From Herbidospora sakaeratensis (lineage in GTDB: Bacteria > Actinomycetota > Actinomycetes > Streptosporangiales > Streptosporangiaceae), in NCBI RefSeq assembly GCF_001570525.1, contig NZ_BBXC01000017.1:1-64000 (forward strand): DNA of 64,000 nucleotides. The letters run 5' to 3'. Each line of letters begins with the position of its first letter. The stretch's first letter is position 1. A program made the position numbers and the translations under genes. The notes under the pieces are model-generated. The model made no database searches and was not told where the DNA came from. It saw only the letters and a list, made by a program, of their open reading frames with translations. Shown here piece after piece: positions 1 to 64,000 of this stretch.

Positions 1-813
1 GGCCTGGCCGCCGAGCTTGCCCTCGGTGCCGACCTCGCGGGCGACGCGGGTCACCTCTTCGGCGAAGGCGGAAAGCTGGTCCACCATCGTGTTGACAGTG
101 ATCTTGAGTTCGAACATCTCGCCGACGGCGTCGACGGTCACCTTGCGTGACAGGTCGCCGTTGGCCACGGCCGTGGTGACCTCACCGATGTCGCGCACCT
201 GTGCGGAGACGCGGCTGGACATCGTGTTCACGGCCTCGGTCAGGTCGCGCCAGCTGCCCGACATGCCGCGCAGGTTGGCCCGGCCGCCGAGTTTGCCCTC
301 GGTGCCGACCTCGCGGGCCACCCGGGTCACCTCGCCGGTGAACAGGGCCAGCTGGTCGACCATGCCGTTGATCGCCTTGCCCAGACGGCGCACCTCGCCC
401 CGGGCGGCCCGGTCGAGGTCGATGCGCTGCGACAGGTCGCCCTTGGCCACGGCGTCGATCACGTCGGCGGCCCCGGTCACGGGCGTGACCAGGGCGTCGA
501 TCAGGCCGTTCACCGACTCGACGCTCTCGGCCCACGAGCCCACGCCGGGCCCGGGGGTCAGGCGCTCGCCGAAGCGGCCCTCCTTGATCACCTCGCGGCG
601 GACCCGGGCGAGCTCGTTGGCCAGGTGTTCCCGGCGGTCGGCCACCTCGTTGAGCAGCAACCGGATCTCGCTCAGGATGCCGGGCGGGGCGTGCGGGACT
701 CTCCGGCGGAAGTCTCCGTCTCGCCACACGGTCAGCGTGTCCAGGAGCGGCTTCAGATCAGACTCGGTGTAACTGCGTTCGGTCCGGGCCGGTTCGACGT
801 CCGCACGCGTCAT
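1..813 (-). CDS. HAMP-repeat sensor histidine kinase, N-terminal part (runs off window)
   Basis: The gene is open from an ATG at 813 to the window edge, so only the first 271 residues are visible. An AAGGAGG ribosome site lies just upstream. After about 90 N-terminal residues come tandem HAMP-type units of about 92 residues, each with a GDLS motif ([18 protein letters not shown]) and the phrases INGMVDQL or VNTMVDQL and [16 protein letters not shown]. This array is typical of large cytosolic hybrid kinases of actinobacteria and fungal Nik1-type kinases, whose GAF, HisKA, HATPase and receiver domains follow the HAMP array. No membrane segment is visible. It is divergent from the PP2C phosphatase gene at 898. 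The family call is firm; the downstream domains are inferred. Confidence 0.88.
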
Positions 814-897
814 GGGGCCTCCTTACGTGTACGCCCAGTCTGTCACGTTCCGTGGTAGCTCCACCGGCCGTTGATTGACCGCGCGTCAGAGCGAATT

Positions 898-2454
898 GTG
901 GTAAGCACGAGTGCAGTGGCGAATTCTCCACGTGCCGTGCTCGCGGCGTCGTTCACGACGGGCGAGACGGCCGTTCCGGCGGCGAAGCGGTTCACCCAGG
1001 AGGTGATGACCGCGTGGGCCGCCATGCCCGTCGGCGCCGAGGCCGAGCGGCTCACCCGGGCGCTCGTCGAAGGGGTCTCCGGCGAGTCGTTCGAGGTGAG
1101 ATGGCTCCACCAAGGCGACTCTATCCAGCTTGAGGTCATCGAGCGCGGTCATGACTACGGTCCGCCACTCGACGCGGCCGATTGGGGGGTTTCGTTCTCC
1201 GGCAACTCCCGGGTCCGGTGGGCGCGGCTCGACCTGCCGGGCGGTGGCGGCGTACCGGAGGAAGAAGCCTGGACCGAACCCACGCCGAGCCCCGGGTGGC
1301 TGGGGTTCCTGGCCGACGCGAGCGATCTGCTCGCCGGCACGCTCGACCCCGGCATGGTGCCGGCGATCATCGCCCAGATCGTGGTGCCCCGGCTGGCCTC
1401 CTGGTGCGCCGTCTACACGGCCGACCAGGGCACCGGGCCGCTGCGGCTCGACTACCTCTGGCACGCCGACGAGGCCCAGAGCGACGCGCTGCGGGCGCGG
1501 CTGGCCGACGTGGTGCTGCCGTCGGCCGACGGGCCGGCCGTGCTCAGCGTCGACGGCACCCAGGCGCTCGGGTTCCCGCTGACGGCGCGGGGGCGGCGGC
1601 TGGGCGTCATGTGCCTGGGGCGCCGCGACCGGTTCCCCGACGAGAGCCTCCAACTCGCCGAAGACCTGGCCCGCCGGGCCGCGCTGGCGCTCGACAACGC
1701 CCGCCTCTACGCCCAGCAGGCGGCGGCCAACCGGGCGCTGCAGCGCAGCCTGCTGCCGCCCGAGGAGCCCCGCACCCCCGGCCTCGACTCCTACGTGATC
1801 TACGAACCGGCGGGCGAGACCAACGAGGTCGGTGGCGACTTCTACGACCTGTTCCCGATCGGCGACGGCGTCTGGCGCTTCGCGATCGGCGACGTCTGCG
1901 GCACCGGCCCCGTCGCCGCCGCCGTGACCGGCCTGGCCCGGCACACGATCCGGCTGCTGGCCCGCGAGGGCTACGGCGTCGCGGCCGTGGTCGAGCGGCT
2001 GAACCAGGCGATCCTCGAAGAGGGCGAGCGGGCCCGGTTCCTGACCCTGCTGCATGGCGAGATCACCATCGCCGCCGACGGGCTCGACATGCGGCTGGTG
2101 TCGGCCGGGCATCCGGAAGCGCTGCGGCTGCGGCCGAGCGGCGTGGTCGACGTCGTGGGCTCGCCGCAGTCGCTGCTCGGCGTCTTCCCCGAGGCCGAGT
2201 TCGAGGCCGACTCGATCCATCTGGAGCCGGGAGACGTGCTCCTGGGGGTCACCGACGGGGTGACCGAGCGGCGGCAGGGCTCACGGCTGCTCGACGACGA
2301 GGGCGGGCTGGCCAAGCTCCTGGCCGAGTGCGTCGACCTGTCAGCCCGCGCGGTCGCCGAGCGGATCAGGCGCGCCGTCCAGGACTTCGCGCCCGAGCCG
2401 AGCGCCGACGACCTGGCCATCCTCGTGCTCCGGGCGCCGGTCGAGCCGCTCTAG
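898..2454 (+). CDS. GAF/PP2C (SpoIIE-type) phosphatase with N-terminal ATPase-like domain
   Basis: This is an RsbU-like regulatory serine phosphatase of about 518 residues. Residues 30-115 resemble an anti-sigma-type HATPase but lack a clear N-box, so kinase activity is doubtful. Residues 145-275 form a GAF sensor domain, and residues 300-510 the PP2C/SpoIIE domain with metal-binding motifs GGDFYD (about 312), GDVCGTG (about 331) and TDGVTE. Such proteins dephosphorylate anti-anti-sigma factors in partner-switching stress pathways; no STAS partner lies nearby. The GTG at 898 was chosen over a TTG at 871 because the shared N-terminus begins near there; no strong ribosome site supports either. 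The 3' end overlaps the convergent MFS gene by 114 bp. Confidence 0.85.
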   Translation: MVSTSAVANSPRAVLAASFTTGETAVPAAKRFTQEVMTAWAAMPVGAEAERLTRALVEGVSGESFEVRWLHQGDSIQLEVIERGHDYGPPLDAADWGVSFSGNSRVRWARLDLPGGGGVPEEEAWTEPTPSPGWLGFLADASDLLAGTLDPGMVPAIIAQIVVPRLASWCAVYTADQGTGPLRLDYLWHADEAQSDALRARLADVVLPSADGPAVLSVDGTQALGFPLTARGRRLGVMCLGRRDRFPDESLQLAEDLARRAALALDNARLYAQQAAANRALQRSLLPPEEPRTPGLDSYVIYEPAGETNEVGGDFYDLFPIGDGVWRFAIGDVCGTGPVAAAVTGLARHTIRLLAREGYGVAAVVERLNQAILEEGERARFLTLLHGEITIAADGLDMRLVSAGHPEALRLRPSGVVDVVGSPQSLLGVFPEAEFEADSIHLEPGDVLLGVTDGVTERRQGSRLLDDEGGLAKLLAECVDLSARAVAERIRRAVQDFAPEPSADDLAILVLRAPVEPL

Positions 2455-3555
2455 CAGCATCACCCCCAGGCCGACCACGGCCAGGGCGGCCCCCACCAGA
2501 GCCGACGACATCCAGCCCCAGCCCGCCGCGATGGCCAGCCCGCCCAGATAGACGCCGCCCGCGTTGGCGAGGTTGAAGGCCGAGTGGTTCGACGCCGCGG
2601 CCAGGGTGGGGGCGTCGTCGGCGTACCGGATGACCATGGTCTGGAGCGGCGCGGTCATCAGGAAGCCGACGGCGAGGATCACGACGACCATCACCGGCGC
2701 GGGCCAGACCACGAAGATCACCAAAACGGCCGCCAGCCCGGCGAGGCTCGCGTAGGCGGTCGGGCGGGCGGCCAGGTCGGTCAGCGGCCCGGCGGCGGCC
2801 ACGCCGATGGTCATGCCGACGCCGGCCAGCGCCAGGATCCACAGGACCGCGCTCTCGGGCAGGCCCATGACCTCGGTGGTGATCGACGCCAGGTAGGCGT
2901 AGGCGGCGAAGACCCCGCCGAAACCGAAGATCGCGGTGCCGAGGAACAGCAGGACCTTGCGGTTCCGGAAGGCCCGGAGCTCGCGCCTGAGGCTCTGGTG
3001 CGGTTCCGGCGGCGTGTACGGAATCAGCAGCACCAGCGCGACCAGCGCGAGCACCCCGATGGCGGTGACCATGAGAAAGGTGGCCCGCCAGCCGAGATGT
3101 TGCCCGAGCAGCGTCGCGCCGGGCACGCCGACGATGTTGGCCAGGGTCAGCCCGAGCAGGATGCTCGCCACCGCCCGGCCTTCGCGGCCCTTCCTGGCCA
3201 GCCGGGCCGCCACGACCGAGGCGACGCCGAAGAACGCGCCGTGCGGCAGCCCGGCGACGAACCGCCCGGCGGTCAGCCACCCGAAGTCCGGCGCGAGCGC
3301 CGAGAGCAGGTTGCCCACCACGAAGAAGGCCATGAGGGCCACGAGCAGGCGCTTGCGCGACATCCGCACGCCCGCGGCGGCGAGCAGGGGCGCGCCCACC
3401 ACCACGCCGATGGCGTAGGCGGCGACGAGGTTCCCGGCGACGGGCACCGAGGTGTCCAGGTCGGCCGCGACGACGGGCAGCAGACCCATGATCACGAACT
3501 CGGAGACCCCGATCCCGAAGGAACTGACCGCCAGAGCCAGCAGAGCGATGCGCAT
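2341..3555 (-). CDS. MFS drug/sugar efflux transporter (DHA1 type)
   Basis: About 404 residues with twelve predicted membrane segments. The N-terminus MRIALLALAVSSFGIG and the phrase FVIMGLLPVVAADL are typical of the DHA1 arabinose-efflux/chloramphenicol-resistance subgroup. The conserved loop 2-3 appears as GVRMSRKRLL. Substrate cannot be read from sequence. The ATG at 3555 is preferred to an upstream TTG at 3606 because transmembrane helix 1 starts directly after it. The hydrophilic C-terminus is encoded antisense to the end of the PP2C phosphatase gene, so this tail may be a recent extension. Confidence 0.88.
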   Translation of the reverse strand: MRIALLALAVSSFGIGVSEFVIMGLLPVVAADLDTSVPVAGNLVAAYAIGVVVGAPLLAAAGVRMSRKRLLVALMAFFVVGNLLSALAPDFGWLTAGRFVAGLPHGAFFGVASVVAARLARKGREGRAVASILLGLTLANIVGVPGATLLGQHLGWRATFLMVTAIGVLALVALVLLIPYTPPEPHQSLRRELRAFRNRKVLLFLGTAIFGFGGVFAAYAYLASITTEVMGLPESAVLWILALAGVGMTIGVAAAGPLTDLAARPTAYASLAGLAAVLVIFVVWPAPVMVVVILAVGFLMTAPLQTMVIRYADDAPTLAAASNHSAFNLANAGGVYLGGLAIAAGWGWMSSALVGAALAVVGLGVMLLERLDRRPEHEDGQVVGARLGREVLDGAPDPLGDRAG

Positions 3556-3642
3556 GCGCGGAACAGCGCTGCGGGCATCCGCGCCTATTTCACCCACGGC
3601 GCCCAATTTTCGGCATCGCCGCTCCGAGGGCGGTGCCGCGGC

Positions 3643-5415
3643 TCAGAGGCCTGGGGTGGCGGGTTGTTTGCGGCCGTCCATCACCCTGCTCGCGAACTCG
3701 ATCTGGGTGCGCATCTGGCGGATGCGTTCCTCGACGACCAGGGAGGCGTGGCCGGCGTCGTAGCGGTAGACCTGGCACGGGCCCGGGACCGCGTCGATGA
3801 AGCTCTCGATCTGCCTGATCGGGCAGCGGGGGTCGTTCTCCCCGGCCAGGATCAGCAGCGGCGCTTCGACCATGTCGGCGTAGGTGATCGGGGAGGAGGC
3901 CGCGTACCGTTCCGGGACCTCTTCGGGGGAGCCGCCGAGCAGGGCGCGGTGGAGGGAGCGCAGGGCCTCCGACTCGTCCTCGTAGGCCGCGCGGTGGTCG
4001 GCGATCGGGACGGCGGCGATGCCGGCGCTCCAGACCTTGGGCTGGGTGCCGAGGCCGAGCAGGGTCAGGTAGCCGCCCCACGAGCCGCCCGCCAGGATCA
4101 GCCGGTCGGGGTCGGCGATGCCCCGGTTGACCACCCAGTCGCGGACCGCCGACACGTCGGCCAGCTCGATGTGGCCGATCTCGCCGTGGAGGGCGTCGCG
4201 CCAGGCCGAGCCGTAGCCGATGGAGCCCCGGTAGTTGACCCGGACGACCGCGAAGCCGCTGTCGACCCAGGCCGCCACGTGGGGCAGGAACGAGTCGTTG
4301 TCCTGCGCCGACGGGCCGCCGTGCAGCAGGAACACGGTCGGGTAGGGGGCCGCCTGGCCGGTGGGGCGGGAGATCATCGCGTGGATCCAGCCGCCGGGGC
4401 CCTCGACGTCGACGTCCTCGACCGGGACCGACGGGGGCGCGGTCGGGCCGGGGCTCATCACCACGTGGCCGTGGCTCGACCGGATCACGGGGGCGTGGGC
4501 GGCGCTCGACCAGGAGTACTCGACCGTGCCGTCGGGGCGGGTGGCGGCCGACTCGATCACGCCGTGGGGCGTCTCGATCGGGGTCATCGCGCCGCCGACG
4601 AGGTCGTAGCGGAAGAGCTGGGTGCGGCCCCGGTGGTGGTTGACGATCAGCAGGGCGCGGCCGTCGTCGTACCAGTCGGCGGTGACCTCGCCGGGGTCGC
4701 GGAGGTAGATCTCGCGCTGCTCGCCGGTCAGCGGGTCCCAGACCAGCGGCTCGTGCCGGCCCCTGCGCTCGTGCAGCACCAGCAGGCGGCGGTCGCCCAG
4801 GACGGGGGAGAAGCGGATGCCGCGCACGCCCTTGCCGGGGCCGTCGTAGAGGTCGCCGACGACCGAGCCGTTCTTCTTCACCACGCGCAGCGCGGGGTGG
4901 CGGGCGTCGCCGTGCTCGCTGTGGTCGATGGCGATGAGGGAGCCGTCGAGGGAGATGCCGGCCACCGAGGCCGACTCCTTGTGCTGGTAGAGCACGGTCG
5001 GCTCGCTGCCCTCGCCCATCAGCAGGATCTGGAAGCCGAGCCGGCACGAACGCCCTATGGCGGCGGTGCCGTTGGCGGCCAGCGCGAGCCCGGCCGGGTG
5101 ACCGGGGGAGATGTCGAGCGGGCGGGCCGCGCCGCCGTGGAAGTGCTGGCGGATCCAGACGCCGTATTCGTCGCCGTCGGTGTCGGCGAACCACCAGATC
5201 CACTGGCCGGTGGGGTCGATGTCGCCGTGGGCCGTGCCGTTGGGCCGGTCGGTCACCTGGCGGCTCTGGCCGGTGGCCCGGTCCCAGGCGTAGATCTCCC
5301 AGGTGCCGGAGGCGTTACTGCGGTAGACCGCGTGGTGCGGGGCCTGCCGAGCCCAGGTGGGCAGCGTCATACGCGGGGAACGGAACCTGGTCTGCCAGCG
5401 TTCCTCGGCCTTCAT
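3643..5415 (-). CDS. S9 family prolyl oligopeptidase-like peptidase
   Basis: A 590-residue serine peptidase with an N-terminal beta-propeller (about residues 25-335, TolB/DPP-like repeats) and a C-terminal alpha/beta hydrolase. The catalytic Ser lies in GGSWGGY (about 444), with Asp in ENDPRCP (about 528) and His in DAGHAS (about 557). No signal peptide is seen, so it is probably cytoplasmic and acts on short peptides or acyl-peptides. The start ATG at 5415 has a good GGGAGGAAA ribosome site. It lies downstream of and codirectional with the rRNA methyltransferase gene, with about 140 bp between that probably hold its promoter. Confidence 0.9.
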   Translation of the reverse strand: MKAEERWQTRFRSPRMTLPTWARQAPHHAVYRSNASGTWEIYAWDRATGQSRQVTDRPNGTAHGDIDPTGQWIWWFADTDGDEYGVWIRQHFHGGAARPLDISPGHPAGLALAANGTAAIGRSCRLGFQILLMGEGSEPTVLYQHKESASVAGISLDGSLIAIDHSEHGDARHPALRVVKKNGSVVGDLYDGPGKGVRGIRFSPVLGDRRLLVLHERRGRHEPLVWDPLTGEQREIYLRDPGEVTADWYDDGRALLIVNHHRGRTQLFRYDLVGGAMTPIETPHGVIESAATRPDGTVEYSWSSAAHAPVIRSSHGHVVMSPGPTAPPSVPVEDVDVEGPGGWIHAMISRPTGQAAPYPTVFLLHGGPSAQDNDSFLPHVAAWVDSGFAVVRVNYRGSIGYGSAWRDALHGEIGHIELADVSAVRDWVVNRGIADPDRLILAGGSWGGYLTLLGLGTQPKVWSAGIAAVPIADHRAAYEDESEALRSLHRALLGGSPEEVPERYAASSPITYADMVEAPLLILAGENDPRCPIRQIESFIDAVPGPCQVYRYDAGHASLVVEERIRQMRTQIEFASRVMDGRKQPATPGL

Positions 5416-5553
5416 CGGCTTTCCTCCCGGGTCCGCCGTCGGTCGCGGTCAAGTATGTCCCGTCAGCCCCCGGAATGGCCGACAAACAGGGGATCTCAGG
5501 TGGGAATTTACGGTGAAAAACCCCATTGGTCACTAGGGCTGCGGGCACCATTT

Positions 5554-6333
5554 TCAGCTTTTCGGACGCCACACCGTGACCTGCACCGACATCCGCACCC
5601 GGGCCCCCTCCGACACCTCGCCGACCCGTCCGTGCCAGGCGCTCGGACCCATCGCGATCACCGACATGACCTCGGCCGCCGTCAGGTCGAGCCAGCCGGC
5701 CACCGGCTCGGTCACGTCGCGTGCGAAGTGGTCGCCGAGGGTGTCGGACAGCCGCCGGTCCTTTTCGTCGTCGACCGACAACAGACCGAAACGTTCGACG
5801 ATCGGCGCGAGGTGGTCGGGGTTTGGCGTGACCGTTATCAGCGTTCCCGTTGGTTTCAGGACACGGTGAAACTCACGGGCGTTCCTGGGGGCGAACACGT
5901 TGAGAAGCGTGTCAAACGCCGCATCGCGCACCGGAAGGGGTTTCCACACGTCGGCGACGACCGCGCCGATCCTCGGATGGGCCCGGGCGGCCCTCTTCAG
6001 GGCGTGCTTGGAGACGTCGAGGGCCAGGCCCCGGTCGCCGACCGCCCGCGCCAGGTAGTAGCCGGTCCCGGCGCCGGCGTCGCCGACGACGCCCTTCGCG
6101 TGCGCGGCCACCGTTTCGGCGATCGGGGCGAAGGCGCCGCTCGCGAGGAACGTCTCCCGGGCCGAGACCATCTCGGGGGTGTCGCCCTTCACCGGGGTGC
6201 TCAGCAGGTTGAGGTAGCCCTGCCGGGCGACGTCGAACGAGTGGCCGCGCGGGCAGCGCGCGGCGCCCTCCGTGAGGGCCAGGTCGTCGCGGCAGACGGG
6301 GCAGACCAGCAGGTCGATGACGTCTCCAAGCAT
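5554..6333 (-). CDS. 23S rRNA (guanine) methyltransferase, RlmA(II)/TlrB-like
   Basis: A 259-residue protein with an N-terminal zinc finger (C11, C14, C27, H31) followed by a class I SAM methyltransferase fold with motif I DAGAGTGYY. This layout is that of RlmA. The Gram-positive form RlmA(II)/TlrB methylates G748 in helix 35 of 23S rRNA and contributes to resistance to tylosin-type macrolides; E. coli RlmA(I) modifies G745. The actinobacterial context favours the G748 type, but sequence alone does not prove it. Start ATG at 6333; the ribosome site is weak. Divergent from the small zinc-ribbon gene. Confidence 0.87.
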   Translation of the reverse strand: MLGDVIDLLVCPVCRDDLALTEGAARCPRGHSFDVARQGYLNLLSTPVKGDTPEMVSARETFLASGAFAPIAETVAAHAKGVVGDAGAGTGYYLARAVGDRGLALDVSKHALKRAARAHPRIGAVVADVWKPLPVRDAAFDTLLNVFAPRNAREFHRVLKPTGTLITVTPNPDHLAPIVERFGLLSVDDEKDRRLSDTLGDHFARDVTEPVAGWLDLTAAEVMSVIAMGPSAWHGRVGEVSEGARVRMSVQVTVWRPKS

Positions 6334-6386
6334 CCGTCCAGTATCCCGTCAAGTCGTCTGCAACCAGTCTGGGGTGAACTGTCCGT

Positions 6387-6518
6387 ATGACGAAGAAGAG
6401 ACGCAACTGCCCGAGTTGTCGGACCGTTCTGGACGAAGGCCCGATCGTCTACCGCTGCGCGAAGTGCCAGCGTGCCGTGTACGCCGCCGACGTGAACTTC
6501 GATTATTCGGCCCGATGA
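6387..6518 (+). CDS. Small zinc-ribbon protein (43 aa)
   Basis: A 43-residue frame starting MTKKRRNCPSC and ending with TGA at 6516-6518. It carries two CxxC knuckles (CPSC at 8-11, CAKC at 24-27), spaced as in a minimal zinc ribbon, and a basic N-terminus. The Cys pattern and third-position GC bias support real coding. I recall similar short proteins in actinobacteria but cannot name a family. A role in binding RNA or ribosomes is only a guess from size, charge and the divergent rRNA methyltransferase neighbour. Confidence 0.7.
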   Translation: MTKKRRNCPSCRTVLDEGPIVYRCAKCQRAVYAADVNFDYSAR

Positions 6519-6555
6519 TGCACGATGACCGCATGTAGGAGAATAAAGTGCGGTA

Positions 6556-7290
6556 ATGCCGTACGAACCGATGACCTTCGCCGGGGTCGAGGTCACGCCG
6601 CTGTGTGATGCCGTCGGGCCCATGGGGCCGAGCATCGCCCGGCCGCTGCCCGAACTGTTCCCCGGCGGGTCGTTCGCCGACGGCGAGGAGTGGATCCTCC
6701 ACTTCCACTGCTTCCTGCTGCGCACCGGCAGCCGTACCATCCTGGTCGACACCGGCGTCGGCGACCTTACCGGCCCCGCCGCGGGCTGGGCGCCCATCCC
6801 CGGCCGGCTGCTCCAGGAACTCGACGCCGTGGGCGTGGCCCCGGCCGACGTCGACACGGTGATCCTCACCCACCTGCACAGCGACCACGTGAGCGGCTGC
6901 GTCGCCGACGGCGCCCCGGTGTTCGCCAACGCGCGCCACGTGCTGCAGGAGGCCGAGCTCGACTGGCCCGGCGGCGGGCTCATGCGCGACCGCATCGTCA
7001 AGCCGCTCGGCGACCAGCTCCAGATCGTGCACGGGTCCCGGGACCTCTTCGAGAACGTCCGGGTGGCGCACACCCCGGGCCACACCCCCGGCCACCAGGT
7101 GGTCCTGGTCGGCGACCTGATCGTCTCGGGCGACGTGCTGCACCACCCGGTGCAGCTGGCCGACCCGACGATCGGCTACCACTACGACGACGACGCCGAG
7201 CGGGCGCTGACCAGCCGCCAGGTCGTGCTCGGCCGGGCGACCTACCTGGCCACCTCCCACTTGGCCGAGCCCTTCACGAAGGTGCGCTGA
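6556..7290 (+). CDS. Metallo-beta-lactamase-fold hydrolase
   Basis: A 244-residue MBL-fold protein with the zinc-binding motif THLHSDH (about residues 99-105), the downstream HTPGHTPGH histidine pair and SGDVLHHP. The arrangement resembles the lactonase/glyoxalase-II branch (AHL-lactonase-like), so hydrolysis of a lactone or thioester is the best guess. A GGAG ribosome site lies about 14 bp before the ATG, and a nearer GTG at 6548 is closed by a stop. The last 49 bp overlap the convergent MFS gene. Confidence 0.85.
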   Translation: MPYEPMTFAGVEVTPLCDAVGPMGPSIARPLPELFPGGSFADGEEWILHFHCFLLRTGSRTILVDTGVGDLTGPAAGWAPIPGRLLQELDAVGVAPADVDTVILTHLHSDHVSGCVADGAPVFANARHVLQEAELDWPGGGLMRDRIVKPLGDQLQIVHGSRDLFENVRVAHTPGHTPGHQVVLVGDLIVSGDVLHHPVQLADPTIGYHYDDDAERALTSRQVVLGRATYLATSHLAEPFTKVR

Positions 7291-8450
7291 CGGTAACGCA
7301 GCACCTGGAAGGCGCCGAGCGCCCAGATCGGATACTGCGCGACCAGCGCCCACCGGAAGTCGCCGTGCAGGTCGAGCCCGACGCCGATCAGCCCGAGCAG
7401 CGAGACCGTGGCCAGGAAGCCGCCGCCGTTGACGATGCCGGTGGCCACGCCGATGCGTTCGGCCGGGTTGAACGTGCGGGCGAAGTCGAGGCCGATCACC
7501 GAGCCGGGCCCGTTGGTGGCCAGCACCACCATGAGCAGCACGATCAGCCACACGGGTGAGGGGCCGGGCCAGAGCAGCACGGCCGTCCAGACGACCGCGG
7601 TCGCCCCGACGATGCCGAGCACCATCCACGAGCGGCGGTGCGGCCACCGGCCGGCGACCCAGCCGAAGACCGGGTTGCAGGCCAGCGACACGACGGTGAC
7701 CGTGGTCAGCAGCGCCCCGGCCGCGTTCGGCGACATGCGCTGGTCCTGGAGCAGGAACGGATAGCCCCACAACAGCAGGAACGCCGCCATAGACGACTGG
7801 GTGGCGGCGTGTGACCACAGGCCCAGCTGGGTGCCGGGTTCGGCCCAGGCGGCGCGCAGCCCGCGCGCCTCGGCGGTCCTCCCCGGGCGGGCCTCGCGCA
7901 GCAGCACGACCACCACGGCGAAGGCGACCGCGCTCAGGCCCGCCGCGCCCAGGAAGGTGTCGCGCCAGCCGAAGGCGTGCAGGGCCGAGATCAGCGGTAC
8001 GGCCGCCAGGATGCCCCCCAGCGCCCCCAGCAGCCCCGTGGTCTGCACCATCAGGGGGTTGCGGCCGGGCGGGAACCACAGGTTCACGATGCGGATCACG
8101 CTGATGAAGGTCGCCGCGTCGCCCGCGCCGATCAGGACGCGGGCGGCGACCGCCCCGGTGGCGCTGCCCGCGAAGGCGAAGACCAGGTTGCCGGCCGCCA
8201 GCACGAGCGCCCCGGCGAGCAGCATCTTCTTGGAGCCCAGGCGGTCGACCAGGATGCCGACGGGGACCTGGAGGGCGGCGTACACGAGCAGTTGGAGCAT
8301 CGCGAGCGCCGACAGGCCGGCGGCGCCGAGGTCGAAGCGGGCGGCGGCCTCCAGGCCGGTGACGCCGAGGGTCTGACGGTGGAAGACCGCGACGAGGTAG
8401 GCGACGACTCCGGCGCCCCAGTAGAGGTAGGCCTTCCGCGTCCCCGGCAT
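7242..8450 (-). CDS. MFS transporter
   Basis: A 402-residue major facilitator protein with twelve predicted membrane helices and the loop 2-3 motif VDRLGSKKML. The segments RVLIGAGDAATFISVIRIV and GLDFARTFNPAERIG resemble the NNP/anion-cation symporter-like or hexuronate-type branches, but the substrate is unknown. Start ATG at 8450, with GAAAGG upstream. Its start region abuts the divergent secreted propeller gene, and its 3' end overlaps the MBL hydrolase gene by 49 bp. Confidence 0.87.
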   Translation of the reverse strand: MPGTRKAYLYWGAGVVAYLVAVFHRQTLGVTGLEAAARFDLGAAGLSALAMLQLLVYAALQVPVGILVDRLGSKKMLLAGALVLAAGNLVFAFAGSATGAVAARVLIGAGDAATFISVIRIVNLWFPPGRNPLMVQTTGLLGALGGILAAVPLISALHAFGWRDTFLGAAGLSAVAFAVVVVLLREARPGRTAEARGLRAAWAEPGTQLGLWSHAATQSSMAAFLLLWGYPFLLQDQRMSPNAAGALLTTVTVVSLACNPVFGWVAGRWPHRRSWMVLGIVGATAVVWTAVLLWPGPSPVWLIVLLMVVLATNGPGSVIGLDFARTFNPAERIGVATGIVNGGGFLATVSLLGLIGVGLDLHGDFRWALVAQYPIWALGAFQVLRYRQRTFVKGSAKWEVAR

Positions 8451-8508
8451 GCGGCGATTTTACCTTTCGACCGTTTTCGCCCTCCGGGCGGTGCGAAGAT
8501 CGCATGCC

Positions 8509-9360
8509 ATGAAGAGACTGCTCGCCGTCGCCGCCGCCCTGGTCGCGATCATTCCCGCCGCGCCCGCCGCGGCCGCGCTCCCGTCGGGGCTGGTGTTCTA
8601 CCGGTACGAGCACGGGGTGACCATCCACACGCCCTTCGCCAGGCACACCGTCGACCCGAACGGCCAGTTCTCGGTCTCGCAGGACGGCCGCAAGGTCGCC
8701 TACGTCGACATCAACGGCAAGGTGCACGTCAAGGCCGGCGGGGTCGACAAGGTCGTCGCGTCGGGCGCGGTGGCGGGCACGCCGTGCGCCACCCCGGCCT
8801 GGTCGCCCGACGGCACGAAGGTCGCCTACGCGGTCATGTCGACCGAGGGCAGCGCCCCGATCGCGGTCGTCGGCGCCGACGGCAAGGGCCGCAGGACGGT
8901 CGGCCGGACCTACGGCGTCTGCCACCTGGCCTGGTCGGGCAACGGCCGCTACCTGGCGGGCTACACCGGCACCACCGACGGCGTGCACGTCCTCGACGTC
9001 ACCACCGGCAAGTCGCGCAAGGCCAAGGGCGTCGGCCGGGCCAACCACGTGCAGTCGTTGTCGCCCGACGGGCGCAAGGTGGTCTACCGCGCGCTGGGAC
9101 GGAACACCGAGGGCGGCGACGGCACCTGGCCGCTCTGGTACACCCCGCGCATCGTCGACACCGTGACCGGCAAGCGGGTGACGCCGCCGGTCAAGGGCAC
9201 CCTCATCGGGGCCATGTATTTGAACGACGGCAACCTCGCGGTCAGGGTCAAGGGCGCGACCCGCAACACGGTGGTGATCCTCACCCCGGGCTTCAAGGTC
9301 GTCCGGAAGATCTCCGAGCCGTTCCAGTACCGCAAGTACGCGCTGCTGCGGGTGCTCTGA
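8509..9360 (+). CDS. Secreted TolB/WD40-like beta-propeller protein
   Basis: A 283-residue protein with a clear Sec signal peptide (MKRLLAVAAALVAIIPAAPAAAA) followed by repeated strands of the TolB/PD40 type: SQDGRKVAYVDI, SPDGTKVAYAV, SGNGRYLAGY, SPDGRKVVY. It is probably an extracellular propeller with a binding role; no catalytic residues are evident. The ATG at 8509 was chosen because the signal peptide begins there; frames further upstream run into the divergent MFS start. A strong hairpin follows the stop. Confidence 0.82.
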   Translation: MKRLLAVAAALVAIIPAAPAAAALPSGLVFYRYEHGVTIHTPFARHTVDPNGQFSVSQDGRKVAYVDINGKVHVKAGGVDKVVASGAVAGTPCATPAWSPDGTKVAYAVMSTEGSAPIAVVGADGKGRRTVGRTYGVCHLAWSGNGRYLAGYTGTTDGVHVLDVTTGKSRKAKGVGRANHVQSLSPDGRKVVYRALGRNTEGGDGTWPLWYTPRIVDTVTGKRVTPPVKGTLIGAMYLNDGNLAVRVKGATRNTVVILTPGFKVVRKISEPFQYRKYALLRVL

Positions 9361-9365
9361 CGGCG

Positions 9366-9396
9366 ACGGCCCGGCTCCCCCTCGGAGCCGGGCCGT
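9366..9396. terminator. Bidirectional terminator hairpin
   Basis: Perfect 13-bp inverted repeat (ACGGCCCGGCTCC and its complement) with a 5-base loop, placed between the convergent propeller and MMPL genes. It lacks a T tract, as is common in high-GC actinomycetes. Confidence 0.72.
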
Positions 9397-9408
9397 GCCG
9401 GGGCCTGC

Positions 9409-11616
9409 CTAGACGAGCGCGGGCTCCTTGTGCGGAGCGGGCAGTTCGTCCTCGTCGTCGTCCCCGTGCGACAACCTCGGCAGCCAGTTCAGCCAGCGCG
9501 GCAGGTACCAGTTCCACTCGCCCAGCAGGCGCATCGTGGCCGGCAGCAGCACCGCGCGGACGATCGTCGCGTCGATCAGGATCGCCGCCGCCAGCCCCAC
9601 GCCCATCTGCATGAACGTCAGCAGCGACAAGGTGGCGAAGACCGCGAACACGGCCACCATGATCAGGGCGGCGCTGGTGACCACCCCGGCCGTCGAGCGG
9701 ATGCCGTGGGCGACCGCGTCCTCGGTGCGCATGCCCTTGTCGTACGCCTCCCTGATCCGGCTCAGGATGAACACGTGGTAGTCCATCGACAGGCCGAACA
9801 GGATGACGAACAGGAACATCGGCAGCCAGTCGGTGATCGTGCCCGTCGACTGGAAGCCGATCACGCTCTCGCCGTACCCCCACTGGAAGACCAGCACGAG
9901 CACGCCGTAGGCCGCCGCGACCGACAGCAGGTTGAGCAGGATCGCCTTGACCGCGACCACCAGGGAGCGGAAGGAGACCAGCAGCAGCAGGAAGGCGAGC
10001 AGCAGCACGAACCCGAAGACCAGCGGCCGGGTGGCCGACATCTGGTCGTTGAAGTCCATCGACCCGGCGGTCGAGCCGGTGACGTGCGCGCCCGGCAGGG
10101 TGGCCGGGATGATCGTGTCGCGCAGTTCGTGGATCGCGTTCTCCGAGACCGCGTCGGTGCCGGTGCCCTTGATGCCGATGCTGATCCGGGCGACGTCGCC
10201 CCGCGGGTTGACGTCGACCGTGAACGGCTCGTTGAAGTGGCCGGAGGCCAGCGCCCGCTCCTTGAGGCGCTCGATCGCGGCGGTGTCGGGGTTCTTGACG
10301 ACCACGACGGCCGGTTCGTTGCCGCCGGGGAAGGCCCGGTCGATCGCCTTGAACGTCTCGGCGATCTTGTAGTCGCCCTGGAGCTCGTCGATCGTCTGCG
10401 GGCCGGGCTTGAGGCTCAGGCCGGGCACCGCCAGCGCGATCATCAGGCCGCCCGCGATCACGACCGAGATGATCGGGTGGCGCAGCACCGGACGCAGGAT
10501 CGCGCCCCACACGCGGCTCTCGCCGCCCCGCACGCCCAGGATGCGCCGCCAGGTGACCCGCCCCCGGGTCAGCACCCGGACGGTGCCGTGGAACGCGCGG
10601 GCGTCGATCTTGTCGCCGATCAGCGACAGCAGCGCCGGCAGCGCGGTCAGCGAGCCGACCACGGCGGTCAGCACGACCAGGATGGTGCCCTCGGCGAAGC
10701 CCATGAAGATGCCGTTGCCGGTCAGGAACATGCCCGCCATGGCGACGATCACGGTGATGCCCGAGATCAGCACCGCGCGGCCGGAGGTGCCGGCGGCGAT
10801 CTCGATCGCGCGCTGCTTGCCGCGGCCCTTCGCCCGTTCCTCCCGCTCTCTCATGATGTAGAAGAGCGAGTAGTCGACGCCCACGGCCAGGCCGATCAGC
10901 AACATGACGTTGGTGGTCGCGGCGTCCACGGCCAGCAGCTGGCTGGTCAGGGCGAGCAGGCCGGTCGCGCCGGCGATGGCGGTCAGCGCGAGCGCCACCG
11001 GGATGATCGCGGCCAGGATCGCGCCGAAGGCGGCCAGCAGGATGCCCAGCGTGATCGGCAGCGAGAGCTGCTCGGCCCGGACGAAGTCGGCGTCGATGGC
11101 CTCGCCGATCAGCTTGTCGGCGCTGGCCCCGCCCGCCTGCTCGACCCGCAGATCGGGGTGCCGGGCCTGCACGCCGTCGACCGCGTCGAGCAGCGGCTTC
11201 ACCCGGTCGGCGGCGGTGTCGGCGTCGCCCTTCATGGTGAACTGGATCAACGTGGCCCGGCCGTCCGGTGTGACCGGGGCCGGGGAGGCGATCTCGGCGA
11301 CCAGGCCGGTCGCGGTGATCGAGCGCTTCACGTCGTCGATCGCCCGCTGGAAGGCCGGGTCGTCGGTGGTCGCCGTGGCGCTCTGCACCAGCACGACCTC
11401 ACTGGCCGGGTCGACGAACCCGGCGCCGTCGAGGATCTGCCCGGCGGCGCGCGAGTCGCCGTTGGCGCTCTCGTAGGACTTCATCTCCGCCGTGCCGACG
11501 GCGCCCCCGACGAACGTGGCGCCGGCCACGAACGCCACCCAGATCAACAGCGCCCACCAGCGGTGGCGTGCGCTCCAGCCGCCCACCCGGGCGGCGATGT
11601 TCCGATTCCGAACCAT
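9409..11616 (-). CDS. MMPL/RND family transporter
   Basis: A 735-residue protein with the MMPL pattern: one N-terminal helix, a large extracytoplasmic domain, a helical bundle (about 170-390), a second extracytoplasmic domain and a final bundle with GLSMDYHVFILSRIREAYD. The first half carries the matching VDYSLFYIMREREE proton-relay segment. MMPL proteins export lipids, siderophores or antibiotics with proton motive force; the cargo here is unknown. The ATG at 11616 was chosen because it directly precedes the basic start and first helix; an upstream TTG at 11700 is possible. No adjacent TetR or lipid genes identify a substrate. Confidence 0.9.
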   Translation of the reverse strand: MVRNRNIAARVGGWSARHRWWALLIWVAFVAGATFVGGAVGTAEMKSYESANGDSRAAGQILDGAGFVDPASEVVLVQSATATTDDPAFQRAIDDVKRSITATGLVAEIASPAPVTPDGRATLIQFTMKGDADTAADRVKPLLDAVDGVQARHPDLRVEQAGGASADKLIGEAIDADFVRAEQLSLPITLGILLAAFGAILAAIIPVALALTAIAGATGLLALTSQLLAVDAATTNVMLLIGLAVGVDYSLFYIMREREERAKGRGKQRAIEIAAGTSGRAVLISGITVIVAMAGMFLTGNGIFMGFAEGTILVVLTAVVGSLTALPALLSLIGDKIDARAFHGTVRVLTRGRVTWRRILGVRGGESRVWGAILRPVLRHPIISVVIAGGLMIALAVPGLSLKPGPQTIDELQGDYKIAETFKAIDRAFPGGNEPAVVVVKNPDTAAIERLKERALASGHFNEPFTVDVNPRGDVARISIGIKGTGTDAVSENAIHELRDTIIPATLPGAHVTGSTAGSMDFNDQMSATRPLVFGFVLLLAFLLLLVSFRSLVVAVKAILLNLLSVAAAYGVLVLVFQWGYGESVIGFQSTGTITDWLPMFLFVILFGLSMDYHVFILSRIREAYDKGMRTEDAVAHGIRSTAGVVTSAALIMVAVFAVFATLSLLTFMQMGVGLAAAILIDATIVRAVLLPATMRLLGEWNWYLPRWLNWLPRLSHGDDDEDELPAPHKEPALV

Positions 11617-11720
11617 GTCTACGACCGTAGAAATCGATCGGCGCCGGAACCTCCTGCGTGGATGGGAGATCGGCCCTCCTTCCGGAGAGCTAGGGGACAA
11701 CCCCGGCTAACCTCAGGGCT

Positions 11721-12179
11721 GTGATCCCCGCAGACGTGTTCTACGCCCGGCTCCACCGCGTCATCCCGGCCGCCGCCGGGTTCGTCACCGACGCCGACGA
11801 CCGGGTGCTGCTCGTGAAACCCAACTACCGCGACCTGTGGGGCTGGCCCGGCGGCCACGTCGACGAGAACGAGACCCCTGAGGAGGCCTGCGCCCGGGAA
11901 CTCAGGGAGGAGGTCGGGTTGACGCTCCCCGTGGGGCGGCTGCTCGTCGTCCATTGGGTGCCGGAGATGGACGAGCGGCCCTTCCCGCTCGTCCACTTCA
12001 CCTTCGACTGCGGGGCCCTGCCCGACGGCGCGCGGATCACCATCCAGGAGGAGGAGCTCGACGACTGGGGGTTCTTCACCCCCGCCGAGGCCGACAAGAT
12101 CCTGCCCGAGTGGCAGGCCCGGCGGCTGCACGCCTCCGTCGCCGCGCGCGCGTCGGGAGGCTTCACCTATCTGAGTTGA
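11721..12179 (+). CDS. NUDIX hydrolase
   Basis: A 152-residue NUDIX protein with a complete box, GGHVDENETPEEACARELREEVGL (about residues 43-66, read here as GX5EX7REVXEEVGL type). It probably hydrolyses a nucleoside diphosphate derivative; the specificity is not readable. Starts with GTG at 11721, about 100 bp from the divergent MMPL gene. Its stop overlaps the convergent aldo/keto reductase gene by 17 bp. Confidence 0.85.
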   Translation: MIPADVFYARLHRVIPAAAGFVTDADDRVLLVKPNYRDLWGWPGGHVDENETPEEACARELREEVGLTLPVGRLLVVHWVPEMDERPFPLVHFTFDCGALPDGARITIQEEELDDWGFFTPAEADKILPEWQARRLHASVAARASGGFTYLS

Positions 12180-13029
12180 GGCGGTCCAGCTCGGCGTCCG
12201 ACAGCTGAAGATCGAGCGCCTTCAGCGAGTCGAGGATGCTCTCGGGGCGGCTGGCGCCCGGGATCGGCACGATGCGCGGGCTGCGCGCCAGCTGCCACGC
12301 GAGGGAGACCTGCTGCGGCGACACGCCGTGGGCGGCGGCGATCTCGCCGAAGGCGGCGTGCCGGCTGCCCAGCTCGGAGGCCGAGCCCATGCCGCCCAGC
12401 GGCGACCACGACAGGAACGTGATGTCGATCTCGTCGGCGACGTCGATCTCCGGCTCGCTGGTGCGGAACCGGGGCGAGAACTCGTTCTGCACGGCGACCA
12501 GGTCGTCGCCGAGGATCTCCCGCGCGATCCGCAGCTGCTCCGGGTTGGCGTTGGAGACGCCCGCCATCTGGACCTTCCCGGCCTGGACGAGGTCCTTGAT
12601 CGCGCCGATCGCCACCTCGTAGGGGACCTGCGGATCGGGCCGGTGGTGGAAGTAGAGGCCGATCGACTCGACCCCGAGGGCCTTCAGCGAGCGGTCGCAC
12701 GCCTGGAACAGGTATTCGGGGCGGCTGTCCCTGCCCCAGCCGCCGCCGGGCGTACGGGTGTGCCCGCCCTTGGTGGAGACCAGGACCGACCCGGCGTCGC
12801 CGCCCCAGCTGTTCAGGGCCTTGGCGACCAGGCGTTCGTTGTGGCCGACGTCGGTGTGCGAGGGCGTGTAGGCGTCGGCCGTGTCGATGAGGGTGACCCC
12901 GGCGTCGAGGGCCGCGTGGATGGTGCGGATCGACTGGGCCTCGTCGGGCATGTGGCCGGCGGTGGACATGGGCATCGCGCCAAGGCCGATGGCGCTGACC
13001 TGGCGGCTTCCGATGCGGCGGGTATTCAT
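12163..13029 (-). CDS. Aldo/keto reductase
   Basis: A 288-residue NADPH-dependent AKR barrel. The catalytic tetrad region is visible: IDTADAY (Asp and Tyr), Lys in VLVSTKGG, and His in LYFHHRP. The NADP-binding end has IPGASRPES. Substrate is probably a small aldehyde or ketone. The ATG at 13029 follows a GAGGGG ribosome site. The DUF4429 gene lies 23 bp upstream in the same direction, so the two may be cotranscribed. Confidence 0.88.
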   Translation of the reverse strand: MNTRRIGSRQVSAIGLGAMPMSTAGHMPDEAQSIRTIHAALDAGVTLIDTADAYTPSHTDVGHNERLVAKALNSWGGDAGSVLVSTKGGHTRTPGGGWGRDSRPEYLFQACDRSLKALGVESIGLYFHHRPDPQVPYEVAIGAIKDLVQAGKVQMAGVSNANPEQLRIAREILGDDLVAVQNEFSPRFRTSEPEIDVADEIDITFLSWSPLGGMGSASELGSRHAAFGEIAAAHGVSPQQVSLAWQLARSPRIVPIPGASRPESILDSLKALDLQLSDAELDRLNSDR

Positions 13030-13052
13030 GCCCCTCAGGCTAGTCAGGGCTA

Positions 13053-13913
13053 TCAGAGTCGCTTCAACAGCGCCTGTTTGGCGAGCGCGAACTCCTCGTC
13101 GGTCAGCACCCCGTCGCGGTGCAGCCCGCCCAGTTCCCGCAGGCGGCGCAGCACGACGTCGTGGTCGTCCTCCTTCGGCGGCTCGGGCTCGATCGCGGGC
13201 GGCTCGGCCAGCGGGTGGGGCAGCCGGGCCACGACGGCGGTCACCAGCAGGGCGACGGTGCGGGTCTCCTTGTCGAGGCCCCACAGGACGACGGAGGACG
13301 GGTCGTACTTGATCGGCGGGCGGGTGGACGGTTCGTCCTTGCGGGTGAACCTGAGCCGGCCGTTCTCCAGGCCCGCGTTGGGGATCCACTCGACGGCCGC
13401 GAGCTCGGTCAGCGGGATGCGCTGCGGCCCGGCCTTGCGTTTGGTGGTGTCGGCGGCCCAGTTGAACTCGATCAGGATCACGTCGCCGTCGAAGCTGATC
13501 AGGCCGTCGGAGGCGTTGGCGGTCAGCGGCACCGAGGGGCCGGGCAGCAGGAAGCGGTCGGTGGGCCCGTCGGGCACCCCTTCGGCGAGCAGCGCGGCGC
13601 GGACCTCGTCGGCGAAGTACTCGGCCGCGCCCGTCCGGTCGGCGTCGATCGTGAGCCGGTAGGGGTCGGCCGACTCGGGGAGGCGTCCGCCGGTGGCGTG
13701 GCTGAAGGGGTCGGCCCCCATGCGCATGCGCAGGCGCAGCTGACCGCCCTTGCGGGCGGGCTGGTAGGCGATGCCGGCGACCGCCGCCAGCGGCACCACG
13801 AGCTCGCCGAGGGCCTGGCGGAGCTTGTTCACCCCGCGTTCCTTGGCCGGCACGATCCGGATGACGTCGCCGTTGAAGGTCCACGAGCCGTCGCTTACGA
13901 GCACCTCGGTCAT
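13053..13913 (-). CDS. DUF4429/SHOCT domain protein
   Basis: A 286-residue protein with two related beta-rich units (about residues 1-115 and 125-220) matching the duplicated DUF4429 layout. A C-terminal SHOCT segment (about 255-285) carries LRRLRELGGLHRDGVLTDEEFALAKQALL. SHOCT motifs are thought to mediate oligomerisation. The function is unknown; PH-like folds are often predicted for such units. An AGGA ribosome site precedes the ATG. Its start is 37 bp from the divergent AfsR-like regulator, so both promoters must be compact. Confidence 0.82.
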   Translation of the reverse strand: MTEVLVSDGSWTFNGDVIRIVPAKERGVNKLRQALGELVVPLAAVAGIAYQPARKGGQLRLRMRMGADPFSHATGGRLPESADPYRLTIDADRTGAAEYFADEVRAALLAEGVPDGPTDRFLLPGPSVPLTANASDGLISFDGDVILIEFNWAADTTKRKAGPQRIPLTELAAVEWIPNAGLENGRLRFTRKDEPSTRPPIKYDPSSVVLWGLDKETRTVALLVTAVVARLPHPLAEPPAIEPEPPKEDDHDVVLRRLRELGGLHRDGVLTDEEFALAKQALLKRL

Positions 13914-13950
13914 GGCCGGATCCTACGCATCAGGTGGCACAGTGGGGGTT

Positions 13951-16900
13951 ATGCACGTGGGGATTCTCGGGCCGCTGGAAGTGCGGTCCGACCGGGGCGA
14001 GGCCGTGACGATCGGCGGGGCCCGCCTCCGTGCTCTGCTGGTCCGCCTCGCGCTCGACCCCGGCCGGCTGATCACCCACGACGAACTGGCCGAGGCCCTC
14101 TGGGGCGCGGCGCCCCCGGCCGACCGGGCCAACGCCCTCCAGTCGCTCGTGTCGCGGCTGCGCCGGGTGCTGCCCGACCCGGCGGCGCTGCGCTCAGAAC
14201 CCGGCGGATACCGGCTGACGCTGCCGAGGGAGAACGTCGACGCCCACCGGTTCGCCGCCCTGGCCGCGAGCGGACGCGCCGCGCTGGCCGCCGGAGACCA
14301 CCGGCGGGCGGCCGGGCTCCTGGGCGAGGCCGCCGCGCTCTGGCGGGGGCGGCCGCTGGCCGACGTGGCCGACGCGCCGTTCGCCGACGCCGCCGTCGAC
14401 GGCCTCGACGAGGCCTGGCTGACCGCCACCGAAGACCGCCTCGAAGCCGAACCGGTCGTCTCCGAGCTGCGCGACCTGGCCGCCCGCCATCCGCTGCGCG
14501 AACGCGTGCACGCTCTATTGATGCGGGCGCTGGCCGCGTCGGGGCGGCGGGCCGAGGCGCTGACCGTGTTCGAGGAGGTCCGCCACGCCCTGGCCGACGA
14601 ACTCGGCGTCGACCCCGGCGCCGAGTTGCGCGAGGCCCACCTGGCCGTGCTGCGCGAGGAGCCGGCGCCGCGCCGGGGGCGTCCGGTGTTGCGGGCGCCG
14701 CTGACCAGTTTCGTCGGCCGCGACCACGACATGGCCGAGATCGCCCGGCGGCTGGCCGACAGCCGCCTCGTCACCCTGGTGGGGCCGGGCGGGGCCGGCA
14801 AGACCCGGCTGGCCAGCACGGTCGCCGCCGGGCTCGACCGGCCGGTCTGGCTGGTCGAGCTGGCCCCCGTCACCAACCCCGACGACGTGCCGCAGGCGGT
14901 GCTGGCGGCGGTGGGCGCGGGGCAGACGAAGACGCAGGAGAGCACCGTCGCCCGCATCGTCGAGGTGCTGTCGGGCGTCGAGGGCGTGCTGCTGCTCGAC
15001 AACTGCGAGCACCTCATCGACGCCGCCGCCCGGCTGGCCGACGAACTGCTCGGGTTGTGCCCCCGGCTGACGGTGCTGGCCACCAGCCGCGAGGCCCTCG
15101 GGATCTTCGGCGAGTCGCTCTGGCCGGTGCCGCCGCTGGCCGACGAACCGGCGGTCCGGCTCTTCCTCGATCGGGCCGAGGCGGTGCGTCCCGGGTTCGC
15201 CCTCACCGAGGCCAACACGCCGGTCGTGCGGGAGATCTGCCGCCGCCTCGACGGGCTGCCGCTGGCGATCGAGCTGGCCGCGGCCCGGTTGCGCTCGCTC
15301 GCCGTCGAGCAGGTGGCGGCCCGGCTCGACGACCGGTTCCGGCTGCTGACGGGCGGGAGCCGTACCGCGATGGCCCGGCACCAGACGCTCCGCGCGGTGG
15401 TGGCCTGGAGCTGGGACCTGCTCGGCGACGACGAGCGCGACCTGGCCGAACGGCTCGCGGTGTTCCCCGGCGGCTTCACCGCCGAGGCGGCCGAGGCGGT
15501 GGGCGGCTCGCTCGACCTGCTGGCCGCCCTGGTCGACCGGTCGCTGCTCCAGCTCATCGACGGCCCCCGCTACCGGATGCTGGAGACCATCCGCGAATAC
15601 GGCCTCGAACGCCTGGCCGAACGCGGCGAGGTCGACGAGGTCCGCGGTGCCCACACGCGCTACTTCCTCGACCTGGCCGAGCAGGGCGGCGGCCAGATGC
15701 GCGGCCACGGGCAGCTCAGCTGGATCCGCGTCCTCGGCACCGACCACGACAACCTGCTGGCCGCCTTCCACTACGCCATCGAGCGGGGCGACGCCGCCAC
15801 CGCCACCCGGATGACCGCCGCCCTCGGCACGTTCTGGATGATCACCGGCCGCCGGTCGGAGTCGGTGCCCTGGCTCAAGTCGGCGCTCGACCTCGACGGC
15901 GACATCGACCGGAACGCGTGGCTGATCACCACGATGATGTATCTGCTGAACTCGCTGATGAGCCAGCCGATCGAGGACGTCGAGGGGCTGATCGCCCGGT
16001 TCGGCGAGATCTCCCGTGAGGCCGACGTCGACGACGACCCGCTGCTCTGCCTGATCAGCCCGATCTACCACCTGTTCCAGGACGACACCGAAGGGGGCCT
16101 GGCCGCGATCGACCGGGCCCTCGCGGTGGCCGAACCGTGGAGCAGGGCCATGCTGCTGATGTTCCGAGCGTTCATGCTGGAGAACGAGGGCGACCCCAGC
16201 GGCATGCTGGCCGACCTGGGCCAGGCCGCCGCCGGGTTCCGCGAGGTCGGCGACCGGTGGGGGCTGGCCCAGGCGCTCACGTTCATCGCCGACGCCGCCA
16301 TGTTGTTCGGCGACTTCGACCTGGTGGTGAAGTCGCTGGAGGAGGCCATCGAGCTGACCCGGCTGCTCAACCCCGACGACGACGCCGGGCACCAGCGCAT
16401 GTACCTGGCCACCGCCCGCAGCCGCCAGGGCGACGTCGACGGCGCCCGCCACGAGCTGCGGCTGATGGCCGAGTCGAGCCGGACCGAGTGGTCGATCAGA
16501 GACGCCGCCTTCTCCCGGATCGGCCTCGGCGACCTCGCCCGCGAGGTGGGCGACCTGGCCGAGGCGCGGTTCCAGTACGAACGGGCCGCCGCCGCGATCG
16601 ACGACTCGGGCATCGTGTCGCCGCAGTTCCGGGCGCTGGTGCTGACGTGCCTGGGCCATCTGTCCATCGCCGAGGGCGACCTGGAGGCCGCCGCCTCGGC
16701 CGCCGGCGAGGCCGCCGGACTGGCCGACTCGGCCCGCGACCGGCCCGTGCTGGCCCGGGTGGGCGTGCTGGCCGCCGAGGTCGAGACCGTACGCGGGAAC
16801 GCCGAAGGGGCGGCCCGCACGCTCGGCGCGAGCGAGCAGCTGCGGGGCGCCCCCGACGCGTACAACCCCGACGTCTTCCGGGTCTCCGCCCAGTTGCGGG

Positions 16901-16992
16901 AGACCCTCGGGGACGACGCCTACCACGACGCCTACGGCAAGGGCGCGGCCCTCGACCGGGCGGCGGCCATCGATCAGGTCCTGCGCCGGTAG
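13951..16992 (+). CDS. AfsR/SARP-family transcriptional regulator with NB-ARC and TPR domains
   Basis: A 1013-residue regulator. The N-terminus (MHVGILGPLEVR) begins an OmpR-like winged helix followed by the BTAD domain (to about 245). An NB-ARC-like ATPase follows, with P-loop GPGGAGKTRLA near residue 280, LLLDNCEHL (Walker B) and LATSREALG. Residues from about 620 are TPR-like repeats. Large SARPs activate secondary-metabolite or developmental genes. No biosynthetic cluster is visible here, only the convergent DrrAB-like exporter. The ATG at 13951 starts the conserved DNA-binding domain; the ribosome site is poor. The 3' end overlaps the permease gene by 19 bp. Confidence 0.9.
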   Translation: MHVGILGPLEVRSDRGEAVTIGGARLRALLVRLALDPGRLITHDELAEALWGAAPPADRANALQSLVSRLRRVLPDPAALRSEPGGYRLTLPRENVDAHRFAALAASGRAALAAGDHRRAAGLLGEAAALWRGRPLADVADAPFADAAVDGLDEAWLTATEDRLEAEPVVSELRDLAARHPLRERVHALLMRALAASGRRAEALTVFEEVRHALADELGVDPGAELREAHLAVLREEPAPRRGRPVLRAPLTSFVGRDHDMAEIARRLADSRLVTLVGPGGAGKTRLASTVAAGLDRPVWLVELAPVTNPDDVPQAVLAAVGAGQTKTQESTVARIVEVLSGVEGVLLLDNCEHLIDAAARLADELLGLCPRLTVLATSREALGIFGESLWPVPPLADEPAVRLFLDRAEAVRPGFALTEANTPVVREICRRLDGLPLAIELAAARLRSLAVEQVAARLDDRFRLLTGGSRTAMARHQTLRAVVAWSWDLLGDDERDLAERLAVFPGGFTAEAAEAVGGSLDLLAALVDRSLLQLIDGPRYRMLETIREYGLERLAERGEVDEVRGAHTRYFLDLAEQGGGQMRGHGQLSWIRVLGTDHDNLLAAFHYAIERGDAATATRMTAALGTFWMITGRRSESVPWLKSALDLDGDIDRNAWLITTMMYLLNSLMSQPIEDVEGLIARFGEISREADVDDDPLLCLISPIYHLFQDDTEGGLAAIDRALAVAEPWSRAMLLMFRAFMLENEGDPSGMLADLGQAAAGFREVGDRWGLAQALTFIADAAMLFGDFDLVVKSLEEAIELTRLLNPDDDAGHQRMYLATARSRQGDVDGARHELRLMAESSRTEWSIRDAAFSRIGLGDLAREVGDLAEARFQYERAAAAIDDSGIVSPQFRALVLTCLGHLSIAEGDLEAAASAAGEAAGLADSARDRPVLARVGVLAAEVETVRGNAEGAARTLGASEQLRGAPDAYNPDVFRVSAQLRETLGDDAYHDAYGKGAALDRAAAIDQVLRR

Positions 16993-17798
16993 GCCCGGAC
17001 CGCCAGCGGCGCGAAGACCGCCATCAGGCCGACGCCCCAGGCGGCGACCCACACGACGTGACCGGCCACCGGCCCGCCGATCATGAGGCCGCGGGCGGCC
17101 TCCATCGCGTGGGCGACCGGGTTGACGTGCACCCACGACTGGAGCCAGCCCGGCAGGGTGTCGACCGGGGCCATCATGCCGGTGCCGAACGTCAGCGGGA
17201 ACATCGTCAGGAACGCCACGCCCTGCACCGCGCCCGGCTCCCGCAGCACCATGCCGAGCAGGACGAACGCCCAGCTCAGGCAGAACGCGAACCCGATGGT
17301 CATGACGACGGCCGCGAGCGCCGGCACGATGCCGTTGACCAGGTCGAAACCGAGCACCAGCCCGCAGATCGCCAGGGAGAGCGTGGCGACGACGTAGCGG
17401 ATCAGGTCGCCGAGCACCGACCCGATCAGCGGCGCCGACCGCCCGATCGGGAGGCTGCGGAACCGGTCGAAGACCCCCTTCTTGAGGTCGGTGTTGAGGC
17501 TCACGCCGGTCGCCACCGAGGCGAACACGACGGTCTGCACGAGGATCGCCGGCAGCAGGAACTGCAGGTACTGGTGGGTGTCGCCGGCGATGGCGCCGCC
17601 GAGCAGGAACACGAACAGCACCACGAAGATGATCGGCTGGAGGGTCACGTCGAGCAGTTGCTCGGGTGTCCTGATGGTCTTTATCAAGCTCCGCCGCGCG
17701 AGGGCGAGACTATGTCTGACCAGCCCGAAAGGGCGTGGTTGCGCGCGGGTGGGGGCGGGCTTCGGGGGCTGGACGGGGGAGAGGGTGGTGGTCGTCAT
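16974..17798 (-). CDS. ABC-2 type exporter permease (DrrB-like)
   Basis: A 274-residue integral membrane protein with six predicted helices, the ABC2 signature region GVFDRFRSLPIGRSAPLIG and the final WVHVNPVAHAMEAARGLM typical of DrrB/daunorubicin-resistance permeases. A good AAGGAG site precedes the ATG at 17798, 13 bp after the ATPase stop, so the two form an operon. It should pair with the ATPase to export a hydrophobic compound. Confidence 0.9.
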   Translation of the reverse strand: MTTTTLSPVQPPKPAPTRAQPRPFGLVRHSLALARRSLIKTIRTPEQLLDVTLQPIIFVVLFVFLLGGAIAGDTHQYLQFLLPAILVQTVVFASVATGVSLNTDLKKGVFDRFRSLPIGRSAPLIGSVLGDLIRYVVATLSLAICGLVLGFDLVNGIVPALAAVVMTIGFAFCLSWAFVLLGMVLREPGAVQGVAFLTMFPLTFGTGMMAPVDTLPGWLQSWVHVNPVAHAMEAARGLMIGGPVAGHVVWVAAWGVGLMAVFAPLAVRAYRRRT

Positions 17799-17811
17799 GG
17801 GGGGCTCCTTC

Positions 17812-18762
17812 TCAGGCCGCTTCTTCGTCGGTGGCGCGCTGGCCGGTGAGGGTGAAGAACACCTCGTCCAGGCTGGGCAGGCGCAGGGAGAGCTCGGTGA
17901 CGGAGACGCCGGCCTGGGCGAGCCGCGCCACCGCCTCGGTGAACTGGGCGTCGCCGTCGACGGGCACGGTGACCACGCCGCGGCTGGGCGATTCGGCCGG
18001 GCGGCCGGAGACGCCGGTGAGGATGGCCTCGGTCTCGGCCAGGCGGGCCGGGTCGGCCGGTCGGGCGAGGATGGTCTGGCCGCCGACGATCTGCTTGAGC
18101 TGGGCCGGGGTGCCGTGGGCGATCGACCGGCCGTGGTCGACGACGGTGATCTCGTCGGCCAGCGCGTCGGCCTCCTCCAGGTACTGCGTGGTCAGCAGCA
18201 CGGTCACGCCGTCCTTGACCAGCCCGCGCACGATGTTCCACACGTCGTCGCGCTTCGAGGGGTCGAGCCCGGTCGTGGGTTCGTCGAGGTAGATGACGTC
18301 GGGGCGGCCGACGAGGCTGGCGGCCAGGTCGAGGCGGCGGCGCATGCCGCCCGAGTAGGTCTTGGCCTGCCGCGTCGCCGCGTCGGCCAGCCCGAACTCG
18401 CCCAGCAGCTCGGTGGCCCTGGCGATCGCCTCGCTCTTGCGGAGGTCGAGCAGCTGGCCGATGAGGACCAGGTTCTGCAGGCCGGTCAGGTCTTCGTCGA
18501 CGGAGGCGTACTGGCCGGTCAGGCCGATCAGGCGGCGGACCTTGGCGGCGTCCTTGACGACGTCGAGGCCGCCCACGAACGCGCGTCCCTCGTCGGGGCG
18601 CAGCAGCGTGGCGAGGATCCGGACGGCGGTGGTCTTGCCGGCCCCGTTCGGGCCGAGCACCCCGAGCACGGTCCCCTGCGGGGCGGAGAGATCGAGGCCC
18701 GCCAGGGCGGTCGTCTTTCCGTAGCGTTTCACGAGGCCGCGGGCCTCGAATGCGTATTCCAT
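17812..18762 (-). CDS. ABC exporter ATP-binding protein (DrrA-like)
   Basis: A 316-residue ATPase with Walker A GPNGAGKTT, signature YSGGMRRRLDLAASL, Walker B VIYLDEPTTGLDP and switch TTQYLEEAD. The C-terminal extension ends near LRLPSLDEVFFTLTG, as in DrrA. It powers the adjacent permease. The ATG at 18762 gives the usual family N-terminus, but its GGGAGG site is only 1 bp away, so ATG 18792 or GTG 18801 remain possible. No TetR regulator lies beside it. Confidence 0.9.
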   Translation of the reverse strand: MEYAFEARGLVKRYGKTTALAGLDLSAPQGTVLGVLGPNGAGKTTAVRILATLLRPDEGRAFVGGLDVVKDAAKVRRLIGLTGQYASVDEDLTGLQNLVLIGQLLDLRKSEAIARATELLGEFGLADAATRQAKTYSGGMRRRLDLAASLVGRPDVIYLDEPTTGLDPSKRDDVWNIVRGLVKDGVTVLLTTQYLEEADALADEITVVDHGRSIAHGTPAQLKQIVGGQTILARPADPARLAETEAILTGVSGRPAESPSRGVVTVPVDGDAQFTEAVARLAQAGVSVTELSLRLPSLDEVFFTLTGQRATDEEAA

Positions 18763-18839
18763 GCCTCCCAGGGTGGAGCCCGCCGCTGTCATCCGGCGCA
18801 CAGCGGGCTGTCACGCCTCAGCGGGCCCTCAGCGGCGTC

Positions 18840-19862
18840 TCAGCCGGCTCTCAGCGAGGTGTGCGGCGCCAGCCGGCGGGCCAGGTCGCGGGCGGCTTCG
18901 CGGCCGGCCCGGTTCGCGCCGACCGTGCTGGCCGAGGGGCCGTAGCCGACGAGGTGGACGAGCGGCTCGGCCACGACGCGGGTGCCGTCCATGCGGATGC
19001 CGCCGCCGGGGCGGCGCAGCTTCAGCGGGGCCAGGTGGCGGAGGTCGGCGCGGAAGCCGGTCGCCCACACGATGACGTCGGCGGGGAAGACCTCGTCGCC
19101 CCACGACACGCCGTCGCGCACCAGGTGCGTGAACATCGGGCGGCGGGTCAGCACGCCGCGTTCGAGGGCCTCGGTGACGACCGGCGTGTAGGTCAGGCCG
19201 GTCACGCTCACCACGCTCTGGGGCGGCAACCCGGCGCGCACCCGTTCGTCGACGAGCGCCACGGCGTCGCGGCCGTCGAAGCCCTCGGGACGGAAGTCGG
19301 GTTCCCGGCGTGTCACCCACAGCGTGGAGGCGGCCACCGCGCCGACCTCCGACAGGACGTGCATCGCGGAATGCCCGCCGCCGACGACCACGACGTTCAG
19401 GCCGGCGAAATCCGCCGGGCCATCATAGGACGCGTAGTGGAGCTGCCCGCCTTCGAAACGCCCGGGATAGAACGGCCAATGCGGGCGGGTCCACGTGCCG
19501 GTGGCGTTCACGATTCCGCGGGCGCGCCATTTCCCGTCGACCGTGAAACCCGGCTCGACTTTTCCCACTTTGTACGGCCGCATGACGTCCAAACCCATTT
19601 GAGCTTCATAAGCGGCGAAATATTCCGGTACGGCCTCCGCCGCCGCCCGCCCCGGGTCGGCGGAAGGGCGCGACATGCCCGGCAAATCGAAGATCCCGTG
19701 CACGCGATCCATTGTCAGCGTGGGGGATCGGTGCCGCCACGCCCCGCCGGGGGAGCCCTCCGCGTCGAGCACGACCTGCGACAATCCGAACCGCCGCAGG
19801 TGGTACGCAGCGGACAATCCGGCCTGACCAGCACCGATCACCACAACATCGACATCGATCAC
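18840..19862 (-). CDS. FAD-dependent NAD(P)-binding monooxygenase/oxidoreductase
   Basis: A 340-residue two-dinucleotide-fold flavoprotein. The FAD-binding GAGQAG lies at residues 10-15, the NAD(P)-binding GGGHSA near 160, and ATGFRADLRHL near the C-terminus. This is the compact group of flavin monooxygenase-like or TrkA-like oxidoreductases; the substrate is unknown. The start is GTG at 19862 with only a weak GAGTGAG site. The gene lies just upstream of and codirectional with the DrrA-like ATPase (about 77 bp), but a functional link is unproven. Confidence 0.82.
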   Translation of the reverse strand: MIDVDVVVIGAGQAGLSAAYHLRRFGLSQVVLDAEGSPGGAWRHRSPTLTMDRVHGIFDLPGMSRPSADPGRAAAEAVPEYFAAYEAQMGLDVMRPYKVGKVEPGFTVDGKWRARGIVNATGTWTRPHWPFYPGRFEGGQLHYASYDGPADFAGLNVVVVGGGHSAMHVLSEVGAVAASTLWVTRREPDFRPEGFDGRDAVALVDERVRAGLPPQSVVSVTGLTYTPVVTEALERGVLTRRPMFTHLVRDGVSWGDEVFPADVIVWATGFRADLRHLAPLKLRRPGGGIRMDGTRVVAEPLVHLVGYGPSASTVGANRAGREAARDLARRLAPHTSLRAG

Positions 19863-19986
19863 GACTCACTCAACCAACGCAACCCCGTGAAACTTCCCGA
19901 TTTAAGGGGCATTTACTGGCCGAGCTTTCCCGTGGCTTTGTGTGTGCTGCCAAAGGAGATCCGTCCGGATATTGCATGATCGGCAC

Positions 19987-20892
19987 ATGAGGTACGGAAC
20001 GTACATGATCGCCCTAATCATGGGCCTCGGTTTCATGGGCGTCGCGCTTCCCGCGCAAGCTGCCCCGGTCTCCGACACCCAGATCATGGGCCACGCACCG
20101 GTTAAGCAGTACAAGAAAGCCAAGAGAGTCAAGGTGATCAAGTACCGGGTGAAGAAGCGGCACATCCGCATTCGCCCGAAGATTGAATGGCACCACATCC
20201 ACCACTACCACCGCATCTTCCACACGAAGCACTGGCTGCACAAGCACCACCACCACAAGCGCCACTTCGTGCACAGGCACCACCACCACAAGCACGACAA
20301 CCACATCATCCACAACCGCTGCTGGAACAAGCACATCCACCACCTGCACGAGCACCACAAGAAGCCGAAGCACCACCGCCACCACGGCCACCACTTCGAG
20401 GGCATGCAGAGCGCTCAGACCGCTCCTCGCATGGACTGGAACGAGGGCATGGACGCCGGCATCTCGGCCGAGCGTCGCGCTGTGAGCACTTCGGACCGTC
20501 ACTGCCTGCCGGGCCACTTCTACGACGAGACCGGCGATGACGGCTTCGAAGAGGAAGACGGCTTCGAGGACGACGACGACCTCGGTGGCGGCGCCATCGG
20601 CGGCTCGGCCGGTCCGGCCGCCTCGGCTACCACCATCACCGGCGTCGTGCACGTCGCCGGCAAGCCGGTGACCCTGCTCCCGCAGCTGGGCGCTCAGGTC
20701 AACGGCGGCAGCTGCCCCGCGGGTAGCACGCTGGTCGGCGGTTCGTGGACCGTTCCGCTGCTCAGCCAGGGCGTCCCGATGGCGCCCATCCGCAGCGCCG
20801 CCAGCGGCGCCCAGTGGCAGATGCAGTTCATGAACACCGGCAGCCTGCCGACCGTCGTGACGGTCTCGTCGAGCTGCCTGGCCCACTCCTGA
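19987..20892 (+). CDS. Secreted histidine-rich, acidic-patch protein of unknown family
   Basis: A 301-residue protein that I do not recognise. A signal peptide is clear (residues 1-26, ending PAQAA). Next come a basic stretch (40-65), a histidine-rich region (69-136) with about 33 His including two HHHH runs, an acidic patch (181-198, EEED and EDDDD), a Gly/Ala linker and a C-terminal domain (218-301) with Cys 243 and 297. Cys 112 and 173 lie outside it. The layout suggests extracellular zinc, copper or nickel binding, which is inference. Start choice is difficult: AAAGGAG at 19952-19958 is far from the ATG, and a TTG at 19972 would add five residues. No metal transporter is adjacent. Confidence 0.8.
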   Translation: MRYGTYMIALIMGLGFMGVALPAQAAPVSDTQIMGHAPVKQYKKAKRVKVIKYRVKKRHIRIRPKIEWHHIHHYHRIFHTKHWLHKHHHHKRHFVHRHHHHKHDNHIIHNRCWNKHIHHLHEHHKKPKHHRHHGHHFEGMQSAQTAPRMDWNEGMDAGISAERRAVSTSDRHCLPGHFYDETGDDGFEEEDGFEDDDDLGGGAIGGSAGPAASATTITGVVHVAGKPVTLLPQLGAQVNGGSCPAGSTLVGGSWTVPLLSQGVPMAPIRSAASGAQWQMQFMNTGSLPTVVTVSSSCLAHS

Positions 20893-20917
20893 GATTCACT
20901 CCTGATTTCTCAGGAGT
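20885..20917. terminator. Hairpin spanning both convergent stop codons
   Basis: Perfect 10-bp arms (ACTCCTGAGA and complement) around a 13-base loop. The left arm contains the stop of the histidine-rich gene and the right arm the stop of the convergent MFS gene, so it may terminate both. Confidence 0.6.
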
Positions 20918-22049
20918 CGGCCGGTAGATAGCGGGTTGACAACCAGATCACCGCTCCGAGGACCAGTCCCACGGAAAGGGCCAGCCGAAGCGACGTCGCG
21001 TCGGCGAGGAACCCGATCAGGACTGGTCCGAGGAGCAGCCCGGCGTAGCCGATGGCGGCCGTCTGCGCGATGGCAGGCCCCGACTGCGCCGGGTCGGCCC
21101 CGCCCGCCAGCGAGAGCGCGAACGGGATCACGGTGGCCATCGCCACCCCGGCGACCAGCAGTCCCACCAATGCGACCTCGGCCACCGGCGCCGTGATCAC
21201 CACCCCGAACGACAGCGCCACCACGAGCCCGCCGAAGCGCAGGCACGCGGCGGCGCCGTAGCGTCTGCGCAGCCGGTCGCCGGCGAGCCGGGCGGCCAGC
21301 ATGCCGCCGGCGAACAGCGGATAGCCGAGCGCGGCCAGCGACTCGGGCGCGCCGAGCACGTCGCGCAGGTAGAGACCGTTCCAGTCGCCGACCATGCCCT
21401 CGATCATGAACGCGGCGAACACCACCACGCCCAGCACGTAGACCACCGGCGGCAGCCGCCGGCGCACCGCCGCGTCGCCGTCGTCGCTGGCCGGGTCGGG
21501 CAGGTACGTGCGCGCCAGCGCCGCCGCGACCGGCAGGCTGGCCAGCGCCACCAGGATCAGGTGGTCGCGGAACGACAACCCCAGCCTGATCGCGCCGATC
21601 CCGATGACCCCCGACGCGATGGCCCCGATGGACCACCCGGCGTGGAACCCGCTCATCAGCGACCGGCCCGAGGCGTTCTCGGCCACCGCGCCCTGGGCGT
21701 TCATCGAGATGTCGAACAGGCCCACGGCCACGCCGAACGCGGCGGCCGAGGCGATCAGCGCGACGTAGTCGGGCGCCAGCGCCACGCCGGTGAGGGTGAG
21801 CGCGCTGAGCGGCATCGACAGGGTGAGCGACCGGCCGCTGCCCAGCCGGCGCAGCATGGGCCGGGCGCCCTGCATGGCCAGCAGCCCGCCGACCGCCCAC
21901 GCGAGCAGGACGATGCCGAGTTGCGATTTGGTGAGGTGGATCGTGTCGGTCATGGCCGGGACGCGCACGGTCAGCGTGCCGGACATGATTCCGCACAGCA
22001 CGAAAGACGCCGTCGTGCCTAATCGGGCCCTGGTGAGGTCGGGGGCCAA
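20910..22049 (-). CDS. MFS transporter (YbjJ-like)
   Basis: A 379-residue MFS protein with twelve predicted helices. FDISMNAQG and GFHAGWSIGAIASG are typical of the FucP/YbjJ-like branch, whose members are mostly uncharacterised. It starts with TTG at 22049, supported by AGAGGA about 6 bp upstream. Its stop falls inside the shared hairpin with the histidine-rich gene. Substrate unknown. Confidence 0.85.
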   Translation of the reverse strand: MAPDLTRARLGTTASFVLCGIMSGTLTVRVPAMTDTIHLTKSQLGIVLLAWAVGGLLAMQGARPMLRRLGSGRSLTLSMPLSALTLTGVALAPDYVALIASAAAFGVAVGLFDISMNAQGAVAENASGRSLMSGFHAGWSIGAIASGVIGIGAIRLGLSFRDHLILVALASLPVAAALARTYLPDPASDDGDAAVRRRLPPVVYVLGVVVFAAFMIEGMVGDWNGLYLRDVLGAPESLAALGYPLFAGGMLAARLAGDRLRRRYGAAACLRFGGLVVALSFGVVITAPVAEVALVGLLVAGVAMATVIPFALSLAGGADPAQSGPAIAQTAAIGYAGLLLGPVLIGFLADATSLRLALSVGLVLGAVIWLSTRYLPADS

Positions 22050-22153
22050 CAGGTGTCCTCTCGATCGGTCAGGGAGGGAGGGGACGCAAACCCGACCAGA
22101 TTAGAAGACCGATCGGAAATGTGGGGATTTGGCCCGCGTGTCACGATGGATAC

Positions 22154-23035
22154 ATGCGTGCCGGAATCACGATCCTGCCCGAACACCGCCGCCCCGAGCT
22201 CGAACGCCGCTGGCGAGCCGCCGAGGCCTACGGCTTCGCCCACGCGTGGACCTTCGACCACCTGGGCTGGCGCACCCTCATCGACGGCCCGTGGTTCGGC
22301 TCGGTGCCGACCCTGTCGGCCGCGGCGATGGTGACCTCGACCATGGAGATCGGCCTGCTGGTCGCCTCCCCCAACTTCCGCCACCCCGTGCCGTTCGCCC
22401 GCGAGCTGACCGCCCTCGACGACCTCTCCGAGGGCCGCTTCACGCTCGGGATCGGCGCGGGCGGCGGGGGCGGCTACGACTCCAATGTCCTGGGCTGGAA
22501 ACCCGCCAGCCGGTACGCCCGCTACGCCGAGTTCGTCGAACTGCTCGACCTGCTGCTGCGCGAGGAGCGGGTGTCCTGGTCGGGCGACTACTACGAGGCG
22601 GTCGAGGCGCGCAACACGCCGGGTTGCGTGCAGCGTCCCCGCGTGCCGTTCCTGGTGGCGGCCGACGGGCCGAAGGCGATGGCGCTGGCCGCCCGGTTCG
22701 GCGACGGCTGGGTGACCCTCGGTGGACGGGACAAGGAGACCCTCGGCGCCTGGTGGGACGCGGTCGCCGAGGCGTCGCGCCGGTTCGACGACGCGCTGGC
22801 CGACGCGGGCCGGCCGCGCGAGGGCGTGCGGCGGTTCCTGCAGTCGGACTCGGCCCCCGTCTATTCGTTGTCGAGTGTCGAGTGTTATCGCGATTTTGTA
22901 GGAAGGTCTGCCGAACTCGGTTACACCGACCTGGCCGCGCCCTGGCCGCGCGAGACTGGCATCTGGGCCGGGGACGAATCGGTCCTCGACGCGGTGGCGG
23001 CAGACGTGCTGCCGGAACTCAGAAGGGCGCCTTGA
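22154..23035 (+). CDS. LLM-class (F420-type) oxidoreductase
   Basis: A 293-residue TIM-barrel luciferase-like protein. Its N-terminus RAGITILPE, the PVPFARELTALDDLSEGRFTLG family motif (shortened here) and the cofactor-proximal DHLGW fit F420-dependent LLM enzymes; FMN use cannot be excluded. The ATG at 22154 lies close to a probable promoter and has only a weak site. The TGA stop (23033-23035) lies within TTGA, whose complement TCAA is the expected right terminus of the neighbouring IS605-type element, so the transposon may supply the stop codon. The protein looks full length. Confidence 0.85.
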   Translation: MRAGITILPEHRRPELERRWRAAEAYGFAHAWTFDHLGWRTLIDGPWFGSVPTLSAAAMVTSTMEIGLLVASPNFRHPVPFARELTALDDLSEGRFTLGIGAGGGGGYDSNVLGWKPASRYARYAEFVELLDLLLREERVSWSGDYYEAVEARNTPGCVQRPRVPFLVAADGPKAMALAARFGDGWVTLGGRDKETLGAWWDAVAEASRRFDDALADAGRPREGVRRFLQSDSAPVYSLSSVECYRDFVGRSAELGYTDLAAPWPRETGIWAGDESVLDAVAADVLPELRRAP

Positions 23036-23200
23036 CAGACTCCCCTCCCAAGAAGAAAGGGGATCCCCGCGGTCGCCCGCGAGGGTTCCTGGTTCACCGC
23101 CGATTGCCCGCCGGAGAGGGGGTCTCCTTGAGGTCTTGCATCGGCTCCACAGGCGTTTCAGCTCTCCGCAAGCCCTGCGGCGAGGATGTTCGCAGCCGCA
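23036..23200 (-). ncRNA. Candidate omega/reRNA scaffold at the 3' end of tnpB
   Basis: In TnpB systems the guide RNA derives from the transcript covering the tnpB 3' end and the right element end, with the guide just outside it. Here the segment after the stop holds two stem-loops: CCTCGCGG/CCGCGGGG around 23068-23088 and TCCCC/GGGGA around 23041-23064. It ends at TCAA; the next bases on that strand (GGCGCCCTTCTGAGTT, 23016-23031) would be the guide. Position and structure are seen; expression is inferred. Confidence 0.5.
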
Positions 23201-24264
23201 TTGACGTCGCGGTCATGGGCCGCGCCGCAGGCGCACACCCATTCCCGGACGCCCAGCGGCAGCGATTCGGTGACGGCCCCGCAGGCCGAGCACCGTTTGC
23301 TGGAGGGGAACCAGCGGTCGATGACCAGCAGCTCCCGGCCGTACCAGGCCGCCTTGTACGACAGCATGGACCGGAACTCCCGCCAGCCCGCATCGGCGAC
23401 GGCGCGTGCCAGCGAACGGTTCTTGAGCATGTTGGCGACCTTCAGGTCTTCGACGGCGATCGTTTGGTTCTCACGAACAAGCCGGGTGGTGACCTTGTGC
23501 AGATGGTCGCGTCGACGGTCGGCGATGCGGGCGTGAACACGGGCGACGACAAGCCGTGCTTTGGCGCGATTGGCGCTGCCCTTGGCCTTGCGCGCCAAGG
23601 CACGCTGGGCCTTGGCGAGCCTGCGGCGGTCGGCCTTCTCATGGCGGGGGTTGTCGATCTTCTCGCCGGTCGACAGCGTCGCCAGAGTGGTGATGCCCAG
23701 GTCGACTCCGACCGTGACGTTGGTCGGAGGAGGTGGAGCGATCTCGTCTTCGACCAGAATGCACACGAACCAGCGTCCGGCGGCGTCTCTCGAAACCGTG
23801 ACCGTGGACGGCTCCACCCCGTCGGGCAGCGGACGCGACCACACGATGTCGAGTGGGGCGTCCATCTTGGCCAGGGTGAGCCGGCCGTCACGCCAGCGGA
23901 ACGCCGAGCGTGTGTATTCGGCCGAGGCCCGCGACCTCTTGCGCGACTTGAAGACCGGATGCCGGGCGCGCTTGGCGAAGAAGTGCGCGAACGCCGCCTG
24001 GAGGTGCCGCAACGCCTGCTGCAACGGCACGCACGACACCTCGTTGAGAAAAGCCAGGTCTCCGGTGCGCTTCCATTCAGTCAGCGCGGCCGACGACTGC
24101 GAGTAGGAGACACTCCGGCCCTCCTCCTCGCGGACGCGGATGCGTTCTTCGAGGGCCTTGTTGTAGACCAAGCGCACGCACCCGAAGGTCTTGGCCAGTT
24201 CTTCGGCCTGACCGGGGGTCGGGTAGAAGCGGTACTTGTAAGCCCGCTTCACAACGTGCGCCAT
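23158..24264 (-). CDS. tnpB: RNA-guided endonuclease TnpB family protein
   Basis: A 368-residue TnpB/OrfB. The N-terminal helix-turn-helix starts YKYRFYPTP. The RuvC catalytic residues appear intact: Asp in GVDLGI (188), Glu in AVEDLKV (272) and Asp in DRDVNAA (353). The zinc knuckle is CSAC (325-328) with CAC (344-346). TnpB is an RNA-guided DNA endonuclease ancestral to Cas12 and helps retain the element at excised sites. The ATG at 24264 follows the conserved start, and a TTG three codons upstream is possible. Length and motifs suggest an active enzyme. Confidence 0.93.
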   Translation of the reverse strand: MAHVVKRAYKYRFYPTPGQAEELAKTFGCVRLVYNKALEERIRVREEEGRSVSYSQSSAALTEWKRTGDLAFLNEVSCVPLQQALRHLQAAFAHFFAKRARHPVFKSRKRSRASAEYTRSAFRWRDGRLTLAKMDAPLDIVWSRPLPDGVEPSTVTVSRDAAGRWFVCILVEDEIAPPPPTNVTVGVDLGITTLATLSTGEKIDNPRHEKADRRRLAKAQRALARKAKGSANRAKARLVVARVHARIADRRRDHLHKVTTRLVRENQTIAVEDLKVANMLKNRSLARAVADAGWREFRSMLSYKAAWYGRELLVIDRWFPSSKRCSACGAVTESLPLGVREWVCACGAAHDRDVNAAANILAAGLAES

Positions 24265-24356
24265 GGTGAGCAATCTAAATCACAACCGAGCCGGAATCGT
24301 ACACATGTTCGATCCTGTGATTCCAAGATCCGTCTCATCGGGCGGAGGGAGTTCTG

Positions 24357-25013
24357 ATGACGGAATTGTTCGCCAAGCTCACCCCCGAGGAACAGATCGA
24401 CCTGCGGACCCGCGGCCGGACCCGCACCTGGGGCCGGGGCGAGATCGTCTTCACCCAGGGCGACCCCTCGACGTGGGTGCTGCTCGTCCTGTCGGGCAAG
24501 GTGAAGATCTCGGCCGCGTCCGAATCGGGCACCGACGTGGTGCTGGCCGTACGCGGCCCCGGAGCCGTCGTCGGCGAGATGGCCTCCATCGACGGCGAGC
24601 CCCGGTCGGCGACCGTCACCGCGGTCGAACCGGTCGAGGGCCTGGCCATCCGCGACTTCGCCGGGTTCCTGCGCGAGAACGGCCGTGTCGCGGTGCTGAT
24701 CATGCGTACGGTCACCGAACGCCTGCGCGACGCCGACCGCAAACGCATCGAGTACGGCGTGCTCGACACCGCCGTCCGGGTCGCCAACCGGCTCGTCGAG
24801 CTGGCCGAGCGCTACGGGGAGCCGGTGCCGGGCGGCGTCAGCCTCGAACTGCCCCTCAGCCAGGACGAACTGGCCAGCTGGGTGGGCTCCTCCCGGGAGG
24901 CGGTCAACAAGGCGCTGCGTGGATTGCGTGATCGAGGTCTGATCGAGACGGGCCGCCGGCGCGTACTTATCAATGACATGGACGGACTGCGGCGCCGCGC
25001 ACGTCAGTCGTAG
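24357..25013 (+). CDS. Crp/Fnr family transcriptional regulator
   Basis: A 218-residue regulator with an N-terminal cyclic-nucleotide-binding beta-barrel (about 10-125, GPGAVVGEMASIDGEPRSAT). A C-terminal winged helix (about 145-215) has the recognition region QDELASWVGSSREAVNKALR. The phosphate-binding cassette resembles but is not identical to that of cAMP-binding Crp, so the ligand is uncertain. An excellent GGAGGGAG site precedes the ATG. It is distinct from the crp ortholog at 44463. The IS element lies about 90 bp upstream and may have altered its promoter. Confidence 0.9.
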   Translation: MTELFAKLTPEEQIDLRTRGRTRTWGRGEIVFTQGDPSTWVLLVLSGKVKISAASESGTDVVLAVRGPGAVVGEMASIDGEPRSATVTAVEPVEGLAIRDFAGFLRENGRVAVLIMRTVTERLRDADRKRIEYGVLDTAVRVANRLVELAERYGEPVPGGVSLELPLSQDELASWVGSSREAVNKALRGLRDRGLIETGRRRVLINDMDGLRRRARQS

Positions 25014-25091
25014 TGAGTACTGGTTCACAGAACTTCCCGGCAGCCCGCCCTACTGTCGATCATGTTGGGGAATGGTGCTGGAAGGACGGAT

Positions 25092-25547
25092 GTGGACATG
25101 AGCGACCGCCTGGCGGAGTTCGCCGCCGTCTATGTCACGCTCTACACGACCCACATGATCGTGGATCACTGGATCCAGACCGACCACCAGGCCTGTACCA
25201 AGATCCAGCCCGGCTGGGCCGGACGGCTGGCCAACACCACCCACGTCCTGACCCACGTCGTGCTGGCCTTCGCCGGGTTGATGGTGCTGGTCTGGCAGCT
25301 CGGCGCGGTCTTCGCCCCCGCCGACGTCGCGATCGGCCTGGCCGTCACGGGCGTCACCCACTGGATCGCCGACCGCCGCTGGCCGATCCAGTGGCTCGCC
25401 GCCAAGACCGGCCGCGGCCGGTTCGCCGCGCTCGGCGTGCCGCGCCCCGGCCACGACGACAACCCGTCGATCGGGACGGGGGCGTATGTTCTTGACCAGA
25501 CCTGGCATCTCGCCTGGCTCTTCGTCTCGGCACTGATCATCGTCTAG
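25092..25547 (+). CDS. DUF3307 membrane protein
   Basis: A 151-residue protein with four predicted membrane segments. The HWIQTDHQACTK and THWIADRRWP segments are typical of DUF3307-like proteins. The function is unknown. GTG at 25092 was preferred because AAGGA lies 5 bp upstream; ATG at 25098, two codons later, is the alternative. The PhzF gene follows after 8 bp, suggesting an operon. Confidence 0.78.
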   Translation: MDMSDRLAEFAAVYVTLYTTHMIVDHWIQTDHQACTKIQPGWAGRLANTTHVLTHVVLAFAGLMVLVWQLGAVFAPADVAIGLAVTGVTHWIADRRWPIQWLAAKTGRGRFAALGVPRPGHDDNPSIGTGAYVLDQTWHLAWLFVSALIIV

Positions 25548-25555
25548 GGGGCGTC

Positions 25556-26395
25556 ATGATCCTCAGGTACGCGGCCTTCACCGCCGACCCGTCAGGAGGC
25601 AACCCGGCAGGGGTCGTCCTCGACGCCACGGGCCACACCGACGCCGAGATGCTCGCCATCGCCGCCGAGGTGGGCTACTCCGAGACCGCGTTCCTGTTCC
25701 CCGAGGGCGGCGACGCGTACACGATCCGCTACTTCAGCCCTCTGGCCGAGGTCGCCTTCTGCGGCCACGCCACCATCGCGACCTCGGTGGCGCTCGGCGA
25801 ACGCACCGGCTCCGGCACCATCCACCTGACGACCAAGGCCGGCCCGGTCGACGTCGACGTGGTCGCCGAACCGAACGGCCCCGTCACCGCCACCCTCACC
25901 TCGCCCCCCGCGACCACCCGCCCGGCCGACCCCGCCGACGTCGAAGCGGCGCTGCGCGCCCTCGGCTACACCCCCGCCGACCTCGACCCGGCCTTCCCGG
26001 TCCACGTCGCCAACGCCGGCATGAACCACCTGGTGGTGGGCCTTGCCTCACGCGAGCTCCTGGCCGCCCTCGACTACGACTTCGAGGCCCTGGGCGCCCT
26101 GATGGCCGCCCGCGACTGGATCACCGTGAACCTCTTCTGGGCCGAGTCGCCCGTGATCTTCCACGCCCGCAACCCGTTCCCGCCCGGGGGCGTGGTCGAA
26201 GACCCGGCCACCGGCGCCGCCGCCGCGGCCTTCACCGGGTATCTGCGCGACCTGGCCCTGATCAAGGAAGACGACGTCGTCACCATCCACCAGGGCGCCG
26301 ACATGGGCCGCCCCAGCCTGCTCACCGCCGCCCCGCTCCCCGACGACCAGCGCATCAGAGTGAGCGGCCGCGCCGTCGGCTTCACGGAGAACTGA
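25556..26395 (+). CDS. PhzF family isomerase/epimerase
   Basis: A 279-residue PhzF/DAP-epimerase-like protein with the duplicated hot-dog-like fold. The N-terminal FTADPSGGNPAGV, the catalytic Glu (43) in YSETAF, FCGHATI and the late DPATGAAAAAF are the usual signatures. PhzF isomerises trans-2,3-dihydro-3-hydroxyanthranilate in phenazine synthesis, but most homologues act elsewhere and no phenazine genes are present. The start is 8 bp after the DUF3307 stop with GGGGG upstream. Confidence 0.88.
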   Translation: MILRYAAFTADPSGGNPAGVVLDATGHTDAEMLAIAAEVGYSETAFLFPEGGDAYTIRYFSPLAEVAFCGHATIATSVALGERTGSGTIHLTTKAGPVDVDVVAEPNGPVTATLTSPPATTRPADPADVEAALRALGYTPADLDPAFPVHVANAGMNHLVVGLASRELLAALDYDFEALGALMAARDWITVNLFWAESPVIFHARNPFPPGGVVEDPATGAAAAAFTGYLRDLALIKEDDVVTIHQGADMGRPSLLTAAPLPDDQRIRVSGRAVGFTEN

Positions 26396-26430
26396 CACGA
26401 AATCGGGCATCGTCGAATCGGCGCTGTCAT

Positions 26431-26449
26431 GGCCCCGGTCGGCGGGGCC
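26431..26449. terminator. Terminator hairpin between convergent phzF-like and tenA-like genes
   Basis: Seven-bp G+C stem (GGCCCCG and complement) with a 5-base loop, midway between the two converging stop codons. Confidence 0.5.
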
Positions 26450-26460
26450 TTGGCGGCGGC

Positions 26461-27084
26461 CTAAGCGGTGACGTCCCAGAACGCGATCTCGTGTTCCATG
26501 CCGCGCAGGAACAACTCCCGCGCGCGCCCCGGGTGGACGTCGGCTTCGTCGATCATCTTGGCGATGCGTTCGGTGAGGGCCTGGAAGCCCGGGTCGGCGT
26601 AGGTCTCCACCCAGGCCCGGTAGCGCGGGGCGGCGGTCTCCGCGAGGGCCTGGCCCAGGGTCGAGTAGCCCCACATGCACGGGTAGAGCGCCGCCAGGCC
26701 CTCGCCGTAGTGGGCGGCGCTGTCGATCAGGAACTCGGTGTAGGCGGCGCACGCCTTGCCCTTGGTGGCCGTGTTGAGGTCGGCGCCGTAGCGGGCCGAC
26801 ATCGACCGGTGCAGGGAGAGTTCGTCGTGGAAGGTCGAGTAGGCGAGGTCGACCAGGTCGCCGAGGTGGGCGTCGGGGGCCTGCCAGGCGAGCCGGGAGA
26901 AGACCCGGACGTAGTCGAGCAGGAACAGGTAGTCCTGTTCCAGCCAGGCCCGGAAGGAGGCCTCGGGCAGACTGCCGTCGGCGATCCCCCGGACGGTCGG
27001 ATGGGCGAGTTGCCGCTCCACGAGGGGACGGCCGAGGTTGTGAAGTTCGGTGGAAAGCGACACGCCCCCATTTTTACCCGCCAC
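26461..27084 (-). CDS. tenA: TenA family aminopyrimidine aminohydrolase/thiaminase II
   Basis: A 207-residue all-helical TenA protein. The active-site Cys lies at 136 in LYPCMWGY and the conserved Glu near 199 in GMEHEIAFWD. The N-terminal acidic residues (EQDYLFLLDY) and FHDEL also fit. TenA hydrolyses 4-amino-5-aminomethyl-2-methylpyrimidine to hydroxymethylpyrimidine in thiamine salvage. No thi genes or TPP riboswitch are adjacent. GTG at 27084 has GGGGGA about 10 bp upstream; GTG at 27063 is an alternative. The start faces the kinase gene. Confidence 0.87.
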   Translation of the reverse strand: MAGKNGGVSLSTELHNLGRPLVERQLAHPTVRGIADGSLPEASFRAWLEQDYLFLLDYVRVFSRLAWQAPDAHLGDLVDLAYSTFHDELSLHRSMSARYGADLNTATKGKACAAYTEFLIDSAAHYGEGLAALYPCMWGYSTLGQALAETAAPRYRAWVETYADPGFQALTERIAKMIDEADVHPGRARELFLRGMEHEIAFWDVTA

Positions 27085-27143
27085 GTCCGACGTTTCCCCC
27101 GGGCGCTATGGTGTGGACGTCACGAGCCCCCGTGGGAGGACGC

Positions 27144-28439
27144 ATGCCCGCTGGTCCGCTGGAGCCGGGAGACCCGCCCGTCCTGGGCGATCACCAGCTC
27201 GTGGGGCGTCTCGGCGAGGGCGGTCAGGGCGTCGTGTACGAAGCCCGTTCCCCCTCCGGTGAGCGCGTGGCCGTGAAACTGCTGCGCGGCGGGGCCGACC
27301 CGGCGATCCGGCGGCGGCTGGCGCGCGAGCTCGACTCGGCGCGGCGGGTGGCGCCCTTCTGCACCGCCCGGGTCCTGCGCGCCGAGATCGACGTGCCCGC
27401 GCCCTTCGTGGTGAGCGAGTTCATCGACGGCCCGTCGTTGCAGGAGCGGGTGCGCGATCGGGGGCCGCTGCGTGAGGGCGAGCTCGAACGGCTGGCCGTG
27501 AACACCGCCGCCGCCCTGGCGGCCATCCACAGCGCCGGGGTGGTGCACCGCGACTTCAAGCCGGCCAACGTGCTGCTCGGCCCCGACGGCCCGCGCGTGG
27601 TCGACTTCGGCATCGCCCAGCTCGCCGACGCGAGCACGATGCCGACCTCCATCTCCGGCACGCCGCCCTACATGGCCCCCGAGCAGCTGGGCGGCGTCCA
27701 CGGATCGACGGCCGCCGACGTGTTCTCGTGGGCGGCGACCATGGTCTACGCCGCGACCGGCGAGCCGCCCTTCGGCAACGACACCGTCGCGGCCGTGTTC
27801 AGCCGCATCCTCAACACCGCCCCCCGCCTCGACGGCGTGCCCTCGCCCCTGCGCGAGACGCTGGCCAGGTGCCTGGCCAAAGACCCGGAGGAGCGGCCCT
27901 CGGCCCACCAGTTGTGGGTGATGCTGATCGGCGTGGGGCCGCAGACGGCCGTGCTGACGCCCAAACGCCGGCGTACCGGGCCGAACCTGGCCGCCGCCGC
28001 GGGTGTCGGCTTCGCCGTCGCGGTCACCATCGGCATCCTGTGGACGGCCCTCAACGGCTCCCCCGAGACCACCCCCCGGGAGACCGGCGCCGGGGAGACC
28101 AGTGCCCGGGAGACCAGTGCTCAGACCGGCGTTCCCGCGTCGTTCGCCGGGACGTGGACCGGTGACATCGTCCGCGACGCGGGCGCCAGGGTCGCCGTCA
28201 CCCTGACCCTCGAAGACGGCACGAGAAGCGGCACCTGGCGGCGGGACGACTGCGAGCAGGACGTCCAGCTCCGCTCGGCCCGCCAGAACGGCCAGGTGCT
28301 GGAGATGTCCATCGTGCAGCTCGGCCAGTGCGTGGGCGGCGACATCACCCTCACGCTGACCGAGCCGGCGACGCTGAGGTTCGAGGGCCAGGAGGGCAGC
28401 AGCTCGGTCCTCTACGAGGGCACTCTGACGAAGGGCTAG
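27144..28439 (+). CDS. Transmembrane Ser/Thr protein kinase with extracellular C-terminal domain
   Basis: A 431-residue PknB-like kinase. The Gly loop GRLGEGGQGVVY is at 21-32, the ATP Lys at 45, HRDFKPAN at 135-142, DFG at 154-156 and GTPPYMAPEQ after the activation loop. A single membrane helix spans about 281-303. A Thr/Glu-rich linker with a short imperfect repeat (ETSARETSA) leads to an outer beta-rich domain of about 100 residues with two Cys (DDCEQ, GQCVGG). This could sense a ligand; it is not PASTA. GGGAGGA precedes the ATG. Its 3' end overlaps the convergent lipoprotein gene by 4 bp. Confidence 0.92.
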   Translation: MPAGPLEPGDPPVLGDHQLVGRLGEGGQGVVYEARSPSGERVAVKLLRGGADPAIRRRLARELDSARRVAPFCTARVLRAEIDVPAPFVVSEFIDGPSLQERVRDRGPLREGELERLAVNTAAALAAIHSAGVVHRDFKPANVLLGPDGPRVVDFGIAQLADASTMPTSISGTPPYMAPEQLGGVHGSTAADVFSWAATMVYAATGEPPFGNDTVAAVFSRILNTAPRLDGVPSPLRETLARCLAKDPEERPSAHQLWVMLIGVGPQTAVLTPKRRRTGPNLAAAAGVGFAVAVTIGILWTALNGSPETTPRETGAGETSARETSAQTGVPASFAGTWTGDIVRDAGARVAVTLTLEDGTRSGTWRRDDCEQDVQLRSARQNGQVLEMSIVQLGQCVGGDITLTLTEPATLRFEGQEGSSSVLYEGTLTKG

Positions 28440-29242
28440 GCGCGGGCGAGCTGGAAGGTGTAGCCGCCGGTCTTGGCCGCCGCCGACCTGACCACCAGCG
28501 CGTACTTCCCGTCGCCGTTGGCGAGCGGGATGGGCGCCTCGTAGCCGCACAGCGGGATCGGCTGGCGCGCGGTCGCGATGCTCTTCTCCGCGGCGTCGAC
28601 GAGTTCGACCTCGATGGCCTGGCACGCGCCGTTGCCGCCGATGAGCTTGATGGCCGTCGCGCCGTCGGAGTCGAACTCGTAGCGGTCGATCCGGCCGGGC
28701 ACGTCGAGCTGGCCGTTGATGTTCAGGCCGATCGTGGTGGGGATGTCGCGCACCTTCACCGTGGCCACCCGGAAGCCGTAGGGGCCGACGACGTTCGTCT
28801 GGCCGTACACCTCAAGACGGTGTGCCCCGGTCTTGGTCAGCTTCACGACGGTGGAGCCCCACGAAAGGGCGAAGCCGGAGGGGCTGATCGGTTCGCCGTC
28901 GACCTCGGAGACGATCTGGAACTCGATGCCGTCGCCGGACATGTCGGTCACGTAGAACTCGCGGGCGTCGCCCAGGTCGAGCGGGTAGGTGTCACGCTGT
29001 CCGGCCCGGGTGAGCTCGGCGGAGATCTCGGCGCCGTCGGCGACGACGTCCGAGGAGGCGGGCGCGGCGGACTCCTCAGTGGACTCCTCGGTGGAGTCCT
29101 CCGGAGAGGAGGCGGTGGGTTCGGTGGCGATGTCCGGCGTCGCGGTGCTGACGACGGTGGTGGTGCCGGGCTGTTCGCCGGAGACGGCGGCGCAGCCGGT
29201 CAGTGCGAGGAAGACGAGGGCGAGGGGGAGAGCGGCCTTCAT
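28436..29242 (-). CDS. Lipoprotein of unknown function
   Basis: A 268-residue protein starting with a lipoprotein signal and lipobox LALTGC (Cys at 16). A Ser/Thr/Glu-rich spacer of about 50 residues follows, then two similar beta-rich units (about 75-165 and 170-268), as in PPC-like or DUF4397-like envelope domains. It should be anchored on the outer face of the membrane. The convergent kinase has a beta-rich outer domain too, so both may work at the envelope, but this is only context. ATG 29242 gives the signal peptide directly. Confidence 0.78.
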   Translation of the reverse strand: MKAALPLALVFLALTGCAAVSGEQPGTTTVVSTATPDIATEPTASSPEDSTEESTEESAAPASSDVVADGAEISAELTRAGQRDTYPLDLGDAREFYVTDMSGDGIEFQIVSEVDGEPISPSGFALSWGSTVVKLTKTGAHRLEVYGQTNVVGPYGFRVATVKVRDIPTTIGLNINGQLDVPGRIDRYEFDSDGATAIKLIGGNGACQAIEVELVDAAEKSIATARQPIPLCGYEAPIPLANGDGKYALVVRSAAAKTGGYTFQLARA

Positions 29243-29299
29243 GTCACCAATGGTGCTCAATCCGGCTTGCAGTCGGCTTTCCGGCCGCCCTCCCTGCGC

Positions 29300-31507
29300 T
29301 TAATCCATCACGGCGTCCATGGTGATCGGCAACGACCGCATACGCTTCCCGGTCGCGTGGAAGATCCCGTTGGCGATGGCGGCGGCCACCCCGACCAGCC
29401 CGATCTCGCCGACCCCCTTCACCCCGATGGGGTTGAACGCGTCGGGTTCCCCCACGAACTCGACGTGCACGTCGGGGATGTCGGCGTTGACCGGGATCAG
29501 GTAGTCGCCGAAGGTCGCGTTGGCGATGCGGCCGGTGTCCTTGTCGGTCACCGTGTCCTCGAACAGCGCCATCCCGACCCCGCCGACGGTCCCGCCGAGG
29601 ATCTGGCTACGGGCCAGCTTCTCGTTCAGGATCCGGCCGCCGTCGTTGACCGTGACGATCCGGGCGACCCTGACCCGGCCGAGGTCCTCGTCGACGCGCA
29701 CCTCCACGAACCGGGCGCCGCGCGCCCCGGCCGGCGTCATGCCCATCTGGTCGGCCGAGTTCGGCGTCGAGGTGCTCTCGGCCGACAGCTCGGTCAGGCC
29801 GTGGACGGCCAGGATGCGCGCCAGCGACTCGCCCCGCGTCGGCTCGCCCTTGCGGAACAGCCGGCCCTCCGACACCTCGACGTCCCCGAACGGCACGTCG
29901 GCCAGCGGCGAGAACGGGTCGGTGCCGGCCAGCTCGACGAACTTCTTGATCAGCCGCCCGCAGGCGTCGTGCACGGCGCTGCCGAGCGCCGCGGTCAGCC
30001 CCGAGCCGCCGGCGGCGGTGCCCACCGGCATCGAGGAGTCGCCGAGCTGCATCTCGACCTGGTCGACCTCCAGCCCGAGCAGCCCGGCCGCCAGCTGGGC
30101 CATGATCGTGTACGTGCCGGTCCCGATGTCGGTGACCGCGCTGCGGATGTACGCCGACCCGTCGCCCCTGACGATCACGGTGGCCGAACACGGTTGCTGG
30201 TACCAGAAGAAGCTCACCCCGGCCACGCCGTAGCCGACCAGCTCATGCCCGTCGCGCATCGACCCGATCTCGGGGTTCCGGTTCGACCACCCGAACCGCT
30301 GCGCGCCCACTTCGAGGCACTGCCGCAACGCGTTGCTCGACCACGGACGCCCGGTCTTCGGGTCGACCTCCGCGTAGTTCAGCAGCCGTATCTCCAGCGG
30401 GTCGAGCCCGACCTCCCACGCGAGTTCGTCGATCGCCGACTCCAGCGCGAAGTTGCCCTGGGCGTCGCCGGGGGCGCGCATGAAGTTCGTCCACGGGATG
30501 TTGAGCCGGACCTGCTGGTCGCGCGCGGTCACGTTGGGGCTGGCGTAGGACCAGGTGGAGACGGAGGAGCAGGGTTCGTACTCGTCGCCGTCGAGCGGGA
30601 GCGTGGTGAGGCTCTCGTGCTCGATCGCGGTCAGCCGGCCGTCGCGGGTCGCGCCGAGCCTGATCCAGTTGATGCTGCTGGTCCGGTGGCCGAGGCCGGT
30701 GAACATCTCCGGCCGCGTCAGCTCCAGCTTCACCGGGCGGCCGACGTGCCGGGCGGCCATCACCGCGAGCGGGATGTGCGACCAGCACCGCAACCCGGCG
30801 CCGAACCCGCCGCCGACGAACGGGGTCAGCACCCGCACCGCGTCGCGCGGCAGGCCGAACATCGCGGCCACCACCTGCTGGATCATGTTCGGCCACTGGT
30901 TGGAGTCGTGCAGCGTCAGGGTGTCGCCGTCCCACGACGCGAGGGTGGTGAACAACCCCAGCGGGTTGTTGGTGTTCTCCGAGGTCGTGTACGTCTGGTC
31001 GATCATCACCGGGGCCCGCTTGAGCGCCGTCCTGACGTCGCCCCAGGCGGTGTCCTCGCCCCACGGGTCCTTGATGCGCTCGGCCCTGGGGTCGTGCGGG
31101 TCGAGGATGGCCTCGTGGCGGTCGTAGTCGACCTCGATCAGCCCGGCGGCGGCGGTGGCGTTCTGCTGGGTGTCGGCGACGACCACGGCGACGTACTGGC
31201 CGTAGTAGCGGATCACGTCGTCCTGGAGCGGGGGCTGCGGGTTCTTGATGAACGTCGCGGGCGCCTCGCCCAGGTGGTCGGCATTCTCGTGGGTGATCAC
31301 TTCGAGCACGCCGGGCGACTTCCCGGCCGCCGTCGTGTCGATGCGCGTGATCCGCCCCGACGGGATGGTCGAGCGCACCACGGCGGCGTAGGCCATGCCG
31401 GGCAGGTTGACGTCGTTGGGGTATCTGGCCTGGCCGGTCACCTTGAGCGGCCCGTCGACCCGGTCGACCCCCGCTCCCAGGATGCGCGGCTGCTGGATAG
31501 TCGTCAC
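29300..31507 (-). CDS. Molybdenum hydroxylase, molybdopterin-binding large subunit (PaoC-like)
   Basis: A 735-residue subunit of the xanthine dehydrogenase/aldehyde oxidase family. It has the AldOxase N-terminal domain (VDGPLKVTGQARY), the VGGGFGAGL molybdopterin loop and the catalytic Glu near 701 in KGVGEIGLVG. Its length and operon order (2Fe-2S, FAD, Mo) match E. coli PaoABC/YagTSR, which oxidises aromatic aldehydes; the substrate here is not determined. GTG at 31507 has an ideal GGAGGTGA site and overlaps the FAD subunit stop by 4 bp. Confidence 0.93.
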   Translation of the reverse strand: MTTIQQPRILGAGVDRVDGPLKVTGQARYPNDVNLPGMAYAAVVRSTIPSGRITRIDTTAAGKSPGVLEVITHENADHLGEAPATFIKNPQPPLQDDVIRYYGQYVAVVVADTQQNATAAAGLIEVDYDRHEAILDPHDPRAERIKDPWGEDTAWGDVRTALKRAPVMIDQTYTTSENTNNPLGLFTTLASWDGDTLTLHDSNQWPNMIQQVVAAMFGLPRDAVRVLTPFVGGGFGAGLRCWSHIPLAVMAARHVGRPVKLELTRPEMFTGLGHRTSSINWIRLGATRDGRLTAIEHESLTTLPLDGDEYEPCSSVSTWSYASPNVTARDQQVRLNIPWTNFMRAPGDAQGNFALESAIDELAWEVGLDPLEIRLLNYAEVDPKTGRPWSSNALRQCLEVGAQRFGWSNRNPEIGSMRDGHELVGYGVAGVSFFWYQQPCSATVIVRGDGSAYIRSAVTDIGTGTYTIMAQLAAGLLGLEVDQVEMQLGDSSMPVGTAAGGSGLTAALGSAVHDACGRLIKKFVELAGTDPFSPLADVPFGDVEVSEGRLFRKGEPTRGESLARILAVHGLTELSAESTSTPNSADQMGMTPAGARGARFVEVRVDEDLGRVRVARIVTVNDGGRILNEKLARSQILGGTVGGVGMALFEDTVTDKDTGRIANATFGDYLIPVNADIPDVHVEFVGEPDAFNPIGVKGVGEIGLVGVAAAIANGIFHATGKRMRSLPITMDAVMD

Positions 31508-32484
31508 GAGGTCACCTCCGTGAGGGCGCGGATCAGGGTCCGCTTGGCCAGTTCGACCTTGAACGCGGTGCCCGGCACGACGAACGGGTCGCGGATCGTG
31601 CCGTCGGCCGCGCTCCGGAAGGTGTCGGGGGTGGCGGGCGCCTCGCGCAGCACCTCTTCGGCCTCGAAGCCGCGCCACGGAATGGTGCCGACCCCGCCCA
31701 TGGCGACCCGGGCCTCCTTGATGACCGGCCCGTCCATGATCACCGCGACGGCGGCGGAGGCGAGCGCGAACTCGTACGAGGCCCGGTCCCGGATCTTCAG
31801 GTAGATCGACCTGGTGCCCTCCGGCGGCAACGGGATGTCGACGGCGGTGATGAGCTCGCCGTGCCGCAGCACGTTCTCCCGGTCGGGCGTCTCACCGGGC
31901 ATCAGGTAGAACTGCGTCAGCGGTACGAGCCGCTCGCCCTCCTCGCTCTGGATGTGCACCACCGCGTCGAGCGCCGACAGCGGCACCGCCACGTCGGAGG
32001 CGTGCAACGCGATGCAGGCCGGGCTCGCGCCGAGGATGGCGTGCATCCGCGCCACGCTGTTGACCGCCTCGCAGCCCGTCCCCGGCTCCCGCTTGTTGCA
32101 CGCCGGCACGGCCGGATCGCGGAAGTAGCGGCACCGGGTGCGCTGCAGCAGGTTCCCGCCGATGGTCGCCATGTTGCGCAACTGCACCGAGGCCCCCCGG
32201 AGCAGCGCCTCCACGACGAACGGCGCCCGCTCCATGAGCGTACGGTCGGCCGCCAGCTCCTCCATGGTGGTCAGCGCCCCCACCTGGAGCATCGTCCCGT
32301 TCCTGCGCACCCCACGGAGCGGCAGCCGGGTGATGTCGACCAGCAGGTCGGGATGGAACACGCCGTCCTTCATCAGGTCGACCTCGGTCGTGCCCCCCGC
32401 GAGGAAGTCGGCCTCCGGATCGTGCGCGACCGCCCGTATCGCCTCGGCGACCGTGGCCGGCCGCTCGTAGCGGAACTCACGCAT
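31504..32484 (-). CDS. Molybdenum hydroxylase, FAD subunit with extra Fe-S Cys set (PaoB-like)
   Basis: A 326-residue FAD_binding_5/CO_deh_flav_C protein. The FAD loop FLAGGTTEVDL and ATIGGNLLQ are clear. Cys 118, 129, 138 and 157 lie in an insert like that binding a 4Fe-4S cluster in PaoB and 4-hydroxybenzoyl-CoA reductase beta, so electron transfer through an extra cluster is likely. It sits between the other two subunit genes with 4- and 8-bp overlaps, so translation is coupled. Confidence 0.92.
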   Translation of the reverse strand: MREFRYERPATVAEAIRAVAHDPEADFLAGGTTEVDLMKDGVFHPDLLVDITRLPLRGVRRNGTMLQVGALTTMEELAADRTLMERAPFVVEALLRGASVQLRNMATIGGNLLQRTRCRYFRDPAVPACNKREPGTGCEAVNSVARMHAILGASPACIALHASDVAVPLSALDAVVHIQSEEGERLVPLTQFYLMPGETPDRENVLRHGELITAVDIPLPPEGTRSIYLKIRDRASYEFALASAAVAVIMDGPVIKEARVAMGGVGTIPWRGFEAEEVLREAPATPDTFRSAADGTIRDPFVVPGTAFKVELAKRTLIRALTEVTS

Positions 32485-32923
32485 GACGCGCCACCTCCCG
32501 CACGGCCGCGACGATGTTGGAGTAGGCCCCGCAGCGGCACAGGTTGCCGCTCATGTACTCGCGGATGTCGGCATCCGTACCGGCCCGGTTCTCCCCGAGC
32601 AGCGCGACGGCCGACATGATCTGCCCCGACGTGCAGTAACCGCACTGGAAGGCGTCGTGCCGGACGAACGCGTCCTGCATCGGATGGGACTCCAGGCCCT
32701 CGATCGTGGTGATCTCCCGCCCGTCGCACTGCGCGGCCAGCGTGAGACACGAGAGGATGCGCCGGCCGTCGCACAGGACCGTGCAGGCGCCGCATGCGCC
32801 CTGGTCACAGCCCTTCTTGGTGCCGGTGAGGTCGAGCCTGTCGCGGAGGGCGTCGAGGAGAGTGACCCTGGGGTCGGCCAGGTCCAGCGGATATTCCGTA
32901 CCGTTGACGGTCAGCGTGGTCAT
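32477..32923 (-). CDS. Molybdenum hydroxylase, 2Fe-2S subunit (PaoA-like)
   Basis: A 148-residue ferredoxin-like subunit with one plant-type cluster (C39, C44, C47 and probably C51 or C59) and a second helical cluster (C94, C97, C129, C131). It passes electrons from the molybdenum centre to FAD. Unlike E. coli PaoA it has no Tat signal, so the complex should be cytoplasmic. GGGGGA lies before the ATG at 32923. First gene of the three-gene operon; no XdhC-like maturation gene is adjacent. Confidence 0.92.
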   Translation of the reverse strand: MTTLTVNGTEYPLDLADPRVTLLDALRDRLDLTGTKKGCDQGACGACTVLCDGRRILSCLTLAAQCDGREITTIEGLESHPMQDAFVRHDAFQCGYCTSGQIMSAVALLGENRAGTDADIREYMSGNLCRCGAYSNIVAAVREVARHA

Positions 32924-33038
32924 GAGGTCCCCCTTTGTAGCGACGCTAACCATCGGGGTGGGGACCGGGACAAGCCCGTACGGACGGGATCAACGTCCGC
33001 ATGGGGGAGATCTGACCTGCGCCTGGCCTGCGGAGGTT

Positions 33039-33449
33039 TCAGCCCGCCAGCAGGTCGTGCAGGGCGTCGAGACCGTCACGGTAGATCGTGGTGAACAGCG
33101 CGACCGCCTCGTCGTCGCTCCCCGTCGTCGGGGTGAACCGCCCCGACCACACCACCTCGGCTGCGCCGGGCATCGGATAGACCCGCAGCGTGGACAGATA
33201 ACCGGTGACGGGGAAGGGCCCTTCGACGATGGCGTAGGTGTAGGAGCGCTCGGCCTCGTTGAAGGACAACAACCGCTCGACGATCACCCCGCCCTCCGGG
33301 TTCACCAGCCGGCGGACCCGGCCGCCGTCGAGCATGGTGCTCTCGGGAATGTAGGGGAGCCAGTCGGGCAGGGCGTGGAACCCGCCGATGAGCTCCCAGA
33401 CCCGCTCGGGCGAGGCGGGCAGGACGCGGCTGACCGAGGTCGAGGCCAT
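33039..33449 (-). CDS. SRPBCC (START-like) family protein
   Basis: A 136-residue helix-grip protein of the polyketide cyclase/dehydratase-like branch: SRVLPASPERVWELIGGFHALPDW is a typical opening (shortened motif ERVWELIG). Such proteins bind small hydrophobic ligands, and most of this branch are uncharacterised. TGGAGAA precedes the ATG. It follows the aldo/keto reductase gene in the same direction after 27 bp, so the pair is probably an operon. Confidence 0.84.
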   Translation of the reverse strand: MASTSVSRVLPASPERVWELIGGFHALPDWLPYIPESTMLDGGRVRRLVNPEGGVIVERLLSFNEAERSYTYAIVEGPFPVTGYLSTLRVYPMPGAAEVVWSGRFTPTTGSDDEAVALFTTIYRDGLDALHDLLAG

Positions 33450-33476
33450 GATCGTTTCTCCAGGTGGTCGTGTCGG

Positions 33477-34487
33477 TCAGGCGCCATCGGGAAGCGGCGC
33501 GGCCGGGCTGACCAGCCCCTGAGCGCGCAGCTCGTGCCAGAAGGCGGCCGGGACGGTCTCGTCGACGGCGGCGACGTCCTCGGCGATCCGGCTCGGCCGG
33601 GTCGCGCCAGGGATGACGGCGGCCGCCACCGGGTGGGCCAGGGAGAACTGCAACGCCGCGGCCTTGACGCCGACACCGTGCCGCTCGGCAAGGTTTTTGA
33701 TCTTCTTGACGCGTTCGAGGATCTCCGGCGGCGCCTGCTGGTACTCGAAATGGCTGCCCCCGGCCAGGACGCCGGAGTTGTAGGGCCCGCCGACGACCAT
33801 GCCGACGTTCTGCTCCTGCGCCATGGGCAGCAGCCGCTGCAGGGCGTGCTCGTGGTCGAGGAGGGTGTAGCGCCCGGCGAGCAGGAAGCCGTCAGGTTGG
33901 GGCTCCTCCAGGGCCAGGGTCAACTCGATCGGCTCGGTGCGGTTGACGCCCAGCCCCCAGGCCCTGATCACCCCTTCGTCGCGCAGCCGGGACAGGGTCC
34001 GGAAGGCGCCGGTGCGGGCCTCCTCGAACTTCCGCAACCACTGGTCGCCGTTGAAGTCCTGGGCGATGTCGTGGACCCAGACGACGTCGAGCCGGTCGAC
34101 GCCCAGGCGCTTGAGACTGTCCTCGATCGACCGCTCGGTGGCCTCGGCGGTCCACTCGTTGACCATCCGGTTGGGGCGGCCGTGCTCGAACAGGCCGCCC
34201 TTGTCTCCCAGATCACGGTCCCCGACCTGGACCTCGTCGAGGATGACCCTGCCGACCTTGGTGGACAGGATGTAGGAGTCGCGGGGCTTGGCGGACAGCA
34301 GCGTGCCGAGCCTCGACTCGGCCAGGCCGGCGCCGTAGAAGGGGGCGGTGTCGTAGTAGCGGGTGCCCTGGTCCCAAGCGGCTTCCAGGGTGGCGCGGAC
34401 CTCTTCCTCGGGGATCGCGCGGAACATGTTGCCCAGTGGGGCCGTGCCGAAGCCGCGCCGGCCGGGAAGGATCTCCGTCAGCGACAT
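33477..34487 (-). CDS. Aldo/keto reductase (D-threo-aldose 1-dehydrogenase-like)
   Basis: A 336-residue AKR. YYDTAPFYGAGLAE contains the catalytic Asp and Tyr, STKVGRV the Lys and VVWVHD the His. GGPYNSGVLAGG is typical of the L-fucose/D-threo-aldose dehydrogenase branch, which oxidises free sugars with NAD(P). AGAAGGAAGG precedes the ATG at 34487. An SRPBCC gene follows. Confidence 0.87.
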   Translation of the reverse strand: MSLTEILPGRRGFGTAPLGNMFRAIPEEEVRATLEAAWDQGTRYYDTAPFYGAGLAESRLGTLLSAKPRDSYILSTKVGRVILDEVQVGDRDLGDKGGLFEHGRPNRMVNEWTAEATERSIEDSLKRLGVDRLDVVWVHDIAQDFNGDQWLRKFEEARTGAFRTLSRLRDEGVIRAWGLGVNRTEPIELTLALEEPQPDGFLLAGRYTLLDHEHALQRLLPMAQEQNVGMVVGGPYNSGVLAGGSHFEYQQAPPEILERVKKIKNLAERHGVGVKAAALQFSLAHPVAAAVIPGATRPSRIAEDVAAVDETVPAAFWHELRAQGLVSPAAPLPDGA

Positions 34488-34960
34488 GACCTTCCTTCTC
34501 TCACCGTGTCGGTTCCCGTCTGGGATCAGATTCCCCGCTGGTGGGGGACCGCCACGTGCGGTGAGCAAAGATCGGGTTAGCTCCCTGAACAACAGAAAAG
34601 CGGACCTCTACCTGGTACTTCACCCTCGGGGTGGCGGAATTTGAACCCACGACCTCTTCGCCCGAAGGAAGACCACGTTGTCTGAGGATGACCACACAGG
34701 TCACCTCGTAGTGCTTGCAGTAGGCGCGCCCTTTGAAGATGCGCCGGATCGGCGGTAGGTCGGCAGGGGCAGCCGGTTGCAGAAGGCGCGCCCTTCCACG
34801 GCCACGAGCCCGCCGCTGCCGAATTCGGCGCGGAACTTGTGAAGGTGCTGGGCTCCCGCTCGCCCTCGAATTCCGACCGGGTGCGTGGCGTCGGCGCTGA
34901 GCGATCGTGCAAGGCCGGTCTTTCCGAGGCCCTGCCGTTCAACCCAATGCAGGGGGTGAA
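34488..34960. other. Gene-poor stretch with degenerate DNA
   Basis: Apart from the truncated tRNA-Pro copy (34626-34671) I see no convincing gene. A minus-strand frame around 34701-35171 reads as low-complexity shadow and overlaps the real DUF3592 gene. A 12-base sequence AGGCGCGCCCTT occurs twice (34722 and 34784). The stretch may be decayed mobile DNA, but no recognisable integrase or transposase fragment remains. Confidence 0.45.
34626..34671 (-). pseudogene. Truncated duplicate of the tRNA-Pro 3' half (att-like repeat)
   Basis: Aligns with 35700-35746 over about 46 bp with few differences, covering the acceptor 3' strand, T arm, variable region and half of the anticodon arm. Homology continues beyond the tRNA end into the terminator flank (CAACAGAAAA at about 34592). 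The 5' half is missing and the anticodon arm is damaged, so it cannot be functional. Confidence 0.75.
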
Positions 34961-35446
34961 CTAGGACTTGGTCCGGAGCGCGGGCCAGATCCACATGAGG
35001 TTGACCACGGCGCCGATCAGCGGAACCAGGCCGATCAGCCCCAGGACCCAGACGAGCGGGCTGGGCACCGGCCAGTGAGGCAGTCCGGCCGCCGAGGTGC
35101 GGACGGCCCGGTTGAAATTCTCCGAGTCGTAGGCGACATAGACGATCTGCCCCTCCTTCGGCGCCGGGCACACGGGGACGTCGCAGCCGGCCAGCCGCAT
35201 CCGGTTGCTGACGACCTCGGCGCCCTTGGCGGTGTAGCGCACCCGGCCGTGGTACTCCACCTGTGAGCTTCCGTCATCGGTGTAGAGCACGCCGCTGCGG
35301 CGGACCTCCTCCACCGTGCCCGAGGTGACGACCGACCGGCGGGCGAAGGCGGTCTCTTCGGAGTACGCGAAGGCCGCGACCCCGAGCACGAGCGCCGCGA
35401 CGCCCAGCCACCTCAGCACCTGCCCGCGGATGAATTCGCCGATCAT
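34961..35446 (-). CDS. DUF3592 membrane protein
   Basis: A 161-residue protein with two predicted membrane helices (about 11-28 and 132-155) flanking an extracytoplasmic beta-rich domain with two Cys (GCDVPVCP). This is the DUF3592 layout; the function is unknown. The ATG at 35446 has GAGGG immediately against it, so initiation may be leaderless or use a later codon. It is the only gene between the two tRNA-Pro copies, which makes it a possible remnant cargo. Confidence 0.75.
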   Translation of the reverse strand: MIGEFIRGQVLRWLGVAALVLGVAAFAYSEETAFARRSVVTSGTVEEVRRSGVLYTDDGSSQVEYHGRVRYTAKGAEVVSNRMRLAGCDVPVCPAPKEGQIVYVAYDSENFNRAVRTSAAGLPHWPVPSPLVWVLGLIGLVPLIGAVVNLMWIWPALRTKS

Positions 35447-35647
35447 CCCTCGACTATGCGGTGCCTTTCATGGGGCGTATACGCCGATTCATGCCACACT
35501 TCCCGGCGGTCGGCGGCCCGGCGACAGCCAGACCTCCCGGGCCTTGCCTGCGGCGCATTCCGCAAGATCACTGAGTCGCAAAGATCAAAACCGACTGGAC
35601 ACCCGGGAACTGAGTGAGTTGGCTCCCCGATTGGCTCTCAGCAACAG

Positions 35648-35681
35648 AAAAAGGCCCGACCCGCCGAAGCGGATCAGACCC
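35648..35681 (-). terminator. Intrinsic terminator of tRNA-Pro
   Basis: Thirteen-bp stem with several G-U pairs, a UUCG tetraloop (complement of 35665-35668) and a five-T run, 19 bp past the tRNA 3' end on the minus strand. Confidence 0.85.
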
Positions 35682-35699
35682 TTGCCTGCTACTACACCG

Positions 35700-35773
35700 T
35701 CGGGGTGGCGGGATTTGAACCCACGACCTCTTCGTCCCGAACGAAGCGCGCTGCCAAGCTGCGCTACACCCCG
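35700..35773 (-). tRNA. tRNA-Pro (anticodon CGG)
   Basis: A 74-base tRNA that folds as a cloverleaf. The acceptor CGGGGTG pairs with CACCCCG, the discriminator is A, the anticodon stem CTTCG/CGAAG closes the loop TTCGGGA (anticodon CGG), and the T loop is TTCAAAT. CCA is not encoded. It is followed by a strong terminator. Its 3' half is duplicated at 34626-34671. Confidence 0.96.
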
Positions 35774-35819
35774 GTGCTTTCTGCCTCGTTGAGTCTAGCG
35801 GACTTTCGCCGCGCTTGCG

Positions 35820-36722
35820 TCACCCCGCCACGCGCGGCACGAGAGTCAGCAACGTCGCCTCCGGCGGACAGGCGAACCGGGCCGGCGCGAAGGGCGACGT
35901 GCCGAGCCCAGCGGACACGTGGAGCCACGCCGACTCGTGATGGGACAAACCCTTCACCCGGGCCCGATCGATCCCGCAGTTGGTCACCAGGGCCCCGTAG
36001 AAGGGGATGCAGAGTTGCCCCCCGTGCGTGTGCCCGGCCAGCAGCAGCTGATAGCCGTCGGCCGCGAACCGCGTCATGTTCCGGGGTTCGGGAGAGTGCA
36101 TGACCCCCAGCCGCAGATCGGCGTCCGAAGGCGCCGCCCCGGCGATCCGGTCGTAGCGATCAAGGTCGATGTGGGAGTCGTTGATGCCGCCGACCGCCAC
36201 GTCCAGGTCGCCGACCTTCAGGCGGGCCGTCGTGTTGTTCATGTCGAGCCAGCCGGCCGACGTCATCGCCGTGCCGAGTTCCAGCCACGGCAGGTCGGGG
36301 ATGTTCCGCTTCTTGCTCTCGGTCTTGGACGTCCGCCACAGGTACTTGGCCGGGTTCTTGAAGTGGGGCGAGTACATGTCGTTGGAGCCGTACACGAACA
36401 GGCCCGGAAGGTCGAGGAACGGCTCGACGGCGCGGAGGTAGGACGGGATCGCGTCGGGGTGGGAGATCGTGTCGCCCGTGTTGACCACCAGGTCGGGTTC
36501 GAGCCGCGACAACGACCGCACCCAGTTGATCAGGCGCGTGCGGCCCGGGGTGAGGTGCAGGTCGGAGATCTGCAGGATCTTCACGGGGCGGCGGCCGGGT
36601 TCGAGGACCGGCACGTCGAAGCGGCGCAGCCGGAACCAGTTGCGCTCGACGACCGACGCGTAGCCCAGCCCGGCGAGCCCGAGACCGACCACTCCCAAAG
36701 GTACCGCTACGACTTTCCGCAC
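35820..36722 (-). CDS. Metallophosphoesterase (YkuE-like)
   Basis: A 300-residue calcineurin-like phosphoesterase with an N-terminal membrane anchor (about 5-25). All metal motifs are present: DLH (54-56), NTGDT, GSND and GHTHGGQ. The substrate is unknown; relatives act on lipids or nucleotides. It starts with GTG at 36722. It is divergent from the YqeY gene and sits beside the ponA2-like gene, as Rv3683 does next to ponA2 in M. tuberculosis. Confidence 0.9.
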   Translation of the reverse strand: MRKVVAVPLGVVGLGLAGLGYASVVERNWFRLRRFDVPVLEPGRRPVKILQISDLHLTPGRTRLINWVRSLSRLEPDLVVNTGDTISHPDAIPSYLRAVEPFLDLPGLFVYGSNDMYSPHFKNPAKYLWRTSKTESKKRNIPDLPWLELGTAMTSAGWLDMNNTTARLKVGDLDVAVGGINDSHIDLDRYDRIAGAAPSDADLRLGVMHSPEPRNMTRFAADGYQLLLAGHTHGGQLCIPFYGALVTNCGIDRARVKGLSHHESAWLHVSAGLGTSPFAPARFACPPEATLLTLVPRVAG

Positions 36723-36803
36723 ATCCCAATCATGCCCGAACGCCGGGTGAGCCCGGGATAACCCGGAGAGATCCCGGGCTGGGACACGGCAAGATAGTGG
36801 GCC

Positions 36804-37259
36804 ATGAGCGCTCTCAAAGACAGGCTGAAGGCCGACCTCACGACTTCTCTGAAGGCTCGTGACGACATCCGGCTGCGGACCATCCGCATGGCGCTGGCCG
36901 CCATCAACGTCGAGGAGGTCGCGGGCAAGGCCGTCCGTGAGCTGAGCGACGACGAGATCGTCAAGGTTCTCACCAAGGAGGCCAAGAAGCGCCGCGAGGC
37001 GGCCGAGGCGTTCGCCGGGGCGGGGCGCGAGGAGCAGGCCAAGGCCGAGCTGGAGGAGCAGGCCGTGCTGGAGGCGTACCTTCCGGCCCAGCTCTCCGAC
37101 GCCGAGCTGGCCGCGCTCGTCGACGAGGCGATCGCCGAGACCGGGGCGGCCGGGCCGCAGGCCATGGGCCAGGTCATGAAGGTCGTCAACCCGAAGGTCG
37201 CGGGGCGGGCCGAGGGCGGCCGGGTCGCGGCGGCGGTGAAGGCGCGGCTGGCGGGCTGA
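36804..37259 (+). CDS. GatB/YqeY domain protein
   Basis: A 151-residue all-helical YqeY protein (MSALKDRLKADLTTSLKARD; LSDDEIVKVLTKEAKKRREA). The fold is shared with the tail of GatB, but stand-alone YqeY proteins have no proven role in Glu-tRNA amidation. Convergent with the PBP gene, separated by a strong bidirectional terminator. This neighbourhood is common in actinobacteria. Confidence 0.9.
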   Translation: MSALKDRLKADLTTSLKARDDIRLRTIRMALAAINVEEVAGKAVRELSDDEIVKVLTKEAKKRREAAEAFAGAGREEQAKAELEEQAVLEAYLPAQLSDAELAALVDEAIAETGAAGPQAMGQVMKVVNPKVAGRAEGGRVAAAVKARLAG

Positions 37260-37272
37260 CCCCGTCCACGAG

Positions 37273-37319
37273 AACGGCTGAGGGCCCTCCCCCCGATCGG
37301 GGCAGGGCCCTCAGCCGTT
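37273..37319. terminator. Strong bidirectional terminator
   Basis: Perfect 16-bp inverted repeat (AACGGCTGAGGGCCCT and its complement at 37304-37319) with a 15-base loop, between the convergent YqeY and PBP genes, ending in TTT. Confidence 0.88.
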
Positions 37320-37322
37320 TGG

Positions 37323-39611
37323 TCAGTTGACGGCCGGGATGATGACGCCGCCGCCGTCGTCCGGCGGGGGAGGGCCGTTGTCGTCGGGCGGCGGGTTGTC
37401 GCCGCCCCGGTCGTCGCCCCGGTCGTCGCCGCCCCGCTCGGGCTTGGGCTTCGGCTTGGGCTGGCAGAAGCCGGGCGAGCAGCCGCCGAACTCCGACATG
37501 TCGACCGGCGTGAAGTCGGTGGCGGGCACGCCCTTCAGCGCCTTCAGCATCGTGTACTTCCAGATCGGGCCCGAGATCGAGGCGCCGTAGACGTACGGGA
37601 AGGACTGGCCGCCGATGGTGACGCCGGTCAGGTCGTACTTGAAGGCGCCGCGCGGGTCGCCGATGCTGACGGCCGAGGCGAGGTCGGGGGTGTAGCCGGC
37701 GAACCAGGCGGCGGTGTAGCCGTCGGTGGTGCCGGTCTTGCCGGCCGCGTCGCGGCCGATGCCGCCGACGCCGGTCATGGTGCCCTTGGTGAAGACGCCG
37801 CTGAGGATCGAGCTGGCCGCGTCGGCGACCTTCTCGTCGAGCACCTGGTCGCAGTCGGGCTTGTAGTTGGTGGCCTTGCCGTCGCGGTCGACGATCTCGG
37901 TGATGACCATCGGCGCGCAGTACTTGCCGCGGGCGCCGATGGTGGCGTAGGCGTTGGCGACCGTCACCGGGTCCATCTCGTTGACGCCGAGCGTGAAGGT
38001 CGGCACCTCGCGCAGCTTCGCGCCGTCGGCCCGCTCGATGCCGAGCTTCTGGGCCATCTTGACGACCTTGCACAGGCCCACGTGCTCTTCGAGCTTCATG
38101 AAGAACGTGTTCACCGAGCCCCAGGTGCCGGTCTGGAGGGTGTTGAAGCCGCCCGCACCCTCGCTGGAGTTGAACACCTGGTGGGTCTCGCCGGTCCGGT
38201 TGCCCTTGCAGTCGCGGAACGGTGACAACGCGTTGGTCGGGATGTCGTAGGTCTTGCCGGTGCCGAAGCCGTCGTTGAGCTTCATGCCGTTGTCGAGGGC
38301 GGTCAGCAGGGTGATCACCTTGAACGTGGAGCCCGCCTGGAAGCCGGAACCGCCGCCGTGGGAGCGGTTGGCCGCCAGGTTGTAGCTCATCTCGTTCTTC
38401 TTCTTGTTGTCGCCGAACTTGCGGCTGGCGGCCAGCGCCTTGATCGCGCCGGTGCCGGGCTCGACCAGCGCCTCGGAGGCGACCTGCTCGTCACTGGGGT
38501 AGACGAACTTCTTGATCGCGTCGTCGGCGGCCTTCTGCATCTTCGTGTCGAGCGTGGTGCGGATGGTCAGCCCGCCCCGGTTCAGGAAGTCGCGCCGGGC
38601 CTTCTCGGTCTTGCCGAAGTCGGGGTTGTTCAGGATGTCGTTCTGGACGTACAGGCAGAAGTAGGGGTAGGAGCTGTCTTCGCAGCCACCCGGCATCTTC
38701 TCGCCCTTGTAGCCGAGCTTCTCCTGCTTGGCCGCGGCCGCCTGCGCGGGGGTGATCTTGTCGAGCTCTTCCATCCGGTCGAGCACGGTGTTGCGCCGCG
38801 ACAGCAGTCGCGCCCGGTACTCCTTGCCGCGGCCCGGGTCGGTCTGGCTCGGGTTCTGCACCGCGCCGGCGAGCGTCGCGGCCTCGTGCAGCTCCAGTTC
38901 GGAGGCGTGCTTGTCGAAGAAGCGCTTGGACGCCGCCTCGATGCCGTAGGCGCCGTCGCCGAAATAGGAGATGTTCAGGTAGCGGTTGAGAATCTCGTCC
39001 TTCGAGTACTTGTTCTCGATCGCCATGGCGTAGCGGATCTCGTTGAGCTTGCGCGTGTACGTCGCCTCGATCGCCTTCAGCTGTTCTTCCTCGGTCTCAG
39101 CCGAGTTGAAGATGACGAGCTTCACGTACTGCTGCGTGATGGACGAGCCGCCCTGCACGACCCCGCCGCCGAAGAAGTTCTTCGTCATCGCGCGGATCGT
39201 GCCCTCGATGTCGAGGGCGCCGTGCTCGTAGAACCGGAAGTCCTCGATCGCGATGATCGCCTGCTGCATCACCGGCGCGATCTTGCTCAGCGGCACCGAC
39301 TCGCGGTTCTGGAAGTAGAACTGCGCGATCTGCTTGCCGTCGTTGTCGAGCAGCACGGTCTTCTCGGGAAGCGGGGGCTCGTTGAGCTCCTCCGCCTCGA
39401 TGCGCAAGGACTCGACGCCCGACTTCGCGCCGAAGCCGGCTCCACCGATGGCCGGCAGCCCGACGGCCGCGACCAGCACGCCGGCCATGGAGGCGGCGGC
39501 GATGAGCTTGACGAGGGTCAAGATCGCGTTCCCGAAGCGGGCTTTGCCTGAAGCTTGCACGGAGCTAAGCGTACGTCGAAGCAAGGGGAGATTCGGTACC
39601 AAACGCACCAC
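37323..39611 (-). CDS. ponA2: Bifunctional class A penicillin-binding protein
   Basis: A 762-residue peptidoglycan synthase. An N-terminal helix (about 30-58) anchors it. The GT51 transglycosylase has catalytic Glu 123 in EDFRFYEHGALD and QGGSSITQQ. The transpeptidase has STFK (428-431), SVN (499-501) and KTGTT (625-629). The tail is Pro/Asp/Gly-rich. Position beside wblA and the metallophosphoesterase gene identifies it with M. tuberculosis ponA2 (Rv3682) and its Streptomyces equivalent; unlike mycobacterial PonA2 no PASTA domain is evident. GTG at 39611 is the likely start, but a downstream GTG near residue 18 is possible. Confidence 0.92.
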   Translation of the reverse strand: MVRLVPNLPLLRRTLSSVQASGKARFGNAILTLVKLIAAASMAGVLVAAVGLPAIGGAGFGAKSGVESLRIEAEELNEPPLPEKTVLLDNDGKQIAQFYFQNRESVPLSKIAPVMQQAIIAIEDFRFYEHGALDIEGTIRAMTKNFFGGGVVQGGSSITQQYVKLVIFNSAETEEEQLKAIEATYTRKLNEIRYAMAIENKYSKDEILNRYLNISYFGDGAYGIEAASKRFFDKHASELELHEAATLAGAVQNPSQTDPGRGKEYRARLLSRRNTVLDRMEELDKITPAQAAAAKQEKLGYKGEKMPGGCEDSSYPYFCLYVQNDILNNPDFGKTEKARRDFLNRGGLTIRTTLDTKMQKAADDAIKKFVYPSDEQVASEALVEPGTGAIKALAASRKFGDNKKKNEMSYNLAANRSHGGGSGFQAGSTFKVITLLTALDNGMKLNDGFGTGKTYDIPTNALSPFRDCKGNRTGETHQVFNSSEGAGGFNTLQTGTWGSVNTFFMKLEEHVGLCKVVKMAQKLGIERADGAKLREVPTFTLGVNEMDPVTVANAYATIGARGKYCAPMVITEIVDRDGKATNYKPDCDQVLDEKVADAASSILSGVFTKGTMTGVGGIGRDAAGKTGTTDGYTAAWFAGYTPDLASAVSIGDPRGAFKYDLTGVTIGGQSFPYVYGASISGPIWKYTMLKALKGVPATDFTPVDMSEFGGCSPGFCQPKPKPKPERGGDDRGDDRGGDNPPPDDNGPPPPDDGGGVIIPAVN

Positions 39612-39632
39612 GGCGCATTACCCGCGCTTGGG

Positions 39633-39644
39633 ATGACTAGTCAT
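39633..39644. promoter_or_regulatory. Palindrome in the ponA2-wblA intergenic region
   Basis: Perfect 12-bp palindrome ATGACTAGTCAT, about 20 bp upstream of the PBP start. A second perfect palindrome, CCAAATTTGG, follows at 39664-39673. Either could be an operator serving the divergent promoters; no regulator is assigned. Confidence 0.4.
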
Positions 39645-39808
39645 ACCCGGACACGACCGCCCGCCAAATTTGGTCCCTGCGGGTCTGTCCATTCGGATGC
39701 GGAGTCTCGTACGTTCTCCTCTGCGGCAACTGAATAAGGAGGCTCGGCGACCGCGCCCGTCGGCCCCAGAAGTCACGACTGACCACCTAAGGGGAGTGGG
39801 GTCGAAAA

Positions 39809-40105
39809 ATGTGGATCACGGATTGGACCTCCCGTGCCGCCTGTCGAGGTGCGGATCCTGACGCTCTGTTCGTTCAGGGCGCCGCACAGAACCGGGCGAA
39901 GTTGATCTGTCGAGGATGCCCTGTCCGGACCGAATGCCTCGCCGATGCGCTGGACAATCGCATCGAGTTCGGGGTTTGGGGCGGAATGACCGAACGGGAA
40001 AGGCGCGCCCTCCTGCGCCGCCGGCCCGACGTCGACTCCTGGCGCGACCTGCTGGAGATGGCGAAGGAAGAATACGAACGGACGAACGAGCTGATCGCCG
40101 GCTGA
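39809..40105 (+). CDS. wblA: WhiB-like iron-sulphur regulator WblA/WhiB4
   Basis: A 98-residue Wbl protein with the four cluster Cys (12, 34, 37, 43), the Gly-rich turn GVWGG (55-59) and a basic DNA-binding tail (RERRALLRRR). Divergence from the PBP gene and convergence with two ArsA-like ATPase genes is the gene order of S. coelicolor wblA (SCO3579) and M. tuberculosis whiB4 (Rv3681c). WblA represses antibiotic production and promotes sporulation in Streptomyces; WhiB4 is an oxygen- and NO-responsive redox regulator. AAGGGGAG lies upstream of the ATG in a long, probably regulated leader region. Confidence 0.93.
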   Translation: MWITDWTSRAACRGADPDALFVQGAAQNRAKLICRGCPVRTECLADALDNRIEFGVWGGMTERERRALLRRRPDVDSWRDLLEMAKEEYERTNELIAG

Positions 40106-40108
40106 TCC

Positions 40109-41227
40109 TCAGCGCTTGGCGAGCAGCTCTCCGATCTCACGCAACCCGTCGAGATCGTGTACGTCCTGAGACATCGCGGGCACCTGGGTGACCGGCACAG
40201 TGGGGTGGGCCGAGGCGAAGTGTTCCTGCTCCCGGTGCTCGCGGGCGGCGAGCTGCATCCGTCCGGCGTGCAGTCTCAGCACGGCGGCGGTCAGCTCGTG
40301 CTCACCACGTGACTCCAGATCTTCCGCGGCGGCGGTGCTCCGCGCCGCGGACAGATCGGGAGCCGGGGAGCGGTGCACCCGGTTGATCACCAGACCGGCC
40401 AGCGGCATCCGCTCCTCGGCCAGTCGCTCCACGAAGTAGGAGGCCTCCCGCATCGCGTCACGCTCCGGCGTGGCCACCACGATGAACGCGGTGCCGGGGG
40501 CCTGCAGCAGCTTGTAGGTCTGCTCCGCCCGCTGGCGGAATCCACCGAAGACGGCGTCGAGCGCGGAGACGAACGTCTGGATGTCCTTCAGCACCTGGGC
40601 GCCGAGCACCTTGGTCAGCACCCCGGCCACCAGCCCGAACCCGGCGTTCAGGATCTTGAACGCGCTGCGCCCCCCGGCCTTGGCGGGCGCCATCAGCAAC
40701 CTGATCAGCTTCCCGTCGAGGAACCGCCCCAGCCGCTCGGGCGCGTCGAGGAAGTCGAGCGCCGACCGCGAGGGCGGCGTGTCGACGATGATCAGATCCC
40801 ATTCGCCCGACCGCCGGAGCTGGCCGAGCTTCTCCATGGCCATGTACTCCTGCGTGCCGGAGAAGCTCGACGAGAGCGACTGGTAGAAGGGGTTCGTCAG
40901 GATCTGCCGGGCCCGTTCGGGGTCGGCGTGGGCCTCGATGATCTCGTCGAAGGTCCGCTTCATGTCGAGCATCATGGCGAACAGCTCGCCGTCGGCCCCC
41001 GCCACCCTGCGCGGGGTGTTGTCGAGCGAGGTCAGCCCCATCGACTGCGCCAGCCGCCGCGCCGGGTCGACGGTCAGCACCACGACGTTGCGCCCCCGCT
41101 CGGCCGCGCGCAGCCCGAGGGCCGCCGCCGTGGTGGTCTTGCCGACGCCGCCCGACCCGCAGCAGACCACGATCCGGGTGCCGGAATCGTCGATGATGCC
41201 GTCGAGGTCAAGTTCGGGCGAGGTCAT
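40109..41227 (-). CDS. ArsA-like P-loop ATPase (Rv3680-like)
   Basis: A 372-residue ATPase of the ArsA/GET3 class with the deviant Walker A CGSGGVGKTTTAA (about 22-34), switch I DPARRLAQS and switch II VDTPPSRSALDFLD. Despite the old label ion-transporting ATPase, no membrane partner is coded. In M. tuberculosis the pair Rv3679-Rv3680 affects glycerol and nitric oxide handling. The ATG at 41227 overlaps the upstream gene by 4 bp. Its stop almost touches the convergent wblA stop. Confidence 0.9.
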   Translation of the reverse strand: MTSPELDLDGIIDDSGTRIVVCCGSGGVGKTTTAAALGLRAAERGRNVVVLTVDPARRLAQSMGLTSLDNTPRRVAGADGELFAMMLDMKRTFDEIIEAHADPERARQILTNPFYQSLSSSFSGTQEYMAMEKLGQLRRSGEWDLIIVDTPPSRSALDFLDAPERLGRFLDGKLIRLLMAPAKAGGRSAFKILNAGFGLVAGVLTKVLGAQVLKDIQTFVSALDAVFGGFRQRAEQTYKLLQAPGTAFIVVATPERDAMREASYFVERLAEERMPLAGLVINRVHRSPAPDLSAARSTAAAEDLESRGEHELTAAVLRLHAGRMQLAAREHREQEHFASAHPTVPVTQVPAMSQDVHDLDGLREIGELLAKR

Positions 41228-42204
41228 GCGGCTCCCTGCGTGCGGATCGCTTCGGCGAGTTCGTAGAGCCCCGCGAGGTCGGCGCCGTCGGCCAGCAGGG
41301 GCAGTTCATATCGTGGCACCCCGGCGGTCTCCAGCGCGTCACGCTCGGTTCTTTCGAGCTCGGCCCGGCGCTGCTGTTCGACGACCTCTCCGGCCAGGGC
41401 CTCGGCGATGACCGCCGCGTTGCCGTCGTCGCCCAGGCCGGCCGCCTTCACGCCCATGGCGAGTTCGGCCAGGTCGAAAGGGCCGTCGAGGGTGGGATCG
41501 ACGGCTCGCACCATGTTGATGAAGACGCCGCCGACGGGCAGTTTGGCCGCGCGCAGCTCGGCGACGCCGTCGAGGGTCTCCTGGACGGGCATCTCCTCCA
41601 GCAGGGTGACGAAGTGCACAGCCGTCTCGGGGGAGGCCACCACTCCGCGCACCATGTCGGCGTGGGTGCGTACAGGACCGACTCTGGCCAGGCCGGCCAC
41701 CTCTTGGGTGACGTTCAGGAAGCGCGTGACGCGGCCGGTGGGCGGGGCGTCCATGACGACGGTGTCGTAGACCCTCTTGCCGGTTCTGTCTCTGCGCCTG
41801 ACCGCCTCGCTGGTCTTGCCGGTGACCAGGACGTCGCGCAGGCCGGGGGCGATCGTGGTGGCGAAGTCGACGACGCCCATCTTGGTCAGGGCCTTGCCCA
41901 TGCGCTTGAGCCCGTAGAACATCTCGAGGTATTCGAGCATGGCCTCTTCGGGGTCGATGGCGAGCGCGTGGACGTCACCGCCTCCCGGCGCCACCGCGAT
42001 CTTGCGCTCCTCGTAGGGGAGCGGCGGAAGATCGAAGACCTGCGCGATGCCCTGGCGGCCCTCCACCTCCACGAGCAGCACCTTGCGGCCGCCGGCCGCG
42101 AGGGCCAGGGCCAGGGCGGCGGCCACGGTCGTCTTGCCGGTGCCGCCCTTGCCGGTCACGACATGGAGACGTACTCCGTCCCAGTCGGTGTCGCGAGATC
42201 TCAC
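41224..42204 (-). CDS. ArsA-like P-loop ATPase (Rv3679-like)
   Basis: A 326-residue partner ATPase with Walker A GKGGTGKTTVAAAL, VEVEGRQGIAQVF and VMDAPPTGRVTRFL. Together with the next gene it probably forms a heteromer, like the two halves of ArsA. GTG at 42204 was chosen; a TTG at 42222 would add six residues. Divergent from the DUF4177 gene, with 62 bp between that must hold both promoters. Confidence 0.9.
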   Translation of the reverse strand: MRSRDTDWDGVRLHVVTGKGGTGKTTVAAALALALAAGGRKVLLVEVEGRQGIAQVFDLPPLPYEERKIAVAPGGGDVHALAIDPEEAMLEYLEMFYGLKRMGKALTKMGVVDFATTIAPGLRDVLVTGKTSEAVRRRDRTGKRVYDTVVMDAPPTGRVTRFLNVTQEVAGLARVGPVRTHADMVRGVVASPETAVHFVTLLEEMPVQETLDGVAELRAAKLPVGGVFINMVRAVDPTLDGPFDLAELAMGVKAAGLGDDGNAAVIAEALAGEVVEQQRRAELERTERDALETAGVPRYELPLLADGADLAGLYELAEAIRTQGAA

Positions 42205-42266
42205 ACCCGTGAGGCTACCCAAACACGATTTCCCGATACGCCGAGGAGTATCGATAGCCTTCCGCC

Positions 42267-42422
42267 ATGACGAAGTGGGAGTACGTGACCGTGCCGCTGC
42301 TGACGCACGCGACCAAGCAGATCCTCGACAACTGGGGCGAAGACGGCTGGGAGCTCGTGGCCGTCGTCCCCGGCCCGAACCCCGAGCAGCTCGTGGCCTA
42401 CATGAAGCGGGCCAAGGCGTGA
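42267..42422 (+). CDS. DUF4177 small protein (51 aa)
   Basis: A 51-residue frame starting MTKWEYVTVPLL and containing the DUF4177-type core LDNWGEDGWELVAV. Its TGA overlaps the GTG start of ridA by 4 bp, so translation is coupled. Small proteins of this kind are recurrent between the ArsA-like genes and ridA in actinobacteria. The function is unknown. Confidence 0.85.
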   Translation: MTKWEYVTVPLLTHATKQILDNWGEDGWELVAVVPGPNPEQLVAYMKRAKA

Positions 42423-42874
42423 GCAGCCCCGAAGACCGCCTGTCGGCGCTGGGCCTGGTGCTGCCCGAGGTGGCGGCCCCGCTCGCGGCCTACGTCCCGG
42501 CGGTCCGTTCGGGCGCCCACGTCTACACCTCGGGCCAGCTGCCGATCGTGTCCGGGGAACTGCTGAAGACCGGCAAGGTCGGCGCCGAGGTCACCCCCGA
42601 GGAGGCCTACGAGCTGGCGAAGGTCTGCGCGCTGAACGCGATCGCGGCCCTGAAGTCGGTCGTCGGCGACCTGTCGCAGGTGGCCGGCATCGTCAAGGTC
42701 GTCGGCTTCGTCGCCTCCGAGCCGTCGTTCACGGGCCAGCCGCAGGTCGTGAACGGCGCGAGTGACCTGCTCGGCGAGGTCTTCCAGGGCGCCCACGCCC
42801 GCAGCGCGGTCGGCGTGGCCGTGTTGCCCCGGGACGCCCCGGTCGAGGTGGAGCTGATCGCAGAGATCCGATAG
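42419..42874 (+). CDS. RidA family protein (Rv3678c-like)
   Basis: A 151-residue YjgF/YER057c/UK114 protein. The longer family form has a 25-residue N-terminal part (SALGLVLPE). Motifs YTSGQLPI and AVLPRDAPVEVE are seen; the catalytic Arg of classical RidA (GRxAR) is represented by the HARSAVGVA region. Classical RidA deaminates reactive 2-aminoacrylate, but this subgroup is less certain. Starts with GTG, overlapping the DUF4177 gene. Confidence 0.87.
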   Translation: MSSPEDRLSALGLVLPEVAAPLAAYVPAVRSGAHVYTSGQLPIVSGELLKTGKVGAEVTPEEAYELAKVCALNAIAALKSVVGDLSQVAGIVKVVGFVASEPSFTGQPQVVNGASDLLGEVFQGAHARSAVGVAVLPRDAPVEVELIAEIR

Positions 42875-42889
42875 TTCTACACTCGGACG

Positions 42890-43684
42890 GTGGACATTCC
42901 GCTGCCGGGCGAGCTGGGTGTACGGGCGCGTGACCTGCTGGCCGGGCGGCTCGTCCCGGTCCCGGCCAGAGCCGCCGCCACGGTGGCCCTGCTGCGGGAG
43001 CCCCCTCTGGAGGTCTACCTGCTCCGGCGCGCGGCCACGATGGCCTTCGCGGCCGGGGCCTACGTCTTCCCCGGGGGCTCCGTCGACCCCCGGGACGCCT
43101 TCGTGGACATCGGCTGGGCCGGGCCGTCGCCCGCCGACTGGGCCGTGATGCTGAACGCAGACGAGGACACGGCGCGGAGCCTCGTCTGCGCGGCGGTCAG
43201 GGAGACGTTCGAAGAGAGCGGGGTCCTGCTGGCGGGCCGGTCGGCGGGCGAGGTCGTGCCCGACACGACCGGCTGGGAGGCCGAGCGGCTGGCGCTGATC
43301 AGCCGGGAGCTGGCGTTCGCCGACTTCCTGGCGGCCAACGGCCTGGTGCTCCGATCCGACCTGCTGAAGCCGTGGGCCCACTGGATCACCCCGGAGATCG
43401 AGACCCGGCGCTTCGACACCCGCTTCTTCGTGGCCGCCCTGCCCTCGGGCCAGCGCACCCGCGACGTGGGCGGCGAGGCCGACACGGTCGTCTGGACGAC
43501 CCCCGCCGAAGCTCTGACATCCGGATATTTCCTGATGCCGCCGACGCTGCACACGTTGACCACGGTGTCGGCCTTCGAGACGATCGCCGACGTGTTCGCC
43601 GACGACCACAAGATCACCACCGTCATGCCCGCCCCCGTCGAGAAGGCCGGGCAGATGGTCCTCACGACCGAGGGACAGATCTGA
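42890..43684 (+). CDS. NUDIX hydrolase (NUDT19-like)
   Basis: A 264-residue long NUDIX protein. The N-terminal strand VYLLRRAATMAFAAGAYVFPGG leads to a spread NUDIX box ending AVRETFEESGVLL, with an insert between the glycines and the REX2E part, as in NUDT19/CoA-diphosphatase relatives. GTG at 42890, 15 bp after ridA. Its TGA overlaps the next ATG by 1 bp, so it belongs to the DUF4177-ridA-NUDIX-MBL operon. Confidence 0.86.
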   Translation: MDIPLPGELGVRARDLLAGRLVPVPARAAATVALLREPPLEVYLLRRAATMAFAAGAYVFPGGSVDPRDAFVDIGWAGPSPADWAVMLNADEDTARSLVCAAVRETFEESGVLLAGRSAGEVVPDTTGWEAERLALISRELAFADFLAANGLVLRSDLLKPWAHWITPEIETRRFDTRFFVAALPSGQRTRDVGGEADTVVWTTPAEALTSGYFLMPPTLHTLTTVSAFETIADVFADDHKITTVMPAPVEKAGQMVLTTEGQI

Positions 43685-44466
43685 TGAGCGGCCTCTCCAT
43701 CCCCATCGACGGCTCGGGCACCACCCACGCGACCAACGTCCTGGCCCCCAACGCCTCCCCGATGACCCTCGACGGCACCAACACGTGGATCCTCGGGCGC
43801 GGAGAGAGGGTCGCGGTCGTCGACCCGGGCCCCGACGACGAGGTCCACCTGTCGACGGTCCTGAAGCGCCTGGGCGAGCGGGCCGTGGACGTCATCCTGC
43901 TCACCCACGGCCACGAGGACCACAGCGGAGGAGCCCGGCGATTCGCCGAGATGGCCGACGCCCCTGTACGTGCTCTCGACCGCACCCACGTCCTGGGCGA
44001 GGAGGGCCTGGCCGACGGCGACGCGCTGACGGTCGGCGGGGTCGAGATCCGGGTGATCGGCACCCCGGGCCACTCGTTCGACTCGATGTGCTTCTGGCTC
44101 CCCGAAGACGGCGCGCTGCTGACGGGCGACACGATCCTCGGCCGGGGCTCGACGGTGATCGCCCCCGACGGAGACCTGGCCGACTACCTGCGCAGCCTCG
44201 ACCGGCTCAGGGCCATGGCCGAACTGGCCGAAGCCGAGTCGCTGCTCCCGGGCCACGGCCCGATCCTGCCCGACCCGATCGGCAAGCTCGACGAGTACAT
44301 CGCCCACCGCAGGCAGCGCCTCGACCAGATCCGCCAGGCGATCAGAGACGGCGCGAAGGACGCGCGGGAGATCGTGGAGATGGTCTACGCGGAGGTCCCG
44401 AAGGAACTGTGGCCGGCCGCCGAGATGTCGGTCGCCGCCCAGCTCAACTATCTGAAGAGCCTCTAG
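43684..44466 (+). CDS. MBL-fold hydrolase (LACTB2/Rv3677c-like)
   Basis: A 260-residue MBL protein with THGHEDHSGGA, the GTPGHSFDSMCFW histidine, LTGDTILG and a C-terminal helical extension (EYIAHRRQRLDQI). LACTB2-like proteins are endoribonucleases or hydrolases; the biochemical role here is open. It ends the four-gene operon and overlaps the convergent crp gene by 4 bp, as the M. tuberculosis pair Rv3677c/crp is convergent. Confidence 0.88.
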   Translation: MSGLSIPIDGSGTTHATNVLAPNASPMTLDGTNTWILGRGERVAVVDPGPDDEVHLSTVLKRLGERAVDVILLTHGHEDHSGGARRFAEMADAPVRALDRTHVLGEEGLADGDALTVGGVEIRVIGTPGHSFDSMCFWLPEDGALLTGDTILGRGSTVIAPDGDLADYLRSLDRLRAMAELAEAESLLPGHGPILPDPIGKLDEYIAHRRQRLDQIRQAIRDGAKDAREIVEMVYAEVPKELWPAAEMSVAAQLNYLKSL

Positions 44467-45143
44467 CGGGAGCGGTTGTAGAGCCGCTCCATGTCCATGA
44501 TCACGACGGCCTTGGCCTCGATGCGGAGCCACCCTCGTCCGGCGAAGTCGGCCAGGGCCTTGTTCACCGTCTCGCGGGAGGCCCCCACGAGCTGGGCCAG
44601 CTCTTCCTGGGTCAGGTCGTGGTGGACGCGGATCCCGTCGTCGACCTTCTGGCCGAACCGCTCGGCCAGGTCGAGCAGGGCCTTGGCCACGCGGCCGGGC
44701 ACGTCGGTGAAGACCAGGTCGGCCAGCACGTCGTTGGTGCGGCGGAGCCGCTGGGCCAGCGCCCTGAGCAGGTGCAGCGCCACCTCGGGCCGCCCGGTCA
44801 GCCACGGACGCAGGTCGTCGTGGGACAGGCCGGCCAGCTTCACGTCGGTGAGGGCGATGGCCGAGGCGGTGCGGGGGCGCGGGTCGAACAGGGAGAGCTC
44901 GCCGAACATCTCGGAGGGGCCCAGGACCGACAGGAGGTTCTCCCGGCCGTCGGACGCGGTGCGGGCCAGCTTGATCTTGCCTTCCAGCACCACGTAGAGG
45001 GTCGCGCCCGTCTCGTTCTCGCTGAACAGGGTCTGGCCCTTGGTCAGGGTGACCTCGGTGATGCTCGTGCGGAGGGCCGCGGCGCTCTCACGGTCGAGCG
45101 CGGAGAAGAGGGGGGCCCTGCTCAAGACTTCTTCGGTGCTCAT
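44463..45143 (-). CDS. crp: cAMP receptor protein-type regulator Crp
   Basis: A 226-residue Crp ortholog. The nucleotide pocket GEMFGELSLFDPRPRTASA contains the cAMP-contacting Glu and Arg, and the C-terminal helix-turn-helix reads LTQEELAQLVGASRETVNKAL. Synteny with Rv3676 and with Streptomyces crp (SCO3571, near wblA) supports the call. Crp controls germination, development and secondary metabolism in Streptomyces. GGGAGG precedes the ATG. In mycobacteria nth lies divergently next; here about 9 kb is inserted. Confidence 0.93.
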   Translation of the reverse strand: MSTEEVLSRAPLFSALDRESAAALRTSITEVTLTKGQTLFSENETGATLYVVLEGKIKLARTASDGRENLLSVLGPSEMFGELSLFDPRPRTASAIALTDVKLAGLSHDDLRPWLTGRPEVALHLLRALAQRLRRTNDVLADLVFTDVPGRVAKALLDLAERFGQKVDDGIRVHHDLTQEELAQLVGASRETVNKALADFAGRGWLRIEAKAVVIMDMERLYNRSR

Positions 45144-45184
45144 GCCTGCCTCCCAACTTCATTCGCGATCGTAGCCATTGTGGC

Positions 45185-45775
45185 CTATGCCCTGCCTTCT
45201 GTATCACCTGGACCACCAGAAAGCAGACGTCGGACCGCTGTTTCGACGTAGCGGGCGCGCTCCTCGGGGGTCGTGGAGGCGACCGTGGCGGCGGATTCGG
45301 GGCTGACGGCCGTCCACACCGAGGCGAGGTGGAGCACCAGGCTCAGCAGGACACCCGGCGGGAAGTCGGCGGGGAGGACGCCGTCGGCCTGGGCCTTGGC
45401 GATGGCCTCGGCCTTGTGGCGCATGCTCTCGACGGCCAGCGGCACCGGCGGGTCGCCGGCCCGCTCCAGGCGCTGCCAGGTGGCCAGGCGGGCCACCTGG
45501 GGGTGGGCCTCGTAGCCTCGGGCCAGGGCGGCGGCGTAGCCGGGGAGGTCGTGGGGGTCGATCGGGGTCTCCCGCACGATCTGCTCGACGATCCGGTCGA
45601 AGACGGCGTCGAAGAGCTGATCCTTGCTGCCGAAGTAGTGGTAGATCTGCGCCTTGTTGGTGCCGGCCACCGCCGCCACGCGGTCGACCCTGGCCCCGGC
45701 GATGCCGTATTCGGCGAACTCCTCCAGGGCGGCGTCGAGCAGGCGCTGTCGCGTGGCGTCGGCTTTCCCAGGCAT
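45185..45775 (-). CDS. TetR family repressor
   Basis: A 196-residue TetR protein. The N-terminal helix-turn-helix has RVDRVAAVAGTNKAQIYHYFGSKDQLFDAVF (core IYHYFGSK). The C-terminal part matches TetR_C_33-like ligand domains. Divergent from the SDR gene, with two matching CTAAC-N2-GTTAG palindromes in the 91-bp gap, so it most likely represses both genes and is relieved by a ligand handled by the SDR. Confidence 0.9.
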   Translation of the reverse strand: MPGKADATRQRLLDAALEEFAEYGIAGARVDRVAAVAGTNKAQIYHYFGSKDQLFDAVFDRIVEQIVRETPIDPHDLPGYAAALARGYEAHPQVARLATWQRLERAGDPPVPLAVESMRHKAEAIAKAQADGVLPADFPPGVLLSLVLHLASVWTAVSPESAATVASTTPEERARYVETAVRRLLSGGPGDTEGRA

Positions 45776-45791
45776 GCCCCAAGACTATTTT

Positions 45792-45803
45792 CTAACCGGT
45801 TAG
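45792..45803. promoter_or_regulatory. TetR operator 1
   Basis: Perfect palindrome CTAACCGGTTAG directly upstream of the -35 of the SDR promoter and about 17 bp from the tetR start. Confidence 0.75.
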
Positions 45804-45833
45804 TTGACAACTCCGCCGGGTCTTGCCTAGCGT
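45804..45833 (+). promoter_or_regulatory. SDR gene promoter
   Basis: TTGACA at 45804-45809 and TAGCGT at 45828-45833 with an 18-bp spacer, a good sigma-HrdB-type promoter flanked by the two TetR palindromes. Confidence 0.65.
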
Positions 45834-45838
45834 TTCAA

Positions 45839-45850
45839 CTAACCAGTTAG
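45839..45850. promoter_or_regulatory. TetR operator 2
   Basis: Near-perfect palindrome CTAACCAGTTAG, one central mismatch, at the expected start-site side of the promoter. Centre-to-centre distance from operator 1 is 47 bp. Confidence 0.72.
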
Positions 45851-45866
45851 TCAGAAGGAGCCGAAC

Positions 45867-46760
45867 ATGATCTGGTTCGTCACCGGCAGCTCCCGGGGTC
45901 TCGGCCGCGAGATCGTCCTGGCCGCCCTCGAACGCGGCGACCGCGTCGCCGCCACCGCCCGCAACCCCGCCCAGCTCGACGACCTCGCCGCGAAGTACGG
46001 CGACCGCGTCCTCCCCCTGCCTCTCGACGTGACCGACGCCGAAGCGGTCGACGACGCCGTGGCCACCGCCGTCAAGGCGTTCGGCACGCTCGACGTCGTG
46101 GTCAACAACGCCGGCTGGGCCGACACGTCGGCGTTCGAGGACACCCCCATCGACAACTTCCGCGCCCAGGTCGAGACCAACTTCTTCGGCGTCGTCAACG
46201 TCGCCAAGGCGGTGGTGCCGATCCTGCGCGGGCAGGGGCGCGGCTCGCTGATCAACGTCTCCTCGATCGGCGGACGCCTCGGCACCCCCGGCCTGTCGGC
46301 CTACCAGGCATCCAAGTGGGCCGTGAACGGCCTCACCGAGGTCATCTCGAAGGAACTCGCCCCGCTGGGCGTCCGGGTCACCACCATCGAGCCCGGCGGC
46401 ATGACCACCGACTGGGCCGGCTCGTCGATGACGATCCCGCCGATCTCCGAGCCCTACCAGCAGACCGTCGGCGCGATGGTCCGGCTGCTGCGACAGGGCG
46501 ACCACAAGCCGCTCGGCGACCCGGCCAAGGTCGCCCAGGTGATCGTCGAGCTGGTCGAGATGGACGAGCCGCCGATCCGGCTGGTGCTCGGCTCCGACGC
46601 CCTCAACGGCGCGCAGTACGCCGCGCGCACCACCGCGGAGCGCGATGCGGCGTACACGGAACTGAGCCGTTCCACCGACCGCGACGACGCCACCGCCCAG
46701 GAGCGTGATCCTCTGGGTCAAGCGTTGTCCACGACCGACGATGGCGACGCGGCGGCGTGA
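45867..46760 (+). CDS. Short-chain dehydrogenase/reductase
   Basis: A 297-residue classical SDR with TGSSRGLG cofactor loop (6-13), NNAG (80-83), catalytic Ser 132/133, Tyr 146 and Lys 150 (YQASK). Arg near the cofactor (ARN after strand 2) suggests NADP. AGAAGGAG precedes the ATG at 45867. The divergent TetR and its operators suggest substrate-inducible expression. The C-terminal 40 residues are hydrophilic and unusual for the family core. Confidence 0.92.
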   Translation: MIWFVTGSSRGLGREIVLAALERGDRVAATARNPAQLDDLAAKYGDRVLPLPLDVTDAEAVDDAVATAVKAFGTLDVVVNNAGWADTSAFEDTPIDNFRAQVETNFFGVVNVAKAVVPILRGQGRGSLINVSSIGGRLGTPGLSAYQASKWAVNGLTEVISKELAPLGVRVTTIEPGGMTTDWAGSSMTIPPISEPYQQTVGAMVRLLRQGDHKPLGDPAKVAQVIVELVEMDEPPIRLVLGSDALNGAQYAARTTAERDAAYTELSRSTDRDDATAQERDPLGQALSTTDDGDAAA

Positions 46761-46784
46761 GGCCGGTCGTGTATCGGTAGCCGG

Positions 46785-47717
46785 GTGACCGACTCGATGG
46801 GCGTCGCCGAGCTTCTCAACGCGACCCGTGAACTGATCGAACCCGCCCACCGGGCCGCCATCGACCGGCTCTCCCCGGAGCTGCGGCACGTCGCGGGCTA
46901 CCACATCGGCTGGTGGGACGCGCAGGGCCGGCCACGCAAGGACGGTCAGGGCCGGTTCGTGCGGCCCGCGCTGGCGCTGGGCTGCGCGCGGGCGGCCGGC
47001 GGGCACGCCCACGACGCGGTGCCGATGGCGGTCGCGACCGAGCTGGTCAACGACTTCTCCCTGCTCCACGACGACGTGATCGACGGCGACGCGGTCAGGC
47101 GGGAACGCCCGGCCGCCTGGACCGTCTTCGGCCTGAGCGAGGCGCTGCTGACCGGCGACGCCCTGCTGGCGGTCGCGATGGCGCTGGTCGGGCCGGCCGG
47201 GGTGCGCACCCTGGCCGACGCGCTGCTCGACCTGTGCCACGGGCAGGCCGGCGACCTGGCGTTCGTCGACCGGCCCGAGGTGAGCCTGGCCGAGTGCATG
47301 ACCATGGCGGAGAACAAGACCGGCGCGCTCCTCGGCGCCGCCTGCGAGCTCGGGGCGCTGGCCGGGGGCGCCCGGGAGGTGCACGTCTTCCGCGAGTTCG
47401 GCACCCGCCTCGGGCTGGCCTTCCGGCTCACCGACGACCTGCGCAGGCTGGCCGCCGACCTGGCCTGCCGCCGCAAGAGCCTGCCGGTCGTCGCCGCGCT
47501 CAACTCCGGCACCCAGGTCGCCGTGCTGCTGGCCGAGTCGCTCAACGGCGAACCCGACCCCGCGACCGAGGCCGACCTGGTCGAACAGACGGGCGCGCGG
47601 GAATGGGCGCTCCGGGAGGCCGACCGTCAGGTCGAGCTCGCGTTCGCGGCGCTCGGCCACGGGGCCACCCCGGAGCTGCGGCTGCTGGCCGACCTCAGCG
47701 TCGGCCGGGGGCGCTAG
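46785..47717 (+). CDS. Polyprenyl synthase family protein with altered second Asp motif
   Basis: A 310-residue trans-isoprenyl diphosphate synthase. The first motif DDVID (96-100) with following RRERPA is intact. The second is TDDLRRLAADL (216-226): the third Asp is absent, and the usual segment between DDxxD and the KKSLPV block is about 13 residues shorter than in typical relatives, with RRKSLPVVAAL following at once. Activity may be lost or changed. Starts with GTG at 46785, 24 bp after the SDR gene. Normal members make geranylgeranyl or longer diphosphates. No terpene cyclase is nearby. Confidence 0.82.
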   Translation: MTDSMGVAELLNATRELIEPAHRAAIDRLSPELRHVAGYHIGWWDAQGRPRKDGQGRFVRPALALGCARAAGGHAHDAVPMAVATELVNDFSLLHDDVIDGDAVRRERPAAWTVFGLSEALLTGDALLAVAMALVGPAGVRTLADALLDLCHGQAGDLAFVDRPEVSLAECMTMAENKTGALLGAACELGALAGGAREVHVFREFGTRLGLAFRLTDDLRRLAADLACRRKSLPVVAALNSGTQVAVLLAESLNGEPDPATEADLVEQTGAREWALREADRQVELAFAALGHGATPELRLLADLSVGRGR

Positions 47718-47721
47718 CGGG

Positions 47722-48192
47722 TCAGTGGATGCCGGTGCGGACCGACGTGATCCGCCCGGTGTTGAACCCCAGCCAGTGCATGCGGCCCAGGTAGCGGGCG
47801 TGCTCGATCTTCATGCAGCGATCCATGATCACGGTGAGGCCGCCCTCTTCGGCGATCCGGGCGCCCTCCTCGCTGATCACGCCGAACTGCAGCCACAACG
47901 CCTTGGCGCCGATCGCGACCGCCTCCCGGGCGATCCCGGGCACGGCGTCGGGCGCGCGGAAGACGTTCACCACGTCGACCGGCTCGGGGATGTCGGCCAG
48001 GCTCGGGTAGGAGGTCTCGCCGAGGATCTCCTTCTCGCGCGGGTTGACCGGGAACACCGTGAAGCCGTGGCGCTTGAGGTAGAAGCCGACGAAGTTGCTG
48101 GCCCGCAGCTCGTTGCCCGACAGGCCGACGACCGCGACGCTCCGGGCGGTGTTGACCACCCGCTGGATGTCCTGCGGCTCCTGGTACTTCAT
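47722..48192 (-). CDS. CoA-binding domain protein (YccU-like)
   Basis: A 156-residue stand-alone CoA_binding Rossmann protein: SVAVVGLSGN, VFPVNPREKEILG, DVVNVFRAPDAVP and LWLQFGVISEEGA fit the family. It probably binds CoA or an acyl-CoA. It ends the metX-metY operon with a 4-bp overlap, an arrangement seen in other bacteria, so a regulatory or salvage role in methionine synthesis is suggested by context only. Confidence 0.87.
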   Translation of the reverse strand: MKYQEPQDIQRVVNTARSVAVVGLSGNELRASNFVGFYLKRHGFTVFPVNPREKEILGETSYPSLADIPEPVDVVNVFRAPDAVPGIAREAVAIGAKALWLQFGVISEEGARIAEEGGLTVIMDRCMKIEHARYLGRMHWLGFNTGRITSVRTGIH

Positions 48193-49511
48193 GCGCTCAG
48201 GCCCTTCTCGACGTGGGCGAAACCCTGCTCCAGGTCCCAGATCAGGTCGGCCACCGACTCGGTGCCGACCGACAGGCGGATCGTGCCGGCGCCCACGCCG
48301 GTGGCGGCCAGTTCGGCGTCGCCGAGCTGCCGGTGGGTGGTGGAGGCGGGGTGGATGATCAGGCTCTTGGCATCGCCCACGTTGGCCAGGTGGGACCAGA
48401 GCGACGTGCCGCGGATGAACGACTGGCCGCCCTCGCGGCCGCCGGCGCACTCGAAGGAGAACACCGCGCCCGCGCCGCGCGGCAGGTACTTCTCGACCAG
48501 CGGCTTGTACTTGCTGGACGCCAGCGCCGGGTAGGTCACGTTGGAGGCCAGTTCGTGGCCGTCGAGGAACTCGGCCACCTGACGGGCGTTCTCGACGTGG
48601 CGGTCCATGCGCAGCGACAACGTCTCGAGGCCCTGGAGGAACAGGAACGCGTTGAACGGCGACATCGCCGCGCCCAGGTCGCGCAGGGTCTCGGCGCGCA
48701 GCTTCATCAGGTAGCCGTACTCGCCGAAGGTCTCGTGGAACTTCAGGCCGTGGTAGGCCGGGGACGGGTCGGCGATGACCGGGAAGCGGCCGTTCGACCA
48801 GTCGAAGGTGCCCGCCTCGACGACCACGCCGCCGATGCTGGTGCCGTGGCCGCCGATGAACTTCGTCGCCGAGTGGACGACGATGTCGGCCCCCCACTCG
48901 ATCGGCCGGCACAGGTAGGGCGTGGCGAAGGTGTTGTCGACGATCAGCGGCAGGCCGTGCTCGTGGGCGATCGTGGCGACGGTCTCGATGTCGAGGACGT
49001 TGCCGCCCGGGTTGCCGATCGTCTCGCCGTAGAACGCCTTGGTGTTGGCCTTGACCGCGCCGCGCCAGGCGTCGGGGTCGTCGGGGTCGACCCAGGTCAG
49101 CTCGACGTTCATCTTGCGGAACAGGTGCTTGAGCTGGTTGACCGTGCCGCCGTAGAGGGCCGAGGAGGAGACCACGTGGTCGCCCGGCTCCAGCAGCGTG
49201 AACAGCGCCGCGGCCTGGGCGGCGATGCCGCTGGCGAACGCCACCGCGCCGGTGCCGCCCTCCAGGTTGGCCACCCGCTCCTCGAACACCGCCGTGGTCG
49301 GGTTCATGATCCGGGAGTAGGTGTTGCCGTACTCCTGGAGGTTGAAGTAGGCCGCCGCCGACTCGGGGTCTTCGAAGACGTAGCTGGTGGTCTGGAAGAT
49401 CGGCACCGCGCGGGCGCCGGTGTTCGGATCGGGCCGCTGTCCCGCGTGGAGCTGGCGGGTCTCGAACCCGAACTCCCGGGCTTCTTCGGTACGAAAAGGT
49501 CTGTCGCTCAC
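48189..49511 (-). CDS. metY: O-acetylhomoserine sulfhydrylase
   Basis: A 440-residue PLP enzyme of the Cys/Met metabolism class. PLP-binding Lys 217 lies in SATKFIGGHG, with YGGTVNQL and DNTFATPYL around the cofactor. Length and the PAYHGLKFHETFGEYGY insert fit MetY, which makes homocysteine from O-acetylhomoserine and sulfide. GTG start overlaps metX by 4 bp. Confidence 0.93.
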   Translation of the reverse strand: MSDRPFRTEEAREFGFETRQLHAGQRPDPNTGARAVPIFQTTSYVFEDPESAAAYFNLQEYGNTYSRIMNPTTAVFEERVANLEGGTGAVAFASGIAAQAAALFTLLEPGDHVVSSSALYGGTVNQLKHLFRKMNVELTWVDPDDPDAWRGAVKANTKAFYGETIGNPGGNVLDIETVATIAHEHGLPLIVDNTFATPYLCRPIEWGADIVVHSATKFIGGHGTSIGGVVVEAGTFDWSNGRFPVIADPSPAYHGLKFHETFGEYGYLMKLRAETLRDLGAAMSPFNAFLFLQGLETLSLRMDRHVENARQVAEFLDGHELASNVTYPALASSKYKPLVEKYLPRGAGAVFSFECAGGREGGQSFIRGTSLWSHLANVGDAKSLIIHPASTTHRQLGDAELAATGVGAGTIRLSVGTESVADLIWDLEQGFAHVEKGLSA

Positions 49512-50713
49512 GAAGCCATCTTCCTCGCCAGAAAATCACGGATGAGAGGGGTCTGCCGTGCTTCCTCCAGCAGGAAGCAGTCGTGCCCATAAGGTGCGTC
49601 GATGAGGTGGTTCTCCACCGGTTTGCCCAGATTAGTCAGCGCGGCCGCGATCTCGTCCGACGCCTCCGGCGGATAGAGCCAGTCGGAGCTGAACGAGATC
49701 AGCAGCGTGCGCGCCCGGACGTTCTCCAGCGCCTTCTCCAGCGAGCCGCCGCCGTGCTCCCTGGCCAGGTCGAAGTAGGTGAGCGCGCGGGAGATGTAGA
49801 GGTAGCTGTTGGCGTCGAACCGCTTCACGAACGAGTCGGCCTGGTGGCGCAGGTAGCTCTCGACCTCGAACTCGGGCTCGACGATCGTGTGCCGGATGTC
49901 GTCGGCGAACTGGAGGCGGCGGCCGAACTTGTCGGTCAGGGCCGGGCCGGAAAGGTAGGTCACATGGCCGACCATGCGGGCCACGCCCATGCCGGCGTCG
50001 GGCTTGCGGCCGGTGCCGTAGTAGTGGCCGCCCTGCCAGTCGGGGTCGCGCATGATGGACTCGCGGGCGATCGCGTTCCACGCCAAACCCTGGGGGTGGA
50101 GGGCGTGGGTGGAGGCGATGACCACTATGGAGTCGACCTGACCCGGGTACTGGACCGCCCATTCGAGGGCCTGCATGCCGCCCAGCGAACCCCCCGCGAC
50201 GACCGCGAGACGCTCGATCCCGAGCGCGTCGAGGAAGGCGCGTTCGGTGCGGACCATATCGGCCACGGTGACGACCGGGAAGTGCGATCCGTAGGGGCGG
50301 CCGGTGGCGTCGTCAATGGTGGAAGGGCCTGTCGTGCCGTTGCAGCCGCCGAGAAGGTTGGTGCACACGACGAAGTAATGGTCGGTGTCGAAAGCCTTTC
50401 CCGGCCCGATCATCCCGTCCCACCAGCCCAGCCCCTTCCCCTGCGCGCCGTCGCGGTCTTCGGCTCCGAAGCCGTCGCGGGCGCTCGCCTCGGGGGCGGT
50501 CTTCGCCGAACCGGCCGCATGGGCATTGCCGCTCAGGGCGTGGCAGACGAGTATGACGTTGTCGCGCTCGGGGGAGAGGGTGCCGTAGGTCTCGTAGGCC
50601 ACGCGTACGTCGCGCAGCTCCCGCCCGCTGTCGAGGCGTATCGGACCGTGCAGGTCGAGGTACTGAGTTTCAACGAAACCTATGGAGCCCATGGGTTTCA
50701 TTGTATTGTTCAT
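49508..50713 (-). CDS. metX: Homoserine O-acetyltransferase
   Basis: A 401-residue alpha/beta hydrolase-fold acyltransferase. The triad is Ser 176 in GGSLGGMQ, Asp 344 in SSDWLYPP and His 377 in YGHDCFLLE. It supplies O-acetylhomoserine to MetY. The start is ATG at 50713, with internal ATGs at codons 5 and 8 as alternatives. An imperfect inverted repeat at 50676-50698 covers codons 6-13 or so. Divergent from the OsmC gene with only 25 bp between, so promoters overlap; no SAM riboswitch fits there. Confidence 0.94.
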   Translation of the reverse strand: MNNTMKPMGSIGFVETQYLDLHGPIRLDSGRELRDVRVAYETYGTLSPERDNVILVCHALSGNAHAAGSAKTAPEASARDGFGAEDRDGAQGKGLGWWDGMIGPGKAFDTDHYFVVCTNLLGGCNGTTGPSTIDDATGRPYGSHFPVVTVADMVRTERAFLDALGIERLAVVAGGSLGGMQALEWAVQYPGQVDSIVVIASTHALHPQGLAWNAIARESIMRDPDWQGGHYYGTGRKPDAGMGVARMVGHVTYLSGPALTDKFGRRLQFADDIRHTIVEPEFEVESYLRHQADSFVKRFDANSYLYISRALTYFDLAREHGGGSLEKALENVRARTLLISFSSDWLYPPEASDEIAAALTNLGKPVENHLIDAPYGHDCFLLEEARQTPLIRDFLARKMAS

Positions 50714-50738
50714 TTAACCTGTAGGAAATGAGGGGATC

Positions 50739-51278
50739 ATGTCGAACGGAGTGAACGTCCAGGCCCTGCTGGACGCTCGTGAGGTCCTGAAGGGCGCGCC
50801 CGAGGCCGCCCAGTTCACCTGGCGGGCCAGCTCGAAGTGGCAGCACGGCGTCCACAGCACCACCAAGATCGAGAAGTTCTTCGGCCTCGGCCAGGAGCAG
50901 AGCCACAAGAACGAGTCGGTCTTCGAGGCCGACCACCCCGCCATCTTCGCGGCGGAGGACAACGGCATCACCCCGATCGAGTACCTGCTCGTCGGCCTGG
51001 CCGGCTGCCTGACCGCGGGCGTCGCCTCGGTCGCGCAGAACCGCGGCATCAAGCTGAACTCGGTCGAGTCGGTCGTCGAGGGCGACCACGACATCCGCGG
51101 CATCCTCGGCGCCGACAGCGACGTCCGCAACGGCTTCAACGACATCAAGGTGACCTTCACGATCGACGCCGACGCCTCCAAGGCCGAGATCGAGGCCCTG
51201 GTCGCCCAGTCGCAGAAGCGCTCGGCCGTCTTCGACGCGCTGACCAACCCCACCAACGTCACCGTCGAAGTCGCCTGA
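50739..51278 (+). CDS. OsmC family protein
   Basis: A 179-residue OsmC-like protein. The core helix LVGLAGCLTAG holds the single Cys (about 95); the second Cys of classical Ohr/OsmC peroxidases is missing, so peroxidase activity is doubtful. A relevant group acts in thiol or sulfur handling, fitting the divergent metX. AGGAAATGAGGGG precedes the ATG. Confidence 0.86.
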   Translation: MSNGVNVQALLDAREVLKGAPEAAQFTWRASSKWQHGVHSTTKIEKFFGLGQEQSHKNESVFEADHPAIFAAEDNGITPIEYLLVGLAGCLTAGVASVAQNRGIKLNSVESVVEGDHDIRGILGADSDVRNGFNDIKVTFTIDADASKAEIEALVAQSQKRSAVFDALTNPTNVTVEVA

Positions 51279-51286
51279 GGTCCGTC

Positions 51287-52468
51287 GTGTACGTCACCAC
51301 GGCCGTCATCGGGGCAGGTCACGCCGGCCTCGCGGCCAGTCACTTCCTGACCGCCGCCTCGGTCGACCACGTGGTGCTGGAGCGCGGCGAGGTCGCCAAC
51401 TCGTGGCGGCACGAGCGGTGGGACTCGCTGCGGCTGCTGACCCCCAACTGGCTGAGCCGCCTCCCCGGCGCGGCCTACGAAGGTCCCGACCCCGACGGCT
51501 ACGCCGACATGGGCGAGGTCGTCGACCTGCTGGAACGGTCCGCCAAGGACGTCCCGGTCCGCACCGGTGTGAACGTCACATCGGTGCGGCGCTCCTCCGA
51601 GGGCTACACGCTGACGACGAGCGAGGGCCCGATCCGGGCCCGCACGGTCGTCATCGCGAGCGGCGCCTGCAACCGTCCCGTCGTCCCGTCCTTCGACGTG
51701 CCCCCGGGCGTCGAGCAGGTCACCCCGTTCGACTACCGGAACCCCTCCCGGTTGCCGGACGGGGGCGTGCTCGTCGTGGGCGCGTCGGCGACGGGCGTGC
51801 AGCTCGCGGCCGAGATCCAGCGGTCGGGCCGCCCGGTCGTGCTCTCGGCCGGGGAGCACGTGCGCCTGCCGCGCGTCTACCGGGACCGCGACGTGCTCTG
51901 GTGGATGCACCACGCGGGCGTCTGGGCGCAGCGTTACGACGAGCTCGACGACCTGACGCGGGCGCGGCGGCTGCCGTCGCCCCAGCTGGTCGCCGGGTCG
52001 ACGCTCGACCTGAACGCGCTGACCGCGATGGGGGTCGAACTGGTCGGCCGGTTGTCCGCGATCCGCGACGGCGCGGCCTTGTTCTCCGGAGGGCTGCGCA
52101 ACGTGGCGGCGCTGGCCGACCTCAAGCTCACCCGTCTCCTCGACGCCTTCGACGAGTGGGCCGGCACCGTTCCGGGGGAACGGCACGAGCCCACTCGCGT
52201 ACCGAAGTCGGCCCGCTGGCGGCTCGATCTGCGGTCAGGGGAGATCGGTTCGATCGTCTGGGCCACCGGCTTCCGTCCTGACTACTCGTGGCTGGACGTG
52301 CCGGTCGTCGACGAGAAGGGGGCGCTGGTCCACGACGGGGGTGTCGTCGGTGCCGGCCTCTACGCCCTCGGCCTGCCGGTGTTGCGGCGGCGCGGGTCGA
52401 CCTTCATCTGCGGGATCGAAGACGACGCCCGGGACGTGATCGGGCACCTCGTCCGGGGACTTCGCTGA
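51287..52468 (+). CDS. Flavin-containing monooxygenase-like oxidoreductase
   Basis: A 393-residue FMO/CzcO-like protein with FAD motif GAGHAG (8-13), ERGEVANSWR, second nucleotide motif VGASATG and ATGFRPDYSW. It follows the OsmC gene by 8 bp, so they are probably cotranscribed. The GTG start was chosen from the conserved N-terminus. The substrate is unknown. It is distantly similar in layout to the shorter flavoprotein at 18840. Confidence 0.87.
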   Translation: MYVTTAVIGAGHAGLAASHFLTAASVDHVVLERGEVANSWRHERWDSLRLLTPNWLSRLPGAAYEGPDPDGYADMGEVVDLLERSAKDVPVRTGVNVTSVRRSSEGYTLTTSEGPIRARTVVIASGACNRPVVPSFDVPPGVEQVTPFDYRNPSRLPDGGVLVVGASATGVQLAAEIQRSGRPVVLSAGEHVRLPRVYRDRDVLWWMHHAGVWAQRYDELDDLTRARRLPSPQLVAGSTLDLNALTAMGVELVGRLSAIRDGAALFSGGLRNVAALADLKLTRLLDAFDEWAGTVPGERHEPTRVPKSARWRLDLRSGEIGSIVWATGFRPDYSWLDVPVVDEKGALVHDGGVVGAGLYALGLPVLRRRGSTFICGIEDDARDVIGHLVRGLR

Positions 52469-52471
52469 CCC

Positions 52472-52491
52472 CACGCGGTGCGGGCCGCGTG
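52472..52491. terminator. Terminator hairpin
   Basis: Seven-bp stem CACGCGG/CCGCGTG with a 6-base loop between the convergent monooxygenase and secreted-protein genes. Confidence 0.5.
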
Positions 52492-52500
52492 AGGCGGCTC

Positions 52501-53097
52501 CTAGACCACGGAGGAGCGGGTGAGCTCCCACCTGATCGTGATGACGGTCCGGCCCGACTTGCCGTGCGTGTCGAAGCGCAGCGACTTGCCGGGGACACAG
52601 GTGTAGGTGCCCTTGCGGGGGATCGCCCCGAGGTCCTCGTTGTGCGCGACGGCGTCGCGGAGCAGCCCGTCGAAGCCCTTGCCGCCGCCGGAGCGCTCCA
52701 ATCTGGCGCCGACGTTGCCGGTGCGGGGCTTGAGGGCGACCTTGCCGTGGGTGTGCGGTCCGTGGCCGCCGAAGGTGTACGTGAAGTTCTCGCGGCCCTT
52801 CAGCTTGAAGGTGGCGCCGCCGGTCAGGGGGGCCGACGTGCGGAAGTCGAAGTGGGCGGCGACGTACTTGCCCTCGCGGGTGAAGGTCGCCTTGATGCCG
52901 GCGCCGCCCTCCGCGAAGAAGTTGTGCTTCTTGCCGACGACTTCGGCGGTCGCCTTGGTCACCGTCCACGACCCGGCCCAGCACGGTCCCTTGACCGCGG
53001 GGGTGGGGCTCGGGGAGGGGGTGGGGGCCGCTTGCGCCGTGGTGGGGGCGACGAGGAGGCCCGTGGTGAGCGCGAGGGCTCCCAGTAACTTGTGCAT
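52501..53097 (-). CDS. Secreted protein of unknown function
   Basis: A 198-residue protein with a clear Sec signal peptide (ending TTAQA near 23), a short Pro/Ser/Thr linker and a basic beta-rich domain with two Cys (GPCWAGS and YTCVPG) that could form a disulfide. I do not recognise the family. ATG 53097 gives the signal peptide; GAGAGCGG lies upstream. Confidence 0.78.
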   Translation of the reverse strand: MHKLLGALALTTGLLVAPTTAQAAPTPSPSPTPAVKGPCWAGSWTVTKATAEVVGKKHNFFAEGGAGIKATFTREGKYVAAHFDFRTSAPLTGGATFKLKGRENFTYTFGGHGPHTHGKVALKPRTGNVGARLERSGGGKGFDGLLRDAVAHNEDLGAIPRKGTYTCVPGKSLRFDTHGKSGRTVITIRWELTRSSVV

Positions 53098-53196
53098 CGT
53101 TCCGCTCTCAGGGATCAGAGGTCTCTCAGGAAACTCCCATAATCCGGCTAAAAAATAACAATTCAACTGTTTTCGAGCAGTGAAGTACGTGATCAC

Positions 53197-53964
53197 TTAC
53201 CTCCAGAACATCAGCGACCGCAGGAAGTTCCACAACGGCCGATCCGTCGGCTCGGCCGCGACCACGAGCCGCACGGTGCCGGGGTAGTGGCCGCCCCACG
53301 TCTCGTGCACAAACCAGGACTCCGGGATGTCCGCGGGCTGGAGGACGTGGTCGGTGAAGTCCCAGTCACCCCGAACCCCTTCGGGGGACGCGTAGTAGGT
53401 CTCGACGGAGACGTTCCGCTCCCGGAGGAGGTCCCTGGCCCCGGCGACCGTCAGGTTCGTGAGGTCCTCTCCCTCCAGAGCCTCACCCCGTGCGGCCGGG
53501 TCGCCAACGAGTACGTGTCGCTCACCCTGCCGGGCGGGGCGTCCGGCGATGAGTTCCAGGGGACTGCGCAGATCGACGGGGATGCTGATTCCGTCCATGC
53601 ACCAGAAGTTTCCGCACCCGGGGCCCTCGATCGCCGTGATCCACTGGCCCGCGACCTCGAAGCCGCCGGGGTGGAAGTCGACCGCCCGGTCCGGGGAGAA
53701 GATGCCGGTCACCTTCCCGACCAGACTCGGGGAGGCGGGTTCCATGAGCAGGTTCACCCTCAGGCCGTGGGCGGCGAAGTCCTCGCGGTAACGCCGGGGG
53801 TCGGCGTTGGGATCGACGATCCGGACGTCGATGTGGTCGCCCTGATCGGCGAACGCCACGGCCTTGGCCGGCCCCAGGACGAAGGGGGCTCCAGAACCGG
53901 GCCGCAGGACGATCGGCAACATGACCGCCAGGAGGGCGGTGACGGTGACCAGGATCAGCGGTGC
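53197..53964 (-). CDS. Membrane-anchored protein downstream of ECF sigma gene, probably truncated
   Basis: The coding frame enters from within the sigma gene: the hydrophobic segment [18 protein letters not shown] is encoded right at and after the sigma stop, in the -1 frame. The first codon shown is a boundary, not a proven start; the first in-frame ATG is the Met of MLPIVLRPG. The outer region (about 200 residues) has [21 protein letters not shown] and CGNFWC. Sigma-linked membrane proteins usually have a cytosolic N-terminal part, missing here. Confidence 0.6.
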
Positions 53965-54392
53965 AGGCGCATGGCCGCCGTCGCCCGCGAACAGCCGACG
54001 ACCTTCGCGGCCTGGGCGAGATCGAGGCCCTCCCACGACATCAGCAGCACCAGCTCCCGGTCGCTCTCGCTCAGGCTGTTCAAGGCGGCCAGCGCCGCCT
54101 GGCGGGTGGCGACCTCGGCCGCGTGGTCGGCCTCGGTGCCGGCGACGAACGTGGTGAGCGCGTCGCGGCGGTTGGTCCGCCGGATCAGGTTCAGGGTGAG
54201 ATTCCGGGCGGTGGCGTAGAGCCAGGGCAAGGGCTGGTCGTGTGGAACCCTGTCGTACTTCTCCCAGGCGATCTTGAACGTCTCGGCGGCGATGTCGGCG
54301 GCGTCGGCCGGGCCGACGCGGCGCCAGGCGTACCGCAGGACCGATTCGTCGTGCTCCTGGAACATGCCGGTGAAGCGCGCCTCGTCATCCAC
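53955..54392 (-). CDS. ECF-type RNA polymerase sigma factor, C-terminally shortened
   Basis: A 145-residue ECF sigma. Region 2 (about 10-70) includes [24 protein letters not shown] and WLYATARNL. Region 4 (about 105-145) has the helix-turn-helix [21 protein letters not shown]. The stop comes immediately after the recognition helix, where relatives continue for 15-40 residues. The downstream membrane frame begins in the overlapping -1 frame. A deletion or frameshift joining the two genes is the simplest reading. Divergent from nth. Confidence 0.82.
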
Positions 54393-54467
54393 GCGCCGTC
54401 CTCTCTTCAGGTGCCGTCACCTGGTGAATGTCGCGAAGCGCGTGGATATCACCCCTACGCTGGGGCC

Positions 54468-55172
54468 ATGGCGACTGAGACCCGGCTGGGGCTGGTGCGG
54501 CGGGCCCGGAAGATGAACCGCATCCTGGCCGAGACCTATCCCGACGCCCACTGCGAGCTCAACTTCGCCGACGCGTTCCAGCTGCTCGTGGCGACGGTCC
54601 TGTCGGCGCAGACGACCGACGTGCGGGTCAACCTGACCACCCCGGCGCTGTTCGCCAAGTATCCGACGCCCGACGACATGGCCGTCGCCGACCCCGACGA
54701 CATGGAGGCGATCCTGCGGCCGACCGGGTTCTTCCGGGCCAAGACCAAGTCGGTGATCGGGTTGTCGATCGCGATCAGGGACCGGTTCGGCGGAGAGGTG
54801 CCGCGGAAGATGGCCGACCTCGTCACGCTGCCGGGTGTCGGGCGCAAGACCGCCAACGTCGTGCTCGGGAACGCGTTCGGCGTGCCGGGGCTGACCGTCG
54901 ACACGCACTTCCAGCGGCTGGTGCGGCGGTTCGGGTGGATCGAGGGCGAGCTCGACCCGGTCAAGATCGAGCAGGAGATCGGGCAGCTCATCCCGAAGAG
55001 GGAGTGGACGGTCTTCTCCCACCGCATCATCTGGCACGGCCGCCGGATCTGCATCGCCCGCAAACCGGCCTGCGGCGCGTGCCCGCTGGCCGCGCTCTGC
55101 CCCTCCTACGGCACCGGGCCGACCGACCCCGAGACCGCCGCCAAGCTGGTGCGGTCGGGGCCCTTCTCGTGA
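54468..55172 (+). CDS. nth: Endonuclease III
   Basis: A 234-residue bifunctional DNA glycosylase/AP lyase. The helix-hairpin-helix [12 protein letters not shown] contains catalytic Lys 127, and VDTH holds Asp 145. A 4Fe-4S cluster is formed by four C-terminal Cys ([18 protein letters not shown]). It removes oxidised pyrimidines. Synteny with Rv3674c. The ATG at 54468 begins the conserved basic N-terminus. Confidence 0.95.
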
Positions 55173-55209
55173 CGGGAAGCTTCGCGGGGCGCGCGCGGTT
55201 GCACTGTCC

Positions 55210-55854
55210 ATGACCGACGTACCGGCCTGGATCACCGAAGCGGCGGAGAAGGCCGGTCGGAGCCCCGTCCCCCTGGCGATGCGCCCACCACAAGACGGCG
55301 GCCGCAGGGCCGCCGTCCTGCTGCTGTTCGGCGACGGCCCGGCCGGGCCCGACATCCTGCTCATCCAGCGCAGTTCCAACGGACGCAACCACGCCGGGCA
55401 GCCCGCCTTCCCCGGCGGCGGGGTCGACCCCGAAGACGACGGCCCGGTCGGCGCGGCCCTGCGCGAGGCCGCCGAGGAGACCGGCCTCGACCCCGAGGGC
55501 GTCGAGGTGCTCGGCACCATGCCCGAGCTCTACCTCTCGCACAGCGACAACCGCGTGACCCCCGTCATCGGCTGGTGGCACACCCCCTGTGCCGTCCACG
55601 CCGCCTCACCCGACGAGGTCGAGTCGGTCGAGCGGGTGCCCGTCGCCGAACTCGTCGACCCCGCCAACCGGTTCAAGCTGCGTCACCCGAGCGGGTTCCT
55701 CGGCCCCGCGTTCCGCGTGCGCGGCCTGCTGGTGTGGGGCTTCACCGCCGGAGTGCTCGACGGCATGCTCGCCACCTGCGGTTTCGAGGTGCCGTGGGAC
55801 CGGTCACGGATCGAGGACCTGCCCCCTGACGTCGTGAACCTCGCCTCCCGTTAG
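55210..55854 (+). CDS. NUDIX hydrolase, CoA pyrophosphatase-like
   Basis: A 214-residue NUDIX protein with the box FPGGGVDPEDDGPVGAALREAAEETGL (core REAAEETGL) preceded by the NUDT7/8-type sequence QRSSNGRNHAGQPAFPGG (UPF0035). These enzymes cleave CoA to phosphopantetheine. It follows nth after 37 bp, as Rv3672c lies near nth; the thioredoxin-like gene between them in M. tuberculosis (Rv3673c) is missing. It overlaps the convergent HEAT-repeat gene by 51 bp. Confidence 0.9.
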   Translation: MTDVPAWITEAAEKAGRSPVPLAMRPPQDGGRRAAVLLLFGDGPAGPDILLIQRSSNGRNHAGQPAFPGGGVDPEDDGPVGAALREAAEETGLDPEGVEVLGTMPELYLSHSDNRVTPVIGWWHTPCAVHAASPDEVESVERVPVAELVDPANRFKLRHPSGFLGPAFRVRGLLVWGFTAGVLDGMLATCGFEVPWDRSRIEDLPPDVVNLASR

Positions 55855-56349
55855 CGCCAGCCCCAGCGTCGCCCAGTCGGCCACGTCGTCGTCGCGGTCG
55901 GCGGCCAGGCGGCGCAGCGCCGCGACCCCCGCCGGGTCGGCCGGGCGGCCGATGACGTTGGGCAGGGCGTACGCGGCGCCGTAGCGCACCGTCGCCTCCG
56001 GATGGGACGCGAGCTCGATGACCGAGGGCAACGCCCGCGGGTCGCGCAGATGACCGAAGGCGATGAGCACCGAGTAGAGCACGCGAGGTTCGGTCTCGCT
56101 CGCGGCCAGGAAACGCAGCACCGGCAAGGTCTTGTCGGCGAACGGCCGGTCACGCCCGAGTTCCCCCAGAATGTCGACTCCGAGAACTCTCTCCGCGGCC
56201 GTGTCGGCGGCGCACAGGCGTCGTGCGGCGGTGAAAGTCTCCAGGTCACCGCGTTCCTGCAGGGCAGCGATGGCGTCCCAGCGGGTCGGGCCGTCCGGGT
56301 CGTCATCGGCCAGTGCGGTCTGGATCAGTTCCTCAACAGGTCCCCCCAT
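55804..56349 (-). CDS. HEAT-repeat protein
   Basis: A 181-residue helical protein with HEAT/PBS-lyase-like repeats (RVLGVDILGELG, RVLYSVLIAFGHLRDPRALP, TVRYGAAYALPNV, DVADWATLGLAL). It is probably a scaffold or binding protein of unknown partner. The ATG at 56349 has a poor ribosome site. It faces the marP gene divergently. Confidence 0.82.
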   Translation of the reverse strand: MGGPVEELIQTALADDDPDGPTRWDAIAALQERGDLETFTAARRLCAADTAAERVLGVDILGELGRDRPFADKTLPVLRFLAASETEPRVLYSVLIAFGHLRDPRALPSVIELASHPEATVRYGAAYALPNVIGRPADPAGVAALRRLAADRDDDVADWATLGLALTGGEVHDVRGQVLDP

Positions 56350-56460
56350 GGCGTCACGATATCGAGTGGACTGCGAAGAACCCGTGCACGAGACCGCGCG
56401 TGGCTGGATACGGTTAAGGGTGGTGGCCGGGCCCGGTGGCGATAGAGGTGGAATACAGGC

Positions 56461-57651
56461 GTGCAAGGCGATCTGCTCGACCTCATCCTGATCGGCCTGA
56501 TTCTGGCCTTCGCGGTGTCGGGATATCGCCAGGGTTTCATCATCGGCGCGTTCAGCTTCGTGGGTTTCGCCGGCGGCGCGCTGGTCGGCATGTTCATCGC
56601 CCCGCCGATCGCCGGCGCCCTGGTCAACGGTGAGACCGAACGCGCGCTGCTCGCCATCGTCATCGTGTTCCTCGCCGCGACGGTCGGCCAGTTCGCGTCC
56701 TCGACGATCGGCGCGGTCGTGCGTTCGCACGTCACCTGGGAACCCGCGCGGGTCATCGACGCCTTCGGCGGCTCCCTCGCCAGCGGCCTGTCGGTGCTGG
56801 TGTTCGCCTGGCTGATCGGCTCGCTCATCATCTCGATGAACTTCCCGCTGCCCAAGCAGCAGGTGAACGACTCCCTGCTGCTCAAGACGATGGACCAGGC
56901 GATGCCCGAGGCGGCCCGCGACCTGACGCGCGGCTTCCGCGAGTTCGTCGACGCCTCTCCGTGGCCCGAGGTGTTCACCGCGATCGGCGGCGCGCAGTTC
57001 GTCGACGTGCCCGCCCCCGACGAGAGCATCATCAACGACCCGCAGCTGGCGCGGGCGCGCCGCGCGATCGTGAAGGTGCAGGGCACCGCTCCGACGTGCC
57101 GCAAGCGCATCGAGGGCACCGGCTTCGCCTACGCCCCCCACCGCATCATGACCAACGCCCACGTCGTGGCCGGCGTGTCGCAGGACCTGCGGGTGACCGA
57201 CTACCGGGGCGCCAGCCACGACGCCCGGGTCGTGCTCTACAACCCCGACCGCGACATCGCGGTGCTCTACGTCGAGTCGCTCGACGTCAACCCGCTCAAG
57301 TTCGACATGGCGGCCGAGTCGAAGGACGACGCCATCATCGCGGGCTACCCGAAGGGCCACGGCTTCACCATCAAGCCGGCCCGCATCCGGGTGAAGCAGC
57401 CCGCCGAGTCCTACGACATCTACAACCGCCACACCGTCGACCGCGAGGTCTACGCGATCCGCGGCGAGGTGCAGCCGGGCAACTCGGGCGGCCCGCTCCT
57501 CGCCCCCGACGGGCGGGTCTTCGGGGTCATCTTCGCCGCCGCCACCGACCAGAAGGACACCGGCTACGCGCTGACGGCCGAAGAGGTGCGCACCGACGCC
57601 GAAGACGGCAGCGCGGCCGTCGCCCGGGTCGACACGCAGGACTGCGACTAA
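56461..57651 (+). CDS. marP: Membrane-anchored serine protease MarP
   Basis: A 396-residue protein: a CvpA-like four-helix membrane domain (1-130), a linker, then a chymotrypsin-like periplasmic protease with His 234 (TNAHVV), Asp 265 (NPDRDIAV) and Ser 342 (QPGNSGGP). Cys 213 and 395 match the disulfide known in M. tuberculosis MarP (Rv3671c), which is needed for acid resistance and pH homeostasis and acts on cell-wall hydrolases. GTG start at 56461. The operon neighbour order nth-NUDIX-marP is conserved. Confidence 0.94.
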   Translation: MQGDLLDLILIGLILAFAVSGYRQGFIIGAFSFVGFAGGALVGMFIAPPIAGALVNGETERALLAIVIVFLAATVGQFASSTIGAVVRSHVTWEPARVIDAFGGSLASGLSVLVFAWLIGSLIISMNFPLPKQQVNDSLLLKTMDQAMPEAARDLTRGFREFVDASPWPEVFTAIGGAQFVDVPAPDESIINDPQLARARRAIVKVQGTAPTCRKRIEGTGFAYAPHRIMTNAHVVAGVSQDLRVTDYRGASHDARVVLYNPDRDIAVLYVESLDVNPLKFDMAAESKDDAIIAGYPKGHGFTIKPARIRVKQPAESYDIYNRHTVDREVYAIRGEVQPGNSGGPLLAPDGRVFGVIFAAATDQKDTGYALTAEEVRTDAEDGSAAVARVDTQDCD

Positions 57652-58322
57652 CCGATCGTCGCCTCGACGCCGTCGAGCAACCAGCCGAGGCCGCGTTCGA
57701 AGCTCTCGTCCCAGCCGTCGGTCGCGGTCAGCGGGCCGTGCGCGGCCAGGGCCGGATAGCGGTCGCGCTGGTGGTCCATGTGGTCGCGGGCGGCGTCGCG
57801 GGTCTCGGCGTCGGCGTTGAGCAGCCAGGTCGCCTGCATGAGGGCCGAGCCGACGACGTAGTTCGACAACCCGAACGCGGCCGCCGTGAGGTGGGGCTCG
57901 ACCACTCCGGCGCCGATGAGGGCGGCGTACAGGAAATCGCTTCTGGCCAGCACGTTCGGCCCCAGCATCGGGCGGCCCAGTAGCGCGGCCGACCAGGGAT
58001 GGCGCAGCAGGGTGGCCCGCCAGTCGCCGATCAGGCGGGTGACGCCGGCGCGCCAGTTCTGGTCTTCGGGGATCGGGACGGCGGCGAAGATCGCGTCGAG
58101 CGCGAGGTCGAGCACGTCGTCTTTGGTCTTCACGTGCCAGTAGAGCGTGGTCGAGCCGGTGCCGAGCCGCTCGGCCAGCCGCCGCATGGTCAGCCGGTCG
58201 GCGCCCTCCTCGTCGAGCAGCGCCACGGCCTCCTCGACGATGCGCTGCCTGCTCAGCGGGGGGCCGCCCCGGTCTTCTCGGCTGGACGTCCGCAGCCACA
58301 CCCCACCGGTTCTCGCGTTCAC
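57648..58322 (-). CDS. TetR family repressor (TetR_C_1-like)
   Basis: A 224-residue TetR. The DNA-binding part LTMRRLAERLGTGSTTLYWHVKTKDDVLDLALDAIF (core TLYWHVK) and a C-terminal domain with WR..LL..HPW are of the TetR(class A-E)-like type. It is divergent from the ABC-F gene and faces two nested palindromes, so it probably represses both. GTG at 58322 is favoured; an ATG at 58403 would overlap the divergent gene start. Confidence 0.88.
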   Translation of the reverse strand: MNARTGGVWLRTSSREDRGGPPLSRQRIVEEAVALLDEEGADRLTMRRLAERLGTGSTTLYWHVKTKDDVLDLALDAIFAAVPIPEDQNWRAGVTRLIGDWRATLLRHPWSAALLGRPMLGPNVLARSDFLYAALIGAGVVEPHLTAAAFGLSNYVVGSALMQATWLLNADAETRDAARDHMDHQRDRYPALAAHGPLTATDGWDESFERGLGWLLDGVEATIG

Positions 58323-58333
58323 CCGGCCGAGTC

Positions 58334-58339
58334 TAGTAT
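58334..58339 (+). promoter_or_regulatory. -10 of the ABC-F gene
   Basis: TAGTAT is a good actinobacterial -10. The start site should fall near 58346, at the left end of the first palindrome; the -35 is weak. Confidence 0.5.
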
Positions 58340-58342
58340 GAC

Positions 58343-58388
58343 GTTCGAGTACCGGATCGTTGGTCCGGTCACTCGAACAACGATCCGG
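58343..58388. promoter_or_regulatory. Two overlapping inverted repeats between tetR and the ABC-F gene
   Basis: Repeat A pairs GTTCGAGTACCGGA (58343-58356) with 58364-58378 (one bulged base). Repeat B pairs CCGGATCGTTG (58352-58362) perfectly with CAACGATCCGG (58378-58388). The arms overlap, so as RNA only one can form. Repeat B ends 1 bp before the GGAGGG ribosome site at 58390. Confidence 0.75.
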
Positions 58389-58401
58389 TGGAGGGTTCGT
58401 C

Positions 58402-59985
58402 ATGCCGGGACACGTCGACGTCGATCACTTGACCTACGTCCTGCCCGACGGCCGCCTGCTCCTGAACGACGTGTCGTTCCGGGTGGGCGACGGGGTGAAG
58501 GCGGGCTTCGTCGGGCCCAACGGCGCGGGCAAGACCACCCTGCTGCGGCTGATCGCCGGTGATCTGCGGCCCGGCGACGGCCGGGTGACGCAGAGCGGCG
58601 GGCTCGGCGTCATGCGGCAGTTCGTCGGGAGCATCCGCGACCGCAGCACCGTCCACGACCTGCTGCTGTCGGTCGCGCCCCGGCACGTGCGGGCCTCGGC
58701 CGCCGCCGTGTCGGCGGCCGAGGCGGCGCTGGCCGCCCGCGACGACGAGGCGGCCCAGCTCGGCTACGCGCAGGCCGTCGCCGACTACGCCGACGCCGGC
58801 GGCTACGCCATGGAGACCGTCTGGGACGTGTGCGCGACCGCCGCGATGGGGTTGCCCTTCGACGCGGTCCGCGAGCGGCCGGTCACGACCCTGTCGGGAG
58901 GGGAGCAGAAACGGCTCGTCCTGGAGGCGCTGCTGCGCGGCCCCGACGAGGTGCTGCTGCTCGACGAGCCCGACAACTACCTCGACGTCGCCGGGAAGCA
59001 GTGGCTGGAGAGCCGGCTGGCCGCGTCCACCAAGACGGTGCTGCTGGTCTCCCACGACCGGCAACTGCTGGCGAACGTGGCCGACCGCGTCGTCACCGTG
59101 GAGGACCGCGGCGTCTGGATCCACGGCGGCGGCTTCGCGACCTACGCCGCCGCCCGCGCCGACCGCATCGACCGGCTGGCGGAGCGCCGCCGCCGCTGGG
59201 ACGAGGAGCACGCCAAACTCCGGCGGCTCGTGCACACCCTGCGGCAGACGTCGGCCAACAACGACGCCCTGTCGTCGGCCTACCGCGCCGCCCGCACCCG
59301 GCTCGGCCGCTTCGAGCAGGCCGGGCCGCCCGAACGCGCGCCGAAGGCCCAGAACGTGCGCATCCGGCTGCGCGGCGGGCGGACCGGGAAACGCGCCGTG
59401 ACCTGCGAAGGGCTGGAGCTGACCGGGCTGACCGAACCGTTCGGCGCCGAGGTCTGGTTCGGCGAGCGGGTGGGCGTGCTGGGCTCCAACGGGTCGGGCA
59501 AGTCGACGTTCCTGCAGGTGCTGGAGTCGGCGTACGACGGGACGCACCCGGCGGTCCGGCTCGGGGCGCGGGTGCGGCCCGGCCGCTTCGTGCAGACCCA
59601 CACCCGGCCCGACCTGCACGGCCGCCGGCCCGTCGACCTGGTCATGGCGGCCGACGCCCTGATCCTCAACGAGGCGATGGCCGCGCTGGCGCGATACGAG
59701 CTCGCCCCCGCCGCCAACCAGCCCTTCGAGACCCTGTCGGGCGGGCAGCAGGCCCGCCTGCAGATCCTCCTGCTGGAACTGTCCGGGGCGACGTTGTTGC
59801 TGCTCGACGAGCCCACCGACAACCTCGACCTGGCCGGCGCGGAGGCGCTGCAACAAGGGCTGGCGGGCTTCACCGGCACGGTGCTGGCGGTGACCCACGA
59901 CCGCTGGTTCGCGGCCGACTTCGACCGGTTCCTGATCTTCGGAGCCGACGGGACGGTCTACGAGAGCGCCGAACCGGTCTGGTAG
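58402..59985 (+). CDS. ABC-F family ATPase (ribosome protection type)
   Basis: A 527-residue soluble protein with two ABC domains and no membrane part. Domain 1 has Walker A GPNGAGKTT (38-46), LSGGEQKRL and LLLDEPDNYLD. Domain 2 has GSNGSGKST, LSGGQQARL and LLLDEPTDNLD. The linker (about 255-330) is charged, as in ABC-F proteins that remodel or protect ribosomes from antibiotics. Which drug class, if any, is unknown. A GGAGGG site precedes the ATG, preceded by the nested palindromes and a divergent TetR. Confidence 0.92.
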   Translation: MPGHVDVDHLTYVLPDGRLLLNDVSFRVGDGVKAGFVGPNGAGKTTLLRLIAGDLRPGDGRVTQSGGLGVMRQFVGSIRDRSTVHDLLLSVAPRHVRASAAAVSAAEAALAARDDEAAQLGYAQAVADYADAGGYAMETVWDVCATAAMGLPFDAVRERPVTTLSGGEQKRLVLEALLRGPDEVLLLDEPDNYLDVAGKQWLESRLAASTKTVLLVSHDRQLLANVADRVVTVEDRGVWIHGGGFATYAAARADRIDRLAERRRRWDEEHAKLRRLVHTLRQTSANNDALSSAYRAARTRLGRFEQAGPPERAPKAQNVRIRLRGGRTGKRAVTCEGLELTGLTEPFGAEVWFGERVGVLGSNGSGKSTFLQVLESAYDGTHPAVRLGARVRPGRFVQTHTRPDLHGRRPVDLVMAADALILNEAMAALARYELAPAANQPFETLSGGQQARLQILLLELSGATLLLLDEPTDNLDLAGAEALQQGLAGFTGTVLAVTHDRWFAADFDRFLIFGADGTVYESAEPVW

Positions 59986-59989
59986 GCGA

Positions 59990-60949
59990 TCACTCCGACG
60001 AGGCCACCACGGCGTCGCCCGTGCGGCTGCGGTAGTAGAGCACCGACTTGCCGGCCCGGCGGCGTTCGATCAGCCCCGCGTCGAGCAGCACCTTCAGATG
60101 GCGGCCCACCGAACCGAGCCCCTGGCCGGTCAGCGCGACGAGCTGGGTCGTGCTCTTGGGCGTGTCGAGCAGGACCAGCACGGTCGCGCGGGCGGTGCCC
60201 AGCAGGCGGCCCAGCGGCGCGGACACCTCCCGCACCTCGGTGAGCACGCCCGCGGCCGGATAGATCACCGCATACCGGTGCGGATGCTCCCACGCCACCC
60301 AGCGGTGCCGGGGCGTGACCGGCACGAACATGAGCCGCGCCGTCGCGAGGTCGCGGGGCGGGTTGCTGGTCGTGTTGATCTGCAACCTGCTGTCGCCGAG
60401 CCAGCGCATGCCCGGCCGCAGGTCGTTGAGCGCCGCCTCCCAGCCGCCCATGCTGAGACTGCCGATCCGGCCGATGATGTCGGCTTCGAGGATGCGCCTG
60501 CGTCTGTCCCAGGTGGGTTCGACGGCTTCCTGCCACACCCATTCCAGTACGTCGGCGGCTCGTCGGGCCAGGTCGTCGCGGCGCAGCGGGCCGGGGAGCA
60601 TCCTGCCGAGGGAGACCTCGAGGTCGGCGTAGACGACGTCGGGCGGGGTGGCGCGGATGGTGGCGACCTCGTCGGCGAACGTGGGCTCGCCGGTGCCCGT
60701 CGGGGCGGGGACGAGGAAGTCGGCGACCCACTCGGCGCCGTTCGCGGCGCGCATCAGCAGGTCGTCCAGGGGGTCGGCGGCGAGACGGGCCTTGAAGCGG
60801 TCGGCGTGCCGGTCGAACCAGTGTTGCTCACCGGGGTGGGCGGGGTGGGCGTGGCCCAGGGCGAACATGCACGCGGTGGTCTCGGCCAGCGGCGAGACGA
60901 CGAACCTGCTCCCGGCCAACGTGTCCGCACCGATCTGCCACCAACCCAT
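59990..60949 (-). CDS. ArsR-like winged-helix transcriptional regulator
   Basis: A 319-residue regulator with an N-terminal domain of about 220 residues (DUF5937-like) and a C-terminal ArsR-type wing (LVALTGQGLGSVGRHLKVLLDAGLIERRRAGKSVLYY; core GSVGRHLKVL). No metal-binding CxC is seen, so the signal is unlikely to be a metal. GGGAGGG precedes the ATG. Divergent from the MFS gene, which it may control. Confidence 0.87.
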   Translation of the reverse strand: MGWWQIGADTLAGSRFVVSPLAETTACMFALGHAHPAHPGEQHWFDRHADRFKARLAADPLDDLLMRAANGAEWVADFLVPAPTGTGEPTFADEVATIRATPPDVVYADLEVSLGRMLPGPLRRDDLARRAADVLEWVWQEAVEPTWDRRRRILEADIIGRIGSLSMGGWEAALNDLRPGMRWLGDSRLQINTTSNPPRDLATARLMFVPVTPRHRWVAWEHPHRYAVIYPAAGVLTEVREVSAPLGRLLGTARATVLVLLDTPKSTTQLVALTGQGLGSVGRHLKVLLDAGLIERRRAGKSVLYYRSRTGDAVVASSE

Positions 60950-61314
60950 GCATACCCTCCCGAACCGACTTGCCCGTTCCCCGTCCTGTTGCTTCGCACC
61001 GGCGTCGTTCCGGGCTGGTGTCGCCCTGGGCTGATGCTGCCCGCACCAGTGTCGCCGGCACCAGAGTCGTCCCGTGCGGGGGTCTGGCGACGGGTTTCAC
61101 CCGCTACCGCCTCGCGGTGTGACTGCGGGACCGCGACGTGATCGATCCGTGGAACGCGCCCTGCATCTGGCTATAAGTCGTCTCTTGGTGTGGGGTGTCC
61201 GGCATCTACAGCTATCGGGCCGAACCCCGTTGTCTCAGGCCCTTCGGGGGTGGTGGTTTCGCGTGCGGGCGAAACATTACCCGGTCTGACCTGCGGGGAT
61301 GGAATGTGCTCCTC
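60950..61314. other. Intergenic region between ArsR-like and MFS genes
   Basis: About 365 bp with no convincing gene. It should contain the two divergent promoters; a weak TTGGTG near 61185 is the only candidate -35 that I can point to. Short GC-rich partial repeats around 61010-61070 may be fortuitous. Confidence 0.5.
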
Positions 61315-62523
61315 ATGCGTACATATCGGGAGCTGTTCGCCACCAAGGAGTTCGCGCCCCTCTTCGCGACGTCCACGTTGCAGGTCGTGGCGTCGACGAT
61401 CGGGAATCTCGCGCTCGGGACGCTCGTGTTCGAGGCGACCGGGTCGCCGCTGCTGTCGGCGCTGGCCATGTTCGGGCCGTTGCTCGCTCAGGTGGTGGGG
61501 GCGACGTTGCTCATGTCGGCGGCCGATCGGCTGCCGCCTCGGATGGCGCTCTCGGGGCTGGCGCTCGTCTTCGGACTCGGGGTGGCCGTGCAGGCCGTTC
61601 CCGATCTGCCGATCGCGGTGCGGTTCGCGGTGCTCGTCGTGGTCGGGGTGGTCGCGTCGGTCGGCGGCGGGGTGCGATACGGGCTGCTCAACGAGATTCT
61701 CACGCGGGACGGGTTCCTGCTCGGGCGCTCGGTGCTCAACATGGCCGTCGGTGGTTCGCAGATCGCCGGGTTCGCGGCCGGGGGATTGCTGGTCGCGCTG
61801 CTCACGCCCGTCCAGACGCTGCTGGTCAGTGCCGCACTGGAGGTGGTCGCGGCGCTGGTCGTGTTGCTCGGGTTGTCGAAGCGGCCGCCTCGGGCGGCCG
61901 GGCGGCCGTCGGTGGCGGAGACCTGGCGGGGGAACTCGCGGTTGTGGGCGTCGCGGCCGCGGCGGTATGTCTTCCTGGCCCTCTGGGTGCCCAACGGGCT
62001 GATCGTGGGGTGCGAGTCCCTTTATGTCGCGTACGACCCCGGCAGCGCCGGTGTGCTCTTCGCGTTCGCCGCCTTCGGCATGCTGATCGGGGACACCCTC
62101 GTCGGGCGGTTCATTCCGGCCGGGTGGCGGGAGCGGCTGGGCGCTCCGATGCGCCTTCTCCTCGCCGTGCCCTACCTGGTGTTCTTCACCGGTCCGCCGA
62201 TCGGGGTCGCGGTCGCGGCGGTGACGCTCGCCTCCGTCGGGTACGCCGCCAGCCTGCTCCTCCAGGAACGCCTGATGGCCCTCACACCCGACGACCTCAG
62301 CGGGCACGCCCTCGGGCTGAACGGCTCGGGGATGATGGTCATGCAGGGGGTCGGTGCGGCGGTGGCCGGGTCGGTGGCGCAGATCAGCAGCCCGGCCACG
62401 GCGATGACGGTGATGGCCGTGGCCTCCGTCGCGGTCACGCTGGCCCTGGCGCCGGGCCTGCGGCTAGACCCGGGCTCCCAGGGCGGTCAGGAGATCGGTG
62501 CTCGACCGCGCTCGGGCGGCTAG
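61315..62523 (+). CDS. MFS transporter
   Basis: A 402-residue MFS protein with twelve predicted helices. The start MRTYRELFATKEFAPLFA and the absence of a long soluble domain fit the MFS_3/enterobactin-exporter-like branch. The ArsR-like regulator lies divergently upstream, a usual efflux arrangement. GTG at 61306 is an alternative start. The 3' end overlaps the convergent DUF309 gene by 60 bp. Confidence 0.88.
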   Translation: MRTYRELFATKEFAPLFATSTLQVVASTIGNLALGTLVFEATGSPLLSALAMFGPLLAQVVGATLLMSAADRLPPRMALSGLALVFGLGVAVQAVPDLPIAVRFAVLVVVGVVASVGGGVRYGLLNEILTRDGFLLGRSVLNMAVGGSQIAGFAAGGLLVALLTPVQTLLVSAALEVVAALVVLLGLSKRPPRAAGRPSVAETWRGNSRLWASRPRRYVFLALWVPNGLIVGCESLYVAYDPGSAGVLFAFAAFGMLIGDTLVGRFIPAGWRERLGAPMRLLLAVPYLVFFTGPPIGVAVAAVTLASVGYAASLLLQERLMALTPDDLSGHALGLNGSGMMVMQGVGAAVAGSVAQISSPATAMTVMAVASVAVTLALAPGLRLDPGSQGGQEIGARPRSGG

Positions 62524-62898
62524 CGCCGGGTCGATGCCGTAGGGGCGGCCCTCAAGCGGGGTCAGGCGGCTCGCGCCCCGTTCGAGCAGGGTCTCCGCGC
62601 CGCGCGGGTTGCCCCGTTGCAGGTGGGTCAGGCCGACGCAGATCTGGGCCAGGCCCTGCCACAGTTCGCGCTCGTCGGGCGGGCACGACTTCCAGCGGCC
62701 CTCGAAGATCTCGTGGGCGTGGAACGGGCGGTCGAGCCGGAGCATCTCGGCGCCGTCGGCGACGGCCTGCTCGGCCGTGGGGGCGTAGTCGTCGGGCACG
62801 CGCGCGACGCCCTCGGCTCCGTGGGGGAGGGGGCGGCCGTAGGCGTCGCGGGGGCGGGCGTTGCGGGCCCGGCCCTCGGCGTCGCGGTCGCGGGTCAT
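62464..62898 (-). CDS. DUF309 protein
   Basis: A 144-residue protein with the DUF309 signature LDRPFHAHEIFEGRWKSCP (HxHExxExxW type) and LAQICVGLTHLQRGNPRGA. The conserved His/Glu residues could bind a metal; the function is unknown. The ATG at 62898 overlaps the upstream hydrolase stop by 4 bp, so translation is coupled. Confidence 0.88.
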   Translation of the reverse strand: MTRDRDAEGRARNARPRDAYGRPLPHGAEGVARVPDDYAPTAEQAVADGAEMLRLDRPFHAHEIFEGRWKSCPPDERELWQGLAQICVGLTHLQRGNPRGAETLLERGASRLTPLEGRPYGIDPALAARARSSTDLLTALGARV

Positions 62899-63821
62899 CG
62901 GTCGGGCTCGGGGTCGGCCAGCCAGGAGGTCAGTTCGGTGTTGAAGACGTCGGGGCGTTCCTCGTGGGGGAAGTGGCCGGCGCCCTCGATCAGCCGCCAG
63001 CGGTAGGGGGCGGCGACGTACTGGCCCGAGCCCTGGGCGGTGCGGGGCAACATGCACGGGTCGAGCGCGCCGTGGAGTTGCAGGGTGGGGGCCTCGACCT
63101 CGCGGCGCATCTGACGGGCGTAGCGGCGGCCGTCGGGGCGGAGTTGCGAGCGGGCGAACCAGCGGTGGTATTCCAGGGCGCAGTGGGCCGACGCCGGGAT
63201 CTGGAAGACGTCCTGGTAGACCGGGTTGAGCTCCTCGGAGGGCCAGGCGGGGCCCGACCAGGTGTCGAGCAGGCGGCCGACGCGGGCGGCGTTCTTGCGG
63301 GTCAGCCGGTGTTCGGGCCAGAGCGGCAACTGGAAGCCGAACGCGTGGCCGCTGGCCCGCAACTGCTTCGGATCGGTGAGCACGGCCCGGCGCAGCCGCA
63401 GCGGGTGAGGGGCCGACACGACCACCAGGCGGCGCACGAACTTGGCGTCGCGGGCGGCCATCGTCCAGCCCATCCAGCCGCCCCAGCCGTGGCCGACCAC
63501 GATGGCGCCGGTCTCGCCCATGGCCCTGATCAGGCCGGCCGCGTCGCCGGCCAGCGTCGGCAGGTCGTATCCCCGGGGCGGCTTGTCGCTGGCGCCGTAA
63601 CCCCGGAGATCGACCGCGACCGCCCGGTAGCCGGCCGCGGGCAGCGCCTCCAGCTGGTGCCGCCACGTCCACCAGAACTGCGGGAAGCCGTGGAGCAGCA
63701 GGACGAGCGGGCCCTCACCGGCCTCCACCACGTGGAAGCGGGTGCCCCCGGCGTGGATCCAGCGGTGTTCCCACGGGCCCTCGGCCCGGACCAGCTGGTT
63801 CTCCTCCGGGGCCTGTTTCAT
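62895..63821 (-). CDS. Alpha/beta hydrolase, EphE-like, lacking the nucleophile
   Basis: A 308-residue epoxide-hydrolase-like protein with HGFPQFWWTWRHQL (oxyanion HGFP) and cap Tyr residues. At the nucleophile elbow it reads GHGWGG: Gly 112 replaces the Asp of GHDWGG. The late His (EGAGHFPHEE) is kept. It may therefore be inactive or bind rather than cut its ligand. Position convergent to marP and adjacent to a holin-family gene matches M. tuberculosis ephE (Rv3670). Confidence 0.85.
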   Translation of the reverse strand: MKQAPEENQLVRAEGPWEHRWIHAGGTRFHVVEAGEGPLVLLLHGFPQFWWTWRHQLEALPAAGYRAVAVDLRGYGASDKPPRGYDLPTLAGDAAGLIRAMGETGAIVVGHGWGGWMGWTMAARDAKFVRRLVVVSAPHPLRLRRAVLTDPKQLRASGHAFGFQLPLWPEHRLTRKNAARVGRLLDTWSGPAWPSEELNPVYQDVFQIPASAHCALEYHRWFARSQLRPDGRRYARQMRREVEAPTLQLHGALDPCMLPRTAQGSGQYVAAPYRWRLIEGAGHFPHEERPDVFNTELTSWLADPEPDR

Positions 63822-64000
63822 GACGCGATCGTGGCGCGGTGGGCGCCCACCTCGCCCGCGGTGGCCGTGGCCACCGGCTCGATGTGCGGCGTCTCGTCGG
63901 TGGACTTGAGGCTCTGCAGCGAGCGCCGGGTGCGCTTGAAGCCCGCCAGGCCCTGCAGCCTGCGGTAGCCGACGAAGCCGAGCACCCCGGCCGTCACCAG
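63818..64000 (-). CDS. Holin-superfamily membrane protein, C-terminal part (runs off window)
   Basis: Sixty codons up to the window edge, ending in TGA that overlaps the hydrolase ATG by 4 bp. The visible part starts with the end of a membrane helix (VTAGVLGFVGYRRLQG) and a basic tail with KRTRRSLQSLK, as in actinobacterial phage-holin-family proteins (Rv3669-like). The call depends largely on synteny. Confidence 0.65.
   Translation of the reverse strand: MVTAGVLGFVGYRRLQGLAGFKRTRRSLQSLKSTDETPHIEPVATATAGEVGAHRATIAS

What the first reader, a model, noticed from the sequence alone, without database searches (positions are those of the whole stretch)
19987..20892. Secreted protein with about 33 histidines in 68 residues plus an acidic patch
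Seen: signal peptide, basic stretch, histidine run region (69-136), Asp/Glu cluster (181-198) and a separate Cys-containing C-terminal domain. I know no named family with this order. High His content next to a long acidic patch suggests extracellular metal buffering or pH-dependent binding. It has no neighbouring metal transporter, so it could act in the cell wall on its own.
Basis: partly seen in the sequence, partly recalled or inferred. Interest (0 to 1): 0.75.

Follow-up and report, generated by a model that had tools for sequence, protein, structure and literature searches.

The report
Histidine-rich relative of bacterial collagen-like proteins
This secreted bacterial protein pairs a conserved histidine-rich head with the end-cap domain found on bacterial collagen-like proteins, and its counterpart in one sister species has a collagen stalk between them, so it is probably a metal- or pH-responsive cell-surface building block rather than a stand-alone metal store.

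Summary
In detail: window 19987-20892 (+) encodes 301 aa with 33 His in residues 69-136 and 12 Asp/Glu in residues 181-198. Pfam and NCBIfam give no family over cut-off. The organism is a Herbidospora. Orthologues occur in 7 of 7 genus genomes, own included. Histidines are kept better than the residues between them (30 of 33 against 15 of 35 in G004, Fisher p 2.9e-5), so the His segment looks selected. Key result: the G004 orthologue carries a Gly-X-Y collagen stretch (Pfam Collagen 34.6 bits, cut-off 27.2) between acidic patch and C-terminal domain, and that domain is related to the caps of collagen-like proteins, though the cap also occurs without collagen. A second His-headed collagen-like protein is found in 7 of 7 genus genomes. 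I read the target as a stalk-less member of a modular set: polycationic/His head, acidic linker, optional collagen stalk, Cys-containing cap; most likely a surface structural protein whose head cross-links or binds by metal coordination or pH-switched charge. Metal binding, location and oligomer state are inferred.

The parts
19987..20061 (+). signal peptide, residues 1-25 (start codon not certain: in-frame TTG at 19972 present in 7 of 7 orthologues)
   Evidence: by eye from translation; alignment of 7 orthologues; pooled dN/dS 0.12 in five close ones; start region
20062..20190 (+). basic segment, residues 26-68, 14 Lys/Arg, net +12
   Evidence: pooled dN/dS 0.23
20191..20394 (+). histidine-rich head, residues 69-136, 33 His and one Cys (112)
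   Evidence: His kept 28 to 33 of 33 across the 7 genomes, non-His 15 of 35 in the two most distant
20395..20511 (+). variable linker, residues 137-175, one Cys (173)
20512..20583 (+). acidic patch, residues 176-199, 13 Asp/Glu, net -13
20584..20622 (+). Gly-rich linker, residues 200-212 (GGGAIGGSAGPAA), the place where the G004 orthologue has a collagen stretch
   Evidence: alignment; Pfam Collagen in G004
20623..20889 (+). C-terminal cap domain, residues 213-301, two Cys (243, 297), related to caps of collagen-like proteins; absent from the G001 orthologue

Best explanation
The gene encodes a secreted structural protein of the Herbidospora cell or spore surface. It belongs to a modular set of actinomycete proteins built as signal peptide, polycationic (here His-rich) head, low-complexity or acidic linker, collagen stalk of very variable length, and a Cys-containing C-terminal cap. 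In this species the place of the stalk is a short Gly-rich linker. Proposed mechanism: the cap folds and probably oligomerises, as C-terminal domains of collagen-like proteins can. This clusters several His heads, which then cross-link neighbouring molecules or bind wall polymer by Zn/Ni/Cu coordination, or by charge that switches on as His is protonated near pH 6-6.5. The +23 and -13 charge blocks (His not counted) allow head-to-linker pairing. Shown: module order, orthology, preferential His conservation, cap homology, collagen stretch in one orthologue. Inferred: surface location, oligomer, metal or pH response.
For: The target sequence alone finds caps of collagen proteins: E 2.0e-7 (G239), 2.4e-6 (G277), 1.6e-5 (G200), 6.7e-5 (G233), 2.6e-4 (G002:C7) (collagen frames seen). 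A profile of target-orthologue caps finds three non-orthologous places in 120 family genomes (1.4e-6, 5.7e-6, 4.4e-4), all three in collagen frames. Orthologue caps against collagen caps: hhalign E 1.6e-14, probability 98.3 (shallow alignments). The G004 orthologue, with the same neighbours, has Pfam Collagen at 34.6 bits against 27.2. A second locus with basic segment, His-rich head and collagen stretch is in 7 of 7 genus genomes (the G001 and G002 copies run into contig ends). A His-headed collagen protein with the same cap lies in another genus (L088, G202; Pfam Collagen 38.5 bits). His selectively conserved. In mussel preCols, collagen proteins end in His-rich domains that coordinate Zn (passages of PMC6477608).
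Against: Six of seven orthologues lack the collagen stretch, so loss in two lineages and gain in G004 cannot be told apart (G001 and G004 are sisters). The G001 orthologue also lacks the cap. The cap is not exclusive to collagens: 7 of 22 inspected cap loci have no stalk, four of them with the cap in tandem, and one hit of the target itself (G312, E 1.7e-4) is a tandem-cap protein without collagen (L108). The AlphaFold model of the cap is poor (mean pLDDT 40.4), so there is no fold or oligomer evidence. Homology of the head to the second His-headed protein is inconclusive (83 of 1000 shuffles score as high). No sigma-70-like promoter and no match to a recalled Zur consensus. Nothing here shows surface location or expression.
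Confidence: 0.55

Rival explanations
1. Extracellular metal buffer or scavenger: the His head binds Zn, Ni or Cu in the wall space to store it or blunt toxicity, and the cap only anchors it.
For: 33 His in 68 residues with selective His conservation; small His-rich bacterial proteins of gastric Helicobacter bind nickel (abstract start of PMC4671568 in the listing).
Against: Several cap relatives carry collagen stalks, which suggests a structural role; no metal transporter recognised among six neighbours; no match within 3 mismatches to a recalled Zur-box consensus anywhere in the window (weak test).
Confidence: 0.2
2. pH-switched polycation binding to teichoic acid, extracellular DNA or polysaccharide: metal-independent adhesion, the acidic patch keeping the head closed at neutral pH.
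For: Residues 26-136 have net charge +23 from Lys/Arg minus Asp/Glu without counting His, and the acidic patch is -13; heads of some other cap proteins are rich in Lys, Arg and Asn instead of His (L092, L095, L098), so positive charge may be the common function.
Against: Preferential conservation of His over the other head residues suggests that His itself matters.
Confidence: 0.17
3. A decaying remnant of a collagen-like protein with no remaining role.
For: Stalk missing in 6 of 7 and cap missing in 1 of 7 orthologues.
Against: Long open frame in 7 of 7 genomes; pooled dN/dS 0.12 to 0.44 in signal, basic, His and cap segments; all 33 His kept in G005 and G006.
Confidence: 0.05

Closest known systems
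Bacterial collagen-like proteins (BclA, Scl and kin)
   Same: Head, optional stalk, C-terminal domain; the G004 orthologue has the Gly-X-Y stretch; the cap is shared with collagen-like proteins of the same taxonomic family. Their general plan is N-terminal domain, collagen-like region, C-terminal domain (passages of PMC8968730).
   Different: The target itself has no Collagen hit. The cap has no Pfam name over cut-off. The words 'actinobacteri', 'histidine' and 'Streptomyces' do not occur in the main text of that review.
Mussel byssal preCols
   Same: Collagen proteins with terminal His-rich stretches of 20-100 aa, about 20 mol% His, that coordinate Zn (passages of PMC6477608).
   Different: No homology claimed. 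The target has one His-rich segment (33 of 68 residues) and no collagen block; the G004 orthologue and the second Herbidospora protein come closer.
Hpn and other small His-rich bacterial proteins
   Same: High His content; the Helicobacter proteins bind nickel (listing and abstract starts).
   Different: The target has a signal peptide (by eye), an acidic patch and a separate cap, and is linked to collagen-like proteins. No sequence comparison with Hpn was made.

Membership tests
Bacterial collagen-like proteins | Gly-X-Y repeat scoring as Pfam Collagen | tested here: not met
   Target has no Collagen hit; the G004 orthologue meets it at 34.6 bits against 27.2
Bacterial collagen-like proteins | C-terminal cap shared with collagen-like proteins | tested here: met
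   E 2.0e-7 to 2.6e-4 for the single sequence; hhalign E 1.6e-14; but the cap also occurs without collagen, so this alone does not define membership
Bacterial collagen-like proteins | Trimeric triple helix | not testable with these tools
   needs the purified protein
His-rich metal-binding proteins (Hpn-like) | Measured metal binding | not testable with these tools
   sequence only
Metal-regulated (Zur-type) gene | Zur box upstream | tested here: inconclusive
   0 matches with up to 3 mismatches in the window; the consensus is recalled and comes from no call
PF04942 CC domain | score over Pfam cut-off | tested here: not met
   15.7 bits against 20.6, over residues 239-253 only

The most novel reading that the evidence does not exclude
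Herbidospora makes a bacterial counterpart of mussel byssus: a set of His-headed, collagen-stalked and cap-bearing proteins that assemble on hyphae or spores through metal-His cross-links, with the target as the stalk-less cross-linker unit of that coat.
Probability: 0.2. Interest if true: 0.8.

Novelty: new variant of a known kind. Interest (0 to 1): 0.5.

Why it matters
It ties an orphan His-rich protein to bacterial collagen-like proteins and shows that heads are exchangeable and that the stalk is present or absent between species of one genus. If the heads do coordinate metal, bacteria evolved the same His-collagen combination that mussels use for tough, self-healing threads, in a form that can be made recombinantly and tested. 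Two searches of the held library for His-rich plus collagen-like in bacteria returned one unrelated paper and none.

Tried and rejected
Pfam 'CC' match rejected: below cut-off and 15 residues long. NCBIfam MnmH match (E 2.1) rejected as His-composition noise. PDB sequence searches with both cap profiles gave nothing better than E 0.39. The AlphaFold model of the cap had mean pLDDT 40.4, so no fold search was run. PHROGs gave nothing for the cap; the G004 orthologue matches phage tail-fibre families, best stretches in or overlapping its collagen part, which I take as shared collagen repeat and not as phage origin. No plasmid record holds residues 202-301.

Homology of the target's head and the head of the second His-headed protein (L025) was tested by shuffling: 83 of 1000 shuffles reached the score for the window's species; 0 of 1000 for G001, but a reversed control still scored 153 against 190; the G004 run was invalid because my head cut failed and the rest of that protein was included. 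Left open.

Searches with the L025 head: 13 of 200 family genomes match, 7 of them Herbidospora; by eye none of the other six (L071-L076) joins a His head to a collagen stretch, though L075 has a Gly-rich repeat. In the class, 5 of 296 match, 2 of them Herbidospora; of the other three, L107 and L076 show ordinary or antisense frames by eye and L106 was not read. Matches L023 and L024 were dropped: L023 has 3 stops inside and both lie opposite frames that look like other genes (by eye).

No sigma-70-like promoter or terminator-like site near the gene. No Zur box by a recalled consensus. The codon pattern search in the own genome found 8 places against 5 for its reversed control and does not hit the target, so it is no census of His-rich proteins. 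In one search the L009 row was taken from the wrong end of the gene; the start region was redone for 7 of 7.

Full report

Distribution. All 7 genomes held for the genus, own included, have it. The six other species' loci show the same neighbours in the same order (ABC exporter pair, oxidoreductase, target, MFS transporter, luciferase-like monooxygenase; Pfam names). Matches to the head occur only in Herbidospora in 250 genomes of the family (11 with a match) and 297 of the order (13 with a match; the two samples overlap). Outside the genus these calls list seven places; six lie within residues 203-299, one covers 163-239.

Selection on the His head. Orthologue G004 keeps 30 of 33 His but 15 of 35 other residues of the head; G001 keeps 28 of 33 and 15 of 35 (Fisher p 2.9e-5 and 4.1e-4). 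The other four keep 31 to 33 of 33. Pooled dN/dS among five close genomes (pairs not independent) is 0.44 for the head and 0.29 for the C-terminal domain; it is 2.26 in the 13-residue Gly linker (4 synonymous, 18 nonsynonymous changes). Not all comparisons show constraint: against G004 the linker 137-175 has dN 0.36 and dS 0.16 and the acidic patch dN 0.52 and dS 0.50, while against G001 the acidic patch has 0.24 and 0.56.

Link to collagen-like proteins. The G004 orthologue is 415 aa and carries HHHHHHGGGIPGPPGPEGPEGPVGPAGP... between acidic patch and C-terminal domain; Pfam Collagen scores it 34.6 bits against a cut-off of 27.2. The target, used in a plain single-protein search, finds the C-terminal caps of collagen proteins in G239, G277, G200, G233 and at G002:C7 (sequences), and one tandem-cap protein without collagen in G312 (L108). 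Profile against profile the relation is E 1.6e-14. A broader cap profile, which includes collagen caps and so is not an independent test, matches 71 of 341 family genomes, 19 of 68 genera. Of 22 distinct loci from that search printed, 13 have 30 or more residues of unbroken Gly-X-Y, 2 have 15-18 residues and 7 have none; many more places matched and were not read. So the cap is a general secreted module, often but not always on a collagen stalk, and the stalk-less target is not alone.

A second His-headed protein. The same genome encodes a 759-aa frame (L025, contig C10) with basic segment, His-rich head, Trp/Asn/Gln linker, long collagen stretch and a different C-terminal domain (Pfam Collagen 106.6 bits). 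It is found in 7 of 7 genus genomes with collagen visible in each; the copies in G001 and G002 run into contig ends. A third collagen protein of the genome (L037, contig C12) has an Ala/Lys-rich head; its cap aligns with the target's at 29% identity, and its G002 counterpart is hit by the target alone at 2.6e-4. In another genus, L088 (G202) joins a shorter His-rich head (10 His per 40), a collagen stretch and the cap. Whether the two Herbidospora His heads share ancestry cannot be told from composition bias.

Loss or gain of the stalk. A tree from two flanking proteins puts G001 and G004 together (support 1.0). The stalk is in G004 only; G001 has GPTGPS at the same place and lacks the cap. 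Two reductions or one expansion both fit. The four strongest cap matches of the target alone outside the genus have stalks (E 2.0e-7 to 6.7e-5), the fifth, G312, has none (1.7e-4), which leans to reduction but does not prove it.

Mechanism. Inferred: a surface protein whose cap gathers several chains and whose His heads, near neutral pH, coordinate Zn, Ni or Cu between chains, or become cationic below about pH 6.5. His binding of such metals, its pH dependence, and the role of His-rich domains at the ends of mussel collagens are described in passages read of PMC6477608. A designed pair of collagen peptides assembles with Co2+ (PMC5456626, listing and abstract start only).

Literature. The ten searches were of the held open-access library only. 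Searches listed no paper on this protein; of the 79 papers only 10 were listed, none of which holds 'collagen-like', so 69 were not seen.

Noticed in passing
window 23158-24273 (-): A TnpB/OrfB-type IS605 gene (Pfam OrfB_IS605, Cas12f1-like_TNB) next to the conserved block; tblastn at 1e-10 found no copy in the six relatives' loci, which extend past that place.
   Followed up: partly
L060 1066-1797 (contig C12 of the window's genome, about 111300-112030): A very His-rich open frame (26 His per 40 aa) overlaps the end of another, repeat-rich frame, possibly a frame change.
   Followed up: no
L073, L074, L075 (other genomes of the family): Small proteins with signal-like starts and His/Arg-rich stretches (13-15 His per 40 aa), which suggests that His-rich secreted proteins are not rare in the family.
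   Followed up: no
window 19976-19990: A four-codon ATG frame overlaps the target's start codon (ATGA); the same overlap is present in 7 of 7 orthologues. Could be a leader peptide or a by-product of an upstream TTG start.
   Followed up: partly
L096, L099, L101, L103, L108: Proteins with signal-like starts made of the cap domain about three times over without collagen; no Pfam family over cut-off in the three scanned (L099, L101, L103).
   Followed up: partly
L031 7227-9656 and L033 7164-9497: The collagen genes of G239 and G233 read in more than one frame along their length, as if frame-shifted or misassembled; their heads were therefore not read.
   Followed up: no
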